Source: Fodinibius salicampi
Lineage (GTDB): Bacteria; Bacteroidota; Rhodothermia; Balneolales; Balneolaceae
Direction: 5' to 3'
Assembly (NCBI RefSeq): GCF_039545095.1
Contig: NZ_BAABRS010000002.1
Coordinates: 62,001-126,000, forward strand
DNA: 64,000 nucleotides
The translations under genes were made by a program, and so were the position numbers. Below are positions 1 to 64,000 of the stretch, in pieces; the stretch's first letter is position 1, and each line of letters begins with the position of its first letter. Under the pieces are notes generated by a model. The model ran no database searches. It had not been told where the DNA came from and was given only the letters and a program-made list of their open reading frames with translations.

Positions 1-324
1 ACAGAACCGTGCATTAATTGTAAATATACCAACTGTGCGGCTGTATGTCCGGTGGATGCCTTTCGTGAAGGACCCAACTTTTTAACCATTGATCCGCTGG
101 AATGTATTGACTGTGATGCATGTGTAGCTGAGTGTCCGGTTGAGGCTATCTATCCGGACGATGAAGTGCCCATGGAATGGGAGCATTATATTGAACTGAA
201 TGAACGGCTGGCAGAGAAGTGGTCCGATCGCATTATTAATATGACCAAAGATGACCTGCCTGATGCGGATGAGTGGGCCGAAGTGGAAGACAAACTGGAT
301 CACCTGCAGGAAGAGTGGGATTAG
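1..324 (+). CDS. fdxA: 7Fe/8Fe ferredoxin, 5' end cut by window
   Basis: Small electron-carrier ferredoxin of the FdxA type. The reading frame is open from base 1 and begins inside the conserved start of the family ([12 protein letters not shown]), so only a few residues and the start codon are missing. The first Cys cluster is C-x2-C-x4-C-x3-CP and the second is [12 protein letters not shown]. An acidic C-terminal tail of about 50 residues ([14 protein letters not shown] region) matches the usual 105-110 residue length. It probably carries one 3Fe-4S and one 4Fe-4S cluster in the cytoplasm. It stands alone here, with 156 bp before folP. Family assignment is firm; its redox partner cannot be read from the sequence. 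Confidence 0.93.
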
Positions 325-480
325 TCTTTGGTTTTCGGATATTGAACTGATACCAATTTCCGCCGAATAAATAGAGTGGGAGCTGGTCGATCTTCTGATT
401 GGCTCCAAGCAGGCTTAAAATGCTGTTATTTCCATTTAAATTAAAACTTTATCTATATCAGCTTAAGTCTTACTTAAATA

Positions 481-1329
481 ATGGCTAACTCTAAATTCAG
501 CAATCAATTTTCTGTAAGAGGTAAAGATTTGGTTCTCTCATCCCCTAAAATCATGGGGATTCTGAATGCTACCCCGGATTCTTTTTCTGATGGTGGTAAG
601 TTTAATCAGACGGATGAAGCGCTCAATCGTATTGGGAGAATGATCTCCGAGGGGGCGGCCATCATTGATATTGGAGGAGAATCCACCCGTCCTGGTGCAG
701 AACCGGTATCAGAAGAGGAGGAGATTGATCGGGTAATTCCGATCATTGAAAAAGCAGTAAAACAATTTCCGGATACCTTTTTTTCAATTGATACTACAAA
801 GTATAAGGTGGCAAGGGAGGCATTGGAGCGGGGTGTGCATTTAGTTAATGATGTGAGCGGACTTAAGGAACCGTTGTTAGCAGGTTTATGTGCAGAATAT
901 GATGCCGGTTATATTCTAATGCATACGCAGGGAAATCCGGAAACCATGCAGGAGAATCCTACCTATGATGAAGTAACCAATGATGTCTACCTTTTTTTAA
1001 AACAAAAAATTGCTCTGGCCGAAGAGAGGGAACTGGATACGATTATCATAGATCCGGGCATTGGTTTTGGCAAAACACTGGAGCATAATCGAAAACTTAT
1101 AGCGGATCTGGATGCTTTTCGATCTTTGGGCTATCCTATCATGGTAGGTGCTTCCCGAAAATCGATGATTGGGGACATTTTAAAAGGCCGGGATGTCAAT
1201 GGACGTCTTATCGGGACTATTGCTGTACACTATCATGCGATGTTGCAGGGGGCGAATATTATTCGCGTACACGATGTGAAAGAAGCCCATGATTCGTTAA
1301 TGGTCTATAACGTCCTCACTTCAGTTTAA
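481..1329 (+). CDS. folP: Dihydropteroate synthase
   Basis: Condenses p-aminobenzoate with hydroxymethyl-dihydropterin pyrophosphate in folate synthesis; cytoplasmic TIM barrel. The diagnostic motifs are MGILNATPDSFSDGG near residue 25, IDIGGESTRPGA near residue 60, the IDTTK strand, and the late GASRKSMIG loop that binds the pterin pyrophosphate. The 282-residue length is normal. The ATG at 481 follows an AT-rich leader without a clear ribosome-binding site, as is common in this group. cdaA follows 128 bp downstream in the same direction, a pairing often seen in Bacteroidota. Confidence 0.96.
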   Translation: MANSKFSNQFSVRGKDLVLSSPKIMGILNATPDSFSDGGKFNQTDEALNRIGRMISEGAAIIDIGGESTRPGAEPVSEEEEIDRVIPIIEKAVKQFPDTFFSIDTTKYKVAREALERGVHLVNDVSGLKEPLLAGLCAEYDAGYILMHTQGNPETMQENPTYDEVTNDVYLFLKQKIALAEERELDTIIIDPGIGFGKTLEHNRKLIADLDAFRSLGYPIMVGASRKSMIGDILKGRDVNGRLIGTIAVHYHAMLQGANIIRVHDVKEAHDSLMVYNVLTSV

Positions 1330-1457
1330 AAGGTTAGTTGTGAGCTTGGATTGCTGTTATATATGAAGGAAGTCTATTCCATCAGGATATTTAAGTTGCT
1401 AAAATTATAGTTATATTTATGCACATATAAATAATTTTAGTTAAAGAGGATACTCCG

Positions 1458-2276
1458 TTGATCCCCATTGGATTCTTAGAATTTGGAATTACGGACTTTG
1501 TTGAAGTCCTAATTATTACGATGGTATTATTCTACCTTTACCGGTGGATACGGGGAACCTTTGCCATTCAGGCTGCTGTAGGACTTGTTTTTATTATTCT
1601 CGTAAATGCTGCCGTAAGTGCAATGGGGCTTAGTACTATTAACTTTATCCTGCGCGGTATTCTGGATGTAGGAATTCTGGCCGTATTTATCATCTTTCAA
1701 CCGGAAATAAGAAAACTTCTCTACCGGTTGGGGCAAAATACCAATATCGATCGCTTTTTCGTACAGTCCAACTCCGAGGATATTATTGATGAAGTGATTG
1801 AAGCCGTTCGTAATATGTCACATACTCAGACAGGAGCCCTCATTGTATTTGCCCGTTCTTCTACGCTGCAGGATTTGGTGGATGTAGGTATTCAGCTGGA
1901 TGCTCGCGTAAACAGTCAGCTTTTACAAACTATTTTTAACCGGCATACTCCGCTGCATGACGGCGCGGTTGTAATCAGAAGTAACCGGATTGTTGCGGCC
2001 AGTTGCTATCTGCCGATTTCTCAGAATCAAAATATTTCGTCTGTATTTGGAACACGGCACCGGGCAGCCGTGGGGATAACCGAAACGAATAATGTTTTTG
2101 TAGTAGTGGTTTCAGAAGAAACAGGACGAATATCTGTAGCGCAAAATGGTTCATTAACCAGTGGATTGAGTATCCAGAAACTCCGCAGTGAGATGACAAA
2201 AGTACTTGGGGATCAGGATATAGAAGAGGATGAAGTTGCCTTTACTCCATCACAATCAGAGCTCAATATTAGCTAG
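1458..2276 (+). CDS. cdaA: Diadenylate cyclase CdaA
   Basis: Membrane enzyme that makes the second messenger c-di-AMP from two ATP. Residues 1-85 hold three hydrophobic segments and end in the family motif FQPEIRKLLY. The DisA_N catalytic domain follows, with the DGA motif in LHDGAVVI and the RHR motif in GTRHRAAVG. The start is a TTG at 1458, preceded at a good distance by AAAGAGGA (1443-1450); no upstream ATG fits. The 3' end overlaps the convergent patatin gene by 8 bp. No c-di-AMP phosphodiesterase or receptor is recognisable nearby. Confidence 0.95.
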   Translation: MIPIGFLEFGITDFVEVLIITMVLFYLYRWIRGTFAIQAAVGLVFIILVNAAVSAMGLSTINFILRGILDVGILAVFIIFQPEIRKLLYRLGQNTNIDRFFVQSNSEDIIDEVIEAVRNMSHTQTGALIVFARSSTLQDLVDVGIQLDARVNSQLLQTIFNRHTPLHDGAVVIRSNRIVAASCYLPISQNQNISSVFGTRHRAAVGITETNNVFVVVVSEETGRISVAQNGSLTSGLSIQKLRSEMTKVLGDQDIEEDEVAFTPSQSELNIS

Positions 2277-3210
2277 ATCCGTTTTTATTCGAAAGTTCAA
2301 GCACCTGGCGGGCCCGCTCTTTGCCGGCTTCATAGCGCTTATCAATCATATCCTCAGAAAAATCAAGAGAATCGCCCAGTGGTTTCTGGGGAGCTACAAT
2401 ATTGGATTCAATGTATTTATAGGGTGTGCCGTTGGGTTTTTGAAGAGAAGCATCCTGCTTTGCTGCTTGTCCGACAAGTCGATTAATTTGGACAAATCGC
2501 TCTATATCTTCTTTGAAAATTTCTTCCAGCATTACATCAATCGAACGCTTAGCGATGCGAAGAATATCATTTACTTTGACTTTATTCTGTTGGCGATCAA
2601 GCGGCTCGGTAGGCATAATAACAATCTCATCAGGATTATACGGCAGTACTTGTGCAATGGGAGAAATATTGCGTATTCCGCCGTCCACAAGTGTTTGGTT
2701 GTAGAAATCCACCGGATCAAATTGTACGGGTATGGCAGAAGATGCTAAAATGCGCAAAATATCATCTTCATCTATACGATGATCTCCTCTTTGTACGGTA
2801 GCTTTGACATAGTTTCCGTTTTCGAGCGTAACGAAGCCAAAGTGAAAAGGAGTGTGGACTTTTTGACCAATCAAATAGCTGGAGAGAAGTCGTTTAAGCG
2901 GCTTATGATCGTGGATCCCGCGTGGAGGACTGGAGATCCCTATTTTGTATAACGCAAACTGTTTAATAATCCCGGCAATGGGACGGGTGCGCAGAATATC
3001 GCTTTTGCTAACTGACTGCCAGAGCTGTTGTAATTCAGAAAATTGTTGTGTGGCAATCATGGCTCCATTCAAGGCCCCAACGCTAACACCGCTGATCACA
3101 TCGAATTCATAATCCTGATCAAAAAAAATTTCAAGGGCTCCTACCTGAAATGCACCTTTTGCTCCGCCACCTGATAAAACGAGTGCTATTTGCTGATTCC
3201 GATCAGACAT
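2269..3210 (-). CDS. Patatin-like phospholipase
   Basis: Predicted serine acyl hydrolase acting on phospholipid or other acyl esters. It has the patatin Ser-Asp dyad signature: the oxyanion-hole loop GGGAKGAFQVG at residues 14-24, the nucleophile elbow GVSVG at about 41-45, and the catalytic Asp in VDGG at about residue 173. There is no signal peptide, so it is likely cytoplasmic. It is 313 residues long and is the last gene of the leftward run mutB-meaB-patatin, 60 bp after meaB. The substrate is unknown, and the link to methylmalonyl-CoA metabolism is only positional. Confidence 0.9.
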   Translation of the reverse strand: MSDRNQQIALVLSGGGAKGAFQVGALEIFFDQDYEFDVISGVSVGALNGAMIATQQFSELQQLWQSVSKSDILRTRPIAGIIKQFALYKIGISSPPRGIHDHKPLKRLLSSYLIGQKVHTPFHFGFVTLENGNYVKATVQRGDHRIDEDDILRILASSAIPVQFDPVDFYNQTLVDGGIRNISPIAQVLPYNPDEIVIMPTEPLDRQQNKVKVNDILRIAKRSIDVMLEEIFKEDIERFVQINRLVGQAAKQDASLQKPNGTPYKYIESNIVAPQKPLGDSLDFSEDMIDKRYEAGKERARQVLELSNKNGSS

Positions 3211-3270
3211 TTGTTCTTCTATGGTATTATCTGATAGTCAATGATGGTAACCTACAAAAACAATGTAATT

Positions 3271-4362
3271 TTATTTCGACTTAAAATACAACTCCAGTAG
3301 TTGATGCGCAGCCTTAAAAGAACTTATTTCCCCGTTTAAGACTTGTTGTTCAATTTGATCTTTTTGTTTTTGTACGGCCTTATTTTCATAAAAGTGTTCC
3401 CTGAGTCGATTGCTAATGGTATCATACATCCAATGCTTAGCCTGACGGTTTCGCTTATCCTGGAAGTAGCCGTTATCCTTTGTTAGGCGGACATACTCTT
3501 GGATGAGAGTCCAGATTTCCGGAATACCTTTTTCAGTTACGGCCGAACAGGTTGTAACTTCGGGACGCCATCCTGATTGATCTTCCGGATACAGATGAAG
3601 CGCATTTTTATATTCACGGACTGCCTGCGAAACTGCTTTTTTACTGGCTTCATCGATTTTATTAATGGCAATGGCATCCGCCATCTCCATGACCCCCCTT
3701 TTGATGCCCTGCAATTCATCCCCGGCCCCGGCCAGCATTAATAATAAAAAGAAATCAACCATAGAATGTACGGCCGTTTCTGACTGTCCGACACCAACGG
3801 TTTCTATAAAAATAGTGTCATATCCCGCAGCTTCACAGAGATAAATTGTTTCGCGTGTTTTACGGGCTACACCGCCCAGCGATCCGCCTGTGGGAGAGGG
3901 ACGAATAAAGGCATTACCATGATTAGCTAACGTTTCCATGCGTGTTTTATCACCGAGAATACTCCCTCTGGAGCGCATGCTGCTGGGGTCGATGGCTAAA
4001 ACTGCTAGATTATGTCCTTCTTCCAGAATATGATTACCCATTGATTCGATAAACGTACTTTTGCCGACGCCGGGCACTCCGGTAATCCCTACGCGAATTG
4101 AGTTTCCGGCTTCAGGAAGGCATTGTTCAATGATATTCTGCGCCAGTTCCCGATGGGATGACTTCGTGCTTTCAATGAGCGTAATGGCACGGCTCAAAAT
4201 AGTTCGATCACCATTCTTGATGCCAGCTATATAATCGTCCAGAGAAAGGGAGGAGCGCCGGTTTTTAAATCGATTTAATGCCTCATTGTTGATGGCATTA
4301 TTTTGCCGCGTCCCTTCAGTTGACGAAAGTGAAGAGTTGTTATTTTTGTTTTTGTCAGACAA
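3271..4362 (-). CDS. meaB: Methylmalonyl-CoA mutase-associated GTPase MeaB
   Basis: G3E-family GTPase that guards and reloads the B12 cofactor of methylmalonyl-CoA mutase. The Walker A motif is GITGVPGVGKST, and the family residues AIDPSS, TVGVGQSE and NKID follow in order. The 363 residues include an N-terminal extension of about 35 low-complexity residues rich in Asn and Ser. The apparent start is a TTG at 4362 with no ATG near it, so the exact N-terminus is uncertain. It lies 41 bp after mutB and is surely co-transcribed with it. Confidence 0.93.
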   Translation of the reverse strand: MSDKNKNNNSSLSSTEGTRQNNAINNEALNRFKNRRSSLSLDDYIAGIKNGDRTILSRAITLIESTKSSHRELAQNIIEQCLPEAGNSIRVGITGVPGVGKSTFIESMGNHILEEGHNLAVLAIDPSSMRSRGSILGDKTRMETLANHGNAFIRPSPTGGSLGGVARKTRETIYLCEAAGYDTIFIETVGVGQSETAVHSMVDFFLLLMLAGAGDELQGIKRGVMEMADAIAINKIDEASKKAVSQAVREYKNALHLYPEDQSGWRPEVTTCSAVTEKGIPEIWTLIQEYVRLTKDNGYFQDKRNRQAKHWMYDTISNRLREHFYENKAVQKQKDQIEQQVLNGEISSFKAAHQLLELYFKSK

Positions 4363-4403
4363 ATTTAAGGAAACTAAAAAAACGAAAGTTTATTGAGAAT
4401 GAA

Positions 4404-6536
4404 TTATTTCTGAGCATCAATCAAAATCTCCAAAATTTGCTGGGCAGCCAGTGAAATAACCGTACCCGGACCAAAAATACCGACTACGCCTTTCTCATAT
4501 AAGAATTCATAGTCCTGTTCCGGCACTACCCCACCAACAATAACCATGATATCATCCCGGCCAAGTTTTTTGAGTTCTTCAAGCACTTGTGGAACCAGGC
4601 TTTTATGTCCGCCAGCCAGGCTGGAAACACCCAGAATATGCACATCATTTTCAACAGCTTGTCGGGCGGCTTCTTCCGGAGTCTGGAACAGCGGACCGAT
4701 ATCCACATCAAAACCAAGATCAGCAAAGCTGGTGGATATCACTTTTGCTCCGCGATCATGGCCATCCTGACCCATCTTGGCGACCATAATACGGGGACGT
4801 CGTCCGGCCAGATCTGCAAACTCATCAGCTAGCTTCTGGGCCTTTTGGAAGTTTTCATCTTTATCAATTTCTGAGGAATACACGCCTGATACCGATCTTA
4901 CGGTTGCTTTGTAACGTCCGAACTCTTTCTCCATCGCATCGGATATTTCGCCGAGCGTAGCCCGTTTGCGGGCGGCCTTCACTGCAACATCCAGAAGATT
5001 GCCCTCTCCGGTTTCGGCTACTTTTGTGATGGCGCTTAACGCCGATTGTACTTCTTCTTCGTTGCGTTGGGACCGGAGCTTATCAAGTCTGTCGAGCTGG
5101 GCCTTTCGAACTTTTTCATTATCCACCTCAAGAATGTCAATTGGCTCTTCTTTGTCAAGGGAATATTTGTTAACACCCACAATGGTTTCTTTGCCGGAAT
5201 CGATGCGTGCCTGCTTTTTTGCGGCAGCTTCTTCGATCCGCATTTTGGGAACCCCCGTTTCAATGGCTTTGGCCATCCCGCCAAGTTCTTCCACTTCTTC
5301 AATCAGTTCCCAGGCACGTCGGGCAATTCGGTCGGTCAGATATTCCACATAGTAAGAGCCTGCCCAGGGATCAACTGCTTTAGTTATGCCCGTTTCTTCC
5401 TGCAGGTATATTTGCGTATTACGGGCAATGCGTGCAGAAAAATCAGAAGGGAGTGCAATGGCTTCATCCAGCGCATTCGTGTGCAGGGATTGGGTATGTC
5501 CAAGAGCCGCTGCCATCGCTTCAATTGTGGTTCTTGCTACATTGTTGTAGGGATCTTGTTTGGTCAGACTCCATCCTGATGTTTGGCTGTGCGTACGTAG
5601 CGACATCGATTTGGGATTATCAGGATCAAAGCGTTTAACCAGTTTTGCCCATAGCATACGCGCGGCGCGCATCTTGGCAATTTCCATAAAGTGATTCATC
5701 CCGATAGCCCAGAAAAACGAGATACGCGGTGCAAAGTCATCAATGTCTAGTCCGGCATCAATACCCGTGCGGAGGTATTCAAGACCGTCTGCGAGCGTGT
5801 AAGCCAACTCAATGTCGCAGGTAGCCCCCGCTTCCTGCATGTGATAACCACTCACGCTGATAGAGTTGAACTTTGGCATATATTCCGAAGTATACTCGAA
5901 AATATCTCCGACAATGCACATCGACGGATTAGGTGGGTATATATAGGTATTGCGCACCATAAATTCTTTTAGGATATCGTTCTGGATGGTGCCCGCCAGC
6001 TTTTCTTTGGATATGCCTTGTTCTTCAGCTGTTACGATATAAAAAGCCATAATCGGAATGACGGCCCCGTTCATAGTCATGGAAACTGACATCTTATCCA
6101 GCGGAATCTGATTGAAAAGAACCTTCATATCTAGGATAGAGTCGATGGCCACGCCTGCTTTGCCCACATCGCCGGAAACGCGCGGGTGGTCAGAGTCATA
6201 GCCGCGGTGGGTAGCCAAGTCAAAGGCGACGGAAAGTCCTTTTTGTCCCTGTGCCAGTGCCTTGCGATAAAACTCATTGGATTCTTCCGCTGTTGAAAAA
6301 CCAGCATACTGGCGTATGGTCCACGGTCGGTAGGTATACATGGTAGCGTAAGGCCCGCGCAGATAGGGGGGGATGCCTGCAGCAAAATCCAGATGTTCTA
6401 AATTTTTAATATCTGATTTTTCGAAACGAGACTTTACGGGAATCTGCTCGGCGGTATTCCATGTCTGCTCTCCATTTTCTTGGTCATCTGAAAGGAAATC
6501 CGATCTAAATGGTATGTCAGAAAAATCTGGTCTCAT
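4404..6536 (-). CDS. mutB: Methylmalonyl-CoA mutase, large catalytic subunit
   Basis: B12-dependent enzyme interconverting (R)-methylmalonyl-CoA and succinyl-CoA. The N-terminal catalytic barrel (about residues 40-560) starts with the substrate-binding stretch [17 protein letters not shown]. The C-terminal cobalamin domain has the base-off motif DGHDRG followed by GGVVPEQD. About 710 residues is the usual length. I place the start at the ATG at 6536; a GTG two codons upstream is possible. It is transcribed ahead of meaB. Its partner mutA lies 2.9 kb away on the same strand, separated by two unrelated genes. Confidence 0.96.
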
Positions 6537-6903
6537 AAGCACAATATTTCATGCCCAAAGGGAGTATGGCAGATTGATAGTATGATATACCCGATAATAC
6601 ATTAAATATTAAGAGCTAAAAAGTTACGAATGACAATGAATCCCTATTAAATAATGCTATTGGCTTAGCTGTTGTTTTGTTCTAACCTACGAAATCTGGA
6701 TAGCTTTAAAAAGCTGGACAGGTATATTTCATGGGCTTTATAATTTCCTGGGAGCCCCAAAAATATATTATTATTTCTTTATTGGATGTGAAAAATCATT
6801 TTCCTTTGTACCTATTATAGGTTTATAGCCGTTAATTTGATATAGAGTAATTATTTGTGGGGAAATCGCAAAATAACTTGTTTATTGTAACGTAAGTTAT
6901 GTA

Positions 6904-6990
6904 ATGGATGATCCTTATTCATTATCAGGAATGTTTTGGCTGATAGGAGGATTATTTGTCGTTTACTCGTCTTTATATGGGTTTTTATAA
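6904..6990 (+). CDS. Candidate 28-residue single-span membrane protein
   Basis: A short open frame from an ATG to TAA with a polar head (MDDPYSLSG) and one hydrophobic stretch (FWLIGGLFVVYSSLYGFL) long enough to cross a membrane. It lies in the 533-bp gap upstream of the desaturase, on the same strand. No ribosome-binding site is obvious, and the frame is short enough to occur by chance. Function is unknown; conservation upstream of the desaturase in relatives would decide whether it is real. Confidence 0.35.
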   Translation: MDDPYSLSGMFWLIGGLFVVYSSLYGFL

Positions 6991-7075
6991 TACCAGCCAG
7001 ACCTTTTGTAAGATACTGTCGCAAATGTTGTGCTATTTTAAATATATGTCTAATAAATAACAGGATGATTAGCTT

Positions 7076-8185
7076 ATGTCTAACGTTGAGAAAGTAACGT
7101 TTAACAATAGTACAAGCCGTGCTTTTAGTAAAACCGTGAAAAAGCGGGTTAATGAGTATTTTGAGGAGAATAATCTCTCAAAGCATGCTAATCTGCAAAT
7201 GGTAGTAAAAACCATTGTATTACTGACCCTTTATTTTGGATCCTATGCATTAATTATGTCGGGGCAGCTCTCTCTCGGAGCCATGTGGGGTTTAACCTTT
7301 TTAATGGGGGTAGGGATGGCCGGTATCGGGTTTTCTGTTTCCCATGATGCGCTGCACGGGGCCTATTCTTCGAATAAATATATTAATCGTGCTTTAGGAT
7401 TTACTTTCGATCTTCTGGGAGCGAATGGCTATATCTGGAAGATAACCCACAATATAATCCATCATACTTACACAAATATTCACGGACATGATGAGGATCT
7501 TGAAGTTGCCGAATTCATCCGCCTCTCGCCCCATTCTGAATTTAAAACGATTCATCGCATTCAGCATATTCTTGCTTTCTTTGCCTATAGTCTGGCTACC
7601 TTTTTCTGGGTTTTTATTAAGGACTATAAATATTTTTTGCAAGATGATATCGGTCCCTATAAAAATAAAACCCATCCAACCAGCGAATGGGTGATTCTAT
7701 TCGTAACGAAAGCCATTTACTATACCTATATGCTGGCTTTGCCGATGCTTTTTCTTGATATTACATGGATTCACCTTCTGATTGGATTTACGACTCTTCA
7801 TATTACAGCCGGACTCATACTTGGCATAATCTTCCAGCTTGCTCATGTTGTTGAGGGGACCGACCATCCGGTGCCGGATGAAGAAAATATGATTGATGAA
7901 CACTGGATGATTCATGAAATGGTTACTACAAATAATTTTGGGCGTGATAATAAAGCGTTGTGTTGGTTTGTGGGTGGATTGAATTTTCAGATTGAGCATC
8001 ATCTCTTTCCAAGGATATGCAGTGTACACTACCCGGCTATCAGCCATATTGTTGAGAAAACGGCAAAGGAGCATGATATCCCTTATAATCATCATGACAC
8101 CTTTTTTGGAGCCGTGGCATCTCATTATCGCACGCTAAAAAAGTTTGGGGACCCAGATTATTCTTATTCCGAAGCGAGGGCGTGA
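7076..8185 (+). CDS. Membrane fatty-acid desaturase
   Basis: Di-iron acyl desaturase that inserts a double bond into membrane acyl chains. The three His boxes are present: HDALHG at about residue 92, HNIIHH at about 125, and QIEHHLFP at about 307. Four hydrophobic segments lie between them. The QxxHH third box is the type shared by front-end and related acyl-lipid desaturases. No cytochrome b5 domain is fused, so an external ferredoxin or reductase is needed. The start ATG follows CAGGATG. It is a single-gene unit inserted between the two mut loci; regiospecificity cannot be told. Confidence 0.92.
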   Translation: MSNVEKVTFNNSTSRAFSKTVKKRVNEYFEENNLSKHANLQMVVKTIVLLTLYFGSYALIMSGQLSLGAMWGLTFLMGVGMAGIGFSVSHDALHGAYSSNKYINRALGFTFDLLGANGYIWKITHNIIHHTYTNIHGHDEDLEVAEFIRLSPHSEFKTIHRIQHILAFFAYSLATFFWVFIKDYKYFLQDDIGPYKNKTHPTSEWVILFVTKAIYYTYMLALPMLFLDITWIHLLIGFTTLHITAGLILGIIFQLAHVVEGTDHPVPDEENMIDEHWMIHEMVTTNNFGRDNKALCWFVGGLNFQIEHHLFPRICSVHYPAISHIVEKTAKEHDIPYNHHDTFFGAVASHYRTLKKFGDPDYSYSEARA

Positions 8186-8254
8186 CAAACAATAGGATAC
8201 TCTCGAGTGGTTTTGTTTTTTATCCGTTAGGTATTATGCTGTGTAGGCTTTTCC

Positions 8255-9349
8255 TTAATTTTCTGATATGGGCTTGCATCCCCAGCCCGAATGCTGGGTC
8301 ATCGTATTAGCATTTCTACCAAACCGGGCTGGCCTGTACCAGGTTGTTATTCCTTGTGTATATTTTTTCGCATCAAAAAAAGGGAATTGCGCACAATCCA
8401 CATTTTCGCGGTATGGATTTATTCGGGTCGAATCTTGGAAGGCTGTGGTGCGATCATAAAGGTCGTTAATATATCTTCCGACAGATTCCAAGTCATATTC
8501 TGCCAGTGTAATGGTAGTTTGGATTTCCTTTTTAAGGCGTTTAAAAGTGCTATCAGCTACGGATTGTGCTACTTTTCGGGCCGAAGTCTCAGGATTATCC
8601 TCCAATAATTGCAAGCCTTCTGTATCGATATGCGACAAGTGTAAATTCTGAGGAGAAGCCAGCAAGCGATTAGCAACAGGAGCAAGAGAATATGCCATGG
8701 CAGGAGTCCCGTTATTACAGGTAGAAAGCACAACAAGATCAAACTTTTTTTGATCAGTTGATAGAAAATGCTCAATACCTTCTGTAAATGAAGAGGTATT
8801 TACCCGTAGGTTTGGCAATGTTTGATGATAGTTCGTTCCTTCCTCATTTGGTATCTCATGTCCAAAATAGAGAAAATAATTCTGTAGGCTCTGATCTCCG
8901 GAATGAAAGTGGTATCGGTTGTAAAGTTGAGCTTCGGTAGCGAGGAAATCTTCATTTCCGTCAGGATACCGATACTTTATCTGGGTGGTCTTCTCTCCGT
9001 TTGTATAGTGATATAACATGCTGCTTTTACGTGGGAATAGTGCCAGGATTTTTTTCTCTGGCTGCTGGTAAAAAATAAATACTTCACCGGAACGGGCATT
9101 TTCTGCTACATTAAGGGCAGTATCCAATACCTGAGAATTTGCCCGAACGGGTTTTCCATTGGGATCATGAAATAGATAGTCGGCATCGGCATGGATATAA
9201 TAAATGATTGAATAGTCAATATTAATAGGCTTATCCGGAGGAGCGTCTCTGGTTAGTTCAGCAGTATGACTACATCCCAAAAGACCCAGTATAATCAGAC
9301 AATAAATAAAAAAGGTCGGAGCCTTTAAGGCAGCCGATGAATAACTCAT
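8255..9349 (-). CDS. Lipoprotein with clan-CD-peptidase-like His/Cys pattern
   Basis: Unrecognised lipoprotein of 364 residues. A signal peptide ends in a lipobox with the lipidated Cys at residue 26 (LLGC). The mature part opens with a strand, SIIYYIHAD (about 47-55). Later come FLYFGHE with His164 and LVVLSTCNNG with Cys211. This strand / Gly-His / strand-Cys order resembles clan CD cysteine peptidases such as the clostripain (C11) family, where the same His and Cys form the dyad. That reading is inference from spacing only. It sits alone between the desaturase and mutA on the minus strand. Confidence 0.6.
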   Translation of the reverse strand: MSYSSAALKAPTFFIYCLIILGLLGCSHTAELTRDAPPDKPINIDYSIIYYIHADADYLFHDPNGKPVRANSQVLDTALNVAENARSGEVFIFYQQPEKKILALFPRKSSMLYHYTNGEKTTQIKYRYPDGNEDFLATEAQLYNRYHFHSGDQSLQNYFLYFGHEIPNEEGTNYHQTLPNLRVNTSSFTEGIEHFLSTDQKKFDLVVLSTCNNGTPAMAYSLAPVANRLLASPQNLHLSHIDTEGLQLLEDNPETSARKVAQSVADSTFKRLKKEIQTTITLAEYDLESVGRYINDLYDRTTAFQDSTRINPYRENVDCAQFPFFDAKKYTQGITTWYRPARFGRNANTMTQHSGWGCKPISEN

Positions 9350-9446
9350 TAGTTTATGAAGTTGAATAGGGTTGAAAAAAGTATGCAGTTATTTGGCTAA
9401 AAATGCCGTGAAATTTGAGAACTAAATATTAAATCTGTTGCATATT

Positions 9447-11462
9447 TTAATTGTCAATGATACAAAGCTTTGTCTGAAATTTTTTTAAAGTTTCAAGTAC
9501 GTTACATTTGGCATAAATAAATTCATCTATTCCTGCTTCTTTGTAGTGATCCAGATCTTCCTGTGGATGTCCGGCTAATACCAGAATGGGCTGATTCTCA
9601 AGGCTATTAACTTCCTTCGCAATAGCCGGTACGAGTTCTTTGTATTCCTTGTCGGAGCTACAGATGACAGCAATATCCGGCTGCTGTTCTTTTACGGCCT
9701 TAATGGCGGCATCTATATTTTCAAAACTGATGGGATCTTCAATATCAAAACCGGCACAACCAAAAAAGTTAGCCGAGAATGCGGATCGGGCTTTTCTCCA
9801 ATTTTTATCACCGAGTGGAAGGTTAAGCACCTTCGGAGTCATTTTATGCTTTTCAGTAGCTAGCCGCAGTTCTTCAAATGCTTGGGGGCCGCGGTAGGTA
9901 TGGACAATTCTATAATGCTGTTTCCCGAAATCAAATAAGCGGGATGCTATATCTGCGATGCCGGCCCCCTGATTAAAGGCCTCTGCTAAATACTCCGGCA
10001 GGTTATTACTATCACTCCGAATATCTATATCGGAGTCGTTCAGCGCTACCGTTTGATAATCAGAATCAATTTCAGCAGCCATTTGATCGTCGGGATTGGT
10101 ATACTGATTGGTCCCTACAAAAATACGTCCGCGGCTGGCAATTGCCTGATACCGGAGTTGTTGGGATTCCTGAATAGCCGACTGTATGGTGCCGTTTTCT
10201 ATAGCTTTCAACAGACCGCCTTCAGTTTCCACTTCTTGAAAGATATTCCAGGCTTCTTGTCCCAGTTTATCGGTTAGCTTTTCAATATAATAGGAGCCGG
10301 CCGACGGATCTTCGACTTTATCCAGGTAGGCTTCTTCTCTTAAGATAAGCTGCTGGTTCCTGGCAATCCGCTGGGAAAAATTATCATTATGCCGGAAATG
10401 TTGATCAAAGGGAAGTACAGTTATGGAGTCACATCCTGCTATAGCAGCGGACATGCCTTCTGTTGAAGTACGCAGCATATTTGTATAGGGGTCATAAAGT
10501 GTCTTATTCCACCGGGAAGTTTCACCATGCAGATAGATATTATGATGTTCAGGATTGCCACCATAAGCTTCTAATAAATTCTTCCAAAGCAGCCGCGCGG
10601 CCCGAAACTTGGCTATCTCCAGAAAGTAGTTGGATCCTATGGAATAGCTAAAGTAGAGACGATCACTTGCTTTATTAACATCATATCCGTTGTTGGTAAG
10701 CATCGTCAGGTATTCGGAAGCTCCTGCCAATGCGTAACCGAGTTCCTGTACAATTGTGCCCCCCATATTGTGATAGGTCCGAGCATCTATGCACAGCGGA
10801 TATACGTTCGGCAGTCTGAGATCGGTAAATTCAGCAAGTTGTAGGATGTCGCGGCTAAGCTGTTTTTTTCCTTTAGGATAATGTCCGTTCGACAGCAGAT
10901 AAATAAACGGGTCGTAGCTAAAGCTGGCTTTAATTTTTTTAGGAGTTGAAGCAATTTCTTTGCTCTCGTTCCAGAGCATCCCTAAAAGGGCAGGAGAGGC
11001 AAGGCCTGCGTCAAAATGAAGCGCTGTATCTTCAATTGAGATATTATCAAAAAGTTGGTGGAAGCCCTTTTGGTTTTGAATTGGTAATCCCTGCAGGTCG
11101 CCGCCCAGCAGGCCTTCGGTACGATGTAGGGTCAAATGGAATTGTAATGCATCTGACCCGCGCTTAAGCGCATTCCTGGCCGATTGATTTGCAGAGCTAA
11201 TATCTTTTGCAAAAATAGGTTCTCGAATTTCCCAGCTATTGGCTCTTTTGCACCCATTTTTTTTCGAGACCGGATGTTGTCGGTCCAGCTCATCCCGGCG
11301 ATAAAACGGAAGAGGGGCAATACCTTCGTTAGTTTGCCAGCGGAGCTTTTTTTTATAGTTGGCACCTTTTAAATCACGTTCAATGATTTTTTCCCACTCT
11401 TCAGTCGATATGGGAGGAAACTCTTTAAATAACGACTTTTTGCCTGATGATGTGTCACTCAT
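9447..11462 (-). CDS. mutA: Methylmalonyl-CoA mutase, small subunit
   Basis: Non-catalytic partner of MutB in the heterodimeric mutase. It has the same layout: a barrel domain with the recognisable SIGSNYFLEIAKFRAARLLW segment, then a C-terminal flavodoxin-like domain. The B12 ligand motif DxHxxG is absent from that domain, as is normal for small subunits. The start is the ATG at 11462 (MSDTSSGKK); an upstream TTG is a less likely alternative. It is divergent from the acyl-CoA dehydrogenase across a 177-bp AT-rich gap and is not adjacent to mutB. Confidence 0.93.
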   Translation of the reverse strand: MSDTSSGKKSLFKEFPPISTEEWEKIIERDLKGANYKKKLRWQTNEGIAPLPFYRRDELDRQHPVSKKNGCKRANSWEIREPIFAKDISSANQSARNALKRGSDALQFHLTLHRTEGLLGGDLQGLPIQNQKGFHQLFDNISIEDTALHFDAGLASPALLGMLWNESKEIASTPKKIKASFSYDPFIYLLSNGHYPKGKKQLSRDILQLAEFTDLRLPNVYPLCIDARTYHNMGGTIVQELGYALAGASEYLTMLTNNGYDVNKASDRLYFSYSIGSNYFLEIAKFRAARLLWKNLLEAYGGNPEHHNIYLHGETSRWNKTLYDPYTNMLRTSTEGMSAAIAGCDSITVLPFDQHFRHNDNFSQRIARNQQLILREEAYLDKVEDPSAGSYYIEKLTDKLGQEAWNIFQEVETEGGLLKAIENGTIQSAIQESQQLRYQAIASRGRIFVGTNQYTNPDDQMAAEIDSDYQTVALNDSDIDIRSDSNNLPEYLAEAFNQGAGIADIASRLFDFGKQHYRIVHTYRGPQAFEELRLATEKHKMTPKVLNLPLGDKNWRKARSAFSANFFGCAGFDIEDPISFENIDAAIKAVKEQQPDIAVICSSDKEYKELVPAIAKEVNSLENQPILVLAGHPQEDLDHYKEAGIDEFIYAKCNVLETLKKFQTKLCIIDN

Positions 11463-11639
11463 AATAATCAATCTTATCTGGTTGATTAGAATTTAAGATA
11501 AAGAGCTTAATCTTTATTTACTAAATAATTGCCTCCTCTTGTTGGTTCCATTCTATAATATTCTATATAAGGCCCGATACTTTTAAGTGTATTTCCTATA
11601 TTTAGGATTAAAATAAAATGTATATAAAAAAACTATTCC

Positions 11640-12803
11640 ATGGAACAAGCAGATCAGCCAATGTCGCCGCTAAGCAATCTAACTGAAGATGAAAAAATGT
11701 TACAGGATGCAGCCCGCGACTTTGCGGAAAGTGTTATAAGGCCTAAGGTTCGGGAGATGGATGAAAAAGCAAAGCTGGATCCTGATTTGGTACAGCAGTT
11801 TTTTGAAATGGGATTAATGGGAGTCGAAATTCCTGAAGCCTATGGTGGCGGGGGAGGATCCTTTTTTATGTCTATTGTAGCTATTGAGCAGATTTCCCGG
11901 GTAGATGCCTCAGCCGGAGTATTTATGGATGTGCAAAATACCTTAGTCAATAATGCTTTTCTTAACTTTGGAAGTGAACGTATTAAGGAACGCTATCTCC
12001 CACAATTGGCTACTGAAAAGGTGGGTGCGTATTGTCTTTCCGAGGCTGGTTCAGGCAGCGATGCTTTCGCTCTCAAAACCACTGCTACAGAAGAGGGGGA
12101 TTACTATGTGCTGAACGGATCTAAAATGTGGATTACCAATGCTAATGAGGCAGACATTTTTTTAGTATTTGCGAATATTAATCCCGATGCTGGATATAAA
12201 GGCATTACGGCTTTTGTAGTTGAACGTGATTTTGAGGGCTTTTCGGTATCCAAAAAAGAAAATAAATTAGGTATACGCGCCAGTTCCACCTGTGAGATTT
12301 TGTTGGAGGATTGTAAGGTTCCTAAAGAAAATATCCTTGGTGAAGTAGGAAAAGGATACAAGGTAGCGATGGAAACTCTGAATGAGGGGCGAATAGGCAT
12401 CGGAGCACAGATGGTTGGTGTTGCCCAGGGTGCATTGGATGCTACTCTTGAATATACTCAGGAACGCGAGCAGTTTGGGCAGACAATTTCTGATTTCCAG
12501 GGGGTTCGTTTTCAACTGGCAAAGATGGCTACTGATATTGAGACGGCACGCTTGCTCGTATATAACGCGGCTCGTTTAAAAGAGAATGGGAAGGATTTTC
12601 TCAAGGAAGCGGCTATGGCGAAATACCATTCTTCTGAAGTGGCGGAAAATGTGACCTCCCAGGCCATTGACCTGTTTGGAGGATACGGATACGTAAAAGA
12701 ATATCCCGTAGAAAAATATTACCGGGATGCCAAGATCGGAAAGATTTACGAAGGAACTTCTAATATGCAGCTAAATACCATATCTAAACTTTTATTGAAG
12801 TAA
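11640..12803 (+). CDS. Acyl-CoA dehydrogenase
   Basis: FAD enzyme catalysing alpha,beta-dehydrogenation of acyl-CoA. Family features include CLSEAGSGSDAFALKT and WITNANEADIFLVFA in the FAD/substrate domain. The C-terminal IDLFGGYGYVKEYPVEKYYRDAKIGKIYEG contains the Glu expected of the short/branched-chain group. The length, 387 residues, is standard. Its divergent position beside mutA suggests a role in branched-chain or odd-chain breakdown feeding propionyl-CoA, but substrate choice is inferred. Confidence 0.93.
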   Translation: MEQADQPMSPLSNLTEDEKMLQDAARDFAESVIRPKVREMDEKAKLDPDLVQQFFEMGLMGVEIPEAYGGGGGSFFMSIVAIEQISRVDASAGVFMDVQNTLVNNAFLNFGSERIKERYLPQLATEKVGAYCLSEAGSGSDAFALKTTATEEGDYYVLNGSKMWITNANEADIFLVFANINPDAGYKGITAFVVERDFEGFSVSKKENKLGIRASSTCEILLEDCKVPKENILGEVGKGYKVAMETLNEGRIGIGAQMVGVAQGALDATLEYTQEREQFGQTISDFQGVRFQLAKMATDIETARLLVYNAARLKENGKDFLKEAAMAKYHSSEVAENVTSQAIDLFGGYGYVKEYPVEKYYRDAKIGKIYEGTSNMQLNTISKLLLK

Positions 12804-12929
12804 CGGAAAGAGGATTTTAAGAAAAAAATGTATTTTTTTGGAATGATTTAATTTTACATTTGTGTTGGGACTAAGTATTAAAGTGTCATTAGCCTACGCC
12901 AAAACCCAAAATAGAAGTAGATTCCTAAT

Positions 12930-13853
12930 ATGCAGTCGGATGAATTAAAAGAGCTGAAAGGTCTTTGTAAAAACGAGCAGTGCTTTAACAAGCTAAAAAA
13001 AATTGTATCTGATCTAAAAAATCAGAAAAAAGAAAAAGAGCGCCACCTTGAGTTATTGGAATCAGCTATACGCACCGACTACGACTCTATTCTAATCACT
13101 GATCTGCAGCTGGAAGAGCCGGGCCCTGAAATTGTCTATGTGAACGAAGGGTTTTGTAAAATGACGGGATACTCGAAAGATGAAGTTATTGGAAAAACTC
13201 CACGAATTTTACAGGGACCTAAGACGGATCGAAAGGTATTAGACAAGCTTAAAGAACGCTTATCTAACGGGCAGTGCTTTTTTGGCCAGACTATTAATTA
13301 CCGGAAAGATGGAAGTACATTTGTAAACCAATGGGATATCCATCCGCTTACCGATAAAGAGGGAAATATTACGCATTGGGTTTCATACCAGCATGATATT
13401 ACGGAACGGAAAGAGGCTGAAAAGCAGTATATAAATACCAAGATTGAGTTTGATGAATTGCGGGAAGAAACCCATCGGACACTAATTGATGTAGACGTAC
13501 AGGGAAATATTATTTCGGCAAATAAAGCATTTCGATCTCTCATTGGCTATAAAAAAGACGAGCTGAGGGGAATTAAAATCTGGGATTTGTTGCATGAAAA
13601 GTACCTGACCTCTCTAAAGCATCGTTTTGACCAGGCCGATGAACATGCCTTTTTTAATGATAAAGAGTTTAAAGGGATTATTAAGCATAAATCGGGTCTT
13701 CCTATTCAGGTTAAAGGCACTTCACGTCTATTTAAACTTAAGAATGAAACTATAATCCGGGCAGAAGTTGAGAATATTTCGCTACAGAAAAAGGTTATGG
13801 AAACGCTAAACAAGCGATGCCACGAGTTAGGAGAAAAATTAGAGTCCAATTAG
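12930..13853 (+). CDS. Two-PAS-domain sensor protein without output domain
   Basis: A 307-residue soluble protein. Residues 1-50 are predicted coiled coil. A first PAS domain (about 50-165) carries NEGFCKMTGYSKDEVIGK and ends with the PAC motif HDITERKEAE. A second PAS domain (about 175-285) follows. The first PAS resembles LOV domains, but its Eα motif reads GKTPRILQG, with Pro where the photoactive Cys would be. There is no kinase, cyclase or DNA-binding domain, so it probably signals by protein contact. The ligand is unknown. It lies between acyl-CoA dehydrogenase and sufE. Confidence 0.83.
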   Translation: MQSDELKELKGLCKNEQCFNKLKKIVSDLKNQKKEKERHLELLESAIRTDYDSILITDLQLEEPGPEIVYVNEGFCKMTGYSKDEVIGKTPRILQGPKTDRKVLDKLKERLSNGQCFFGQTINYRKDGSTFVNQWDIHPLTDKEGNITHWVSYQHDITERKEAEKQYINTKIEFDELREETHRTLIDVDVQGNIISANKAFRSLIGYKKDELRGIKIWDLLHEKYLTSLKHRFDQADEHAFFNDKEFKGIIKHKSGLPIQVKGTSRLFKLKNETIIRAEVENISLQKKVMETLNKRCHELGEKLESN

Positions 13854-13966
13854 TTTAATAAAGATTGCGTACTGAAGAGAAAGGACTTTTATAGGTTTAC
13901 AAACTTAAATTATCTTCATTAATTTGTATTTTTGAAATATATTAATGAGGATTTCACAGAATTGTT

Positions 13967-14410
13967 ATGTCAGATATTCAAGAAGTTCAACAACAGATTA
14001 TAGATGAGTTTCAAGCCCTGAGTGATTGGACTGAACGCTATAAGCATATTATCAAGCAGGGAAGAACATTAGATCCCTTAGATGATAAACATAAAGTAGA
14101 AGAGAATTTAGTACGGGGATGTCAGTCACAGGTATGGCTTCATACCCGCTTGGAAGGGGATAAAGTTATATTTGAGGCGGATAGTGACGCGGCTATCACC
14201 AAGGGATTAGTCGCTCTCATGGTTCGTTTTTATTCTAATCAAACTCCCGACGATATTATTGCAAACGATCCCCAATTTATCAAAAAGATAGGGATGGAGC
14301 AGCATTTGTCACCCACCCGGTCGAATGGTCTTGCTTCCATGGTTAAGCAAATGAAGATTTACGCCATGGCTTACAAGTCCAAGCTCGCTGAAGAGCCAAC
14401 CAGTCCCTAA
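13967..14410 (+). CDS. sufE: Cysteine desulfuration protein SufE
   Basis: Sulfur acceptor that takes persulfide from the cysteine desulfurase SufS and passes it to the SUF Fe-S scaffold. The active-site loop is VRGCQSQVWL, with the acceptor Cys at about residue 49; the C-terminal helices are intact. At 147 residues it is full length. The rest of the suf operon is not in this window. It ends at a strong terminator shared with the convergent cold-shock gene. Confidence 0.95.
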   Translation: MSDIQEVQQQIIDEFQALSDWTERYKHIIKQGRTLDPLDDKHKVEENLVRGCQSQVWLHTRLEGDKVIFEADSDAAITKGLVALMVRFYSNQTPDDIIANDPQFIKKIGMEQHLSPTRSNGLASMVKQMKIYAMAYKSKLAEEPTSP

Positions 14411-14436
14411 AATAAATTAAGTATATAGGGATATTA

Positions 14437-14468
14437 AAAAAGCACCATTGTTTAACAATGGTGCTTTT
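14437..14468. terminator. Bidirectional terminator between sufE and cold-shock gene
   Basis: A near-perfect hairpin with arms AAAAGCACCATTGTT and AACAATGGTGCTTTT lies between the two convergent genes. A-runs on one side and T-runs on the other let it act for both strands. Confidence 0.85.
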
Positions 14469-14486
14469 ACTATATGTTAGAGCTTC

Positions 14487-14696
14487 TTAAATCGGAATTA
14501 CCTCTTGAGCTTGAAGGCCTTTATCTCCTTCAGCCACAGTGAATTCGACTTCTTGACCTTCCTCTAGCTTTTTATAGCCTTCCATCTCTATTTCACTATA
14601 GTGAACAAAGATGTCTTCGCCTTCTTCTCGAGTGATGAATCCATAACCTTTTCCGTTATGAAACCACTTTACTGTTCCTACTTCGCGTTCTGCCAT
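14487..14696 (-). CDS. Cold-shock domain protein (CspA family)
   Basis: A 69-residue single OB-fold RNA/DNA-binding protein. RNP1 is KGYGFI and RNP2 is DIFVHYS; the start is typical (GTVKWFHNGKGYGF). I chose the ATG at 14696 because GGAG sits 8 bases upstream and the homology begins there; the frame remains open further 5' but that part is the leader. The upstream leader can fold into a nested hairpin, which would fit the post-transcriptional control known for this family. Confidence 0.95.
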   Translation of the reverse strand: MAEREVGTVKWFHNGKGYGFITREEGEDIFVHYSEIEMEGYKKLEEGQEVEFTVAEGDKGLQAQEVIPI

Positions 14697-14736
14697 TGTA
14701 AATCTCCAAAAAATTTTACTTCGTGTGCTACTTAAA

Positions 14737-14779
14737 TGTTTGATATCGCATTGCTTACGCAATAAATGATGATCAAACA
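14737..14779 (-). promoter_or_regulatory. Nested hairpin in leader of cold-shock gene
   Basis: Outer arms TGTTTGAT (14737-14744) and ATCAAACA (14772-14779) enclose an inner hairpin ATTGC-TTAC-GCAAT (14750-14763). The element would lie about 40-83 nt upstream of the cold-shock start in the mRNA. A structured leader is known for cspA genes; that this one is thermoresponsive is inference. Confidence 0.4.
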
Positions 14780-14861
14780 CCTAAGTATAGTATATTTTTT
14801 TTGGATTACCTACCGAATTTTAAAATGAGTTGAATTTGGGATATATAAAGGGTATGGGTAT

Positions 14862-17800
14862 CTAAAAAAGTCCGAGTTGTTCTTCCTTATTTTGCTCGCT
14901 GTCTGATGATTTTTTTAAAAATGACACCTTTTTAGTGATATAATCCTTCGAAATTTCGTCAATAAAACGGGAAGGCTGCATAGATTCTTTTGTTCCAAAG
15001 CGCCAGCGCTCCTTGGAATGAGTAATTTGAAGCTCATCTTCGGCCCGGGTCATGGCTACATAAAAAAGCCTGCGCTCTTCTTCAATATTAGTATCTTCAC
15101 GCAATATAGGAGTAACTCCTTCTTCGGCGGCAGCAATAAAAACGACCGGAAATTCAAGTCCCTTAGCTGAGTGAAATGTCAGAAGATGTACAGCTTGCTT
15201 TTTGAGCCGTCCTGCATCTGTATAAGGATTAAGCTGGAGCCGTTCCACAAAGCGGCTGATTTCTCCTTCTGATTCTGCGGCAAGCTCCAGGAGTGTCTCT
15301 TTTTTTAATTGCTGGGGTTTGCTCATTTTTTCATCTTCGATGAAGTGATCACAGATAGTGGTTACAGCGTCCAACAGCTGTGGATTAGATTCGGTTAGTG
15401 AGGCGGTTTTTTTATATATATTGGATAAATCAGTAAGGTCTTCGAACAGAGATTGGCTAATTGTTTCTTTTATGGCTTTACTAAACAGAGATGTTTGGGA
15501 TTTTGTTAAAGATTGAAGCAATGAAGTAATTTGTTTTTGGTTCCACTCATATACTTCTTTGAGGATGTTACTGAGAATAAGGCGATCGTTGGGTTGCTGT
15601 ACTAATCGAAGTAGGTCCCCTACGACCGTAAACGGAGGTTCTTTTAAAAAAGAAGTACCGTCCCCAAAATGGACGGGAATTCCAGATTTTAATAATGATT
15701 TGAAGAGTGCTTCTCCTACCGAATTGGTGCGGAAAAGTATGGCTATATCTCCAAACCCATAGCTGTATTGGCTGTCGGTATGCGTGCCGGTTGTAAGGCT
15801 TTCAGTACCCCCGACATAGCGATTGATCTGGTTAAGAATATAATCTGCTTCCCGGTAGGGATTTTCGGTACCAACACTGAAAATGGGATGATCAGATGTA
15901 CGCTGGGCCGCCAGTTCATTTCTTATATGCTCTCTATTATGCTGAATAAGCGAGGATGCTGCTTTCAGAATAGAATCGGTTGACCGGTAATTTTGTTTAA
16001 GCGAAATATTACGGGCATCAAAATCACTCTCGAAGCGAAAGAAAAGGGATACATCGGATCCGCGGAAACCATAAATAGCTTGATCGGCATCCCCAATGGC
16101 CAGTAAATCCTGTTCCCGGCCCAATAATTTGACTAGCTGGTACTGCAGGGGATTGATATCCTGAAATTCATCCACAGCCAATATACTACAGCGCTTACGA
16201 AGTCCTGAACGCCATTGCCTGTTCGACTTTAGTTCTCCGAGGGTACGGTGAATAATGTCGGAGATATCTATAACGCCCTGCTCCCAAAGATGTTTGCGAT
16301 AAGTAGCAACCTGATCTTTAAATCGCGGTTCTATATCTTTATCAAATTCTAAAAAGTCCGTCAACTGCTCAAAGAGACTATTACGATCTGTTTTGTTTAA
16401 ATCGGGGAAAAGTATTCGCAATGTCATCTTTCGGTTAGAGGCATCGTAAACTGTTGTAAGGTGGGGGAATTGTTCTTGTAGCCATCGCCAGCAGAGGGCG
16501 TGAAAAGTACCAGTGGATATGCTTTCAGCTTGTGGACCAACACGACTGAGAAGCCGGTCTTTGATTTCATCAGCTGCTTTGTTTGTAAAGGTTATGGCTG
16601 TAATCTCTGAAGGAGTATTGTTTTCTTTTATTTGTCGGGATAGCCATTCAATGAGAGTATGGGTTTTGCCGGTTCCCGGACCCGCTTTTACCAATGTTGC
16701 ACCTTTTGTTGCATCCACAACAGACTGTTGCTCCTTATTTAATTTAGGCGTGTTGGTAGCCGGTGCCTTTGTTTCTTTCGCAGGCGCGATGTTTGATGAT
16801 TCAGGATTATTGGATTCTGTTTGGTTTGTGTTCTGATTGGAAAAGAATCCCAGTTGTCCTCGTATGCGTTCAATTTCACCGCGCCCAAAAACATTGATAA
16901 CTCCATATACCCCGTCATAGCCGGGCTGGGGATGAACTGCATTATTACGAATACGTTTGATTGCTTCCGCTAATACAGGTCCCGCTTTTTTGCGGATATC
17001 TTCAATGGGTACTTCATGGAGCAGGGTAAACTCGTTTCCGAATGCTGAAATTATACGCCGGAATTTCTTTCGGACGGTTTTAGTATCGGGACCTACGTCT
17101 TCAATTTCACCTAAGACTTCGGGCAGGGGAATGATATATTGATAATCAGCTGCATTCGTGGGTTGCTGCGATTCCACCCGGTCGGCCAGTGCCTCAACAC
17201 GGTGAAGTACACCAACAGTTAGTGGTTTGCCACACTGGGGACAAATATTATCATGCTCCATACTTTGTTGGGGCTCAAATGAGATATCACACTTTCTATG
17301 CCCATCGTGATGATACTTGCCTTCCTGCGGATAGAATTCATAGGTGCCCATAAATCCATTACCTGTTTTGAACGCCTCGAACATAGCATCATAGCTGAGC
17401 TCGGTATCCAATAGGTTGGCTTCGCGCCCCAGCTTGGAGGGAGAGTGGGCATCAGAATTGGAAATGAGCGTGAAACGGTCAAGGGCGCTAAGCTTCCAAT
17501 TCATAGCCGGATCGGACGAAAGCCCCGTTTCAACGGCAAAAAGATGATTGGAAAGATCACGAAAACAGTTATCAATGCTATCGTAGCCCGCCTTGGATCC
17601 AAGCGTTGAAAACCAAGGGGTCCAGATATGGGCGGGAACCAGATGAGCGCGTTCAGAAGTATCCAGAACAATCTCCAGCAGGTCGCGGGAAGGAAGACCC
17701 AGGATAGGGCGTCCATCGGCTTCTAAATTTCCAATGGATGCGAGCTTGTGATTAAGGCGCTCCACGGTATCCAGATCCGGAGCATAGACTAGGTTATGAT

Positions 17801-18116
17801 TTTTACGGATCCGGTCTCCGTACTTATAAATGGAGCTTATTTCGGTTGTCAGGCAGAAGCGGACATCAATATCTTTTGTCCGAATGCCCGGGATAGCTGG
17901 ATCGCCCGGGGGATCTTTTAGCGTAAAGAAACCGCTACCGTCCGGCTGTAACTTTTCTTTGAGTTCGGAAAACCATTCCGGATGAGTAAAATCCCCGGTT
18001 CCAACCACATTGATACCTTTAATTTTTGCCCACTGGTATAGTGACTTAAGATTCAGATTTTTGCTGGTAGCCCGGGAGAAATGAGAGTGAACATGAAGAT
18101 CCGAAATGTATGGCAT
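14862..18116 (-). CDS. Endonuclease Q-like PHP nuclease fused to UvrD-type helicase
   Basis: A 1084-residue two-enzyme fusion. Residues 1-420 match the EndoQ/TIGR00375 family: PHP metal residues DLHVHSHFS (6-14), GTGDFTHP (39-46) and ISNSDAHS (218-225). A Zn site has Cys276, Cys292 and Cys295, followed by LTVGVLHRVEALADR. EndoQ nicks DNA 5' of deaminated bases. A Gln/Asn/Pro-rich linker (about 425-457) leads to a superfamily 1A helicase with Walker A AGPGTGKT, Walker B VDEFQD and late motifs FHSAKGLEFPVVF and LFYVAMTRAEDEL. The likely role is damage incision coupled to strand unwinding. The architecture is clear; the activity is inferred. Confidence 0.9.
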   Translation of the reverse strand: MPYISDLHVHSHFSRATSKNLNLKSLYQWAKIKGINVVGTGDFTHPEWFSELKEKLQPDGSGFFTLKDPPGDPAIPGIRTKDIDVRFCLTTEISSIYKYGDRIRKNHNLVYAPDLDTVERLNHKLASIGNLEADGRPILGLPSRDLLEIVLDTSERAHLVPAHIWTPWFSTLGSKAGYDSIDNCFRDLSNHLFAVETGLSSDPAMNWKLSALDRFTLISNSDAHSPSKLGREANLLDTELSYDAMFEAFKTGNGFMGTYEFYPQEGKYHHDGHRKCDISFEPQQSMEHDNICPQCGKPLTVGVLHRVEALADRVESQQPTNAADYQYIIPLPEVLGEIEDVGPDTKTVRKKFRRIISAFGNEFTLLHEVPIEDIRKKAGPVLAEAIKRIRNNAVHPQPGYDGVYGVINVFGRGEIERIRGQLGFFSNQNTNQTESNNPESSNIAPAKETKAPATNTPKLNKEQQSVVDATKGATLVKAGPGTGKTHTLIEWLSRQIKENNTPSEITAITFTNKAADEIKDRLLSRVGPQAESISTGTFHALCWRWLQEQFPHLTTVYDASNRKMTLRILFPDLNKTDRNSLFEQLTDFLEFDKDIEPRFKDQVATYRKHLWEQGVIDISDIIHRTLGELKSNRQWRSGLRKRCSILAVDEFQDINPLQYQLVKLLGREQDLLAIGDADQAIYGFRGSDVSLFFRFESDFDARNISLKQNYRSTDSILKAASSLIQHNREHIRNELAAQRTSDHPIFSVGTENPYREADYILNQINRYVGGTESLTTGTHTDSQYSYGFGDIAILFRTNSVGEALFKSLLKSGIPVHFGDGTSFLKEPPFTVVGDLLRLVQQPNDRLILSNILKEVYEWNQKQITSLLQSLTKSQTSLFSKAIKETISQSLFEDLTDLSNIYKKTASLTESNPQLLDAVTTICDHFIEDEKMSKPQQLKKETLLELAAESEGEISRFVERLQLNPYTDAGRLKKQAVHLLTFHSAKGLEFPVVFIAAAEEGVTPILREDTNIEEERRLFYVAMTRAEDELQITHSKERWRFGTKESMQPSRFIDEISKDYITKKVSFLKKSSDSEQNKEEQLGLF

Positions 18117-18329
18117 GGTTAAAAAGAATTTAGAGTTTTCCCGATCATTAACCGAAGATCAAAAACAGCCCTCTGAAATACAACCTGTTAGAGAATTAAG
18201 GATGGACATCTGAATATTATAAGTCAATCGCTATCCAAGTTATATCTAATTTTGTTTCTTTATAACGAACTCTTTTATTAAGCGGAACGGAATCAAAGTA
18301 TATAGTTGCGGATTCTTTATTATTTCGCA

Positions 18330-20564
18330 ATGAATATTAATGAGGAAATGAGATACTTCAGAATTTTTGGTGCATCGATAGTTTGGCTGGTGGTTTTTTC
18401 TTCGACCTTGTGGGCGCAGGATGTTGAAAAGCGTCCACAAATTGAAGCTCATCAGCTTAAGCCTTCAGAAGAGGTGGTTTTTGACGGAAAAGTTGAAGAG
18501 GCCTTTTGGAATACCATACGTCCTGCCACGAACTTTCTTCAGCAGGAGCCCAATGAAGGTGCCAAAGCTACCGAAAAGACAGAGGTGCGCGTTGCTTATG
18601 ATGAGGAGTACCTTTATTTGGGAGTAATTTTGTATGATAGCAACCCATCAAAAATTAAAGCGAATCAAAAACGCCGTGATGCCCGCATCGTAGCGGATGA
18701 ACGTTTTACCTGGATCTTTGATACGTTCAATGATCAGCGAAACGCTTACTTTTTAGAGGTTAACCCAAACGGACTTAAGACCGACGGACTGATAAATACG
18801 GGACAGGGAGGGGGCATAAATCTTAATTGGGATGGAATCTGGGAAGCTCGAACGGTTATTGGTGATTTCGGTTGGTCTGTCGAAATTAAAATACCTTTTC
18901 GAACTTTTAATTTTGATGTAGAAAGTGAGCGATGGGGTGCAAACTTTATGCGGGTTATTCGCCGGAAAAGTGAAACGGTGCTTTGGAGTGGCCATCGCCG
19001 TAATCAGGGAATAAGCCGTCCCCAAAATGCGGGAGTACTTACCGGACTGACGGGAATGTCTCAGGGCGTAGGCCTTGAGGTTGTTCCTTTTGGTATCATA
19101 AAGGGAACCGAGCAGAAGGATACGAATGGAGACAATACAAATAGTACTATTGATGGCGGATTGGATATCAATTATAGTATTACACCGAGCCTGAAAGCCT
19201 CAGTAACTTTTAACACCGATTTTGCTGAAGCAGAAGTGGATCAGCGTCAGGTTAACTTAACCCGATTCCCATTACGTTTCCCGGAGCAGCGAGATTTCTT
19301 TTTGGAGGGAAGTAATATATATGAGTTTGCACCCCGTAGTGGAGTAAACCCCTATTTTAGCCGTAGAATTGGTCTGCAGGATGGGAATCCCATTCCTATT
19401 ACCTATGGAGCACGCTTACTGGGTAATACAGGAGACTATAATTTAGCCATGTTACATGTACGTACAGGTGAAAGCGGAGAGGTCAACCCCGAAAATTTTT
19501 CTGTGGCCAGGGTGAAGCGTAATATTGGTTCAGAAAGTACGGTAGGAGTTATTTATACTCGTCGATCAACGCAAAATGCTTCGGACCTGTCTCCTGAGCT
19601 ACAGAACAGACATACGTTTGGAGGAGATTTGGAGTTGGGAACTTCCAGTTTTATGGGAAACAAAAACTTACAGTTTCAGGCATTCTTTGTATTTCACAAC
19701 TCGCCCTTTGCATCTATTGATACAACAAATATCTGGGATCGGTCATCCCGGGGAATACGCCTTAATTATCCCAACCAACCTTGGTCGGGTCATGTATCAT
19801 ACCGGGAATTTGGAAATGCTTTTGATCCGGCAGTTGGATTTACCCCACGTAATGCTTTTCGCCGATTACAGCCCTCCATAGGTTATGCTCCTCAATTCAG
19901 TAACAGTGATATTATTCAACAGATTGAATGGGGCATTCGATTTGAACACCTAACCGATCTTGACTTTAGCCTGCTTACACAGGACTTAACCTTCACTTTG
20001 TTTGACATCGAATTTATGAGTAATGATGGGCTGTCATTTAGTATTACGAGAAATTTCGAGCGACTGCAGAATCCCTTTGATATAAAAAGAGATGGATCCA
20101 TTATTATACCTGAACAGGAATATATAAACTGGTATACCGAAACGACGGTTGAAACAGCCTCTTATCGTAAAATTTCTGCAGAACTGAGTTTTGAGGCTGG
20201 TGGATTCTGGTCTGGTAACCGGAAAGAGTATGCTGCAGAGGTTACACTTCGACCCTATCCGGGAATTGAACTTTCTCCGGAATATATTAGAACGAATGTA
20301 AATCTTGCAGAGGGTAACTTTACGGCAGATTTGCTGCGATTCGAAGCAAATATTGATTTTACAACATCCCTTTTCTTAACCACAAACGTTCAATTCGATA
20401 ATCTCAGCAGCCGATTAGGTATGAATAATCGCCTGCGCTGGATTATTACACCAGGTTCAGACTTATATTTGGTGTATAATCAAAACTGGCTGGATGAGCT
20501 TTCCGGCTTGCGAACTATTGAACGGAGCGGTGCACTGAAGATAAGTTATACCCACCGGTTTTAA
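18330..20564 (+). CDS. DUF5916-type outer-membrane protein with CBM9-like N-domain
   Basis: A secreted protein of about 745 residues. A signal peptide ends at LWAQ. A carbohydrate-binding-module-9-like beta-sandwich follows, starting at PSEEVVFDGKVEEAFW and including YLGVILYDSNPSKI. The long C-terminal part is rich in alternating hydrophobic strands and ends in an aromatic residue (SYTHRF), as expected for an outer-membrane beta-barrel. This matches the DUF5916 family of Bacteroidota, whose function is not settled. The start at 18330 or 18348 is uncertain; a frame-open codon at 18306 is unlikely. It is convergent with the curli cluster. Confidence 0.8.
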   Translation: MNINEEMRYFRIFGASIVWLVVFSSTLWAQDVEKRPQIEAHQLKPSEEVVFDGKVEEAFWNTIRPATNFLQQEPNEGAKATEKTEVRVAYDEEYLYLGVILYDSNPSKIKANQKRRDARIVADERFTWIFDTFNDQRNAYFLEVNPNGLKTDGLINTGQGGGINLNWDGIWEARTVIGDFGWSVEIKIPFRTFNFDVESERWGANFMRVIRRKSETVLWSGHRRNQGISRPQNAGVLTGLTGMSQGVGLEVVPFGIIKGTEQKDTNGDNTNSTIDGGLDINYSITPSLKASVTFNTDFAEAEVDQRQVNLTRFPLRFPEQRDFFLEGSNIYEFAPRSGVNPYFSRRIGLQDGNPIPITYGARLLGNTGDYNLAMLHVRTGESGEVNPENFSVARVKRNIGSESTVGVIYTRRSTQNASDLSPELQNRHTFGGDLELGTSSFMGNKNLQFQAFFVFHNSPFASIDTTNIWDRSSRGIRLNYPNQPWSGHVSYREFGNAFDPAVGFTPRNAFRRLQPSIGYAPQFSNSDIIQQIEWGIRFEHLTDLDFSLLTQDLTFTLFDIEFMSNDGLSFSITRNFERLQNPFDIKRDGSIIIPEQEYINWYTETTVETASYRKISAELSFEAGGFWSGNRKEYAAEVTLRPYPGIELSPEYIRTNVNLAEGNFTADLLRFEANIDFTTSLFLTTNVQFDNLSSRLGMNNRLRWIITPGSDLYLVYNQNWLDELSGLRTIERSGALKISYTHRF

Positions 20565-20627
20565 ATGAGAGGCTATTCAGAATAGGGAATGAAGGAAATA
20601 AGCAGATATTTGTACATTAATATGCGC

Positions 20628-21380
20628 TTAATTTTGATTTATTTCGACCGTATTACCCTTTCCTGATTGTCGAATGGTTGCCTCATTATTGTTACCGATC
20701 TGCTCAATATTAACCCAATTTGAATCCCCATTCTGAACGGCATCAATGCTATTGTTTCTACCTGTTTGAGAGCTTTTAATCCAATTGTTATATCCAGTCT
20801 GCAGTGCGTTATTGATATTGGCTATATTGGTTAAGCCTTCAAAGGCAATATCCTGGTATGCTGCATTGGATGAACCGTTCTGGGTGACCATCAAAGAGTT
20901 ATAATATCCATTCAGAATATTTTGAACGGCTGTATTTTGATTTCCTATTGAGCAAATAACAAGATCTGAAAAGCTGTTGTTTAGAACAGAATGCCCCGCA
21001 TAATTTGAGTATCCAACCTGAGTAACTACTTGATCATTGAACGGGCTGTTCGCCTTTAGCTGTTTATATTCGTTATTCGAACCCATATCATTATAATAAT
21101 GCGACTTGAGGGTATCGGTTGTGTCTGTACGATCCTTTCCGGAAGCCACTTGACTGGTACCAATCAAGGTAAAGGCCTGTTTGCTTATCGAGAGGTTATT
21201 ATTGAAACCAATTGATCGTAAAGAAGGGGAGTTAACCTCAAAAGTGTCTGGTTTAGATATTACACCAAACGAAATTCCATTCTGGCTTCCTTCTTTATTA
21301 AAATTCAGAAAAATAAGGCTGCTGACAAGTAGAAAAGTCAGAAGCCCTGGAAGGCAATATTTTGTTAGGACTGTCTTCAC
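20628..21380 (-). CDS. Curlin-repeat protein, distal member of curli cluster
   Basis: A 250-residue secreted protein with an N-terminal hydrophobic signal segment (LPGLLTFLLVSSLIFLNF) and a GTG start at 21380. From about residue 110 it has degenerate curlin repeats of the form N-x-A-x3-Q-x-G-x2-N, for example IEQIGNNNEATIRQSGKGN near the end. The first 100 residues lack the repeats. It ends in INQN, like the two major curlins. It probably acts as a minor subunit or nucleator of the amyloid fibre. It is the last gene of the cluster, 47 bp after the Ig-like lipoprotein gene. Confidence 0.75.
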   Translation of the reverse strand: MKTVLTKYCLPGLLTFLLVSSLIFLNFNKEGSQNGISFGVISKPDTFEVNSPSLRSIGFNNNLSISKQAFTLIGTSQVASGKDRTDTTDTLKSHYYNDMGSNNEYKQLKANSPFNDQVVTQVGYSNYAGHSVLNNSFSDLVICSIGNQNTAVQNILNGYYNSLMVTQNGSSNAAYQDIAFEGLTNIANINNALQTGYNNWIKSSQTGRNNSIDAVQNGDSNWVNIEQIGNNNEATIRQSGKGNTVEINQN

Positions 21381-21427
21381 TAAATATGTTCTGATATTGT
21401 GATATTGCCTTTTTATTCCAAGGGCAA

Positions 21428-22051
21428 TTAGTTAGAAGTAAATGTCCCACTTACGGTCACAGAATCTATAGTGGCCTGCCGGACATACTTTTTAAATTCT
21501 GCAATATCTTTTTCTCCCGCAGCCAGGGTCGTATCACGTTCTTCCCAGGAGAAGGTCTCCCCAGAAGTATGTATGTCGAAGTAGACTTCATATTGGTTGA
21601 TATCGGTATCATCGCTGGTATTTTCTACTTCATATTGGACTTCAGCAAAAGTACTGTCATTATTTGAGGTTTCAGCCCATGTCGTTACCCGGGCTGAAAG
21701 ATACTTTTCCCCGTTTCCGCCTTCCGGATCTAAATAGATTTGGGCGGTTGCTGCCTTATTTTCACGAACCCGAACGCTTACACTTGAAGATTCGAAATCT
21801 GATTTTTGGGCGGACACAGAATACTGTCCGGTGGGGACTTCATTTAGTACAAAAGTGCCATCTTCATTAGTGGTAATGGAATTAGTAGCAGGATTGGTTG
21901 TTACATTGACTCCCCGGATCCCTTCCTCCGTTTCACTATTGAAAATCTGTCCCTCAATACTTCCGAACAATTCCGGGGAAATCGTTTCCTTGGAACAGCC
22001 CACAAAGATGATGATGCAAGTAATGAATGTCAGAAAATATTTAATACTCAT
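21428..22051 (-). CDS. Lipoprotein with carboxypeptidase-regulatory-like and Ig-like domains
   Basis: A 207-residue lipoprotein; lipobox IFVGC with the Cys at residue 19. Residues 30-110 form a carboxypeptidase regulatory-like beta-sandwich (GSIEGQIFNSETEEGIRGV, then EDGTFVLNEVPTGQYSV). Residues 115-207 look like a second beta-sandwich resembling FxLYD/Ig-like domains (AEVQYEVENTSD, then LAAGEKDIAEF). It is embedded between two curlin-repeat genes in tight spacing, so a role in fibre assembly, anchoring or chaperoning is likely. CsgC and CsgH of other curli systems are also small Ig-like proteins, but sequence similarity to them is not visible. Confidence 0.7.
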   Translation of the reverse strand: MSIKYFLTFITCIIIFVGCSKETISPELFGSIEGQIFNSETEEGIRGVNVTTNPATNSITTNEDGTFVLNEVPTGQYSVSAQKSDFESSSVSVRVRENKAATAQIYLDPEGGNGEKYLSARVTTWAETSNNDSTFAEVQYEVENTSDDTDINQYEVYFDIHTSGETFSWEERDTTLAAGEKDIAEFKKYVRQATIDSVTVSGTFTSN

Positions 22052-22074
22052 AAAACAGAAAGGTAAAGTGTTTT

Positions 22075-22635
22075 TTAATTGTTTCTTATTATAATCGGAA
22101 GATTGCGTCGGGTTGATCGGATATTAAATGCCGGCGTAGTACTGTTTTGAGGCGTAAGGCTAAAGGTGTTGCCCGACTGACTGGCATTATATTTTATGTC
22201 ATTTCCTTGAAACAGAAATAATGCTCCGCGATTTTGGCCCTGCTGCAGAAATTCGAGGGCATTATTATTTCCTTCCATGTTAATAATCGAAAGCAAAGAA
22301 CTCCCTTGCTGTGTGGATTTGGCATAGTTATTATTGCCCAGCATGTTGATAATGCCCGTATTGCCACTGCCGTATTGTTCAAGGATAGCTTCATTGCCAC
22401 TTCCCTCCTGATTGATAATTGCCCGGTTATTATTACTGAAGTCTAAATCCGACTCGTTAAGTACATCCAATAACCCAAAAGCATATTTGAAGCTAAACTC
22501 TTTGACGGCACTGTTATGTTCAATGCCAGGATTTTCAACCTGGTTGACAAATGCTTCACTGTCCTGGGCCAGCATAGAAACAGGCCCGAAAAGGCAAAAT
22601 GTGATTAGAATCAGTAGTAGTTTGTAAATTTTCAT
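22075..22635 (-). CDS. CsgB-like curlin-repeat protein with basic C-terminus
   Basis: A 186-residue secreted protein: signal peptide ending at LAQ, a linker, then about five curlin-type repeats from residue 66 (NNRAIINQEGSGNEAILEQ and onward). Unlike the other curlin proteins here it ends in a non-repeat tail containing arginines (STRRNLPIIIRNN). In E. coli the nucleator CsgB also has a charged C-terminal repeat needed for cell attachment, so a nucleator role is a reasonable inference. GGAGG lies 5 bases before the ATG. It follows csgG by 40 bp. Confidence 0.78.
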   Translation of the reverse strand: MKIYKLLLILITFCLFGPVSMLAQDSEAFVNQVENPGIEHNSAVKEFSFKYAFGLLDVLNESDLDFSNNNRAIINQEGSGNEAILEQYGSGNTGIINMLGNNNYAKSTQQGSSLLSIINMEGNNNALEFLQQGQNRGALFLFQGNDIKYNASQSGNTFSLTPQNSTTPAFNIRSTRRNLPIIIRNN

Positions 22636-22675
22636 AATAACCTCCGTGTAATTTGATTAGACAGTTCCACAAAAA

Positions 22676-24028
22676 TCATAATCCAATGGAAACGCCTGTG
22701 GATATATTCCACTGTTGATCGTGTATTGACCCCCGGGTGACTCCATCAATACCGTCCTGAATCAGGTAGCGATAATTAAATCCGATGCGGAGCCCAAGAT
22801 TTTCAGAAAGCCGGTAATCCAGCCCCGCTTCGGCGTTTACCGAAGGAAAGAATGTGTTGTTCGTAAAGTCTGGCTGCTGGTCGTACATTAAGATGCCACC
22901 ACCCAGACCAATATAAGGTGAAAGCGTAAATTCCGGTGTTAAATACTTATTGAAACTAAAGTCGATATTTGTATAAGGTTCTGAGAAAACATCCTGTGCA
23001 CCTAATTGAGACCGGTGACCGCTCAGTTTAAGCGAATTGGAGGAACCAAAGAAATATTCGCTCTGCAGGGCAATTCCACCTGCCTTTTTAGATATCGGAT
23101 AGCTTCCGATATGGCTTCCAAAAATTAGGTTAGTGGACAGGTTGAGTCCGGAACGCAGATTACTATTTTCAGTCATGCCGAAATAATTAGTTTCTGCCCT
23201 TTGTTTCCATTCCTTCACTTGTTCAAAATTCTCTTTATACTGCGCGTATTCAGAGCTATCCTGTGGACTCCATAACCCATCTTCTACTCCTTCCACAATC
23301 AGTGTTTTAACCGCTTCGTCAATAGCTTCGGTTACTGCCATTACGGGAGGCTCGTTATAGGTAAAGCCAGCCTCGGCTTCCAGCAGGCGATTGGTATCCA
23401 CATAGCGAAATGCCCCGCTTTCGAGCTGCTGGGAGATAACGGATTTGGTAGTATGAACGGTTTTCATAATACGCCCTGTCTGGGTTGAAACAGCTCTCAG
23501 ATAAATTGTTACCTGATCCTTGCGGAACTGCCCGGAACCGCCCGTTCCTAAAAATCGAACGCCGCCACCCCCAGTAATGACGTTAGTATCGTAGCCGATG
23601 ATGCCGCCCTCAAGCAGTACACCACCAAAGAGCAGGGGAGGGAGCTGCCCGCTTTGGTTGTTCTGCTGTCGTGTTTTGCTGATAATTTCGCGTTCATTGA
23701 GCAGGTTCGAAATACCTTCACGTTCAATAGGGGTAAACCATCCTGAATCTTCCATTGATTTTATGAGGATGGAAGTAGCTCCCTGTGTTACAGCGGTCGA
23801 CCAGCTTGCTCCGCGATTAGAGGGTTTATACTGTCCTGTTTGGTCCCGGAATCGATAGACAGCCGCCACCACCTTATCCTGCGGGGCCGGCATATTGGTA
23901 AGAGATTCATGTACTTTGCTGTTTATTCCCGGTTTAACGCGCTCGGTTTCCAGCGGTTGAAGAGAAGAGGCACATCCAGCCGTTAATAGCAAGCAAAACA
24001 GTAGAAATATGGATACTTTTTTATGCAT
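22676..24028 (-). CDS. csgG: CsgG-family curli secretion lipoprotein with C-terminal beta-barrel
   Basis: Outer-membrane export channel for curli subunits. I place the start at 24028 (MHKKVSIFLLF) because the upstream frame runs into a terminator stem; ATG 24046 is possible. The lipobox is LLTAGC. The CsgG domain (about residues 25-275) shows DKVVAAVYRFRDQTGQYKP, GGWFTPIERE-type and LLEGGIIGYDTNV features. A further 170 residues follow a Lys/Glu-rich helix and look like an eight-stranded barrel (YIGLGGGILMYD, LGLRIGFNYRYL). E. coli CsgG has about 277 residues, so this is a fusion. The barrel's role is unknown. Confidence 0.9.
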   Translation of the reverse strand: MHKKVSIFLLFCLLLTAGCASSLQPLETERVKPGINSKVHESLTNMPAPQDKVVAAVYRFRDQTGQYKPSNRGASWSTAVTQGATSILIKSMEDSGWFTPIEREGISNLLNEREIISKTRQQNNQSGQLPPLLFGGVLLEGGIIGYDTNVITGGGGVRFLGTGGSGQFRKDQVTIYLRAVSTQTGRIMKTVHTTKSVISQQLESGAFRYVDTNRLLEAEAGFTYNEPPVMAVTEAIDEAVKTLIVEGVEDGLWSPQDSSEYAQYKENFEQVKEWKQRAETNYFGMTENSNLRSGLNLSTNLIFGSHIGSYPISKKAGGIALQSEYFFGSSNSLKLSGHRSQLGAQDVFSEPYTNIDFSFNKYLTPEFTLSPYIGLGGGILMYDQQPDFTNNTFFPSVNAEAGLDYRLSENLGLRIGFNYRYLIQDGIDGVTRGSIHDQQWNISTGVSIGL

Positions 24029-24065
24029 CAAAAGGCAGCCGTTCATTACGGTTAGGTTAAAGTGT

Positions 24066-24108
24066 ATAAAAAGAAAAACCGCGGGAGGCAGGTTCAAGCC
24101 TCCCCGGT
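24066..24108 (-). terminator. Terminator/attenuator between curlin and csgG genes
   Basis: Stem ACCG-C-GGGAGGC paired with GCCTCCC-CGGT (24078-24108, one bulge), followed in the minus sense by a T-rich run. It lies just after the 300-residue curlin stop and before csgG. It should give more curlin than CsgG transcript. Confidence 0.7.
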
Positions 24109-24120
24109 CAGAAACCTCAT

Positions 24121-25020
24121 TTAGTTTTGTGTAACCGTTGCGGTATTAGCGGCACCAATTTGGTCAACGGTAGCAATGTTGTTATCCGAATATTGGTAAA
24201 TAGAAGCATCACTGTCTTGAGACAACATGTTATTACCAACGCCTTGATAGATAATCGCATTATTTAAGTCTCCATCCTGTAATATGTAACCGGTATTATT
24301 AAATGCAGACCCCCCGTTAATACCTTGGTGTATACGCACACCATCGCCATTAGTACCATTACTATCACCATTTTGAATAATAGTACCCGTGTTATTATCA
24401 GCCGTTCCTGCTCCTGAACCGGGCCCGGCGAGTGATAATTTTGATCCTTGCAAGATGGTAGTTGACGAATTATTATTCCCATTTTGGGTTAGCGAAGCAA
24501 CATTATCCAAAGAGAATGATTGTGCCTGAACACCTTGATAGATTATACCTGTGTTTCCTGCTCCAGCTTGATTTATAGTTGCATTTCCTCCCTCGGTTGT
24601 ACCTAAAAGACCCTGACGAATCTGAGCGGTATTTCCTTGTTGTTTTTGCTCTACTGAAGCATTTGCTGAAATAGCAGTACCGCCTTGATATACTCCCTGT
24701 AGGATGGCAGCATAACCACTAGTTCCGGATTGATTTATTGAACTTGTAGAATTAATAGCAGTACCGGCATCACCCTGAATAATGAATGCTTCAAAATTAC
24801 CGTTTTGAGTGACTGTCGCTTCGTTATTTTCTGCTAATGCTTTAGGACTTGAACCATATTTTTGAGTCCCTTGATATACTGATGCATTGTTGCTACCCAC
24901 TTGGGTTACTATTGCTTCATTGTTATCCCCAATTTGTTCAGTTTCAGCATTGTTTTGTGCATGCGTTATGCTCGCAGTGAGTATAACGGCCATTGCAAGT
25001 ATAATTATCTTTTTCATCAT
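24121..25020 (-). CDS. Curlin-repeat protein, candidate major fibre subunit
   Basis: A 299-residue secreted protein: signal peptide ending at THAQ, then about twelve Asn/Gln/Gly-rich repeats built on N-x-A-x-V-x-Q-x-G-x2-N, from NNEAIVTQVGSNN to the C-terminal NTATVTQN. This is the curlin repeat that stacks into the cross-beta solenoid of CsgA-type amyloid. Repeat spacing is irregular because of Gly/Ser/Thr-rich inserts of 5-20 residues, and the protein is twice as long as E. coli CsgA. It is flanked on both sides by terminators and may be expressed strongly on its own. Confidence 0.85.
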   Translation of the reverse strand: MMKKIIILAMAVILTASITHAQNNAETEQIGDNNEAIVTQVGSNNASVYQGTQKYGSSPKALAENNEATVTQNGNFEAFIIQGDAGTAINSTSSINQSGTSGYAAILQGVYQGGTAISANASVEQKQQGNTAQIRQGLLGTTEGGNATINQAGAGNTGIIYQGVQAQSFSLDNVASLTQNGNNNSSTTILQGSKLSLAGPGSGAGTADNNTGTIIQNGDSNGTNGDGVRIHQGINGGSAFNNTGYILQDGDLNNAIIYQGVGNNMLSQDSDASIYQYSDNNIATVDQIGAANTATVTQN

Positions 25021-25086
25021 CAATGTGACTAAAATTTTATCATTGAATATTTACTGATATGAGGTTTTTTAATTATTACATCATAT

Positions 25087-25121
25087 CAAAAAAAGAAAGC
25101 ATCCCGTTCAAGGGATGCTTT
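25087..25121 (-). terminator. Terminator after upstream curlin gene
   Basis: A perfect hairpin GAAAGCATCCC-(6 nt)-GGGATGCTTTC at 25094-25121, followed in the minus sense by seven T. It sits 14 bp after the stop of the 202-residue curlin. Confidence 0.85.
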
Positions 25122-25134
25122 CAAAACAGAATGA

Positions 25135-25743
25135 TTAGTTAGATTGCGTGATATTAGCAGTATTACTGTTACCGATTTGATCTACGTCAGCAAATTGACC
25201 ACTACCGGTTTGTCCAACATTAGCGTAATTGTGATCTCCATCCTGAAGGATAAGAGCATCACTATTGAAGGTATTTGCATTAACACCCTGTCCCACAGTA
25301 GCGTGGTTGCGGTAGCCATCCTGAATTACCTCGAGTAAATTATTCTCGGCATAGGCACCAACAGCTTGTCCGGGATTTGTAAAGTTTTGTGTACCCGATT
25401 GCTGGATGATAGCCTCGTTGTTTTGGGAGTTTCCTCCGTCATAGCCTTGGCTAACTAGGGCTGCATTCCAAGAACCACTCTGTTCAATCGTTGCATCGTT
25501 GTCATCGGCATGTCCAGATCCTACAGCAATGGTAGAGAATGGACCTGTGGGACTAGTTGTTCTTATTGCAAAGTCAGTGGTATTCTCACCTTGACCAACG
25601 GTAGCTTGGTTATTGTCACCGACCTGATCGATGCTGGCCTCGTTGCCAGTATTTACCTGATCGATATTGGCATCGTTGTTTTGACCGAAGGCCAAGCCTG
25701 CAGTCAAAAATAATGCAAATGTAAGTGTCATTAGCTTCTTCAT
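25135..25743 (-). CDS. Curlin-repeat protein, second candidate major subunit
   Basis: A 202-residue secreted curlin: signal peptide ending at AFGQ, then about eight repeats (NNDANIDQ, NEASIDQVGDNNQATVGQ and so on to NTANITQSN). A 30-residue non-repeat insert lies near residue 55. It is separated by a terminator from the larger curlin that follows. The ATG has AGGATAAC upstream. A 22-bp perfect palindrome lies 63-84 bp upstream of the start and may be a regulatory site. Its length is closest to canonical CsgA. Confidence 0.87.
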   Translation of the reverse strand: MKKLMTLTFALFLTAGLAFGQNNDANIDQVNTGNEASIDQVGDNNQATVGQGENTTDFAIRTTSPTGPFSTIAVGSGHADDNDATIEQSGSWNAALVSQGYDGGNSQNNEAIIQQSGTQNFTNPGQAVGAYAENNLLEVIQDGYRNHATVGQGVNANTFNSDALILQDGDHNYANVGQTGSGQFADVDQIGNSNTANITQSN

Positions 25744-25805
25744 AGTAGTTATCCTCTTGTTTTATTTGAGTTAGCTTGATTAAGCTATTCCGATTATTCG
25801 GATGT

Positions 25806-25827
25806 GATTTGGAAATATTTCCAAATC
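25806..25827. promoter_or_regulatory. 22-bp perfect palindrome upstream of curlin genes
   Basis: Arms GATTTGGAAAT and ATTTCCAAATC abut with no spacer. The site is 63-84 bp upstream of the first curlin start codon, a fit place for a dimeric regulator. No regulator gene is adjacent and the binding protein is unknown. Confidence 0.5.
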
Positions 25828-25920
25828 AAGAAGGAGTGAAACAATGAAGAGAGCTAACCGTTGAACAACTATCGAAGAGTTTGTACCTTATTTAATTAAG
25901 GATATTCAACGGGTGGCGTC

Positions 25921-25962
25921 AGAAGTTTCCCTAACTTCTGCTGGCAGTAATTGTCAGCAGAA
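25921..25962. other. Pair of hairpins in the csgF-curlin gap
   Basis: AGAAGTT/AACTTCT (25921-25939) and an 11-bp stem starting TTCTGCTG and ending CAGCAGAA (25936-25962) overlap and could be alternative folds. They lie about 90 nt after the csgF stop. Neither is followed by a T-run in the minus sense, so a simple terminator is doubtful. The rest of the 308-bp gap holds only the palindrome listed separately. Confidence 0.4.
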
Positions 25963-26051
25963 CGTTCTCTGGCGCTGCCCTCTTTTTTTGTCTCATCTCC
26001 TATATTCTTAGTGCAATTTTGTGTTTTAATTTATTGCTTCTCATTACTAAA

Positions 26052-26498
26052 CTAATTATTTCCCGAAAATCCTGTCGGTATGGTAATACTTGTTGATTCC
26101 CCGGAAAGAATATTTTGAATATCAATGCTTACGCCATCGGGGCCTGGATTGACATTTATGTTAAACTCTCCGAATTCATATGTGTTTTGTTCATCAAGAT
26201 TGATGTTATCTTCCCCAAATCGATCCCCGATAATTTGCCGAGTCAGCTGTGATAAAACCTGCCGCTGCAGCGATTGTTCAAAATTCGCCAAGGGATCCCG
26301 GTTGAAACCCGAACGTCCGCCCTGAAATTTGTTCTGCTGGTTAGCGGAATTCATCAACCAGCTGTAGTTAGCATATGTCCCGCCAAAGGCCGGGTTTTTG
26401 GGCTGGTATACAAAGTCCTGGGCGGCAGCCGAAAGCGATAAGCCCAATATCATAATGCCCGAAAGAATAAATGCGAATATTAATTTTTTGCTGTTCAT
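26052..26498 (-). CDS. csgF: CsgF curli assembly protein
   Basis: A periplasm-exported 148-residue protein that binds the CsgG pore and couples secretion to nucleation. The signal peptide ends at AAAQ. The mature N-terminus DFVYQPKNPAFGG matches the CsgF pore-binding peptide (aromatic, then NPxFGG), and NSANQQNKF follows as in the E. coli protein. The C-terminal half is a mixed segment ending in a Gly/Asn tail. It lies 26 bp after the LysM-CsgE gene and 308 bp before the first curlin. Confidence 0.92.
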   Translation of the reverse strand: MNSKKLIFAFILSGIMILGLSLSAAAQDFVYQPKNPAFGGTYANYSWLMNSANQQNKFQGGRSGFNRDPLANFEQSLQRQVLSQLTRQIIGDRFGEDNINLDEQNTYEFGEFNINVNPGPDGVSIDIQNILSGESTSITIPTGFSGNN

Positions 26499-26524
26499 AG
26501 TCTTATTTCTTCATTTTCTTTGTA

Positions 26525-27283
26525 TTAATAGCCCAGCATTGCGTTTGATGAAGATTGTTGACGCAATAAGCTGCGATAGCAGATTGCCACTGCATGTTTG
26601 GCAACTTTCTCAGTGTAAGCATATTTGGGCTGCAGTCGATTCTGAAATACCTTTTCGTTATCAATACTAATAGAAATCACGGATCCACGCCCCGGCGTAG
26701 GCTGCTCAGAGATCGTGATCATAAAGTTTTTGGCTTTTGAAGGGGGCTCCCAGTGGCGATAAAAAACATTGTAAAAGTCGGTCCCCATTTTGCTACGTGT
26801 TTCGTCGAGTACCATGCCATCAATGGCGATCGTCGAACTTTGGCCGGAAGATTCTGTTTGCTGTTTTTTCTCTTCCCGTCTTTCTTGTTCAACGACCTTC
26901 TTAAAGGCCTTCTGAAATTTATTTAGGGTTTTTTTATCCAGACCTTCCTTTTTGTTGTCTGTAAATTGTTTTTGGTATTCTTTCTTCAGCCGCTCAGGAT
27001 TATCGACTAGGGCAGTATCCCGGATGCTTACCATCTCGGCGGGGATATCCAGTTTTTGACCAATATAAATGATATCGGGCCTTTTAATCTTGTCTGAGTT
27101 AGCATTGTAGATTTGTTCCCAGTAGTTGGGATTGCCAAAATCTACGGCGATGCTGATCAGGTAATCACCATCTTTAACGGTATACTGGTAAGGCACATTT
27201 TTATTTTGATCTTGAGCACAAAGCGTTGTGCTAAAAAGAATGGTAGCAACAAAAGATATAATAATGCTAGATCTTAGCCCCAT
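26525..27283 (-). CDS. csgE: LysM-CsgE fusion protein
   Basis: A 252-residue exported protein. After a signal peptide (to about residue 23), residues 30-80 form a LysM-type domain (YTVKDGDYLISIA, then NPNYWEQIYNANSDKI and YIGQKLDIP). A charged helical linker rich in Lys/Glu/Gln follows (about 95-145). Residues 150-245 are a CsgE domain (AIDGMVLDETRSKMGTDFY, then KNFMITISEQPTPGRGS). CsgE caps CsgG and selects substrates; LysM domains bind peptidoglycan. The fusion may hold the secretion complex at the cell wall. It is the first gene of the cluster, so its promoter should lie in 27284-27450. Confidence 0.88.
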   Translation of the reverse strand: MGLRSSIIISFVATILFSTTLCAQDQNKNVPYQYTVKDGDYLISIAVDFGNPNYWEQIYNANSDKIKRPDIIYIGQKLDIPAEMVSIRDTALVDNPERLKKEYQKQFTDNKKEGLDKKTLNKFQKAFKKVVEQERREEKKQQTESSGQSSTIAIDGMVLDETRSKMGTDFYNVFYRHWEPPSKAKNFMITISEQPTPGRGSVISISIDNEKVFQNRLQPKYAYTEKVAKHAVAICYRSLLRQQSSSNAMLGY

Positions 27284-27862
27284 AAATGAACACCAACTAA
27301 ACGGCTTTTTAGCCTGTTTACTTTTTATCTCTCAAGAGTTAGATATATTAGCAATTAGTCAATGAATGACTCCAACGTACAACAATTAATTGCTCTCTTT
27401 ACTGCTAAACCCTGATTCCGATTTTGATGATATCTATCTCTATTGCGATTAAATGATGGGGCTATTTTGCTTTAACTTCAAGCATATTAAAGGATTTTAA
27501 TGGACTTAAAGAAAGGGGGATAGTTTGAGCTAGATTGAATTTATGAGCGTAATAATCTTGAAAGTATCAGCTTTAATAGTAGTGATTCTTTAGGGTTAGC
27601 GAATCAACCGGGTCAATAATGAATAAACTGATTAGGAAACTTGAATAGCAGAAATTGTAGTATGAGGAGTTCTGGAATATTATCCGAAATTAAAGAATCA
27701 CAGTTTTATTTCAATCTCTACTTTGATATAATCAAGACTGTACTCACAAACGTTTTAAAAAGAGGCGCAACTAATCATTATTTATTTTTAATCAACCTAT
27801 TTTATGAAGCTATTGATGCAAACGAAGATCCTCCAAGTTCAATCTGTAAAAGAGGTAATAAT
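27284..27862. other. Intergenic region between curli operon and aminotransferase
   Basis: This 579-bp gap between divergent units must hold the promoters of the curli operon (minus) and of the aminotransferase pair (plus). It is AT-rich. The frame of the aminotransferase is open from 27641, but those 74 codons show no family similarity and I do not count them as coding. I see no clear operator or RNA gene. Confidence 0.5.
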
Positions 27863-28789
27863 ATGACGCACGGAACACATGATGCCGTTGAAGACCCCAG
27901 AAATGAAGATGTATTGATCTATGTCAACGGAGAGTTGGTACCCCGCCAGGAGGCCAGGATATCGGTATTCGATAGCGGTTACCTGGTAGGGGATGGCGTT
28001 TGGGAAGCAGTCCGTCTTCATAAAGGAGTACTGGTTTTTCTGGATCAACACCTCGATCGCCTATGGAAAGCGGCGGCAACGGTGGGTATGGATTTGAAGA
28101 TGAGCCGTGAGGAACTCGTTGATAAGATATGGCGCACGCTGGGTGCCAATGATATGAATGACAATGTCCATGTTCGTTTTATGCTTACCCGAGGCATAAA
28201 GAAGACACCCTCACAGGATCCCCGGCTTACCATCAGCGGACCCAACCTTGTGATTATAGCAGAATACAAGGTCGCTTCCAAAGAGACGAAAGAAAAGGGA
28301 ATTACGCTCTTTACCAGTACCATCCGACGCGGCTCTCCCGATTATCTTGACCCCCGGCTCAATTGTCACAGTAAAATTCACGAGGTGCAGGCGCTGATCC
28401 AGGCGCTGGAAGCCGGCGCCGATGAGGCCCTGATGCTGGATATAAATGGGTTCGTATCCACCTGCAACGCCACCAATTTCTTTATGGTGACCGAAGGGGA
28501 GGTGTGGACCTCTACCGGTCAATACTGCATGAATGGAGTTACAAGGGGAAATATCATTCGGATTTGTGAAGGAAATGGTATTCCCTGCCGGCAAAAGAAC
28601 TTTTCGCTTTTTGATGTTTATGGGGCCGATGAAGCGTTTGTTACTGGTACTTTTGGAGGCGTGACACCGGTTACGGAAGTGGACGGACGAACCATTGGAA
28701 AGGGGGAGTATGGGGAGATATCCCGAAAACTTAGCTCCTTGTACGAGCAGCTTATTGAATCAGAAGTTAAACGGATTAATAACGAATAA
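27863..28789 (+). CDS. Class IV aminotransferase (branched-chain/D-amino acid type)
   Basis: PLP fold-type IV transaminase of 308 residues. It begins with the family pattern IYVNGELVPRQEARISVFDSGYLVGDGVWE. The PLP Lys lies in NCHSKIHEVQAL, and the phosphate-binding loops STCNATNFF and GVTRGNI follow. I start it at the ATG at 27863, behind AGAGG, where similarity begins. The stop codon directly abuts the TTG start of a sulfotransferase gene, so the two are translated together. Substrate could be a branched-chain or a D-amino acid; the pairing suggests a dedicated small-molecule pathway. Confidence 0.88.
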   Translation: MTHGTHDAVEDPRNEDVLIYVNGELVPRQEARISVFDSGYLVGDGVWEAVRLHKGVLVFLDQHLDRLWKAAATVGMDLKMSREELVDKIWRTLGANDMNDNVHVRFMLTRGIKKTPSQDPRLTISGPNLVIIAEYKVASKETKEKGITLFTSTIRRGSPDYLDPRLNCHSKIHEVQALIQALEAGADEALMLDINGFVSTCNATNFFMVTEGEVWTSTGQYCMNGVTRGNIIRICEGNGIPCRQKNFSLFDVYGADEAFVTGTFGGVTPVTEVDGRTIGKGEYGEISRKLSSLYEQLIESEVKRINNE

Positions 28790-29518
28790 TTGGAGAAAAA
28801 TAATACCAAACGTGTTTGCTTGTGGTCGGGTCCCCGTAATATCTCTACGGCGCTGATGTATTCCTTTGCCCAGCGGGAAGATACTCGAGTGTATGACGAG
28901 CCGCTATATGGGCATTATATGAGCCAGACCGATGCGGATGAATATCATCCGGGTGCGGAAGAGGTGCTGGAAAGCATGGAAACCGACGGACAGAAGGTGG
29001 TAGACTGGATGATGGGGCCACACGATAAACCGGTGGTCTTTTTTAAGCAGATGACCCACCATCTTGTCAATTTGGATCATTCATTTCTAGAAGACACCAT
29101 TAATATTATTCTCACCCGAGACCCGAAAGAGATGCTTCCCTCATACGCCAAGCAGGTAAAGAATCCCTCTATGCGGGATGTGGGATATGCCCAGCACCTG
29201 GAGTTGCTGCAATACCTTCAGGAGAGGGAGAGTGAATTTGTGGTGCTTACTTCTAAATCTGTTCTTGTGGATCCTCCGGGTACATTGCGTAAGCTTTGTG
29301 ATTCCATTGGCATCCCTTTTGATGAAGCGATGCTGAGCTGGGAAAAGGGAGCCCGTCCGGAGGACGGCGTTTGGGCAAAATACTGGTATGATAGCGTTCA
29401 TCAATCCACTGGTTTTAAACCCTATCAACCCAAAACCGAACCCTTCCCGGAGGCCTTGAATCCTCTGCTGGAGAAGTGCCGGCCTATCTATGAAAAACTT
29501 GTGAAATATGCTATTTAA
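28790..29518 (+). CDS. Sulfotransferase-like P-loop protein
   Basis: A 242-residue soluble protein. The N-terminal CLWSGPRNISTALMY is the 5'-phosphosulfate-binding loop of the sulfotransferase fold. The second PAPS motif is the strand-helix INIILTRDPKEMLPSY, with Arg and a downstream Ser-type residue for the 3'-phosphate. It starts with TTG immediately after the aminotransferase stop, with no gap. Combined aminotransferase-sulfotransferase proteins are annotated in some marine animals and bacteria, which supports a functional pair. The acceptor is unknown. Confidence 0.82.
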   Translation: MEKNNTKRVCLWSGPRNISTALMYSFAQREDTRVYDEPLYGHYMSQTDADEYHPGAEEVLESMETDGQKVVDWMMGPHDKPVVFFKQMTHHLVNLDHSFLEDTINIILTRDPKEMLPSYAKQVKNPSMRDVGYAQHLELLQYLQERESEFVVLTSKSVLVDPPGTLRKLCDSIGIPFDEAMLSWEKGARPEDGVWAKYWYDSVHQSTGFKPYQPKTEPFPEALNPLLEKCRPIYEKLVKYAI

Positions 29519-29537
29519 TTGGTCGTAGTTGGTAGCG

Positions 29538-29574
29538 CTAATGTCGGGCTTATAAAATATAAGCCCGACATTAG
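29538..29574. terminator. Perfect 17-bp hairpin after aminotransferase-sulfotransferase pair
   Basis: Arms CTAATGTCGGGCTTATA and its exact complement flank a 3-nt loop, starting 19 bp after the sulfotransferase stop. It lacks a T-run, so it may be a processing or stabilising hairpin rather than an intrinsic terminator. The remaining 275 bp before the next small gene show nothing else. Confidence 0.55.
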
Positions 29575-29850
29575 AAACTTTCAGCCTGCTTTTCTCTTGG
29601 AAGTGCAGCAATTAACTGCTATTAACATCCACAGTTTTCTGGTTTCGTTAAATGGAATAGGATCGGTCTTTAGTAAGTGAATTGCTGAGGCCATACTCAT
29701 GTTAAAAACAAGTGAATATAGCCATAAGGTGTTCTCGGTAAGCACATTTAGACAGGAAACATACTGCAGTGGATATTCATAAAACTTTATAGATGTGTTT
29801 TAAACCTCATGCACTAGAATTTCTTAATTCATAAAAGAGAAATAGTTAAT

Positions 29851-30057
29851 ATGAGTATCAAAGATAAAACACGCGAAGAACTGGAAACAAAAGTTAAGGA
29901 GCTGGAAGGAATTATTGCCAGGAATGGAGTAGGATCGGAGTACGTGCAAAAGGTCGAACGGGTACAAAGAGATGTAAATATTGCCTTGATGCTCGGAGCG
30001 GCCACGACCGTTTTGGGTCTGACAGCCTGGGCAGTGTATAAGAGCAGGGGCGAATAA
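29851..30057 (+). CDS. Small coiled-coil membrane protein
   Basis: A 68-residue protein of unknown function. Residues 5-45 are highly charged with heptad character (REELETKVKELEGIIA). A single membrane span (ALMLGAATTVLGLTAWAVY) lies near the C-terminus, followed by a short basic tail. The ATG lies downstream of an A-rich leader. It stands alone between the sulfotransferase and yaaA. The composition and the clean span argue that it is real. Confidence 0.6.
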   Translation: MSIKDKTREELETKVKELEGIIARNGVGSEYVQKVERVQRDVNIALMLGAATTVLGLTAWAVYKSRGE

Positions 30058-30245
30058 TCCGGAAGAGCTAGTTGCGCGTAATCTTATTAAAAGTGGGTGA
30101 AAATTCTTTAGGTGGCGATATCAAGTCAGTAAATATGTTTGCTGCTCCAACCGATTGTCATCAAATGGAATGATCCACCAGTAAAAATGGGTTACTACAT
30201 CCGACATTCGGAATGTAAATATTAAAACGCTGATACCTTTTTATT

Positions 30246-31007
30246 ATGAAGATTGTTCTCTCCCCTGCAAAATCACTGGACTACGAAAGCGAGATACCCA
30301 CGGATGAAGCTACTAAGCCGCGCTTCCTGGATGAAGCTGAAACACTGAATAATAAGCTGGCTGAAATGTCGAAAGATGAGCTTAAAGATCTGATGGACAT
30401 CAGTCAGGACTTAGCTGACCTGAATTACGAGCGGTATCAACAATTCTCAACGCCGTTCAACAAAGACAATGCACGTCCATGTATCTACGCTTTTAACGGA
30501 TCGGCCTACAAAGAGCTGGATGCCTATTCTATTGATGATTCCCATATTGATACGCTTCAGGATAGTCTGCGCATTTTATCCGGGATGTATGGCCTGCTCC
30601 GTCCGCTGGATTTGATGCAGCCCTATCGCCTGGAAATGGGGACCAAGCTGTCGATTAACGGCCACGACCGGTTATATGATTTCTGGGGCGACAGCCTTAC
30701 CGAAGCTCTGAATGACGAGCTTGAGGATGATGAGCTTTTCGTTAACCTTGCCAGTAAGGAATATTTCAAAGCATTGCAGCCGCACAAGCTCAAGGTGGAT
30801 GTTATTAAACCCAAGTTTAAAGACTTCAAAAACGGCGATTTAAAAGTCATCGGTTTCTACGCCAAAAAGAACCGCGGAACCATGACACGCTACCTGATTG
30901 AAAATGAAGTGGATAGTTATCAGGGATTACTTGGCTTTAACGGAAATGATTACAGCTATAGCGAAGAACACACAGAAGACAAAGGTGAGCCGGTCTTTGT
31001 CCGATAA
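30246..31007 (+). CDS. yaaA: Peroxide-stress protein YaaA
   Basis: A DUF328/UPF0246 family protein that in E. coli lowers free iron during peroxide stress and so limits DNA damage. The start MKIVLSPAKSLDYE is diagnostic; SGMYGLLRPLDLMQPYRLEMG and KKNRGTMTRYLI follow in the conserved order. The 253 residues are full length. katG lies 271 bp downstream in the same direction, forming a peroxide-defence neighbourhood, though the gap suggests separate promoters. Confidence 0.95.
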   Translation: MKIVLSPAKSLDYESEIPTDEATKPRFLDEAETLNNKLAEMSKDELKDLMDISQDLADLNYERYQQFSTPFNKDNARPCIYAFNGSAYKELDAYSIDDSHIDTLQDSLRILSGMYGLLRPLDLMQPYRLEMGTKLSINGHDRLYDFWGDSLTEALNDELEDDELFVNLASKEYFKALQPHKLKVDVIKPKFKDFKNGDLKVIGFYAKKNRGTMTRYLIENEVDSYQGLLGFNGNDYSYSEEHTEDKGEPVFVR

Positions 31008-31246
31008 AAGTGATTTGCTTTAACAGGTTGGTATAGTTTATTAATAGCGCGGAATTTAAATCTTGCGCCAATAATAGTCTACTCCAATACGGGAATCGAC
31101 TTATCTATCACAGTATTGAACAAGGCATCGAGGGCTGAAAGGTCGGGTGAGCAATACCGTTTTCAGGCAAATCATATAACTGAGTCTAATACCGGTTATA
31201 GTATTTTTCTATCAGAGAAGAAGCGATCATTTAATTACATTAAAAA

Positions 31247-31258
31247 TGATAAATATCA
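31247..31258. promoter_or_regulatory. Short inverted repeat upstream of katG
   Basis: TGATA-AA-TATCA lies 21-32 bp before the katG ATG and is followed by another TTGATA. The composition recalls Fur/PerR-type sites but the match is too short to assign. Confidence 0.3.
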
Positions 31259-31266
31259 ATTGATAA

Positions 31267-33507
<2,241 letters not shown>

Positions 33508-33533
33508 CTTCGATTTCAGTTATACCGGATATC

Positions 33534-33567
33534 AAAGGCAGCCTGCTAGTGCGGGCTGCCTTTTTTT
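33534..33567 (+). terminator. katG terminator
   Basis: Stem AAAGGCAGCC/GGCTGCCTTT with a 10-nt loop, then a run of T, 27 bp after the katG stop. Confidence 0.88.
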
Positions 33568-33667
33568 ATTTTTGGGGGGAGGTACCTTAATATTTCCAAG
33601 GAGTGCGGTAATAGCACTGGCAAAGACAGAGGCGTGAAAACTCCCTTGGAGAATTAATATCCGTTTG

Positions 33668-34360
33668 TTATAAAGACCTGATACGGATATTTTTCCATGA
33701 GACTGAATAGGGGCCTTCGTTTTTACTAATCCCATGAACCTGAAGACCGATAAATCCCCGGGGATGGGTCATATATATATCTTCGTGCCATAAATCCGTT
33801 ATTTTTTCGCCATTTATCCATACCTGGATGCGGGGTCCTTCGGCGATTACTTTGTATTGGTTCCATTCCCCATCCCGGAAAGCATCGTGATAGTTACGAT
33901 CATCTTTTTCTACCAGCCATCCGCCGGTTCCTCCTTCGCCATAGATGTATCCGGATTCGGGACTGCCGGAGCTGCTGGCTTCAATCTCAACCTGGGGACC
34001 ATTGACCCGCCCGAATGCTTCGTCCCCCTCGGCTTCCCGCGTTGCGGAACGAATCTGAACACCTGAGTTGAGCTCCTCGTCGTGGAGCAACACTTCAAAG
34101 GATAGTTCAAAATCACCGAATTCGTTAAAGGTGCATAGAAAAGAATTAGGGCTGCCGGTGTTCGTCGTACCCTTGATTGTTCCATCCACAACTTCATAAG
34201 TGGCCGTACCGTTTTTCTGAACCCAGCCGTTCAGGGATTTTCCGTCAAATAGTGATATCCAGTCACTCTTTTCCGTTTTTTCTGATGGATTTAATATAAA
34301 AGCCCCGAGCAATAACAAGACCAGGGGAAGTGAAATAAAGGTCGTTAAGCGCTTAATCAT
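33668..34360 (-). CDS. DUF1080 (3-keto-disaccharide hydrolase-like) secreted protein
   Basis: A 230-residue secreted protein. After a signal peptide or lipid-free hydrophobic segment, it opens with WISLFDGKSLNGWVQKNG, the hallmark of the DUF1080 concanavalin-like sandwich. NSGVQIRS and GEWNQYKVIAEGPRIQVWINGEKI also match. Members of the family act on sugars, including 3-keto-disaccharides; the substrate here is unknown. It is convergent with katG and is a single-gene unit. Confidence 0.88.
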   Translation of the reverse strand: MIKRLTTFISLPLVLLLLGAFILNPSEKTEKSDWISLFDGKSLNGWVQKNGTATYEVVDGTIKGTTNTGSPNSFLCTFNEFGDFELSFEVLLHDEELNSGVQIRSATREAEGDEAFGRVNGPQVEIEASSSGSPESGYIYGEGGTGGWLVEKDDRNYHDAFRDGEWNQYKVIAEGPRIQVWINGEKITDLWHEDIYMTHPRGFIGLQVHGISKNEGPYSVSWKNIRIRSL

Positions 34361-34445
34361 ATTTGCAGGTTATTATTTATTGAATTTATAGAGAGATAGT
34401 TAGTGTAACGTTAGTTTATAAGAGTAGAATCCTGAACAACTACTC

Positions 34446-34550
34446 CGTCATTTCGAATTGATTTTGGTGCGCCTCGGGAGAAATGAGAAATCTTTTGTTC
34501 TAAAGGAATGCCCATTCAACAAAGATCTCTCCCTAGTGGTCGAGATGACG
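34446..34550. repeat. Dispersed inverted repeat, type 1
   Basis: Ends CGTCATTTCGA and TCGAGATGACG pair with one mismatch. Inside them GAGAAATCTTTTGTT pairs with AACAAAGATCTCTC, so the whole element folds into a long hairpin. This type of element recurs in intergenic regions of many Bacteroidota. The surrounding 379-bp gap holds nothing else that I can identify. Confidence 0.65.
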
Positions 34551-34739
34551 CCCTAAATGGAATACAGAGAGTAATTAAACCGTACAAAATTATCTCGAAC
34601 TTACATTAGTTTATAAATAGGAACGATCAGGATATTTTCAGATTTTATTCAATCTATTTATCCCACTGTTGATATGCAAGCCTCCCGAACTTATTTGTGA
34701 TAAGACTGTGAGGATGGAAGCAATAGCTTTTGAAGGGGA

Positions 34740-35093
34740 TTATTGCCCGGGCAATGATTTTTCGCCCTCGTCAGAGTTCGAGCCAGCACTGAACATATAC
34801 AATATCCCACCAGTGATAGTAAAAATAAGTACCTCAAGAGCCAGGATTTCGTAGGCAATGTGGGCTTTTTCCGATACAATTTGAGAACCGCCTTGCCTAC
34901 CGCGCTGTCCGTCATAAGATTGTACATAGGACATCGGCTGCTGGTATATGGGGCTCCATCTGAGCTCCCCGGTCGACTCGACTCGCCAGGGGCAGAGGAA
35001 AATGACCACCAAGAGAAGTCCCGAGACGAACGTGGCAACGACCGTATTTTGCCAGTCATTTTTGTATTCAGACCTGTTTTTGTTGGGAGCCAT
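34740..35093 (-). CDS. Small two-span membrane protein
   Basis: An unrecognised 117-residue protein with a basic N-terminus, one span at about residues 20-37 (ATFVSGLLLVVIFLCPW) and a second at about 82-103 (ALEVLIFTITGGILYMF). The roughly 45 residues between them are polar, with Tyr- and Gln-rich stretches. The topology is probably N-in, C-in. No operon partner lies close by; the GIY-YIG gene is 119 bp upstream on the same strand. Confidence 0.6.
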   Translation of the reverse strand: MAPNKNRSEYKNDWQNTVVATFVSGLLLVVIFLCPWRVESTGELRWSPIYQQPMSYVQSYDGQRGRQGGSQIVSEKAHIAYEILALEVLIFTITGGILYMFSAGSNSDEGEKSLPGQ

Positions 35094-35212
35094 AGTTCTA
35101 GGTTAATGTTATCAATTCAATTCCCTGGTAAGTAGTCAATATGATAATTGATGCGGTCAATGACAACGGTTAACAACAAAACAATCGAATCCAACAGCCA
35201 TTATTCCGGAGT

Positions 35213-35476
35213 TCAACCATCATCGGATTCCGCAGGGGCAACCAATGATTCTTTCTCCTCCTTGGTATATTGCTTAATGCGGTATTCCCGCCGGCAGGTC
35301 TGGGAACGATCGGGGTGTTCTTCTACATAAACGACCGCTTTCGGATCGTTCGCCTGCAGGTATTTGGCTCCGTCGCCCTGCCGGTGTTCATGCCAGCGCC
35401 GTATCAGATGATTCGTACTTCCGGTATAGAGACTACCATTGGTACAGCGTATCATATATACAAACCATGTTTTCAT
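35213..35476 (-). CDS. GIY-YIG domain protein
   Basis: An 87-residue single-domain GIY-YIG protein of the UPF0213/YhbQ type. The motif reads FVYMIRC then GSLYTGSTNHLIRRWHEHRQG; the catalytic Arg and the downstream Glu (RREYRIKQYTKEEK) are present. The family includes DNA-nicking enzymes, but the role of this small type is poorly defined. It follows lexA by 55 bp on the same strand, so SOS co-expression is possible. Confidence 0.9.
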   Translation of the reverse strand: MKTWFVYMIRCTNGSLYTGSTNHLIRRWHEHRQGDGAKYLQANDPKAVVYVEEHPDRSQTCRREYRIKQYTKEEKESLVAPAESDDG

Positions 35477-35531
35477 AAAGCTGAAACTAAGCGGGAAAAA
35501 TTGATGAAAAATAGTTTATGGGATAGCTTAC

Positions 35532-36179
35532 TCAGGCCGCCCGAAACACCAGTCCCCACTGCCCGTCTTTTTTCCAGGCCTTGCCAACCAGCGTGCCGAA
35601 GACTTGCACCTGCTCCCATTCGTCGGGGGTTATATGAATGGGTTCGTAAGAGGGGTTCTCCGGATGCAGGGTAATACCCTGCTTTTTTTTCCGAATGGTC
35701 TTCAGGGTAGTTTCTCCATTATATAAAATAGCTCCGATCTCCCCGTCGCGGGGCTCCCGGGGGTCGATGATGATATAATCGCCATCATTAATATCGGCAT
35801 CGATCATGCTGTCCCCGTCAACGATAAGGGCAAAATAATGATCCGTATTTGCCGGATGGATCTCGACAGGTAGGTGCCCCAAATTCTCCTGGATGGCCTC
35901 GTGCATGCCCCCGGCCGCAATGCGTCCCTTCACGGGAATGCCCGGATCAATACCGGGTATTTGATTTCGCCTGGACGGATGGATGACATATTTACCCCAG
36001 TCCACTTTCTCCAGGTAATTTTTTTGAACCAGTGAATTGATTTGCTGCGTAACGCTATTGGGAGAAGCGTACCCAAACTCTTCCTGTATATTGGAAAAGG
36101 TTGGGAATTGATCGTGATCGACGATATACCCAATGATGTACTCCCAAAGTTGCTGTTGTTTGTCGGTAAGTGATCTCAT
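35532..36179 (-). CDS. lexA: LexA repressor
   Basis: SOS repressor and self-cleaving serine protease of 215 residues. The N-terminal winged helix (about 1-65) recognises DNA. The cleavage site is AAG in GRIAAGGMHEA, the nucleophile Ser is in GDSMIDADINDGD, and the general base Lys is in GETTLKTIRKK. A candidate operator lies 10-25 bp upstream of the start, fitting autoregulation. recN, nth and the EndoQ-UvrD fusion are elsewhere in the window, without an obvious copy of that box. Confidence 0.94.
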   Translation of the reverse strand: MRSLTDKQQQLWEYIIGYIVDHDQFPTFSNIQEEFGYASPNSVTQQINSLVQKNYLEKVDWGKYVIHPSRRNQIPGIDPGIPVKGRIAAGGMHEAIQENLGHLPVEIHPANTDHYFALIVDGDSMIDADINDGDYIIIDPREPRDGEIGAILYNGETTLKTIRKKKQGITLHPENPSYEPIHITPDEWEQVQVFGTLVGKAWKKDGQWGLVFRAA

Positions 36180-36188
36180 ATGACCATA

Positions 36189-36204
36189 ATGTAATAATTT
36201 ACAT
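36189..36204. promoter_or_regulatory. Candidate LexA operator
   Basis: A perfect inverted repeat ATGTAA-TAAT-TTACAT, 10-25 bp upstream of the lexA start codon. Position and symmetry fit autorepression; the binding sequence of this LexA is not known. Confidence 0.5.
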
Positions 36205-36282
36205 ATGAAAACACATATATAAATTTATTTTTTGAAGAGTGAGTCTCTTGAAAGTCTTACAGAGACTTTTGAAAAACTATAC

Positions 36283-36356
36283 TGTCATAGCGAATGTAGT
36301 GTGGCGATCTCCTTTTAGGAACTTTGATCGGCAGATTGCTTCGCGGGTTCGTAATG
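36283..36356. repeat. Dispersed inverted repeat, type 2
   Basis: Begins GTCATAGCGAATG and ends TTCGTAATGA, with inner arms GCGATCT and AGATTGC. This is a decayed form of an intergenic hairpin element widespread in Bacteroidota. It differs in sequence from the type 1 element at 34.4 kb. Confidence 0.5.
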
Positions 36357-36442
36357 AACTGCACTTACCGGCACTTAACCACGTTATTTGCATATACATC
36401 AATCAGTATTGAGAAGGAGCGGAAAAGGGAAGGGATAAAGCA

Positions 36443-36469
36443 AAAGCCCTGCGGGTGCAGAGCTTTTCT
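36443..36469. terminator. Orphan terminator-like hairpin
   Basis: AAAAGC-CCTGC pairs with GCAG-A-GCTTTT around a short loop. A run of T follows on the plus strand, but no gene ends nearby. It may end a transcript not recognised here. The sequence on either side (36357-36790) is AT-rich and shows no gene. Confidence 0.4.
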
Positions 36470-36790
36470 TCAATCAACTATTTACAATATACACTGATTA
36501 CCCCATTCAGAGCAAATCATTCTAACATGGGCAGGGTAATATATAAGTGATCTATAACTAATAAGTAAATAAAATGTAATTAAAGGGTAATTAATAGCTG
36601 TCGATAGGCGTGGAAATATTGATGACATTTTGGAGTATTATTTAGTAAATGAGCACATTTTCTTTTCAAATCCAGGTATCGGTGATTTAGTGGAGCCTAT
36701 ATGCTGCGGAAATTCTTTTTGGAAGGGATCTTATTTTAATTTAATGTAAATTCAATCGTGAATTCGATTGTTTTGTGATAGTACTTTTTA

Positions 36791-37063
36791 TTAAATAAAG
36801 GGCGCTACAGGAACTATATTAAGACCGGCATCTAAATTTATTCTTGCCGTTTGACTAGGTTGTTTTATAGAAACAACTTCGAAGGTCTTTTCTACATTTT
36901 CACTTAGATTGAGGATCTTGCCAATCTCTAATTGCTGGTTAGTTAATAATCCCTGAGCTTTTTCCCTTACTTTTTGAATAGCCTTTTGATAAACATAGTC
37001 ATATAGTGAGTTTTTCGTTGAGTTGATATAACAGGTGAATATAATATTCCCCAGCCTAATGTG
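36791..37063 (-). pseudogene. N-terminally truncated gene remnant, possibly SIMPL/DUF541 family
   Basis: An open minus-strand frame of about 90 codons ends at TAA 36791-36793 but has no ATG, GTG or TTG start. The translation looks protein-like: LYDYVYQKAIQKVREKAQGL, then LEIGKILNLSENVEKTFEVV and a C-terminal beta-like tail. The Tyr-x3-Ala-x3-Ala-x3-Lys-Ala pattern followed by IGKI resembles the C-terminal half of SIMPL (DUF541) proteins. The missing N-terminus and the neighbouring repeat and RNA elements suggest a deletion remnant. The family call is tentative. Confidence 0.45.
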
Positions 37064-37093
37064 GCGGGAAGGAAAAAAATAAATAAAAAAGTT

Positions 37094-37195
37094 TGTAAGG
37101 ATTGCCCTTTGAAACGTACTTACTATATAGCCGTTGAATAACCTTGATTAATGAGGGTGGGAAGGTCAGCCTTGGTCGGCTGGCCTTTTCTTTTT
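37094..37195 (+). ncRNA. Candidate small RNA, copy 1
   Basis: Starts with a 31-nt block (TGTAAGGATTGCCC at its head, GAAACGTACTTACT at its tail) that recurs with 28 of 31 identities at 46243-46273. In both copies it can close a GTAAG/CTTAC stem. A variable middle of about 40 nt leads to an intrinsic terminator (AAGGTCAGCC/GGCTGGCCTT, then TTTTCTTTTT). There is no reading frame. Conserved head plus own terminator in two unrelated intergenic sites suggests a small-RNA family. Confidence 0.6.
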
Positions 37196-37377
37196 GCATC
37201 TAGGCATCCTGCAGGTTTATTCTGACTTTTTATTTGACCGGACACAGTGGATTTATAATATTCAGGAACAGTTTATTGGAATAAGAAGAAATGATGCGCC
37301 CAGCGTATCATTCAAACAGTAAGGGATACGGATAAGGAAAATCAAAAATAAGTTAACAATTAATAGCAGGGGTTCAG

Positions 37378-37821
37378 ATGATAAAATACACGATGTATAC
37401 GGTAATAGTCATGCTTGTGTTGGCTAGTTGTGTCACAGAAACGTCCGATGAAGGTACATCAATAGATCCGGATGTGACAAAAAAAGTGCTGGATCATCAC
37501 TGGGAAACATTTGTAAACAACGATCTGGAAGGGGTGATGGAAGACTATACCGAAGAATCGGTACTCATAACGCCGGATGCCACTTACCGGGGACTGGATG
37601 CCATAAGAGAAAATTTTGTAAACGCTTTTGAAGCCTTTCCGAGCGACAGCAGTACGCTTACCCTTAATAAAAGCGTGGTGGAAAAAGATGTCGGATATAT
37701 CCTGTGGCAAGCATCAACGGAAGATTTTAAGCTCCGCTTTGCTACGGACACTTTTATTATCAGGGATGGTAAGATTATCCGGCAAACCTATGGAGGGGTA
37801 ACGAACCAGGATTTACAGTAG
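37378..37821 (+). CDS. SnoaL/DUF4440-like lipoprotein
   Basis: A 147-residue lipoprotein; the lipobox LASC puts the lipidated Cys at about residue 18. The mature part has the NTF2-like (SnoaL/DUF4440) cone fold pattern: HHWETFVNNDLEGVMEDYTEESVLITPDATYRG, then two late strands (FATDTFIIRDGKII). Such domains bind or isomerise small hydrophobic molecules; no catalytic set can be assigned. It stands alone 183 bp after the candidate small RNA. Confidence 0.78.
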   Translation: MIKYTMYTVIVMLVLASCVTETSDEGTSIDPDVTKKVLDHHWETFVNNDLEGVMEDYTEESVLITPDATYRGLDAIRENFVNAFEAFPSDSSTLTLNKSVVEKDVGYILWQASTEDFKLRFATDTFIIRDGKIIRQTYGGVTNQDLQ

Positions 37822-38041
37822 CGTTGATCAGCGGTGGGAGGGGCAATGCAAGATCATCAATGGTTGTGGCCCTAATTAATCATCCCAGCAGCCGATGATT
37901 ACGTGCTTTTCGGCAATTATGTCAACTTATCCAGCATCATGATTGGCATAAAAAATCTATTTATACTAAATCTCAGATCATCTTTCTGTAAAGTTAGTCA
38001 GTGTAATAGCTAGTTTACATCTGTTTCCCTTCCGTATCAAA

Positions 38042-38749
38042 CTAATGATCTGTACCCTTATCGGCCTTATTCGATCCAGAACCTTCATCCGGTTTTTTGG
38101 GGGAGACGGTCCCTTCAACATATGTTTGTAACTGGCCGAGTGTCGCTTCCGTCAGTTGAACTAACTCTTCTAAGTGTTTAGCGGTTGGACTCTTTTTCCC
38201 AATTTGTTGATTGACAAGTGAGACTCCGATAAGGTATGACATAACTGCAATTTTACCTTGCTGCGCATTTGATACTGTACGGGCAACATCCGAAAGGGGA
38301 TTTTGGTAAAACAGGGCAATAATTTGTACGATTCCAATGCCTCCAATAACGGAAGTAATTTCAATGCTTTCAGGCTGGGTAAAGGAGCGTACGGCAGCAA
38401 TGATTAAAAATGATATCCCAATTGCAAAAATAGTCACACTCATGCTTAAGGAGATGCGATAGGTTGTTCTCAATTGTTTAAACGTTTCCGAGAAAAACTC
38501 CTTATCCGTCTGTATATCATTATCGGGCGGATCGATGTGAACTTCTGATGGAGCCTTCTCCCAATTCTGTTCCAGATCGTTGATAATGTTTAGTAAATCG
38601 GTAGCCTGCTCTTCAGATAAATTGAGTTTGGCTGCAGTTTTACTACGAGTTTCCCTGGATTGAAGTTCTGTAATCATATCTGGCCGGGCAATAACCTGGC
38701 GTAGTGCATGAGACAAAGTTCTAAAACCAGTAGTATCTCCGGGTGTCAT
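38042..38749 (-). CDS. Two-span membrane protein of unrecognised family
   Basis: A 235-residue protein. Residues 1-65 are helical (ALRQVIARPDMITEL, then NLSEEQATDLLNIINDL). Two adjacent spans follow at about 103-121 (VTIFAIGISFLIIAAV) and 132-152 (ITSVIGGIGIVQIIALF). The C-terminal part is a predicted helical bundle. The two-span core with an amphipathic entry resembles the 2-TM modules found in predicted bacterial conflict and signalling proteins, but I cannot name it firmly. It overlaps the upstream 212-codon gene by ATGA, so the two are translationally coupled. Confidence 0.65.
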   Translation of the reverse strand: MTPGDTTGFRTLSHALRQVIARPDMITELQSRETRSKTAAKLNLSEEQATDLLNIINDLEQNWEKAPSEVHIDPPDNDIQTDKEFFSETFKQLRTTYRISLSMSVTIFAIGISFLIIAAVRSFTQPESIEITSVIGGIGIVQIIALFYQNPLSDVARTVSNAQQGKIAVMSYLIGVSLVNQQIGKKSPTAKHLEELVQLTEATLGQLQTYVEGTVSPKKPDEGSGSNKADKGTDH

Positions 38750-39339
38750 ATTGATCTGCCTAATTGTTTATGAAATTTTTTTGACAAGCTGTTAAAGTCA
38801 GCCATCTGATCGGTAAGAATATATTTAGCACGCCGGGCACGCTCTTTGAGCTCCTCCAGATCATTGATATTTTGCGCGTTCCAAACCAAGTCTCCTATTT
38901 CTTGGATTTCATTAGAATAAAGGTTCGCTACTTGTAGTTCTCGTTCCTCCAGGGCATCACAAAAATAGATCCAGTGATTTTCTTCTTCAGCAGAGAGCGG
39001 TGGCGCCTCCTTTTCATTATTCCCGGAATCAGATTCGACGATCTTTCGTAATGACACCCCATATCCCACAAAGATATCGCAAAGACCGTTAACACGGAAA
39101 CTGTCTGATAGAGGTCCGCCAGATAAACTATTGATAATTTGTTGTGCTTCAGACATATCCGTTGTCCCCTCAATAGCCTCAAGTTTTTCTATGACCAGCG
39201 AATGTGTATGCTTGATCAACTCATTGATGCTGCCCAGCTGCCAGGCATATTTTTTTAATACTTTATGACCCCGATCAGTAGACTTTAAAAACTTCTCACC
39301 AATGCTGCTTATCTCATCAAACAGATTTAAATATGGCAT
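38746..39339 (-). CDS. Soluble helical protein coupled to the 2-TM protein
   Basis: A protein of 197 residues, nearly all predicted helix, with no signal peptide or span. It begins MPYLNLFDEISSIGEKFLKS and ends GRSI. I chose the ATG at 39339 because GGAGGGATT precedes it; the frame is open to 39384. It has no known motif. The ATGA overlap with the next gene implies fixed stoichiometry with the membrane protein. It is divergent from the amidohydrolase gene across 240 bp. Confidence 0.6.
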   Translation of the reverse strand: MPYLNLFDEISSIGEKFLKSTDRGHKVLKKYAWQLGSINELIKHTHSLVIEKLEAIEGTTDMSEAQQIINSLSGGPLSDSFRVNGLCDIFVGYGVSLRKIVESDSGNNEKEAPPLSAEEENHWIYFCDALEERELQVANLYSNEIQEIGDLVWNAQNINDLEELKERARRAKYILTDQMADFNSLSKKFHKQLGRSI

Positions 39340-39579
39340 AATCCCTCCCCTCCCTATTTTGTCGGTAATATTACGTTGAGCCAAATATGACTATAAAAAT
39401 AATATAACAATTAAATAGAAATAAATTTTTATGGAGGAGTGAAATCCTAAGTAAATACCGCCAATAGGTTTTTTCGAAAGGGGGGCAAAGTAATCACTGC
39501 TACAACTTGAAAGAAATAATGTTGCCAAAATCGTAAAATTCTCATATATCTATATAAATATGAGAGAATCTTTCAAGCT

Positions 39580-41283
39580 ATGAATATCAATACGCATACT
39601 CATCTATTTACACTACGAAATGTGTTGTCTCGTGAAGCCGTCCGGGCCATTGGAAATCGATTGCGACATAAAAATGTGCCCGAATACCTGGTTAAGGGGA
39701 TTGAAAATTTCATCCACGATCTGTCAAATAAACCTCGTCATCTCACAGAAGATCAGCTCCTGGAGGAGTTGATTAAGGCGATTATAAGCACCGATCTGTT
39801 TCAAAATTTTGCCTCAAATCACTTGCACCAAATCCCGGCACTCAATGCCATCAATATCAACAATGAGCATCTGAGCCAGGCTGCACTAAAGCAGGTTTTA
39901 AATTCCCTTTCAGCCTGGGGTGATGCCAATGATAATTCCGAATCCAACCTTTTTGATATCTATGAAACGCTGAGAATTGCCCTCAAACCAAACTCCACTG
40001 ACATTACAGATCATCTGCTTAGTCATCTTACAACTGACGATGCTCTTGTTGGATTGATGATGGATATTCGCGGGGATAACGAATCTGATCGTGATAAACA
40101 GCGATTTCACGACCAGCGAAATGATCTAATAGAAGCTAACTTGCAGCGCCCAGGACGACTTTTTCTGTTTTTTGCTGTAAATCCGAAACGCTCGGACCAT
40201 TTTGATTTGATGAAAGATGCATTGGAGAACCGAGGTTTTGTGGGCGTAAAACTCTATCCCTCGTTAGGTTATCAGGTAGATAGTCCTAAAATGATGAATG
40301 TCTACGCTTATTGCGAAGAGCACGACATTCCTATCACCATGCATTGTAACCACACGGGGTTTTACGTTGAGGAAGACTTCATTGACTACTGCAATCCCGT
40401 ACACTGGGAGACGATTTTGGCTCAGCACCCTACACTAAAAATTTGCTTTGCCCATTTCGACGGACACGAGACTCTATCCCATTCAAATGGATTTGATGAT
40501 GGTACCTGGGGCAAGAAGATTCTCGACCTCATGGAAAATGATGATTATACCGGCGTCTATGCCGATGTTTCCTATCATACCGACATGATGGGTGAACCGG
40601 GTCTTGAAGTTCACTATTTGCAAACGCTTAACAATCTGCTAAACCGACCGGTTGTACAAGATCGAATTCTCTTTGGGACGGATTCCTGGCTGTTGCGGCT
40701 CAATATGTCCGACGAACTGTTTTGGTCCTATTTCAGGGATAAGCTATCCAATCAACAGTTTAAACGTATTGCGTCCAACAACCCTAAAGTGTTTTTGGGG
40801 ATTGAACCTCTGAAGAAAAATTTCGAGTGGTACATCAACTTTCATAAGAAAAACAGGAAGAATGTTGGAGCCCAACCAAATTCATGGTTGCACGATCGCG
40901 TAGATGCCGAATTTACTATGAAGCGCGATCATCCAAATTGGACGGTTCAGAAATACCCAGCGTTAATCGTAATTGCTGCTATCGGGTCTCAAATGTATTC
41001 AAAACAGAAGGAACAGGCTTTTTCGAGACGAGCGTACATTACCATGCAGGAGTTGAAATTTTGGGATTTTGCTTTTGTAGATCAGTCCGCCTTCGACCAG
41101 GAGTGTAAAAAAATGTCGCTTGATTTGGTAAATCAATGCGAGGCAGAAGGAAAGCTGGAGGGTCAATGGACTGTGAATGAAGCACGTGCAAAGTATGAAA
41201 GTATGATTCGTCAGAACTCAACGCGCCTACTGGATCTTTCCTGCCAAATTGATGTAATGTATAACTTTACATACGATGAATGA
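39580..41283 (+). CDS. Amidohydrolase-superfamily metal-dependent hydrolase
   Basis: A 567-residue protein with a split TIM barrel. The metal site is complete: NTHTHLF at residues 4-10, Lys224 in VKLYPS, His255 in MHCNH, His292 in FAHFDG and Asp368 in FGTDSW. This fits the amidohydrolase-related (Amidohydro_2-type) family. An insert of about 140 helical residues follows the first strand. A C-terminal extension of about 170 residues has no recognised fold. It lacks a signal peptide. The downstream barrel gene overlaps its end by 8 bp. The substrate is unknown. Confidence 0.8.
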   Translation: MNINTHTHLFTLRNVLSREAVRAIGNRLRHKNVPEYLVKGIENFIHDLSNKPRHLTEDQLLEELIKAIISTDLFQNFASNHLHQIPALNAININNEHLSQAALKQVLNSLSAWGDANDNSESNLFDIYETLRIALKPNSTDITDHLLSHLTTDDALVGLMMDIRGDNESDRDKQRFHDQRNDLIEANLQRPGRLFLFFAVNPKRSDHFDLMKDALENRGFVGVKLYPSLGYQVDSPKMMNVYAYCEEHDIPITMHCNHTGFYVEEDFIDYCNPVHWETILAQHPTLKICFAHFDGHETLSHSNGFDDGTWGKKILDLMENDDYTGVYADVSYHTDMMGEPGLEVHYLQTLNNLLNRPVVQDRILFGTDSWLLRLNMSDELFWSYFRDKLSNQQFKRIASNNPKVFLGIEPLKKNFEWYINFHKKNRKNVGAQPNSWLHDRVDAEFTMKRDHPNWTVQKYPALIVIAAIGSQMYSKQKEQAFSRRAYITMQELKFWDFAFVDQSAFDQECKKMSLDLVNQCEAEGKLEGQWTVNEARAKYESMIRQNSTRLLDLSCQIDVMYNFTYDE

Positions 41284-42118
41284 GATGAAAAATAGTATTT
41301 TTATTTATTGGCTTACTTTACTGGGATTGGCTGTAAACTCTTCAGTGGTTGCACAGTCATTTTCCTTTGAACCCAACTTGGCGCGGATGGACAATGAGAA
41401 AATTGGAGTCGGTGTAGATTTTGAGATGCGTTGGGAGAACGAATATACCATCACCACCGAAACCGGATTTCCGCGATATATTGAATTCGATATGAATATA
41501 AACGGAACGGTTCTCTCCAAACCCGCGCTCAATCCTAATCATCAACATCTGGATCTCTATTTCGGATACCTGGTTTCATTCAAGAAGGCACAGGAGCTCC
41601 AAATCGGTCAGGAACCGGGACCAAGCAAAGATTACGGCGCACTCGGGTTGGGTATAAACGCGAATTTTGAGGCTAATCAAACGTTTACAGAACAAAATGT
41701 TGAACTGGGTACGGAACTGAGATATACCAATTCGTCAAAGAAATTTTTGCCGGTTGTTGAGCTCTCGTACCTTTTTGTGACCCCTGTTCGGTCTGATTTC
41801 CGGGAAGTGCTGAATACAGACAACAACCTATTCCAACGGTTTGATGCGAGAGCATTTTGGGCGGTCCGATTTGGGCCGTTTCTCCTGAATCCTGATTTTC
41901 GCTATTTTCGATCGTTGGATTTGGCCCAAGCACTCAAAGAAAATGGCCTTGATGAGGGACTGCACACAGCCATTTCTTTGGGGTACGTATTTGAAGAGAG
42001 AGATTCCGGTCTGTTTCATTTTTTTGAATATCTCTACCTGCAATACAACCGGGGACAATTTCCGGTCTATCTGGATAGCCGGGAGACGATTGAGGCGGGG
42101 ATCACCTTCCTTTTTTAA
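41276..42118 (+). CDS. Predicted outer-membrane beta-barrel protein
   Basis: An unrecognised 280-residue protein. A signal peptide ends at VVAQ (about residue 23). The rest alternates short polar turns with amphipathic strands, and it ends in Phe (AGITFLF), as is usual for outer-membrane barrels. The ATG overlaps the amidohydrolase stop; an internal ATG at 41285 is an alternative. The overlap suggests that the hydrolase and the barrel serve one process, for example processing and transport of an external compound. Confidence 0.65.
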   Translation: MNEMKNSIFIYWLTLLGLAVNSSVVAQSFSFEPNLARMDNEKIGVGVDFEMRWENEYTITTETGFPRYIEFDMNINGTVLSKPALNPNHQHLDLYFGYLVSFKKAQELQIGQEPGPSKDYGALGLGINANFEANQTFTEQNVELGTELRYTNSSKKFLPVVELSYLFVTPVRSDFREVLNTDNNLFQRFDARAFWAVRFGPFLLNPDFRYFRSLDLAQALKENGLDEGLHTAISLGYVFEERDSGLFHFFEYLYLQYNRGQFPVYLDSRETIEAGITFLF

Positions 42119-42161
42119 ATTCGGATTAAATGTTTTATAAAAGTTTAAGTTTTTTAGGAAG

Positions 42162-42235
42162 TACGCCTGAGAGGATTCGAACCCCTAACCTCCTGATCCG
42201 TAATCAGGTGCTCTATCCAGTTGAGCTACAGGCGC
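42162..42235 (-). tRNA. tRNA-Arg (ACG)
   Basis: A full cloverleaf on the minus strand: acceptor stem GCGCCTG/CAGGCGT, D arm TAGCTCAACTGGATAGAGC, anticodon stem CCTGA/TCAGG with loop TTACGGA (anticodon ACG) and T loop GGTTCGAATCC. The 3' CCA is not encoded. The tRNA 3' end faces the four-gene cluster at 38-42 kb. Confidence 0.95.
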
Positions 42236-42439
42236 ATTCAGAATAGACCCCAATGATAAGGTTTGTCAGTTTTTTAATCAACTATTTATTCGATTTAAAT
42301 TGCTAGTTCCGGGTAGACATTGGGTCTGAACTTTGTCAGATTTATCCCTCATGAAAAAATATCATTTAGAAAAAGTATTTTCTAAATTTATTCACATTTT
42401 ATTATCACTCTCACTGTCATTTTTAGGTAAGAATACCCT

Positions 42440-43726
42440 ATGTCCTACCAATCAAAATACACCACTGCAGAAGAAGCCGTAAAACTTATTAATTCAGGCG
42501 ACCGGGTTTTTGTCCACAGTGTGGCGGCGGCTCCACAGCCGCTTATCAATGCGATGACCGACCGTGCACCTGAATTGGAGGATATCGAGGTCATCCATCT
42601 TCATACCGAGGGAGATGCTCCTTATGTAAAACCGGAATACAGCGATACGTTTAGTACGAATGCGTTATTCGTGGGCTCTAATGTCCGAAAGGCGGTAAAC
42701 GAGGGGAGTGCTGATTATCTGCCCATCTTTTTAAGCGAGGTCCCGGGCCTGTTCCGAAAAGATATTTTGCCTATTGATATGGCGCTGGTTCAGGTCTCGC
42801 CGCCGGATAAACACGGCTACTGCTCGCTGGGCGTTTCGGTGGATGCCAGTCGCGCGGCTCTCCAGAGCGCGAAGAAGGCGATCGCCCTGGTCAATCCCAA
42901 TATGCCGCGAACCCACGGCGATGGTATCTTCCATGCCAGCCGGTTTAATGCCCTGGTCAAAGCAGATGAGCCGCTGCATGAGTTAACCATCCCAAATCCG
43001 ACGGATGTAGAGCAACAGATCGGCCAAAACTGTGCGGAGCTGGTAGAAGACGGGGCGACCCTGCAGATGGGGATTGGCGCTATTCCAAATGCCGTTCTGG
43101 ATGCTCTGGACGGTCATCGCGATTTGGGAATCCATACGGAGATGTTTAGTGATGGAGTCATTGACTTGGTTAAAAAGGGTGTAATTACAGGCAAGAAGAA
43201 AAGAAGTCACCCGGAAAAAGTAGTGGCCAGCTTTGTAATGGGCAGCCGCGATTTATATGACTTTGTAGATGATAATCCCATGATTGCGATGCTGGATGTG
43301 GCCTATGTGAACGATACGGCAGTGATACGTAAAAACCCGAAAGTGACAGCCATTAATAGTGCTGTGGAGGTGGATATTACGGGACAGGTTTGCGCAGATT
43401 CCATCGGAACCTATCACTATTCAGGAGTAGGAGGGCAGATGGACTTTATTCGTGGGGCGTCGCTCAGCGAAGGCGGGAAGCCGATTATTGCGTTGCCTTC
43501 CACTACCAATCGCGGGGAAAGTAAGATTGTTCCTTTCCTGAAACGGGGGGCCGGTGTAGTAACCACCCGTGCCCATGCCCATTTTATTGTGACCGAATAT
43601 GGAATTGCCAATCTGTATGGCAAAAATCTGCATCAACGGGCCCGGGCACTCATTGATATCGCCCATCCTGATCACCGGGAGACCCTGGAGAAAGAAGCCC
43701 GGAAACGATTTAATCAATTTGAGTAG
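42440..43726 (+). CDS. Acetyl-CoA hydrolase/transferase family CoA-transferase
   Basis: A 428-residue class I-like CoA-transferase of the Cat2/4-hydroxybutyrate CoA-transferase family. Characteristic stretches are LVQVSPPDKHGYCSLGVSVD, GATLQMGIGAIPNAVL, GIHTEMFSDGVIDL (with the likely catalytic Glu) and YHYSGVGGQMDFIRGASLS. It swaps CoA between acids such as acetate, propionate or 4-hydroxybutyrate; the sequence does not decide which. It starts 205 bp after the tRNA end on the opposite strand. A 50-codon frame follows its stop with no gap. Confidence 0.92.
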   Translation: MSYQSKYTTAEEAVKLINSGDRVFVHSVAAAPQPLINAMTDRAPELEDIEVIHLHTEGDAPYVKPEYSDTFSTNALFVGSNVRKAVNEGSADYLPIFLSEVPGLFRKDILPIDMALVQVSPPDKHGYCSLGVSVDASRAALQSAKKAIALVNPNMPRTHGDGIFHASRFNALVKADEPLHELTIPNPTDVEQQIGQNCAELVEDGATLQMGIGAIPNAVLDALDGHRDLGIHTEMFSDGVIDLVKKGVITGKKKRSHPEKVVASFVMGSRDLYDFVDDNPMIAMLDVAYVNDTAVIRKNPKVTAINSAVEVDITGQVCADSIGTYHYSGVGGQMDFIRGASLSEGGKPIIALPSTTNRGESKIVPFLKRGAGVVTTRAHAHFIVTEYGIANLYGKNLHQRARALIDIAHPDHRETLEKEARKRFNQFE

Positions 43727-43879
43727 ATGACAAGGGCCAGTACCGCCCCGGGATACGTCTACGGAACCGATGAAGATATACGGGGTTTTATTGATCTACA
43801 TGTAAAGGTTTATGACCAGAGATCCTATCCGCTGGCCAATGGGAATGTTGATCGATCCTTTCGTCAATTATTGAAATGA
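43727..43879 (+). CDS. Short frame directly after CoA-transferase, possible remnant
   Basis: An ATG directly follows the CoA-transferase TAG and opens a 50-codon frame (MTRASTAPGYVYGTDEDIRG, then IDLHVKVYDQRSYPLANG and a basic end). The composition looks protein-like and the spacing suggests coupling. I recognise no family. It may be a genuine small protein or what is left of a longer gene. Confidence 0.4.
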   Translation: MTRASTAPGYVYGTDEDIRGFIDLHVKVYDQRSYPLANGNVDRSFRQLLK

Positions 43880-44014
43880 AGCAAAGGAATGTCAAATAAA
43901 AAGGATTAATAACCTATTAACCTTGTTTTTGCTAAAATTTTCACCTATATACGTATTTATATTCGAATATTGAAAGGATACGAAAGGAAAGGGATACTTT
44001 TTTTAATATAAGGG

Positions 44015-45142
44015 ATGGCATCAATGGACAAAATTGACAATTCATTGCTTGACAAGTATGGACGGTTGCTTTCGCTAGATTTTTACCGTGGACTCACAAT
44101 GTTTTTGCTGGTTGCCGAGGGGGCGGGTCTTTGGTATGCAGTGGTGGAACCCTACTTTCAGGGAAGTATCATTAGCGCCATAGGAAGCCAGTTTCACCAC
44201 CATCCCTGGAACGGTCTGCGGTTCTGGGACTTGGTACAGCCCTTTTTTATGTTCATCGTTGGGGTGGCTATGCCTATTTCTTTTGGAAAGCGATGGGATA
44301 AGGGACACTCGTGGGGCGATACGTTCAAACATACGCTTTATCGTTCATTCATGCTGCTTATGCTGGGGCTTACTCTGCATTGTATTTATTCCGGCGAGCC
44401 GGTTTTTGAACTGTGGAATGTGTTATCCCAACTTTCTTTTACCTACTTGGTCGCCTTCCTGATTATGCGCAAAAGCTGGAAGTTCCAGATTAGTTTCTCG
44501 GTAGGGTTACTTATCATTACGGAGTTATTGTATCGCCTGTGGTCGGTCGAGGGATTTAATCAGCCATTTACACCCGACAAAAATTTTGGGGCATGGATGG
44601 ATCTTGTACTGATGGGCAAACTAAGCGGTGGACATTGGGTGGCCGTCAATGCCATCCCTACGGCTGCTCATACCATCTGGGGCGTGATCGCAGGGCAACT
44701 TCTCATCAGCAAGCGAGAAACAACTGATAAACTGAAAAAATTACTGCTGTTTGGGATAGGTCTGGTGGTCTTGGGTTACCTGATGGACCCACTAACACCG
44801 ATTATTAAGCGCATTGCCACAACCTCTTTTACTATTGTCAGTGGGGGTTGGTGCTTGCTGGTACTTGCGGCATCATTCTATATTTTTGATGTCAGAAAGA
44901 GCTATGAATATTCCGGACGCTTTTTTGCCATTGTGGGAATGAATCCCCTGTTTATCTATCTTTTCAGCGAGATGGGCGGTGTAGATTGGTTTTATGATAT
45001 GGTGGATGTGTTTACTTCCGGGTTTCTGGGCGGTCCGCTCCCCACAGCCTGGGTGGGTGTTATCACCTCGCTCATTGTTCTGGGTCTCATGTGGTACTTA
45101 ACCTATTTCCTCTACAAGCGAAAGATTTTTATATCGATCTAA
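44015..45142 (+). CDS. DUF5009/HGSNAT-like multispan membrane protein
   Basis: A 375-residue integral membrane protein with about ten spans. Its N-terminus LLSLDFYRGLTMFLLVAEGAG and QPFFMFIVGVAMPISFGKR match the bacterial relatives of heparan-alpha-glucosaminide N-acetyltransferase (DUF5009, YeiB-like). The family is thought to acetylate sugars across the membrane, with a conserved His near the periplasmic face (FHHHPWNG here). It is a single-gene unit. The substrate is unknown. Confidence 0.85.
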   Translation: MASMDKIDNSLLDKYGRLLSLDFYRGLTMFLLVAEGAGLWYAVVEPYFQGSIISAIGSQFHHHPWNGLRFWDLVQPFFMFIVGVAMPISFGKRWDKGHSWGDTFKHTLYRSFMLLMLGLTLHCIYSGEPVFELWNVLSQLSFTYLVAFLIMRKSWKFQISFSVGLLIITELLYRLWSVEGFNQPFTPDKNFGAWMDLVLMGKLSGGHWVAVNAIPTAAHTIWGVIAGQLLISKRETTDKLKKLLLFGIGLVVLGYLMDPLTPIIKRIATTSFTIVSGGWCLLVLAASFYIFDVRKSYEYSGRFFAIVGMNPLFIYLFSEMGGVDWFYDMVDVFTSGFLGGPLPTAWVGVITSLIVLGLMWYLTYFLYKRKIFISI

Positions 45143-45178
45143 GGGTGAGTAAAGTCCCGCAATATATTTTTCTGCTAA

Positions 45179-46192
45179 CTAAAGTGTAGGCTTGCAATTT
45201 TGCTGCAGCATTTGAAGGACATGGGCGAAATCATCCGGCAGCGGAGAATCAAACTCCACCATTTCTCCGGTAGACGGGTGTTCGAACCCTAGTGTTTTGG
45301 CATGCAGGCATTGTCGTTGTAGCGTCCCCATTAGGTTCTGAAACATCTGCTTACGACTGCCGGTATTGGGACCATACCGCACGGCGTCTCCTCCATACTG
45401 CTGATCCCCAAATACCCAGTGATGCTCATTGGCAAAGTGGACGCGTATCTGATGCGTACGGCCCGTTTCAAGGCGGACTTTAACCAAGGTCAGATGATCG
45501 AAATATTCCAGCACCTCGTAGTGGGTTACGGCCTCTTTGCCTTTGTCACCGGGAAGCACTGTCATGTTTTTACGATCATTCGGGTTGCGCCCGATATTGC
45601 CAGTAATGGTACCCTTTTCCTTATCCGGAGTACCCCAAATAATAGCCCAGTAATTCCGCTCTATATCTTTGGTCCGGAAGTACTTACTGAGTATCCGGTG
45701 GGTTTCGTCGTTTTTGGCTACCACCAAAATGCCGCTGGTATCTTTATCCAGTCGATGAACGATGCCGGGACGTACGGTATCCTTATCCGTATTGGAAAGC
45801 TCTTCATTTGTATGCCACATTAATCCGTTTACGAGCGTACCGTCCCAGTTTCCATAGGCCGGGTGGACGACCATGCCCGCTTCTTTATTGACGATAAGCA
45901 GATCGTTATCCTCAAAGACAATGTCCAAATCCAGTTTTTGCGGCTTGGCTTCAGGCGGCTCTGGGATGGGGATACGAATATCTATTTCATCACCGGCTTC
46001 AATATTATACGACGATTTCTCGCTTTTACCGTTGACCGTCACATAATCTTTATCAATCGCTTTTTGAATTTTAGTGCGGGAGATTTTTTCTAAGCATGTG
46101 GCGATGTATTTGTCCAGTCTCATTCCATCTGCATCTTCCGAGGGTACGGTCAAATGATATTCTTTAAATTCTTTAATGGGACGATCACTCAT
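45179..46192 (-). CDS. rluD: Ribosomal large-subunit pseudouridine synthase (RluD type)
   Basis: Converts specific uridines in 23S rRNA to pseudouridine. It has an N-terminal S4 RNA-binding domain (RLDKYIATCLEKISRTKIQKAI, about residues 24-70). The catalytic domain follows, with the nucleophile Asp in GIVHRLDKDTSGILVVAKN and the late RTHQIRVHFA motif. At 337 residues it is the normal size. It is convergent with the DUF5009 gene and divergent from the second candidate small RNA and recN. Confidence 0.94.
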   Translation of the reverse strand: MSDRPIKEFKEYHLTVPSEDADGMRLDKYIATCLEKISRTKIQKAIDKDYVTVNGKSEKSSYNIEAGDEIDIRIPIPEPPEAKPQKLDLDIVFEDNDLLIVNKEAGMVVHPAYGNWDGTLVNGLMWHTNEELSNTDKDTVRPGIVHRLDKDTSGILVVAKNDETHRILSKYFRTKDIERNYWAIIWGTPDKEKGTITGNIGRNPNDRKNMTVLPGDKGKEAVTHYEVLEYFDHLTLVKVRLETGRTHQIRVHFANEHHWVFGDQQYGGDAVRYGPNTGSRKQMFQNLMGTLQRQCLHAKTLGFEHPSTGEMVEFDSPLPDDFAHVLQMLQQNCKPTL

Positions 46193-46242
46193 GGTAAAAT
46201 TAGATTAAAAATTTCTAATAAAGAAGAAAATACAAATTATTC

Positions 46243-46350
46243 TGTAAGGATTAGCCTCTGAAACGTACTTACTTAATGACTATTTATTAAGAGGGATTAA
46301 TACCGAGGCCAAAGTTTAGGCTCCTGCTATAGCAGGGGCCTTCTTTTTTT
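46243..46350 (+). ncRNA. Candidate small RNA, copy 2
   Basis: The same 31-nt head as at 37094 (TGTAAGGATTAGCC, then GAAACGTACTTACT; three differences). A different middle and its own terminator follow: AGGCTCCTGC/GCAGGGGCCT around TATA, then TTCTTTTTTT. It ends 191 bp before recN and has no reading frame. Apart from this element the 349-bp rluD-recN gap shows nothing. Confidence 0.6.
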
Positions 46351-46541
46351 GTGGGTGGATGAGGATAACAAAATATATACCTAAAAACTAAACCTCCACT
46401 TTTGAAATGGGAAGTAAGGGATTTCAGTTCGAAATCTAAAGTCATTTAGACCGACATAAGTTTTAGAAATAAGAAATCATTGAGTACAGATATTTTGCAG
46501 GTTGCTTTGTACCTTGTGGCATTACTAAATTAGTGATCATT

Positions 46542-48254
46542 ATGATAAAGACGCTTTATATAAAAGATTTTGCGCTGATTGATGAACTGGAAGTTTCCTT
46601 TCAGGAAGGGCTGAATATACTTACGGGTCAGACCGGCGCCGGAAAGTCTATCATTATCGGGGCGCTGAATATGATTTTGGGAGAACGGGCCGATACCGAG
46701 GTGATTCGGCAGGGAGCTGATAAAGCAATAGCCGAAGCCATTCTGGAAGTAGATGATTATTCGGAATTTGAGCAGATATTCGAGGAGAATGCCGTAGAAA
46801 TCCGATCCGAGCTTATTCTCCGGCGCGAGATCCGTTCCTCCGGAAGCCGCGGCTTTATTAATGATACGCCGGTTACCATTTCTGTATTGAGAGAAGTCGG
46901 CGACTTTCTGGTAGATCTGCATGGGCAACACGATCATCAGCTGTTGTTAAAAGAAGAGAACCATCGCAGTGTTATTGATGGTTTTGAAAAGGTCATTTCG
47001 CCGTTAAAGGAGTACCGCCGGGAATACCACGAGATGAAAAGATTGCAAAAAGAGCTTCGGGAACTTCGGAAGCGGGAACGTGATCTCCATGAAAAGGTGG
47101 AACTCTATAAATTCCAGGTACAGGAGCTGGAAGAGGCTGAGCTCGATCCCCATGAAGAGGAAGAGCTGGAAGCAGAAATGAAATTGTTGGATAATGCCGA
47201 AGAGCTGGAGCAAAAGGCGGCTGCAATTGTGGAGATCGGTGAGGGTGATGAACTGAATGCGGTTGACCTGCTAAACCGGATGAAGCTGCATCTTGAGGAT
47301 CTTGCGCGTATAGAATCTGATTTCGAGAGTTACCTGGATGAAATAACCTCAGCCCGTATTACCATTCAGGAAGCCGTTCAGTTTGCGGAGCGCTATCGCA
47401 GCAAAATAGAATTTAATCCCAATCGGCTGGAGCAGCTCCGGAATCGTCAGAATGAGTTGAACCGGTTGCGGAAGAAGTACCACAGAAGTATCCCAGAATT
47501 GATTGAGTACCTGCATGAAATACGCCAGGAGCTGAATTTGGCGGATAATTTTGATCTCGAGATTGAAAAAATGGAGGAGGCAATTGATACTCAGTCCCAA
47601 GTTCTTGCTGAGGCAGCCCAAAAGCTGCATGATATTCGTGAGCAGGTTGGGCGCAACGTAAGTCAGCAGGTAGAAGAAGAATTGTATGATCTGGGCATAC
47701 CACACGCGAATTTTGAGGTCCGTATTGACTGGATGTTTTCTTCGGAGGAGCAGGGATGGATTACCGTTGAAGGTCAGCCCGTTGAGTGTACGGAGCATGG
47801 AGCAGACGAGGTTCGGCTTTTCATTTCAACCAATAAGGGGGAAGAGCCCAAGCCGCTGGCTAAGATTGCATCCGGAGGAGAGATCAGCCGCGTGATGCTG
47901 GCCTTAAAATCAATTATTGCCCGGGAGCAAAGTCTGCCGGTGATGATTTTTGATGAAATTGACACTGGTATCAGCGGTGAAATTTCTGAGAAAGTAGGAC
48001 GTACGATGCGGCGCTTGTCTAAGCGTTGTCAGATCATCGCCATTACGCATCAGCCGCAGATCGCCAGCCAGGCCCACAAGCATTACCGGGTGGAAAAAGT
48101 GGAAGAGAAAGATCGCACAGTCTCCCGAATTAAACCGCTGGATAACGACGAGCATATCCATGAGGTAGCTACCCTGATGAGCGGGGAAGAAATTACGGAT
48201 GCCGCAATCGAAAGTGCGCAGGAACTTATTGAGAAAAGTACCTTTAAGAACTAA
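46542..48254 (+). CDS. recN: DNA repair protein RecN
   Basis: SMC-like ATPase acting early in double-strand-break repair by holding DNA ends and loading cohesion-like contacts. Walker A is GQTGAGKSIIIGAL near residue 30. A long coiled-coil region rich in Glu/Arg/Leu occupies about 150-360. The ABC signature is KIASGGEISRVMLALK and Walker B is MIFDEIDTGISG. The ATG at 46542 begins the conserved MIKTLYIKDFALID; a GTG three codons earlier is an alternative. No copy of the candidate LexA box is seen upstream. Confidence 0.96.
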   Translation: MIKTLYIKDFALIDELEVSFQEGLNILTGQTGAGKSIIIGALNMILGERADTEVIRQGADKAIAEAILEVDDYSEFEQIFEENAVEIRSELILRREIRSSGSRGFINDTPVTISVLREVGDFLVDLHGQHDHQLLLKEENHRSVIDGFEKVISPLKEYRREYHEMKRLQKELRELRKRERDLHEKVELYKFQVQELEEAELDPHEEEELEAEMKLLDNAEELEQKAAAIVEIGEGDELNAVDLLNRMKLHLEDLARIESDFESYLDEITSARITIQEAVQFAERYRSKIEFNPNRLEQLRNRQNELNRLRKKYHRSIPELIEYLHEIRQELNLADNFDLEIEKMEEAIDTQSQVLAEAAQKLHDIREQVGRNVSQQVEEELYDLGIPHANFEVRIDWMFSSEEQGWITVEGQPVECTEHGADEVRLFISTNKGEEPKPLAKIASGGEISRVMLALKSIIAREQSLPVMIFDEIDTGISGEISEKVGRTMRRLSKRCQIIAITHQPQIASQAHKHYRVEKVEEKDRTVSRIKPLDNDEHIHEVATLMSGEEITDAAIESAQELIEKSTFKN

Positions 48255-48319
48255 GTAGAACGGCAGGATTCATAATGTTGAATGCCGCTAAATCTTAAAG
48301 TAGTCTTAAACAAAATACC

Positions 48320-48709
48320 ATGAGTAAAGGTCATTCCGAACGATTCATCACTTTGGTTAACGACGCCAAAACACGTATTGACGAGATTAGTCCGGATGAA
48401 GTAAAGGACAAGCTAGATGACGATAATAAAGAAGATTTTGTGCTGCTGGATGTGCGCGAGCAGGATGAATGGGATAAATCCCACATTTCCGGGGCTGAAT
48501 ACCTTGGTAAAGGTATCCTGGAACGGGATGTCGAGGAGGAGTATCCAAATACTGACAGTGAGATCGTACTGTATTGTGGAGGCGGTTATCGTTCCGCGCT
48601 GGCGGCTGATAACCTGCAGAAAATGGGCTATACGAATGTAAAGTCACTGAAGGGTGGTTTTCGGTCGTGGACGCAGGCGGGCTACCCCATCGAAAAGGCC
48701 GATACCTGA
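48320..48709 (+). CDS. Rhodanese-like sulfurtransferase
   Basis: A 129-residue single rhodanese domain after a short helix. The strand VLLDVREQDEWDKSHISGA opens the domain, and the active-site loop is YCGGGYRSALAA with the persulfide Cys at about residue 93. It is cytoplasmic, with no signal. It probably handles sulfane sulfur. It lies 65 bp after recN and may share its transcript, but a functional link is not evident. Confidence 0.92.
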   Translation: MSKGHSERFITLVNDAKTRIDEISPDEVKDKLDDDNKEDFVLLDVREQDEWDKSHISGAEYLGKGILERDVEEEYPNTDSEIVLYCGGGYRSALAADNLQKMGYTNVKSLKGGFRSWTQAGYPIEKADT

Positions 48710-48786
48710 TATGGGTTTACTGTTATAAGGTATAGTCGTATTGAACGGGAGAAAATATAGTTGCTTTCTATCGATCCTGCTGAGCT

Positions 48787-49215
48787 CTAATAGCCTATAT
48801 TGTCATCATTGGAATCAGGATTGCCGCTTGTTGCGGTGTGATCAAGGTCAGAAATGTTAAGCCAAACTACTTCGGTACCAGGAGCAACGGAGAGTTGAGC
48901 CGGATTAAATTGCATGCCTTCCATATAAACCGTGTCTCTTTCTACTGCTTCGACACTGCTGCTAATCGTAATTTCACCCTGCATGTCGGGAGTATGAAAT
49001 TGACAGTAATATTCCACATTTCCTTCATTTTCAAAGGTGTAGCTGTATGATTCATCTGGACTTACGGTACCGCTGTTAAAATTTACGGTGGGATTCGGAT
49101 CAGGATTAGGGTCAGGATCTGGGTCTGAATTCGTGGAACTACATCCTGCAATGATCAGTGTTAGAACAAGTGAGACGGAAATTACCAAGTAATGTCTTCG
49201 ATTTAAGTTTTCCAT
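48787..49215 (-). CDS. Cupredoxin-like lipoprotein with permuted halves
   Basis: A 142-residue lipoprotein: lipobox Cys25, then a (DP/NP)-repeat linker. Next comes what is normally the end of a blue-copper domain, YYCQFHTPDMQGEITI, with Cys71, His74 and Met78. It is followed by what is normally the beginning, FNPAQLSVAPGTEVVWLNISDLDHTA, with His126. All four copper ligands are thus present but in reversed order along the chain. It is likely surface- or periplasm-anchored and involved in electron transfer. Circular permutation, or a deletion from a two-domain ancestor, would explain it. Confidence 0.75.
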   Translation of the reverse strand: MENLNRRHYLVISVSLVLTLIIAGCSSTNSDPDPDPNPDPNPTVNFNSGTVSPDESYSYTFENEGNVEYYCQFHTPDMQGEITISSSVEAVERDTVYMEGMQFNPAQLSVAPGTEVVWLNISDLDHTATSGNPDSNDDNIGY

Positions 49216-49322
49216 AACAAATAGATTTAAAAGTAATAGATATCGCTTCTATTTGCCTATACAAGGAATTGAGACTTGGGGTTGCTTCCCTAAAAAATAA
49301 AGCAGTTGGCAGGAGTGAATCT

Positions 49323-52208
49323 TTAGTCGAATATATTGGTAAGTATTTGTGCCGGGTGAAAGGCTTTGCGATTGGTACCGTCTTTTATTTGATGCCGGCA
49401 GGAGAACCCAGGCGCGCAGATTAAAGCATCTTCGGGTAGCGAACGAAGGGCGGGAAAGAGCCGCAGCTCCCCAACATCCATTGAAACATCATAGTGGTTT
49501 CTTTCATAGCCGAAGCTGCCCGCCATGCCACAACAGCCAGCATCCATGATTTGTACTTGATAGCCTGCTTGTTGTAATGCTCCTTTTATGGAGGAGCTTC
49601 CTATGAGTGACTGGGCATGGCAGTGTGTTTGGACATAGACCTTTTGCCTGGGGTCGCTTTTGGGGGATTCTTGTACTAGGTTGGCGGAAAATTCTTCAAA
49701 GGTGTAGGTATGATCCGCTACCTGTTGTGCTGTTTGTAGCTGGTCGTCGTCACAGAGATCGAGGTATTCATCGCGAATGGTCAGGGTTTCCGAAGGTTCA
49801 AGACCGACGATGGGAATTTCCTGGGAGGCAAAAGCCGAGAGTGTCGCGAGGGTATCATCCAGTACGGTTTTGGCATGACCGAGCATCCCTTTGGATATTT
49901 GGGGCCGCCCTATTTCATGAATGTCAGGGACGATTACGGTATACTCCTGCGACTCTAAAAACCGAATCGCAGCCTTGCCGATTCCGGGCTCATGGTAATT
50001 GGTGAAAATATCGATTAAAAGAACCACCTCATTGTGTGGATCCGTTTCGGGGATATCGTTCTGTGGTCGGTTCGCAAACCATTCCATAAACGTAGATTCG
50101 GCAAAGGCGGGCAGGTCTCTCCGCTTGTCAATACCCAGCAGCTGTTGCAGTAGTTCTTTCACGGCAGGCTGTTTCATCATCCAGTTGGATAGTCTGGGAA
50201 ACCGACTGGCAATGGGATATAGCTTGCCGGCCTGGGCAAAGAAGCGCTCCCCAAGGGTAATGCGGTGCTCTTCGTGCCATCCCTGCTTAAACTCGGCTTT
50301 CATGCGAGCCATATCTACATTAGCGGGACATTCGCTCTTGCAGGCTTTGCAGCTGAGGCACAGGTCAAGGGCATCGTTCAGCTCTTCCGACTGAAAGGCT
50401 TCTTTGTCCCTCCCTGAAAAAAGCTGGCGGAAAAGGTTCGCACGTCCGCGGGTAGAATCTTTTTCTTCCCGGGTAGCCATATACGAAGGGCACATCGTTC
50501 CGCCGCTTTCCGAGAGCTTGCGGCAGACACCAGCCCCGTTACACAGCTCCACGGCGTCGGCAAAACTCTCTTCCTTGCGCCAGTTAAAATGGGTATCTAC
50601 CTGTGGGCGATGATAGGAGGGGGAGTACCGCAGGTCTGCTTCCATAGGTTTGGGATCGACAATTTTTCCGGGATTAAAGATGTTATTGGGATCCCAGATC
50701 TGCTTCACCTTTTTTAGGAGAGGCATCATGTCTGATCCGAGTACCTTTTCGATATACGGAGCACGGGCACGTCCGTCTCCGTGCTCACCGGAAAGGGAGC
50801 CGCGATACCTCCGCACCAGGTCGGCTATTTCTTCGGCCATGGTTTTCATTTTTTCAATCTCTTCCGGTTCCTGTAGGTTGATGACGGGGCGCAGGTGCAG
50901 CTCACCTACGGAGGCATGGGCATAGAAGACGCAGTCGCTGTTATGTTTATCCAGTATTCTCTGGAAATCATCTATATAATCGGGCAGGTCGGCAACGCGA
51001 ACGGCCGTATCCTCACTAAAAGTGGGCGTGCGTCCTTTGGAACCAAGTCCCATAAGCAGGCCCAGACCCGCTTTACGGAGATTCCAAACTCGCTCAATTT
51101 TATCATTCTCTGTAATAATGGGAGCGGTATCGCTGTGACCACTTTTGTCCAGACGATCGGCCAGATTCCGTGCTTTTTGCTCCAGTATTTTTCTGTTATT
51201 GCCTTCAAACTGAATGATGAGAATACCTTTCGGATTTCCCTCCAGAAAAAAGCGGTTGTTTCGCTGCTCAATATTCCCTTTGGTGGCATCTAAAATAATA
51301 TCATCCACCAGTTCTACCGCAGCTGGTTCCATTTTGACGGCTTCAACGGTAGCTTCCATAGCCTTCCGGATAGAGGGAAAATGGGGTACCACCATTACCC
51401 GCTCGGAGTCTTTAGGCAATAGATTCAATTTTGCCCGGGTTGTCATGGCCAGCGTGCCCTCACTGCCGCAGAGTAACTCTGCCAGGTTGAACTTTCTCCC
51501 ATCGGGATTAAAAGGCTGCATCTCACAGAGCCTGTCCAGCGCGTAGCCGGTATTGCGGCGGATAATTTCGGGATGGGGATAGTTATCCAGGATGGCTTCC
51601 CGGTGATTGCGAATAAGCTCCACCATCTCTCGATAGATCTTCCCTTCGAGGGAGTCTAGCTTCATCTTGGCGGATAGTTCTTCTTCAGTAAGAGCTTTGA
51701 ATCGGACTTGGGAGCCGTCGCTTAAAACAGTCTCCAGCTCCAGCAGGTGTTCCCGGGTTGTTTGATGTTTAATAGAAAAAATTCCGCAGGAATTATTGCC
51801 GATCATCCCGCCGATCATGCAGCGGTTGGTGGTTGCGGTATCGGGACCAAAGAGTAAATCGTGTTTTCCCGCTTCTCTGTTGAGGGTATCACGAATGACG
51901 CCGGGTTGAACATCCGCAGTTTTTTTTTGCGGGTCAATATCCAAGATTTTATTCATATTGCGCCCGACATCCATAATGATACCCCCCCCGGTGGTCTGTC
52001 CCGCCAGACTGGTACCAGCCCCCCGGGCCGTTATAGATTGGTTATGCTTGTTGGCGTAATGTACCAGTGAAATAATCTCCTCGGGGGATATTGGAAAAGC
52101 CACCCCTTCGGGCAGCTCCTCGTAGCTGGAGGCATCATTTGCATAGAGCCGACGGGTTTGAAAATCGGTATGAATGTTAACTCGCGAAGACTTTGATTCG
52201 GTATCCAT
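49323..52208 (-). CDS. FAD- and Fe-S-dependent D-2-hydroxyacid dehydrogenase (YdiJ-like)
   Basis: A 961-residue fusion of a GlcD-type FAD dehydrogenase and a GlpC-type Fe-S reductase. FAD binding: ARGAGTSLAGQTTGGGIIMDVG near residue 60 and LLCGSEGTLAMTTRAKLNLLP near 250. The Fe-S segment has LDLCLSCKACKSECP and an earlier C-x4-C (NGAGVC). The C-terminal CCG domain has QTHCHAQSL and DAGCCGMAGSFGY. The overall match is to YdiJ-type D-2-hydroxyglutarate/D-lactate dehydrogenases. The adjacent lhgO supports 2-hydroxyglutarate as substrate; this is inference. Confidence 0.9.
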   Translation of the reverse strand: MDTESKSSRVNIHTDFQTRRLYANDASSYEELPEGVAFPISPEEIISLVHYANKHNQSITARGAGTSLAGQTTGGGIIMDVGRNMNKILDIDPQKKTADVQPGVIRDTLNREAGKHDLLFGPDTATTNRCMIGGMIGNNSCGIFSIKHQTTREHLLELETVLSDGSQVRFKALTEEELSAKMKLDSLEGKIYREMVELIRNHREAILDNYPHPEIIRRNTGYALDRLCEMQPFNPDGRKFNLAELLCGSEGTLAMTTRAKLNLLPKDSERVMVVPHFPSIRKAMEATVEAVKMEPAAVELVDDIILDATKGNIEQRNNRFFLEGNPKGILIIQFEGNNRKILEQKARNLADRLDKSGHSDTAPIITENDKIERVWNLRKAGLGLLMGLGSKGRTPTFSEDTAVRVADLPDYIDDFQRILDKHNSDCVFYAHASVGELHLRPVINLQEPEEIEKMKTMAEEIADLVRRYRGSLSGEHGDGRARAPYIEKVLGSDMMPLLKKVKQIWDPNNIFNPGKIVDPKPMEADLRYSPSYHRPQVDTHFNWRKEESFADAVELCNGAGVCRKLSESGGTMCPSYMATREEKDSTRGRANLFRQLFSGRDKEAFQSEELNDALDLCLSCKACKSECPANVDMARMKAEFKQGWHEEHRITLGERFFAQAGKLYPIASRFPRLSNWMMKQPAVKELLQQLLGIDKRRDLPAFAESTFMEWFANRPQNDIPETDPHNEVVLLIDIFTNYHEPGIGKAAIRFLESQEYTVIVPDIHEIGRPQISKGMLGHAKTVLDDTLATLSAFASQEIPIVGLEPSETLTIRDEYLDLCDDDQLQTAQQVADHTYTFEEFSANLVQESPKSDPRQKVYVQTHCHAQSLIGSSSIKGALQQAGYQVQIMDAGCCGMAGSFGYERNHYDVSMDVGELRLFPALRSLPEDALICAPGFSCRHQIKDGTNRKAFHPAQILTNIFD

Positions 52209-52338
52209 AAAGGAAAGATATACTAATATTTAGCTGCCTTTGCAAGATGGAAAGCAGGAAGTTGAGTATAATCAGACAACGACTGCGTTTCTAATAATTA
52301 TTCTGGAATATTAGAAAACAGTATTTATCCGATAAGGG

Positions 52339-53541
52339 CTACATAAAGGCCTTCTCTGCACGTTTGACGATTTCATCACCGATGGCCAGTCCCGCCGTAG
52401 CCGCCGGACTTGGCGCATTGAGTACATGTATCTCGTTGGCGGTTACTTCAAACTGGAAGTCATTCAGGATTTCGCCATTGGGTTTTAGAGCCATGGCACG
52501 TACACCTGAAGGAGATTTTTTTAGATGCTGGAGACGTATCGCAGGAATCAAATCCTGCAAATTTTCTACAAACGCTTTCTTGGAAAAAGATCGATACCAT
52601 TCTTCGAGCCCCATTTTCCAATATTTTCGCGCCAGATTGTAGAATCCTGGAAAATTGAGTGTTTCGATAGTTTCTTCAAGATCAAACGAAAGTTTATCGT
52701 ATCCCTCGCGTTTGAAAGCAAAAACCGCATTGGGACCGCACTCAATCGCGCCCCGCACCATCTTGGTGAAGTGTACGCCCAGAAATGGGAAGGCCGGATT
52801 AGGCATGGGATAAATAAGTCCGTTTACGAAGTGTTCAACTTCTGGTTTTAGTTCGAAGTATTCTCCCCGAAAAGGTACAATTTGCAGATCCGGTACAACC
52901 CCTGCCGACTCTGCCACATGGTCGCTGTACAGGCCGGCGCAGTTAATCAGGTATTTGCTATGGAAGGCTTCCTTTTGGGTATAAACGTCAATATTAGTTT
53001 CCTGAGTCTTTACTTTTTGAACCTCCTGTCCGCATAAAACGGTATGTCCATGGTCTTCAATCAGCGAACGAAGTGTTTGGCAAACCCCCACATAATCTAC
53101 GATACCCGAACAGGGTACGTGAATAGCTTTAACACCGCTGACGTAGGGTTCAATTTCTGATATTTCCGGGGGATCAATTAATGAAATGCCTTCAATCCCA
53201 TTAATCTGTCCGGTGGCAAAAATATTTTTGAGCCGTGGAATATCTTCTTCCTCTGTAGCTACGATCACTTTGCCGCATATTTCATGATCTACATCATATT
53301 CCTGGCAAAAGTCAACGAGTTGATGGCGCCCTTCCACACAGTTTTTGGCGCGATAGCTGTTGGGTTTATAGTAGATGCCCGAGTGAATAACTCCGGAATT
53401 ATTACCCGTCTGATGCGCAGCCACCTTGTCTTCTTTTTCAAGTACGAGGATACTGACATCCGGATAGGCCAGTAAAAGCTTATACGCCGTTGAGAGCCCT
53501 ACAATGCCGGCGCCCACAATAATAAAATCGTGCTGTGTCAT
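52339..53541 (-). CDS. lhgO: L-2-hydroxyglutarate oxidase
   Basis: FAD enzyme oxidising L-2-hydroxyglutarate to 2-oxoglutarate. The GxGxxG dinucleotide fold opens the protein (IIVGAGIVGLSTAYKLL). NNSGVIHSGIYYKPNSYRA, VPFRGEYFEL and GVRAMALKPNGEILNDF are family motifs. The 400 residues are normal. It is transcribed ahead of the YdiJ-like gene with a 130-bp gap, so both enantiomers of 2-hydroxyglutarate could be cleared by one locus. Confidence 0.93.
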   Translation of the reverse strand: MTQHDFIIVGAGIVGLSTAYKLLLAYPDVSILVLEKEDKVAAHQTGNNSGVIHSGIYYKPNSYRAKNCVEGRHQLVDFCQEYDVDHEICGKVIVATEEEDIPRLKNIFATGQINGIEGISLIDPPEISEIEPYVSGVKAIHVPCSGIVDYVGVCQTLRSLIEDHGHTVLCGQEVQKVKTQETNIDVYTQKEAFHSKYLINCAGLYSDHVAESAGVVPDLQIVPFRGEYFELKPEVEHFVNGLIYPMPNPAFPFLGVHFTKMVRGAIECGPNAVFAFKREGYDKLSFDLEETIETLNFPGFYNLARKYWKMGLEEWYRSFSKKAFVENLQDLIPAIRLQHLKKSPSGVRAMALKPNGEILNDFQFEVTANEIHVLNAPSPAATAGLAIGDEIVKRAEKAFM

Positions 53542-53728
53542 AGAGTAGTTATTTTTTTATCCCTAATAATGAGCCGCTAAGATACAAAAACGAGCGCCGG
53601 TGGTAAATAAAAAAGTAAAGGATCATAACGTCATGGCTTTTGCTGTAAATTGATTATTTTAAGCCATTAGATTTAAACAGGGCTTTGGTGTATAAATCAC
53701 CGCTAACAATTTTAAAATAAGTTTTTTC

Positions 53729-54277
53729 ATGATTAGGAATTCAATAAACGGAATAATTTGTGCTCTCCTCCTTGCTTTTGCTGTAGGCTGCGGAGGCTCA
53801 GGATCTGAGCAGACTGAGCAAAAAGAACAGGTTCCCGAACCAACAACCGATGCTGGGTATGTGGAACAGGCAACTTTTGTTTCACTGGAGGGAGATACGT
53901 TAAGTGTTGATCAATTCGAAGGGAAAGTGGTAATGATTGATTTCTGGGAAACGTGGTGCAAGCCATGTCTGGCCAGTTTTCCTACGATGCAAAAGCTGGT
54001 AGAAGAATATCCGGATGATTTTGTGGTATTGGCTGTAACACCCGGTTTCACAGATACAAAAAAAGATGCTCAGGCATTTGCCGAAGAAAATGATTATACC
54101 TTTCAATATGCGATGGATACCAATAAGCTGCATCGAAAATTGGGGGTTCAGGGCATTCCTTTTAAAGTATATGTGGATGCGGACGGCAATTTCATCAAGA
54201 AGTCCATGGGAAGTGCCGGTCCTGATGAGGATTATAGAATATTGAAAGAGATTATCGAAGAGCATAAAGATTCGTAA
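53729..54277 (+). CDS. TlpA-like thiol-disulfide lipoprotein
   Basis: A 182-residue lipoprotein: lipobox AVGC with the Cys at about residue 21, then a Ser/Glu-rich linker. The thioredoxin fold of the TlpA/ResA type has active site ETWCKPC and cis-Pro in GIPFKVYVD. It is expected to be a periplasmic reductase or redox partner anchored in a membrane. The natural substrate is unknown. ahcY follows 98 bp later in the same direction. Confidence 0.9.
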
Positions 54278-54375
54278 ATCGCAAAGGAATCTATTTATGC
54301 AGCCGTTTGTTGAGTAGCGGTAGGAAATGTTGTATTTTAAAGAGCTTACATAAAATTGAAAAAAGGAATTTATTT

Positions 54376-55689
54376 ATGGCACAGAAGGTAAAAGAAAAAC
54401 TACCCTACAAGGTAAAAGATATTGGATTGGCTGAATATGGCCGAAAGGAAATACGTCTGGCTGAAGCAGAGATGCCGGGACTGATAGCGCTGCGTGAAGA
54501 GTATGCTGATGAGCAGCCCCTGGAAGGAGCACGAATTGCAGGTTGCTTGCACATGACTATACAAACAGCCGTGTTAATTGAAACTCTGATAGAGTTGGGA
54601 GCCGAAGTACAGTGGTCTTCCTGCAACATTTTTTCAACGCAGGATCACGCTGCAGCTGCTATTGCAGATGAGGGTATTCCGGTTTATGCATGGAAAGGAA
54701 TGAACGAAGAAGAGTTTTGGTGGGCCATCGAACAGACATTGTTTTTTGAAGATGGGGAGCCGCTGAATATGATTTTGGATGACGGCGGAGATCTTACCAA
54801 GCTGGTTCACGAAGAATATCCGGAGTTGCTTGACGGTATCAACGGAATTTCTGAGGAAACAACAACCGGGGTGAATCGCCTCTACAAGATGGCGAAAAAT
54901 GGTACCCTGGGTGCACCCGCAATTAATGTGAACGACTCGGTTACTAAATCCAAGTTTGATAATAAATATGGTTGCCGTGAGTCGTGTGTAGATGCGGTTA
55001 AACGGGCCACTGATATTATGCTGGCCGGTAAAGTAGCAGTAGTAGCTGGTTTCGGTGATGTTGGAAAAGGTTCTGCCGCTTCCCTGAGAGGAGCAGGAGC
55101 GCGCGTCATTGTTACGGAAATCGATCCTATTTGTGCATTGCAGGCCGCAATGGAAGGATATGAAGTGATGAAGATGGACGATGCGGTTAAGGAAGCCGAT
55201 ATCGTGGTTACGGCTACCGGTAATAAGGATATTATTACGGAGCGCCATTTCAAGAACATGAAGGACAAGACCATCGTCGGAAATATCGGTCATTTTGATA
55301 ATGAGATTGATGTTGCGTGGCTCAAGGAGAATTCCGAGCGCGATAATATTAAGCCACAGGTTGACCTGTTTAAGCTTGATGACAATGGAAAAGAGATTAT
55401 CCTCCTTTCCGAAGGTCGTCTAATGAACCTGGGTAATGCAACGGGACATCCCTCTTTTGTGATGTCAAACAGCTTTACCAATCAAACCTTGGCCCAGATT
55501 GCACTCTGGAATCGTCCGGAAGATTTTGATTTGGAGGTAAGTGTATTACCTAAAGATCTGGATGAGAAAGTAGCACGTCTGCACCTGAAGAAGATCGGTG
55601 TTGAGCTGGAAGAACTTACCGAGGATCAGGCCGAATATATTGATGTCCCCAAAGAGGGGCCGTACAAGCCTGACCATTATCGTTATTAA
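54376..55689 (+). CDS. ahcY: Adenosylhomocysteinase
   Basis: Hydrolyses S-adenosylhomocysteine to adenosine and homocysteine, keeping methylation going; uses bound NAD. I start it at ATG 54376 ([13 protein letters not shown]), where homology begins; the frame is open 23 codons earlier without support. The motifs [15 protein letters not shown] and the NAD loop [20 protein letters not shown] are intact. The C-terminus PYKPDHYRY is diagnostic. A good terminator follows. Confidence 0.97.
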
Positions 55690-55713
55690 TTTTCGGTAGT
55701 AGTTTGTAATTTT

Positions 55714-55750
55714 GGCCTCATTCATTTCGCGATGGATGAGGCCATTTTTT
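55714..55750 (+). terminator. ahcY terminator
   Basis: Stem GGCCTCATTCAT/ATGGATGAGGCC (one mismatch) then ATTTTTT, 25 bp after the stop. Confidence 0.87.
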
Positions 55751-55892
55751 ATGTGATCCTTCCTGAAATCAGGATGGGATACTTTGTTAGTTATCTGGAT
55801 TTTCTCTTGCTTGTTGGGGGATCAAAAGAAGGTCGGCCGCAAGGATCTGCATTGCCAAAAATGAATTTTCAATAATTTAATATTTAGGAAAT

Positions 55893-56228
55893 ATGTCTGC
55901 TAATAAAAAAGAAATAAGTATTACGGTAGAACTCGACGACAATAATATTCCCGAAAAAATTGACTGGAATGCTACGGATAAAGAGGGAGAAGGGATTGCT
56001 AACTGTAAAGCTATGCTCTTATCGATGTGGGATCCTGAACAGAAAGACACATTGCGATTGGATCTGTGGACCAAGGAAATGACGAAAGATGAGATGAAGA
56101 TCTTTTTTCATCAGACGCTGGTAACTATGGCGGATACGCTGGAGAACTCGACCGAAGAAGAGGGTATGGCGGAAGATATGCGGGATTTTACTTCGTACTT
56201 TGCCGACAAGATGGAAATTGTGGAGTGA
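55893..56228 (+). CDS. gldC: Gliding-motility-associated protein GldC
   Basis: A 111-residue cytoplasmic protein of the GldC family. Recognisable parts are the start KKEISITVELDDNNIPEKIDW-like strand pair and LLSMWDPEQKDTLRLDLWTKEM. GldC is linked to gliding motility and type IX secretion in Bacteroidota but also occurs in non-gliding relatives; no other gld gene is in this window. It is a single-gene unit after ahcY. Confidence 0.9.
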   Translation: MSANKKEISITVELDDNNIPEKIDWNATDKEGEGIANCKAMLLSMWDPEQKDTLRLDLWTKEMTKDEMKIFFHQTLVTMADTLENSTEEEGMAEDMRDFTSYFADKMEIVE

Positions 56229-56297
56229 CCATTCTGCAGCGAACAGTGTCAGTTGTTCGGTACAGTAGGTAGGAATCAGGTTGTGGAAACAAGAAGG

Positions 56298-56382
56298 AGT
56301 GGAAAGTTTCAAGTGTTAAGCTAGTTAGGAAGGTTAAAAGTTGGGGTTTAACCTTTAACTTTCCAACCTTAAACATTTAAAC
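56298..56382. repeat. Intergenic inverted-repeat element
   Basis: AAGGTTAAA/TTTAACCTT forms an inner hairpin, and GGAAAGTT/AACTTTCC an outer pair, in the gap between convergent gldC and the Memo gene. Simple purine/pyrimidine repeats of this style are common intergenic elements in Bacteroidota. It may also serve as a terminator for both genes. Confidence 0.45.
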
Positions 56383-56391
56383 CTCGACCTG

Positions 56392-57660
56392 TTAACTGTA
56401 CAAAATAGAGCCAAAAGTCACCGCACTTTTACGTTCTCGTTCATCCCATAAATCGTAGTCTAAAATTTTTCCTTTTAAGCCGGGCATAATATTCAGAAAT
56501 GTGTAGAGGGGAGGGAATCCGCAAATCCGGTAAGGATCGGTCTCCTCCTTCATTAACTTGAGAAGCAAGTCCCTTCTGTTTTGTGAGCCATACTCTAAAA
56601 ATTGTCGATCAAAGTGTTCAACCTCGTTGAAAAGGTCAGATGCGGCAGTGGAATCACCGAACTTCTTTCCGAAGTGAGCCAGGTCGCCGCTGATCAGGAA
56701 AAAGGTATCCGGATCTCCGGAAAAGTTATTGTCCATCAACTGGGAAAAATCCTTTAGTTGCTCACCCAAATGCCCGTCTTCCATGTAATACAACTCATCT
56801 AGGTTTCGTACTAAAAAGGGAATAATTTGAAAGTCATGATCCCATAAATAGCTTAGGAAAAGCAAGTGTAGTTCAATACTGTGCTCGGTGCGATGAGCCC
56901 GGTCATGGGTTGTAATACCGCAATCACTATCCAATAGTTGTTGGATAGATTCCTGGTCACGGCGGATCGTACCTAAGGGCAGTTCAAAATCCTTGTTGAC
57001 CAGGATAAAAGGGCGCTCCTGGTAGGTATCCGGATATAAGCCGGCATAGTGCGAGGTGGCTATCATAACCACTCGTTTCGGTTTTAGGTTCCGAATAGGA
57101 GCAAAAGCCTTAATATAACTATCCAGTGCTATGCGGGGATCAATATGGGGGGCATAGAGCGCTTTCGCCGATGTATTTGTTTCTTCAGAGTCGTGCTTGT
57201 CGAAGGAGTTGCCCAGAAAGCCCTTTAACTCATTAGGATCAGCGGGATAAGAATTGCCGGCTGTATTGGAGGTATGTATGGTGGATTGTTCATATTGGCT
57301 TTCAACCTTTCGGGCATATGACTGGTAATAACCGGAGGATAACAGGCGGTTTTTGTCCAGGAATTGGACGAATTCCTTGAGCTGTTGAACCGAGACTTCA
57401 TCTCCGAAGTAGGGCTTCAGGTCATTGATGCTTTTCCGGCCGTCTATCAGTGATAGTAGTGTTTCTGTTTCCCGATGCAGGGCAAAGTCGGAAGGAACGT
57501 ATCCCCGGCTGTCATGGAAATAGAGGTATGAGCTCCCGTTATTTTGTACGGGAATAACCTGGATATCACGACGTAGTTGTGGAATCGGATCCGTTAAGGA
57601 GTCAAAAAGATCGTTCGTTTTCATTCCTGATGCTTTGTTTATGTTCTCATTTCCTGGCAT
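56392..57660 (-). CDS. Memo-family protein with PqqD-like N-terminal domain
   Basis: A 422-residue protein. Residues 130-422 match Memo / AmmeMemoRadiSam system protein B: NSYPADPNELKGFL, APHIDPR with His172, TSHYAG with His204, EHSIELHLLFL and the late ICGFPPLYTFL with the conserved Cys. Residues about 28-112 resemble a PqqD-type winged helix (DIQVIPVQNNGSSYLYFHD, then ETLLSLIDGRKSINDL). The Memo fold is related to non-haem iron dioxygenases; bacterial function is unsettled. The start at 57660 overlaps nth by 22 bp; an ATG at 57624 would avoid this. No radical-SAM or AMMECR1 partner is adjacent. Confidence 0.85.
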   Translation of the reverse strand: MPGNENINKASGMKTNDLFDSLTDPIPQLRRDIQVIPVQNNGSSYLYFHDSRGYVPSDFALHRETETLLSLIDGRKSINDLKPYFGDEVSVQQLKEFVQFLDKNRLLSSGYYQSYARKVESQYEQSTIHTSNTAGNSYPADPNELKGFLGNSFDKHDSEETNTSAKALYAPHIDPRIALDSYIKAFAPIRNLKPKRVVMIATSHYAGLYPDTYQERPFILVNKDFELPLGTIRRDQESIQQLLDSDCGITTHDRAHRTEHSIELHLLFLSYLWDHDFQIIPFLVRNLDELYYMEDGHLGEQLKDFSQLMDNNFSGDPDTFFLISGDLAHFGKKFGDSTAASDLFNEVEHFDRQFLEYGSQNRRDLLLKLMKEETDPYRICGFPPLYTFLNIMPGLKGKILDYDLWDERERKSAVTFGSILYS

Positions 57661-58343
57661 TCACAACGTATTCCATATTTCTCGCATAGCGGGTGGTCAG
57701 GAGGAGTAGAAATGCGTGCTTTACAGGCATTACGTCCATGATGAATAATCAAATGGGATAGGTTTGTCCAGTGTTCGCGGGGAAATAGGGCCATAAGATC
57801 GCGTTCTATCTTGTCGGTATTTTTTTCGTGTTCGGTAAGTCCGTAGCGATTGGCAAATCGTCTTACATGGGTATCCACTACCACGCCGTTATTGATGTTA
57901 AAGGCGTTGCCGAGCACTACGTTAGCTGTTTTTCGGGCTACACCGTACAGATCCAGTAATGCATCCATATCCTGTGGTACTTCGCCATTGTGTTTTTCGA
58001 CGATAGCCTGAGAAGACTGTTTCAATGCTTTTGCCTTATTGCGATAAAAACCGGTAGAGCGCACCAGTTCTTCCAACTCCTGGATAGGGGCTTCAGCCAT
58101 CGCTTCCGGGGTGGGATAAGTTTTAAAAAGCTCCGGGGTTACCTTATTGACCCGGACATCCGTGCACTGTGCACTCAAGATGGTAGCACAGAGTAATTCA
58201 AACGGATTACGATAATCGAGTGCGCAATGGGGATTGGGATAGTGTTCATAAAGGGCATTCAGGATTTTTTGAGCGTGCGCTTTTTGCTCTTCTGTTTTTT
58301 CCGGTAGTTTTTGCAGGTCTTCGTATTGTTTGGTTTTGGCCAT
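57639..58343 (-). CDS. nth: Endonuclease III
   Basis: Base-excision DNA glycosylase/AP lyase for oxidised pyrimidines. The helix-hairpin-helix LYGVARKTANVVLGNAF contains the catalytic Lys region, and the catalytic Asp is in VVDTHVRR. The C-terminal Fe-S loop is unusual: its Cys residues are spaced C-x12-C-x6-C-x1-C instead of the usual C-x6-C-x2-C-x5-C. The 234 residues include an N-terminal extension of about 20 charged residues. It overlaps the Memo gene and is its operon leader. Confidence 0.93.
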   Translation of the reverse strand: MAKTKQYEDLQKLPEKTEEQKAHAQKILNALYEHYPNPHCALDYRNPFELLCATILSAQCTDVRVNKVTPELFKTYPTPEAMAEAPIQELEELVRSTGFYRNKAKALKQSSQAIVEKHNGEVPQDMDALLDLYGVARKTANVVLGNAFNINNGVVVDTHVRRFANRYGLTEHEKNTDKIERDLMALFPREHWTNLSHLIIHHGRNACKARISTPPDHPLCEKYGIRCECQEMRT

Positions 58344-58467
58344 TGCCGCTGTTAGATAAAACGTTAAAAACTAAATAATGTAAACAAATAGACAGTAAAT
58401 AAAGGTAGATTTAGGCAGAAAAATTCCCCTACCTTAAGCCTGATTAAAATAAACGAAAACTATCATA

Positions 58468-59742
58468 ATGTCTCTACCAAAAGATCAGGCTAAAAAGATT
58501 GTCTCATCCCCTTACGCCTGGGTGGTATTAGGGGTATTAACGCTCATTTATATTTCCAGTTTTGTTGACCGGCAGATTATAGCAGTTCTTGCTCCACAAA
58601 TACAGGACGAGCTTGTGCTCAGTAATTTCCAGGTGGGATTATTGTACGGTACGGCCTTTTCGTTTATTTATGCCATCTGTGGTATCCCGATGGGTCGTTT
58701 GGCTGATATTTATTCACGGAAGCTTATGATCATATCAGGATTGGTAGTGTGGAGTCTTATGACGGTTATCAGCGGATTTGCAAGTTCACTTACTTTTTTA
58801 ATAGTGGCTCGTTTTTTTGTGGGTATCAGCGAGTCGGCATTAAGTCCGGCAGTGTACTCGCTGCTTTCCGATTATTTTAGGCCCGAACAGCGAGGGACCG
58901 TCTTTTCCATTTACGCGGCGGGAATATTCATCGGTATCGGAGTTTCGTTTTTAGCAGGTGGATCTGTTGCTCAGGCCTACGACTGGCGTACTTCCTTATG
59001 GGTTGTCGGTGTACCCGGATTGTTGATCGCGGTCATCGCCTGGCTGGTTATTCGGGAATTACCACGGGGTATCACCCAAGACAACGAGCGATATGAAGCG
59101 GTCAGTAGTTTCAGGGAAGTCGTTACTTATATTCTTAGGAAAAAAACGGTTCGATATCATTTTTTGGGATTTTCATTTTTGGCCTTTATCGGCTACACCA
59201 TTCTTGGTTTTATTGGAATTGTACTTACGGATATTCATAATGCCGGGGCCTTGGTCCCCCAATATGGCTGGTTTATGATGGCTACGGGCCTTAGTGTGAT
59301 GGCATCAGGCTGGGTAGCCGATAGGCTGGCAACCCGGTGGGGTGGGGGGCACCGTTTCATTATGGGAGCGGTAGCGGGACTGGTGTGTTTACCTCTGTAT
59401 TACTTTGGTCTTTTTGCTGAAACGGCAATAACTGCTCTTCTACTTATTGGCTTTGCCAATATAATCTCTTCGTCGTATAACGGAGTAGCAGCGGCCATTA
59501 TACAGTATTTGGTAAAGCCGAATATGCGTGCCTTGGCCGGGGGATTGTATTTGTTTGTAATTAGTGTAGTTGGATTCGGTATCGGTCCTCCACTTACAGG
59601 TTGGCTTATGGATACCTTTTTTATTGGTCCTTATGGTCCTGCCAAGGCATTGATGCTGGTTTTTACTTGTTCTGGCGTGCTGGGGAGCCTCTGTTTTTGG
59701 AGGGCAATGAAAAGCTATGATCAGGATACTGAAGTTGGGTAG
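58468..59742 (+). CDS. MFS transporter, Spinster-like
   Basis: A 424-residue twelve-span major facilitator. The N-terminal SSFVDRQIIAVLAPQIQDEL and GIPMGRLADIYSRKLMI (signature A-like loop between spans 2 and 3) are typical of the Spinster-type branch. The second half has the matching loop GWVADRLATRWGGGHRF. Substrates of this branch are varied lipids, sugars or organic acids and cannot be read here. It is a single-gene unit in the opposite direction to nth. Confidence 0.9.
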   Translation: MSLPKDQAKKIVSSPYAWVVLGVLTLIYISSFVDRQIIAVLAPQIQDELVLSNFQVGLLYGTAFSFIYAICGIPMGRLADIYSRKLMIISGLVVWSLMTVISGFASSLTFLIVARFFVGISESALSPAVYSLLSDYFRPEQRGTVFSIYAAGIFIGIGVSFLAGGSVAQAYDWRTSLWVVGVPGLLIAVIAWLVIRELPRGITQDNERYEAVSSFREVVTYILRKKTVRYHFLGFSFLAFIGYTILGFIGIVLTDIHNAGALVPQYGWFMMATGLSVMASGWVADRLATRWGGGHRFIMGAVAGLVCLPLYYFGLFAETAITALLLIGFANIISSSYNGVAAAIIQYLVKPNMRALAGGLYLFVISVVGFGIGPPLTGWLMDTFFIGPYGPAKALMLVFTCSGVLGSLCFWRAMKSYDQDTEVG

Positions 59743-60018
59743 GTATTTAGGGGCTGGATAAGATGTGGGATACAGGTTTCGGATGCTGAATTTCCGATTC
59801 TTGATATTAGATGTCTGGCAATAGTTCTTGTATACCAGCTTCAGTTGCACATTTATGAGAGTTTTTCCACTCTATTGCAGTATATCTAAGTAGAATATCG
59901 TCCCAAACGGTACCCAAGCATAGGGTCAGGCCGCCTTGCCGATCCAGTAACCGTAGCACCGTAACGACACCCCTATGGTCGGAACTGTGCCTTATCATGA
60001 GAACGGCCCTATCACCTG
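59743..60018. other. Gap between MFS gene and 22-bp array
   Basis: No convincing gene. A frame on the minus strand (59807-60037) has no family similarity. Degenerate relatives of the 22-bp unit may begin at 59997 (CTATCACCTG matches the unit's second half). Confidence 0.4.
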
Positions 60019-60172
60019 GAGTTAGTACCCCTAACACTGGGAGCCAGTGTCGTTAACACCAGGAGTTAGTGATACTAATACTGGGAGTCATTGGCGCTAA
60101 CATTAGCAGTTAGTGTTACTGACACCAAGAGTCGGCGCCACTATCATTAGGAGTTAGTGCTATTCCTACTGT
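60019..60172. repeat. Exact 22-bp-period array, seven degenerate units
   Basis: Unit starts fall at 60019, 60041, 60063, 60085, 60107, 60129 and 60151, always 22 bp apart. The units diverge in sequence around a consensus GAGTTAGTG-nyr-CTAACACTAG. Within a unit GTTAGT and ACTAAC are inverted, and neighbouring units can pair (ACACTGG/CCAGTGT at 60034-60050). A 22-bp period is not a multiple of three, so it is not coding. It lies between convergent genes. Confidence 0.75.
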
Positions 60173-60451
60173 TGGGAACTGGGTGAGGCTACTAATCAGG
60201 AGATGTAATACAAACCCATTAGATGGAATTGTCATTACCGGTTATAGGCCTGGGATTAATATAAAGACAGGTCTATAGACCAAATAGATTATTAAATGGT
60301 GTAGATATATTTCAGGAAATATCGCAAAGTGGACATAGCAGGCAAAAAAAACTGCATCCGTTTATTCAGTCAGTTGAAAAGCACCAAAGCAAAGGCTAAT
60401 TAATCAAATTGCATGTTGCTTCCTGAAGCCTGTTTTCTTTAATAGTACTTT
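60173..60451. other. Gap between 22-bp array and pntB
   Basis: About 280 bp without a gene. It has one imperfect hairpin, ATAGGCCTG/CAGGTCTAT (60244-60276), and an AT-rich stretch. No clear intrinsic terminator for pntB is seen. Confidence 0.4.
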
Positions 60452-61873
60452 TTATAAATTACTCAGCGCCTGTGAGAGGTCCTGCAGGGTTTCTTTGGCG
60501 TCCCCAAAGAACATCTGGTTAGACTCTTCATAAAAGAGGGCGTTATCAATACCGGCAAAACCGGGACTCAGACTCCGCTTAAAGACAATAGTGCGTTCCG
60601 CTTCGTCTACGTTTAAGATCGGCATACCGTAAATAGGACTACCCTGTGTAGTTTTTGCAGCAGGATTGACAACGTCGTTGGCCCCGATAATAAGTACGAC
60701 ATCGGTAGACTTAAATTCAGGATTAATCTGTTCCATATCATAAAGCTGATCGTAAGGTACATCAGCCTCGGCCAGCAATACGTTCATATGTCCGGGCATA
60801 CGTCCCGCCACCGGATGAATGCCATATTTCACTTCCACGCCTTTCTTTTCAAGCTTGTCAACCACTTCCTTCAGTACGTGTTGTGCCTGGGCAACTGCCA
60901 ATCCGTAACCAGGTGTAATAACTACCTTGTCGGCATAAGCACATTGAATGGCTACATCCTGGGCAGTCGTTTCGTGAACAGTTTTATCGGTATCTGCGGC
61001 GGGTCCGCTACCACTGTCTCCGTTATCACCGCCGAAAGCACCAAAGAGTACATTGCCCAGCGTTCGATTCATGGCCTTACACATGATGTTGGTAAGGATA
61101 AGTCCCGCAGCTCCTACTAATGCACCACTGATAATCAGGAGGTTGTTATTAATGACAAATCCGGCCATGGAGGCAGCAAGACCTGAGTAAGAGTTGAGCA
61201 GCGAAATGACGACCGGCATATCAGCTCCGCCAATGGGTAGTACGGTAAGCACACCCAGAACAAGGGCAATCCCGAAGATAATCCAGAAGACGAGCTGACT
61301 GGCAGGATCAAAAGTTAGCCATCCGACCAGCGCAAGTCCCACTATGGTAATGAATGCATTGAAAATATTTTGTGCCGGAAAGGTAATGGGATTACCGCTG
61401 ATAAATCCTTTAAGCTTTCCAAAAGCCACAAAGCTGCCGGTAAAGGTGATGGAACCAATCAGAATACTGAGCCCAATAGTGGCAATCTCTTGTCCGGCAA
61501 AAAGTTCCGGGGCGGTGCGACGAAATTCACCCCAGGCGACTAATGCGGAGGCCCCACCACCAAAACCATTAAAAATAGCGACCATTTCCGGCATGGCGGT
61601 CATTTCTACTTTCTTGGCTGCAAAGGCACCAATGGCACTACCGATTACAATACCGGCAATGATATATTCATAACTGATTATTTGCTGGTCAAATAGAGTG
61701 ACTACGAGACCAATTAACATGCCTAGGGCAGCAAGCTGATTACCGGAACGGGCTGTGTCCGGAGATCCGAGCCTTTTAATCCCGACAATAAAAATGCCGG
61801 TTGCTACAAGATATACAAGTTGAATAATATCAGGCAGTATGGCCTGAATACCAGAAGGTAAAAACTCACTCAT
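60452..61873 (-). CDS. pntB: NAD(P) transhydrogenase, beta subunit
   Basis: Membrane subunit and NADP(H)-binding half of the proton-pumping transhydrogenase, which uses the proton gradient to make NADPH. Residues 1-270 contain about nine spans. Residues 300-473 form the NADP domain, with VVITPGYGLAVAQAQH, GIHPVAGRMPGHMNVLLAEA and VVLIIGANDVVNPAA. Its start overlaps the pntAB stop by 8 bp. It is the last gene of pntAA-pntAB-pntB. Confidence 0.96.
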   Translation of the reverse strand: MSEFLPSGIQAILPDIIQLVYLVATGIFIVGIKRLGSPDTARSGNQLAALGMLIGLVVTLFDQQIISYEYIIAGIVIGSAIGAFAAKKVEMTAMPEMVAIFNGFGGGASALVAWGEFRRTAPELFAGQEIATIGLSILIGSITFTGSFVAFGKLKGFISGNPITFPAQNIFNAFITIVGLALVGWLTFDPASQLVFWIIFGIALVLGVLTVLPIGGADMPVVISLLNSYSGLAASMAGFVINNNLLIISGALVGAAGLILTNIMCKAMNRTLGNVLFGAFGGDNGDSGSGPAADTDKTVHETTAQDVAIQCAYADKVVITPGYGLAVAQAQHVLKEVVDKLEKKGVEVKYGIHPVAGRMPGHMNVLLAEADVPYDQLYDMEQINPEFKSTDVVLIIGANDVVNPAAKTTQGSPIYGMPILNVDEAERTIVFKRSLSPGFAGIDNALFYEESNQMFFGDAKETLQDLSQALSNL

Positions 61874-62159
61874 TGGAACGATCTTTTTTCTTAAACATTT
61901 CGAGCATGCGGTCGGTTACCATAAATCCCCCGACAACATTAATTGTTGCGAAAACGATAGCACAAAATCCGATTAATTGGGCTACTTGACTGTCCACTTG
62001 TCCCGCTACGACTACCGCACCGATAATGGTTATGCCGGAGATGGCATTTGCTCCCGACATTAGTGGAGTGTGTAGCGTGGGTGGCACTTTGGATATAAGT
62101 TCAAAGCCTATAAAGGAGGCTAAGACAAAAATAAATAGGTTAAATATGAGTCCCGACAT
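61866..62159 (-). CDS. pntAB: NAD(P) transhydrogenase, alpha subunit part 2
   Basis: A 97-residue membrane protein with three spans, equal to the C-terminal membrane part of E. coli PntA. SKVPPTLHTPLMSGANAISGITIIGA is diagnostic. The split of PntA into two polypeptides is common outside the enterobacteria. It overlaps pntB by 8 bp and is preceded by an 86-bp AT-rich repeat. Confidence 0.95.
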   Translation of the reverse strand: MSGLIFNLFIFVLASFIGFELISKVPPTLHTPLMSGANAISGITIIGAVVVAGQVDSQVAQLIGFCAIVFATINVVGGFMVTDRMLEMFKKKDRSNE

Positions 62160-62162
62160 GGT

Positions 62163-62245
62163 GTTTATTAATTAGGAATTATGAATTAAAAATTAGGCAT
62201 TAAAAGCTTTCGCTTATCCCATTCCTAATTCATCATTATTAATTC
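62163..62245. repeat. AT-rich inverted repeat within the pnt operon
   Basis: ATTAGGAATTATGAATTA on one side and relatives such as CCTAATTCATC and TTATTAATTC on the other can pair. It lies inside the operon between pntAA and pntAB. Similar AT-rich elements are spread through many genomes of this group. Confidence 0.45.
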
Positions 62246-63373
62246 TTAATTTTCTTTTAGCATAGGGCTTATGATGTCCCCTTCATGCGTAATGGTAGTA
62301 TTGAGCGTAATTTCATCTTCGAAATCGAAGTGCGGTTTCCCTTCTTCATCCAGCAGGTGGTTTAGTAATCCCCACATGTTTTTGGAATAAAGCTGACTGG
62401 CATGATAGGCTAACATACTGGTTATATTGATCGGGCCAATGACCTTAACTTCATTCTCAATAACGGTTTCACCCGCTTCTGTCAGTTCGCAGTTCCCTCC
62501 ATTTTCTGCCGCCAGGTCCACAATAACAGCGCCTGCATGCATATCATTAACCATTTCTTTGGTCACCAATAGCGGAGCCGGCTTCCCGGGTATGAGTGCT
62601 GTTGTTATAATAATATCCGATTTCTTGGCGTGTTCATGAATAACCTGCCGCTGCCTTTCCTGTTCATCTTCGGCCAGTTCTTTGGCATACCCGCCTTCTG
62701 TTTCCGATTCGTCATCCAGATCGGGTACTTCTACAAAAGTTGCACCCAAGCTTTCGACCTGTTCCTTTACGGCCGGACGTATATCAAAAGCTTCTACCAC
62801 GGCACCCAGTCGCTTAGCGGTAGCGATGGCCTGCAGGCCTGCTACTCCGGCACCCAATACCAGAACTTTAGCGGGGGCGATGGTTCCGGCTGCGGTCATC
62901 ATCATGGGCAGATAGCGATCCAGTTCGTTGGCTCCAATAAGAGCCGATTTATAGCCGGCAATAGAGCTCATAGAAGAGAGCGCATCCATGTTTTGTGCGC
63001 GAGAAATGCGTGGGATTGCGTCCATACCCAAGGCAGTAATGCTCTTGGATTTTAGCAATTCAACGGTCTCTTCATTCTGAAGTGCCCATAAAAAGCAGAT
63101 AAGAATCGTGCCTTCGGAAAGCGTTTCCAGGTCTTCAGAGGGAGGAGTTTGAATGCTGATTAGAATATCAGCAGACTTGAGTAATTCGGATCGATCATCC
63201 TGAATTGTTGCCCCTGATTCAATATAGGCATCATCAAGATAATTAGAGGCAAGTCCCGCCTCTTTCTCCACCACTACATCCAGTCCCAGATCTGTGAGTT
63301 TCTTTACTGTTTCGGGAATAAGCGCTACCCGATTTTCATGTTCCGCTGTTTCTTTGGGAATTGCAACAGTCAC
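62246..63373 (-). CDS. pntAA: NAD(P) transhydrogenase, alpha subunit part 1
   Basis: Soluble NAD(H)-binding domain of the transhydrogenase, related to alanine dehydrogenase. It begins MTVAIPKETAEHENRVALIPE when started at the GTG at 63373; the TTG at 63379 is an alternative. RISRAQNMDALSSMSSIAGY is the mobile-loop region, and the NAD fold is VLVLGAGVAGLQAIATAKRLGA. About 375 residues is normal. It is first in its operon. Confidence 0.95.
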   Translation of the reverse strand: MTVAIPKETAEHENRVALIPETVKKLTDLGLDVVVEKEAGLASNYLDDAYIESGATIQDDRSELLKSADILISIQTPPSEDLETLSEGTILICFLWALQNEETVELLKSKSITALGMDAIPRISRAQNMDALSSMSSIAGYKSALIGANELDRYLPMMMTAAGTIAPAKVLVLGAGVAGLQAIATAKRLGAVVEAFDIRPAVKEQVESLGATFVEVPDLDDESETEGGYAKELAEDEQERQRQVIHEHAKKSDIIITTALIPGKPAPLLVTKEMVNDMHAGAVIVDLAAENGGNCELTEAGETVIENEVKVIGPINITSMLAYHASQLYSKNMWGLLNHLLDEEGKPHFDFEDEITLNTTITHEGDIISPMLKEN

Positions 63374-63600
63374 AATCAATAAATAAGCAGTTAAAAGTTA
63401 ACGGCCATAACTTATGTAAAAGATTTACTTTTGCAAATACTTTTTAAAAGATCATATGGGATTATCTTTCCCGGCCTGAATTCCACAGTAAAAGGGTGAG
63501 AGTTGCATTCGGGATCTATAAATATTACTAATTCAATAGACTCTATATGCTCTATAAAAAATATCGACTCAATTCTTACGACTAATTTTTGTATTATTAG

Positions 63601-63633
63601 ATGAATTTTGAAGAAGATAACTTTGACGACTGA
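63601..63633 (+). CDS. Ten-codon acidic leader frame overlapping trxB start
   Basis: ATG to TGA encodes MNFEEDNFDD. The stop overlaps the trxB start as TGATG, a classic coupling arrangement. Whether it is translated is unknown; chance is possible for so short a frame. Confidence 0.3.
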   Translation: MNFEEDNFDD

Positions 63634-64000
63634 TGGAAGATATTGCAGGAAAAACATTTGACGTAGTGATTGTAGGAAGCGGTCCGGCCGGATTAACGGC
63701 AGCACTTTATGCGGCACGGGCCGATTTGAATCCAATTGTATTTGAAGGGCCGGAGCCCGGTGGGCAGCTCATGCAGACCACGGATGTGGAAAACTATCCC
63801 GGATACCCGGAAGGCGTGATGGGGCCTAAAATGATGCAGGATTTCCGGGAGCAGGCACAGCGTTTCGGGGCTGATACCCGCTATGGAATGGTAACTAATA
63901 TCGATTTTGATGAACGACCTTATGCCATGACGATTGATGAAGAAGTCCAAATACAAGCTAAGGCTATCATCGTTTCTACCGGTGCTTCGGCCAAATGGCT
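63633..64000 (+). CDS. trxB: Thioredoxin reductase, 3' end cut by window
   Basis: Flavoenzyme reducing thioredoxin with NADPH. The first 122 residues are present: the FAD fold DVVIVGSGPAGLTAALYAARA, GGQLMQTTDVENYPGYPEGVMG and the IIVSTGASAKW strand, all at family positions. The CxxC redox motif would come just beyond the window. The ATG at 63633 overlaps the stop of a ten-codon frame. Confidence 0.95.
   Translation, partial: MEDIAGKTFDVVIVGSGPAGLTAALYAARADLNPIVFEGPEPGGQLMQTTDVENYPGYPEGVMGPKMMQDFREQAQRFGADTRYGMVTNIDFDERPYAMTIDEEVQIQAKAIIVSTGASAKW

Follow-up and report, generated by a model that had tools for sequence, protein, structure and literature searches.

To our knowledge, curli biology is based almost wholly on Escherichia coli, in which the system is encoded by two divergent operons, csgBAC and csgDEFG. 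For Bacteroidetes curli, the absence of csgC and csgD and the presence of several csgA/B homologs per genome have already been reported, and the available text of that report makes no mention of a CsgG barrel, an accompanying lipoprotein, a LysM-CsgE or a leader RNA (Dueholm 2012, PMC3521004). A single genome is known to carry as many as 30 curlin copies (Sleutel 2023, PMC10192328), and a CsgH-like subfamily has been noted in Bacteroidetes (Taylor 2016, PMC4838910; 2N59, 2Y2Y).

The window analysed here is a stretch of 64,000 nucleotides from Fodinibius salicampi, a member of the Balneolaceae with a 3.9-Mb genome in which the curli system is single copy. Eight minus-strand genes occupy positions 20628-27283, each an open reading frame at the coordinates assigned by an earlier, sequence-only reading. 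Their order, from the csgE side, is LysM-CsgE, CsgF, curlin 1, curlin 2, CsgG-barrel, CsgB-like protein, TTR-like lipoprotein and curlin 4. The features are given below.

26525..27283, minus strand: csgE with an N-terminal LysM domain, 252 aa (Pfam CsgE 2.4e-21, LysM 3.3e-9)
26052..26498, minus strand: csgF, 148 aa (Pfam CsgF 1.2e-35, 123 bits)
25832..26002, minus strand: structured leader RNA between csgF and curlin 1 (fold z, compensatory pairs, single copy, no Rfam match)
25911..25980, minus strand: conserved RNA core, helix GGCARCGCYRG / YYRACGYYRCC around a variable hairpin (model R2, 48.8 bits)
25135..25743, minus strand: curlin 1, 202 aa, acidic, pI 4.1 (Pfam Curlin_rpt 7.5e-25, five stretches; composition)
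25095..25122, minus strand: intrinsic-terminator-like hairpin after curlin 1 (11-pair stem, then seven T; class enriched after curlins)
24121..25023, minus strand: curlin 2, 300 aa (Pfam Curlin_rpt 2.8e-15)
24083..24104, minus strand: terminator-like hairpin after curlin 2 (class enriched after curlins)
22676..24046, minus strand: csgG, lipoprotein pore subunit with a C-terminal eight-stranded outer-membrane barrel, 456 aa (Pfam CsgG 5e-66; AlphaFold; Foldseek)
22075..22635, minus strand: CsgB-like minor curlin and putative nucleator, 186 aa, with few repeats and a conserved tail at the C-terminus (Curlin_rpt 2e-6)
21428..22051, minus strand: TTR-like (CarboxypepD_reg) lipoprotein, putative surface factor (Pfam 2.7e-13; Foldseek 5aq0; acidic residues after the family's lipobox Cys)
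20628..21380, minus strand: curlin 4, 250 aa, with a C-terminus that repeats QxGxxN at an 11-residue period (Curlin_rpt 6.3e-9; repeat positions)

Pfam families were called from scores above the curated cut-offs. The CsgE, CsgF, CsgG and curlin-repeat models all match, which bears out the curli-like system proposed in the sequence-only reading, and the csg genes are kept together in relatives rather than scattered, CsgE being present in 16 of the 59 genomes. Since the genes are syntenic in relatives, the locus is far beyond chance. In the broad sense of the term it is a curli locus, comprising a CsgG pore lipoprotein, CsgE and CsgF side by side, and secreted curlin-repeat subunits. The preferred reading, with a probability of roughly 0.8, is a complete Bacteroidota-type type VIII secretion (curli) operon in which subunit output is set at the RNA level.

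In comparison with E. coli, the locus shares CsgE, CsgF, the CsgG pore (222 bits in Pfam; Foldseek against 4uv2, E 1e-18, 37% identity), the curlin repeats and a CsgB-like minor subunit. It differs in being a single co-directional gene set instead of two divergent operons, in having neither CsgC nor an adjacent CsgD (no LuxR-type gene was recognised beside the locus), and in adding a LysM domain on CsgE, a barrel on CsgG, a TTR-like lipoprotein, four curlins and an RNA leader. The predicted extra domains on two export parts are thus present. So are the four predicted curlin-repeat proteins, which all exceed the Curlin_rpt cut-off with, in the order curlin 1, curlin 2, CsgB-like protein and curlin 4, 87.0, 56.4, 28.1 and 36.1 bits. 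Against the NCBIfam CsgB model the CsgB-like protein scores 37.8 bits, below the cut-off of 165; its C-terminus is conserved and degenerate.

The CsgG barrel is sub-threshold in Pfam (22.8 bits, with a cut-off of 28.7) and is evident in the AlphaFold model, where residues 300-455 form eight strands with pLDDT mostly above 90 and match NspA (TMt 0.80), OmpA and OmpX in Foldseek. Given that all 131 full-length CsgG proteins examined carry this domain, it is normal for Bacteroidota curli loci and represents no local rearrangement. The fusion on CsgE, where one chain scores 76.4 bits for CsgE and 37.0 bits for LysM, is Balneolales-specific: in the genome sample it occurs in 24 of 25 Balneolales loci and in none of the 32 others. 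No description of a second barrel on CsgG was found in the papers searched, nor of LysM-CsgE in the literature searches.

The structured RNA at 25832-26002 had been overlooked in the sequence-only reading. The 308-nt spacer between csgF and curlin 1 folds with z = -7.75, none of 100 shuffles being as stable. The core helix presents 21 two-sided changes and no one-sided change, a result matched by 0 of 500 shuffles, and the covariation is lost on sliding. The RNA occurs once per genome. Among the 22 Balneolales loci, 19 have it ahead of curlins, regardless of the preceding gene, the core being undetected in three (L034, L040 and L046); elsewhere it also stands ahead of an orphan curlin that is not part of the operon. 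Across 4.4 Mb, 14 of the 20 occurrences of the core pattern fall in gaps before curlins, where held-out R2 matches are again found. Strong R2 matches are confined to csg loci (162 class and 392 phylum genomes), with no match in most non-Balneolales loci, and the orientation that scores best is in every case the sense strand of the curlin. Conserved structure, sense orientation and a constant class of downstream gene are hence combined in one element, as expected of a leader RNA.

Several candidate explanations and matches were discarded. The spacer shares with Rfam 15 riboswitch and leader families its leader position and a conserved core helix with a variable hairpin, but no covariance model of that release reaches its gathering score on it. 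A known riboswitch was rejected, no such match appearing even at relaxed thresholds; the relaxed-threshold matches, to miRNA or sRNA models, lay on the opposite strand and were judged chance. A dispersed repeat or mobile element was rejected on the single copy. A model R1 match (G003:C6, 26 bits) falls where two converging genes share an end and was judged chance. Six weak R2 matches, with E from 0.001 to 0.015, came from CsgE-negative genomes of the phylum and are about as many as chance would give over 392 genomes.

From its position and conservation, we infer that the spacer RNA is a cis-regulatory leader setting subunit output apart from the machine; a single operon could thereby, in all probability, yield fibre protein in large excess over the export apparatus. 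The RNA may belong to an undescribed regulatory class for Bacteroidota amyloid-subunit genes, a curlin switch binding a signal (e.g., a second messenger or an RNA-binding protein) in place of CsgD control, a reading that falls somewhat short of even odds; no curlin riboswitch in Bacteroidetes was found described in the literature searches. The RNA could also act as an internal stability element, a passive 5-prime stem that protects or processes curlin mRNA without sensing, and this too is possible at slightly less than an even chance. Curlins are bracketed by terminator-like hairpins (after 22 of 55 curlins, with 0.9 expected, versus 0 of 68 csgE/F/G genes), subunits are needed in excess over the machine, and the variable hairpin tolerates large changes, all of which suit a passive element; however, an invariant GCA.C and a near-invariant C-A mismatch are kept across classes, which a mere protective stem does not need.

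It is unlikely that the spacer is instead a DNA element, such as an operator, a cruciform or a remnant mobile palindrome. The long inverted repeat, which is imperfect and spans some 170 nt, and a weak score for the reverse complement of some copies would fit such an element, yet the single copy per genome, the purely two-sided compensatory changes, the constant curlin-sense orientation, the copy before the orphan curlin and the restriction of strong matches to csg loci all speak for RNA.

The lipoprotein, earlier called Ig-like, is a lipoprotein as stated, and its fold is more exactly a TTR-like CarboxypepD_reg domain (50.5 bits; Foldseek 5aq0, TMt 0.85), followed by a beta-domain modelled with low confidence, on which no claim is based. 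It is present in nearly every intact Bacteroidota curli locus, and no description of CsgG with a carboxypeptidase-like lipoprotein was found in the literature searches. The family bears acidic residues after the lipobox Cys, a surface-export-type signal, of which the window's own C-S-K-E-T retains a single acidic residue and is weak evidence for surface exposure.

As the sequence-only reading had held, there is no CsgC: neither CsgC nor CsgH is detectable in the whole F. salicampi genome (best E 0.33). In most other Bacteroidota, the chaperone is a separate gene before the lipoprotein gene or is fused to CsgE, and its loss is Balneolales-specific. That the lipoprotein is itself the missing periplasmic anti-amyloid chaperone is improbable, and the candidate was rejected: its two beta-sandwich domains recall the Ig-like CsgC/H and the genome lacks the latter, but the second domain has no profile similarity to the CsgC/H family, the fold search returned no CsgC/H, the two proteins co-occur in L088 and in Rhodothermales loci, and the lipoprotein family carries the acidic, surface-export-like signal. 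Only LysM-CsgE and the CsgC/H loss are thus particular to Balneolales; a CsgG with a barrel and an accompanying lipoprotein are usual in Bacteroidota curli loci and are no local rearrangement. The start codon of curlin 4 is GTG. This codon and the patchy distribution (16/59 relatives) might point to a relic that is decaying or forms no fibre, but such a relic is highly improbable given eight intact frames, retained repeats, signal peptides and lipobox, an RNA under covariation constraint and a conserved operon order.

In the proposed operon, curlins would cross via Sec as unfolded chains, and CsgE would cap and feed the periplasmic face of CsgG, its LysM domain anchoring the cap to peptidoglycan. 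CsgG would form the outer-membrane pore, ringed by the extra barrels as accessory barrels, and CsgF and the CsgB-like protein would nucleate the fibre at the surface, assisted by the TTR-like lipoprotein. It is plausible from these architectures that fibre anchoring differs from the E. coli model. Because machine and subunits lie in one operon, with neither CsgC/CsgH nor an adjacent CsgD-type regulator, subunit output would be set at the RNA level; with a structured leader before curlin cistrons and terminator-like hairpins closing many of them, curlin mRNA would be produced or retained independently of the mRNA for the machine.

These results indicate that in the Bacteroidota curli machine each pore subunit bears a second barrel, that a dedicated lipoprotein from a family of surface type belongs to the machine, and that CsgE in Balneolales gained LysM where other lineages fuse or encode a CsgC/CsgH chaperone. 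The curlin-specific leader RNA offers a directly testable answer to how, without CsgD, one operon can yield subunits in large number but pores in small. It may be a new RNA class, and its model can also be used to locate curlin genes, orphans included, when genomes are searched.

The eight minus-strand csg genes of the window, as called by the sequence-only reading, are all intact and lie at exactly the coordinates it gave. Searching with Pfam models, whose curated cut-offs were exceeded in each case, identified CsgE with its LysM domain, CsgF, CsgG and all four curlin-repeat proteins, and the operon's lipoprotein as CarboxypepD_reg. Within the window genome, which comprises 3.94 Mb in 11 contigs at 98.5% completeness, curlin repeats are confined to the csg locus and CsgE occurs once. 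Across Balneolales, the CsgB-like protein (22075-22635, minus strand) conserves an N-terminal stretch outside the repeats (IEHNxAV) and a tail at its C-terminus that ends with IIIxN; these are possible contact sites for CsgF or the lipoprotein. Elsewhere in the window, a UvrD-type helicase (14862-18116, minus strand) matches Pfam from about residue 459 on, and its N-terminal ~400 aa, where there is no Pfam match, open like a PHP phosphoesterase (DLHVHSHFS).

We infer that the family of the window is Balneolaceae (Bacteroidota, class Rhodothermia). CsgE is patchily distributed: 16 of the 59 relatives have it, as do 32 of 165 genomes at class level and 44 of 392 at phylum level. The comparison of locus anatomy used profiles made from Balneolales proteins and covered 56 csg stretches of genome sequence together with 80 named loci of Bacteroidota and Ignavibacteria. 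The genome-sampled and named groups overlap slightly, since a few records are in both. Very large curlins were seen in some Rhodothermia and Flammeovirgaceae loci, including proteins of 488-730 aa (loci L059, L060 and L062) and of ~925 aa with 41 QxGxxN motifs (L106 and L117).

CsgE carries LysM at 24 of the 25 Balneolales loci, two of them with a weak match, and at none of the 12 from other Rhodothermia or the 20 from other classes; only 5 of the 80 named loci have the fusion, all labelled Balneolales or Balneolaceae. The CsgG C-terminal domain was found by profile comparison on all 131 CsgG ORFs of at least 430 aa; E. coli CsgG spans 277 positions in the NCBI model. AlphaFold, given 43 sequences, placed eight strands at residues 300-455 with pLDDT mostly >90. 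With Foldseek, the N-terminal part matches E. coli CsgG (37% identity to 4uv2); matches of the C-terminal part are to the eight-stranded outer-membrane barrels NspA (TMt 0.80), OmpA and OmpX. If the CsgG nonamer is retained, nine accessory barrels would surround the pore.

In many Bacteroidota, ORFs of roughly 104-192 aa that precede the lipoprotein gene match PDB CsgH (2.7e-9) and CsgC (3.4e-5). Stand-alone examples directly before that gene, from the family whose profile gives this match to PDB CsgH (2n59), are:

L064:8832-9236, plus strand, CsgC/CsgH-like ORF
L112:14393-14767, plus strand, CsgC/CsgH-like ORF
L051:8846-9262, plus strand, CsgC/CsgH-like ORF
L088:6210-6635, plus strand, CsgC/CsgH-like ORF

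This domain is also fused to the CsgE N-terminus (profile link 2.3e-26) at loci from flavobacteria and Saprospiraceae (12 of 20 in the genome sample, 19 of 80 named), among them L073:11997-12716 (minus strand), L074, L075 and L077, where Pfam Tafi-CsgC scores 4.5e-5, just below cut-off. Hence, a chaperone-adaptor fusion exists where csgC had been reported missing; CsgH-like sequences in Bacteroidetes were noted earlier (Taylor 2016, PMC4838910). The earlier claim of no recognisable CsgC was borne out, CsgC/CsgH being absent from the window genome and from all 25 genome-sampled Balneolales loci, and we read the absence as a lineage loss. L088, one named Balneolales MAG, has both LysM-CsgE and CsgC/CsgH.

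Lipoproteins that open with the TTR-like domain of the window protein are encoded at 17 of 25 loci in Balneolales, 9 of 12 in other Rhodothermia, 20 of 20 in other classes and 70 of 80 in the named set, many of the remaining loci being truncated at contig ends. Their short form has two domains (about 207 to 215 aa), and their long form (~500 aa) carries fn3 and beta-propeller repeats. After the lipobox cysteine, acidic residues occupy +3 in 74% and +4 in 71% of 110 family proteins, vs 0% of 114 CsgG proteins, like the signal that marks Bacteroidetes lipoproteins for surface export (Lauber 2016, PMC5080379); the window protein's C-S-K-E-T is a weaker version. With modest confidence, this signal favours a surface role, which may be fibre anchoring or aiding nucleation, over a periplasmic CsgC-like one.

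Between csgF and curlin 1, the spacer of 308 nt has a folding energy of -88 kcal/mol, vs -54.1 +/- 4.4 for shuffles. Its leader RNA, which is single copy, corresponds to a 166-171-nt element kept with compensatory changes in six species of the window's genus. Standard pairs make up 81.6% of the core helix across 17 sequences, with 21 two-sided and 0 one-sided changes; this signal was matched by 0 of 500 shuffles and was destroyed on sliding the partner strand. A C-A mismatch within the helix is kept in nearly all sequences.

With a first model, R1, the leader RNA turned up at more loci, one of them in a distant genome of Bacteroidota (L068, E 2.4e-8), and, with a score of 54.5 bits, upstream of an orphan curlin gene (L177:7410-8524, plus strand, ~278 aa) lying on another contig than the csg operon of its genome, G024. 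Over both strands of the 4.41 Mb of locus sequence, the core pattern has 20 occurrences, of which 14 fall among 140 pre-curlin gaps. In a blind test, the successor model R2 found sites outside its building set in L045, L035, L056, L033 (a third copy), L027 (two), L050/L083 and L092. Each site immediately precedes a curlin gene, apart from the one in L092, which follows csgG directly at the end of a contig. Matches below 1e-5, by E-values that are rough owing to short calibration and may miss some weak true sites, are restricted to csg loci among 162 class and 392 phylum genomes. Among Balneolales, the element is present in 19 of the 22 loci that contain a junction of machine and curlin genes. 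Its upstream neighbour varies (csgF, csgG, csgE, another curlin or no csg gene), and its downstream neighbour is a curlin wherever visible. In L033:6126-8526 (plus strand), the core stands three times in one operon, each time upstream of a different curlin.

Two publications (PMC3521004, PMC10192328) already describe curli in Bacteroidetes, missing csgC and csgD, and multiple and large curlins. The literature searched, which gave partial coverage as text, yielded no description of the fusion of LysM to CsgE, the universal barrel on CsgG, the universal TTR-like lipoprotein, the fusion of CsgC/CsgH to CsgE or the leader RNA. Given this coverage, we are less sure that the protein architecture is new than that the RNA is, the latter having been compared with all of Rfam 15 without a match.

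The leader RNA may sense a ligand, bind a protein or only protect the mRNA; we put the probability of sensing at about 0.4, and to a passive role we would likewise give somewhat less than even odds. Terminator-like hairpins lie directly 3' of 22 of 55 curlin genes, where shuffles predict 0.9, and of 0 of 68 csgE, csgF and csgG genes; window curlins 1 and 2 are among the 22. Together with the leader RNA, these hairpins suggest that curlin cistrons are expressed as modules separate from the export machine. Such modules would satisfy the requirement, in a system with one operon, for many subunits to each pore.
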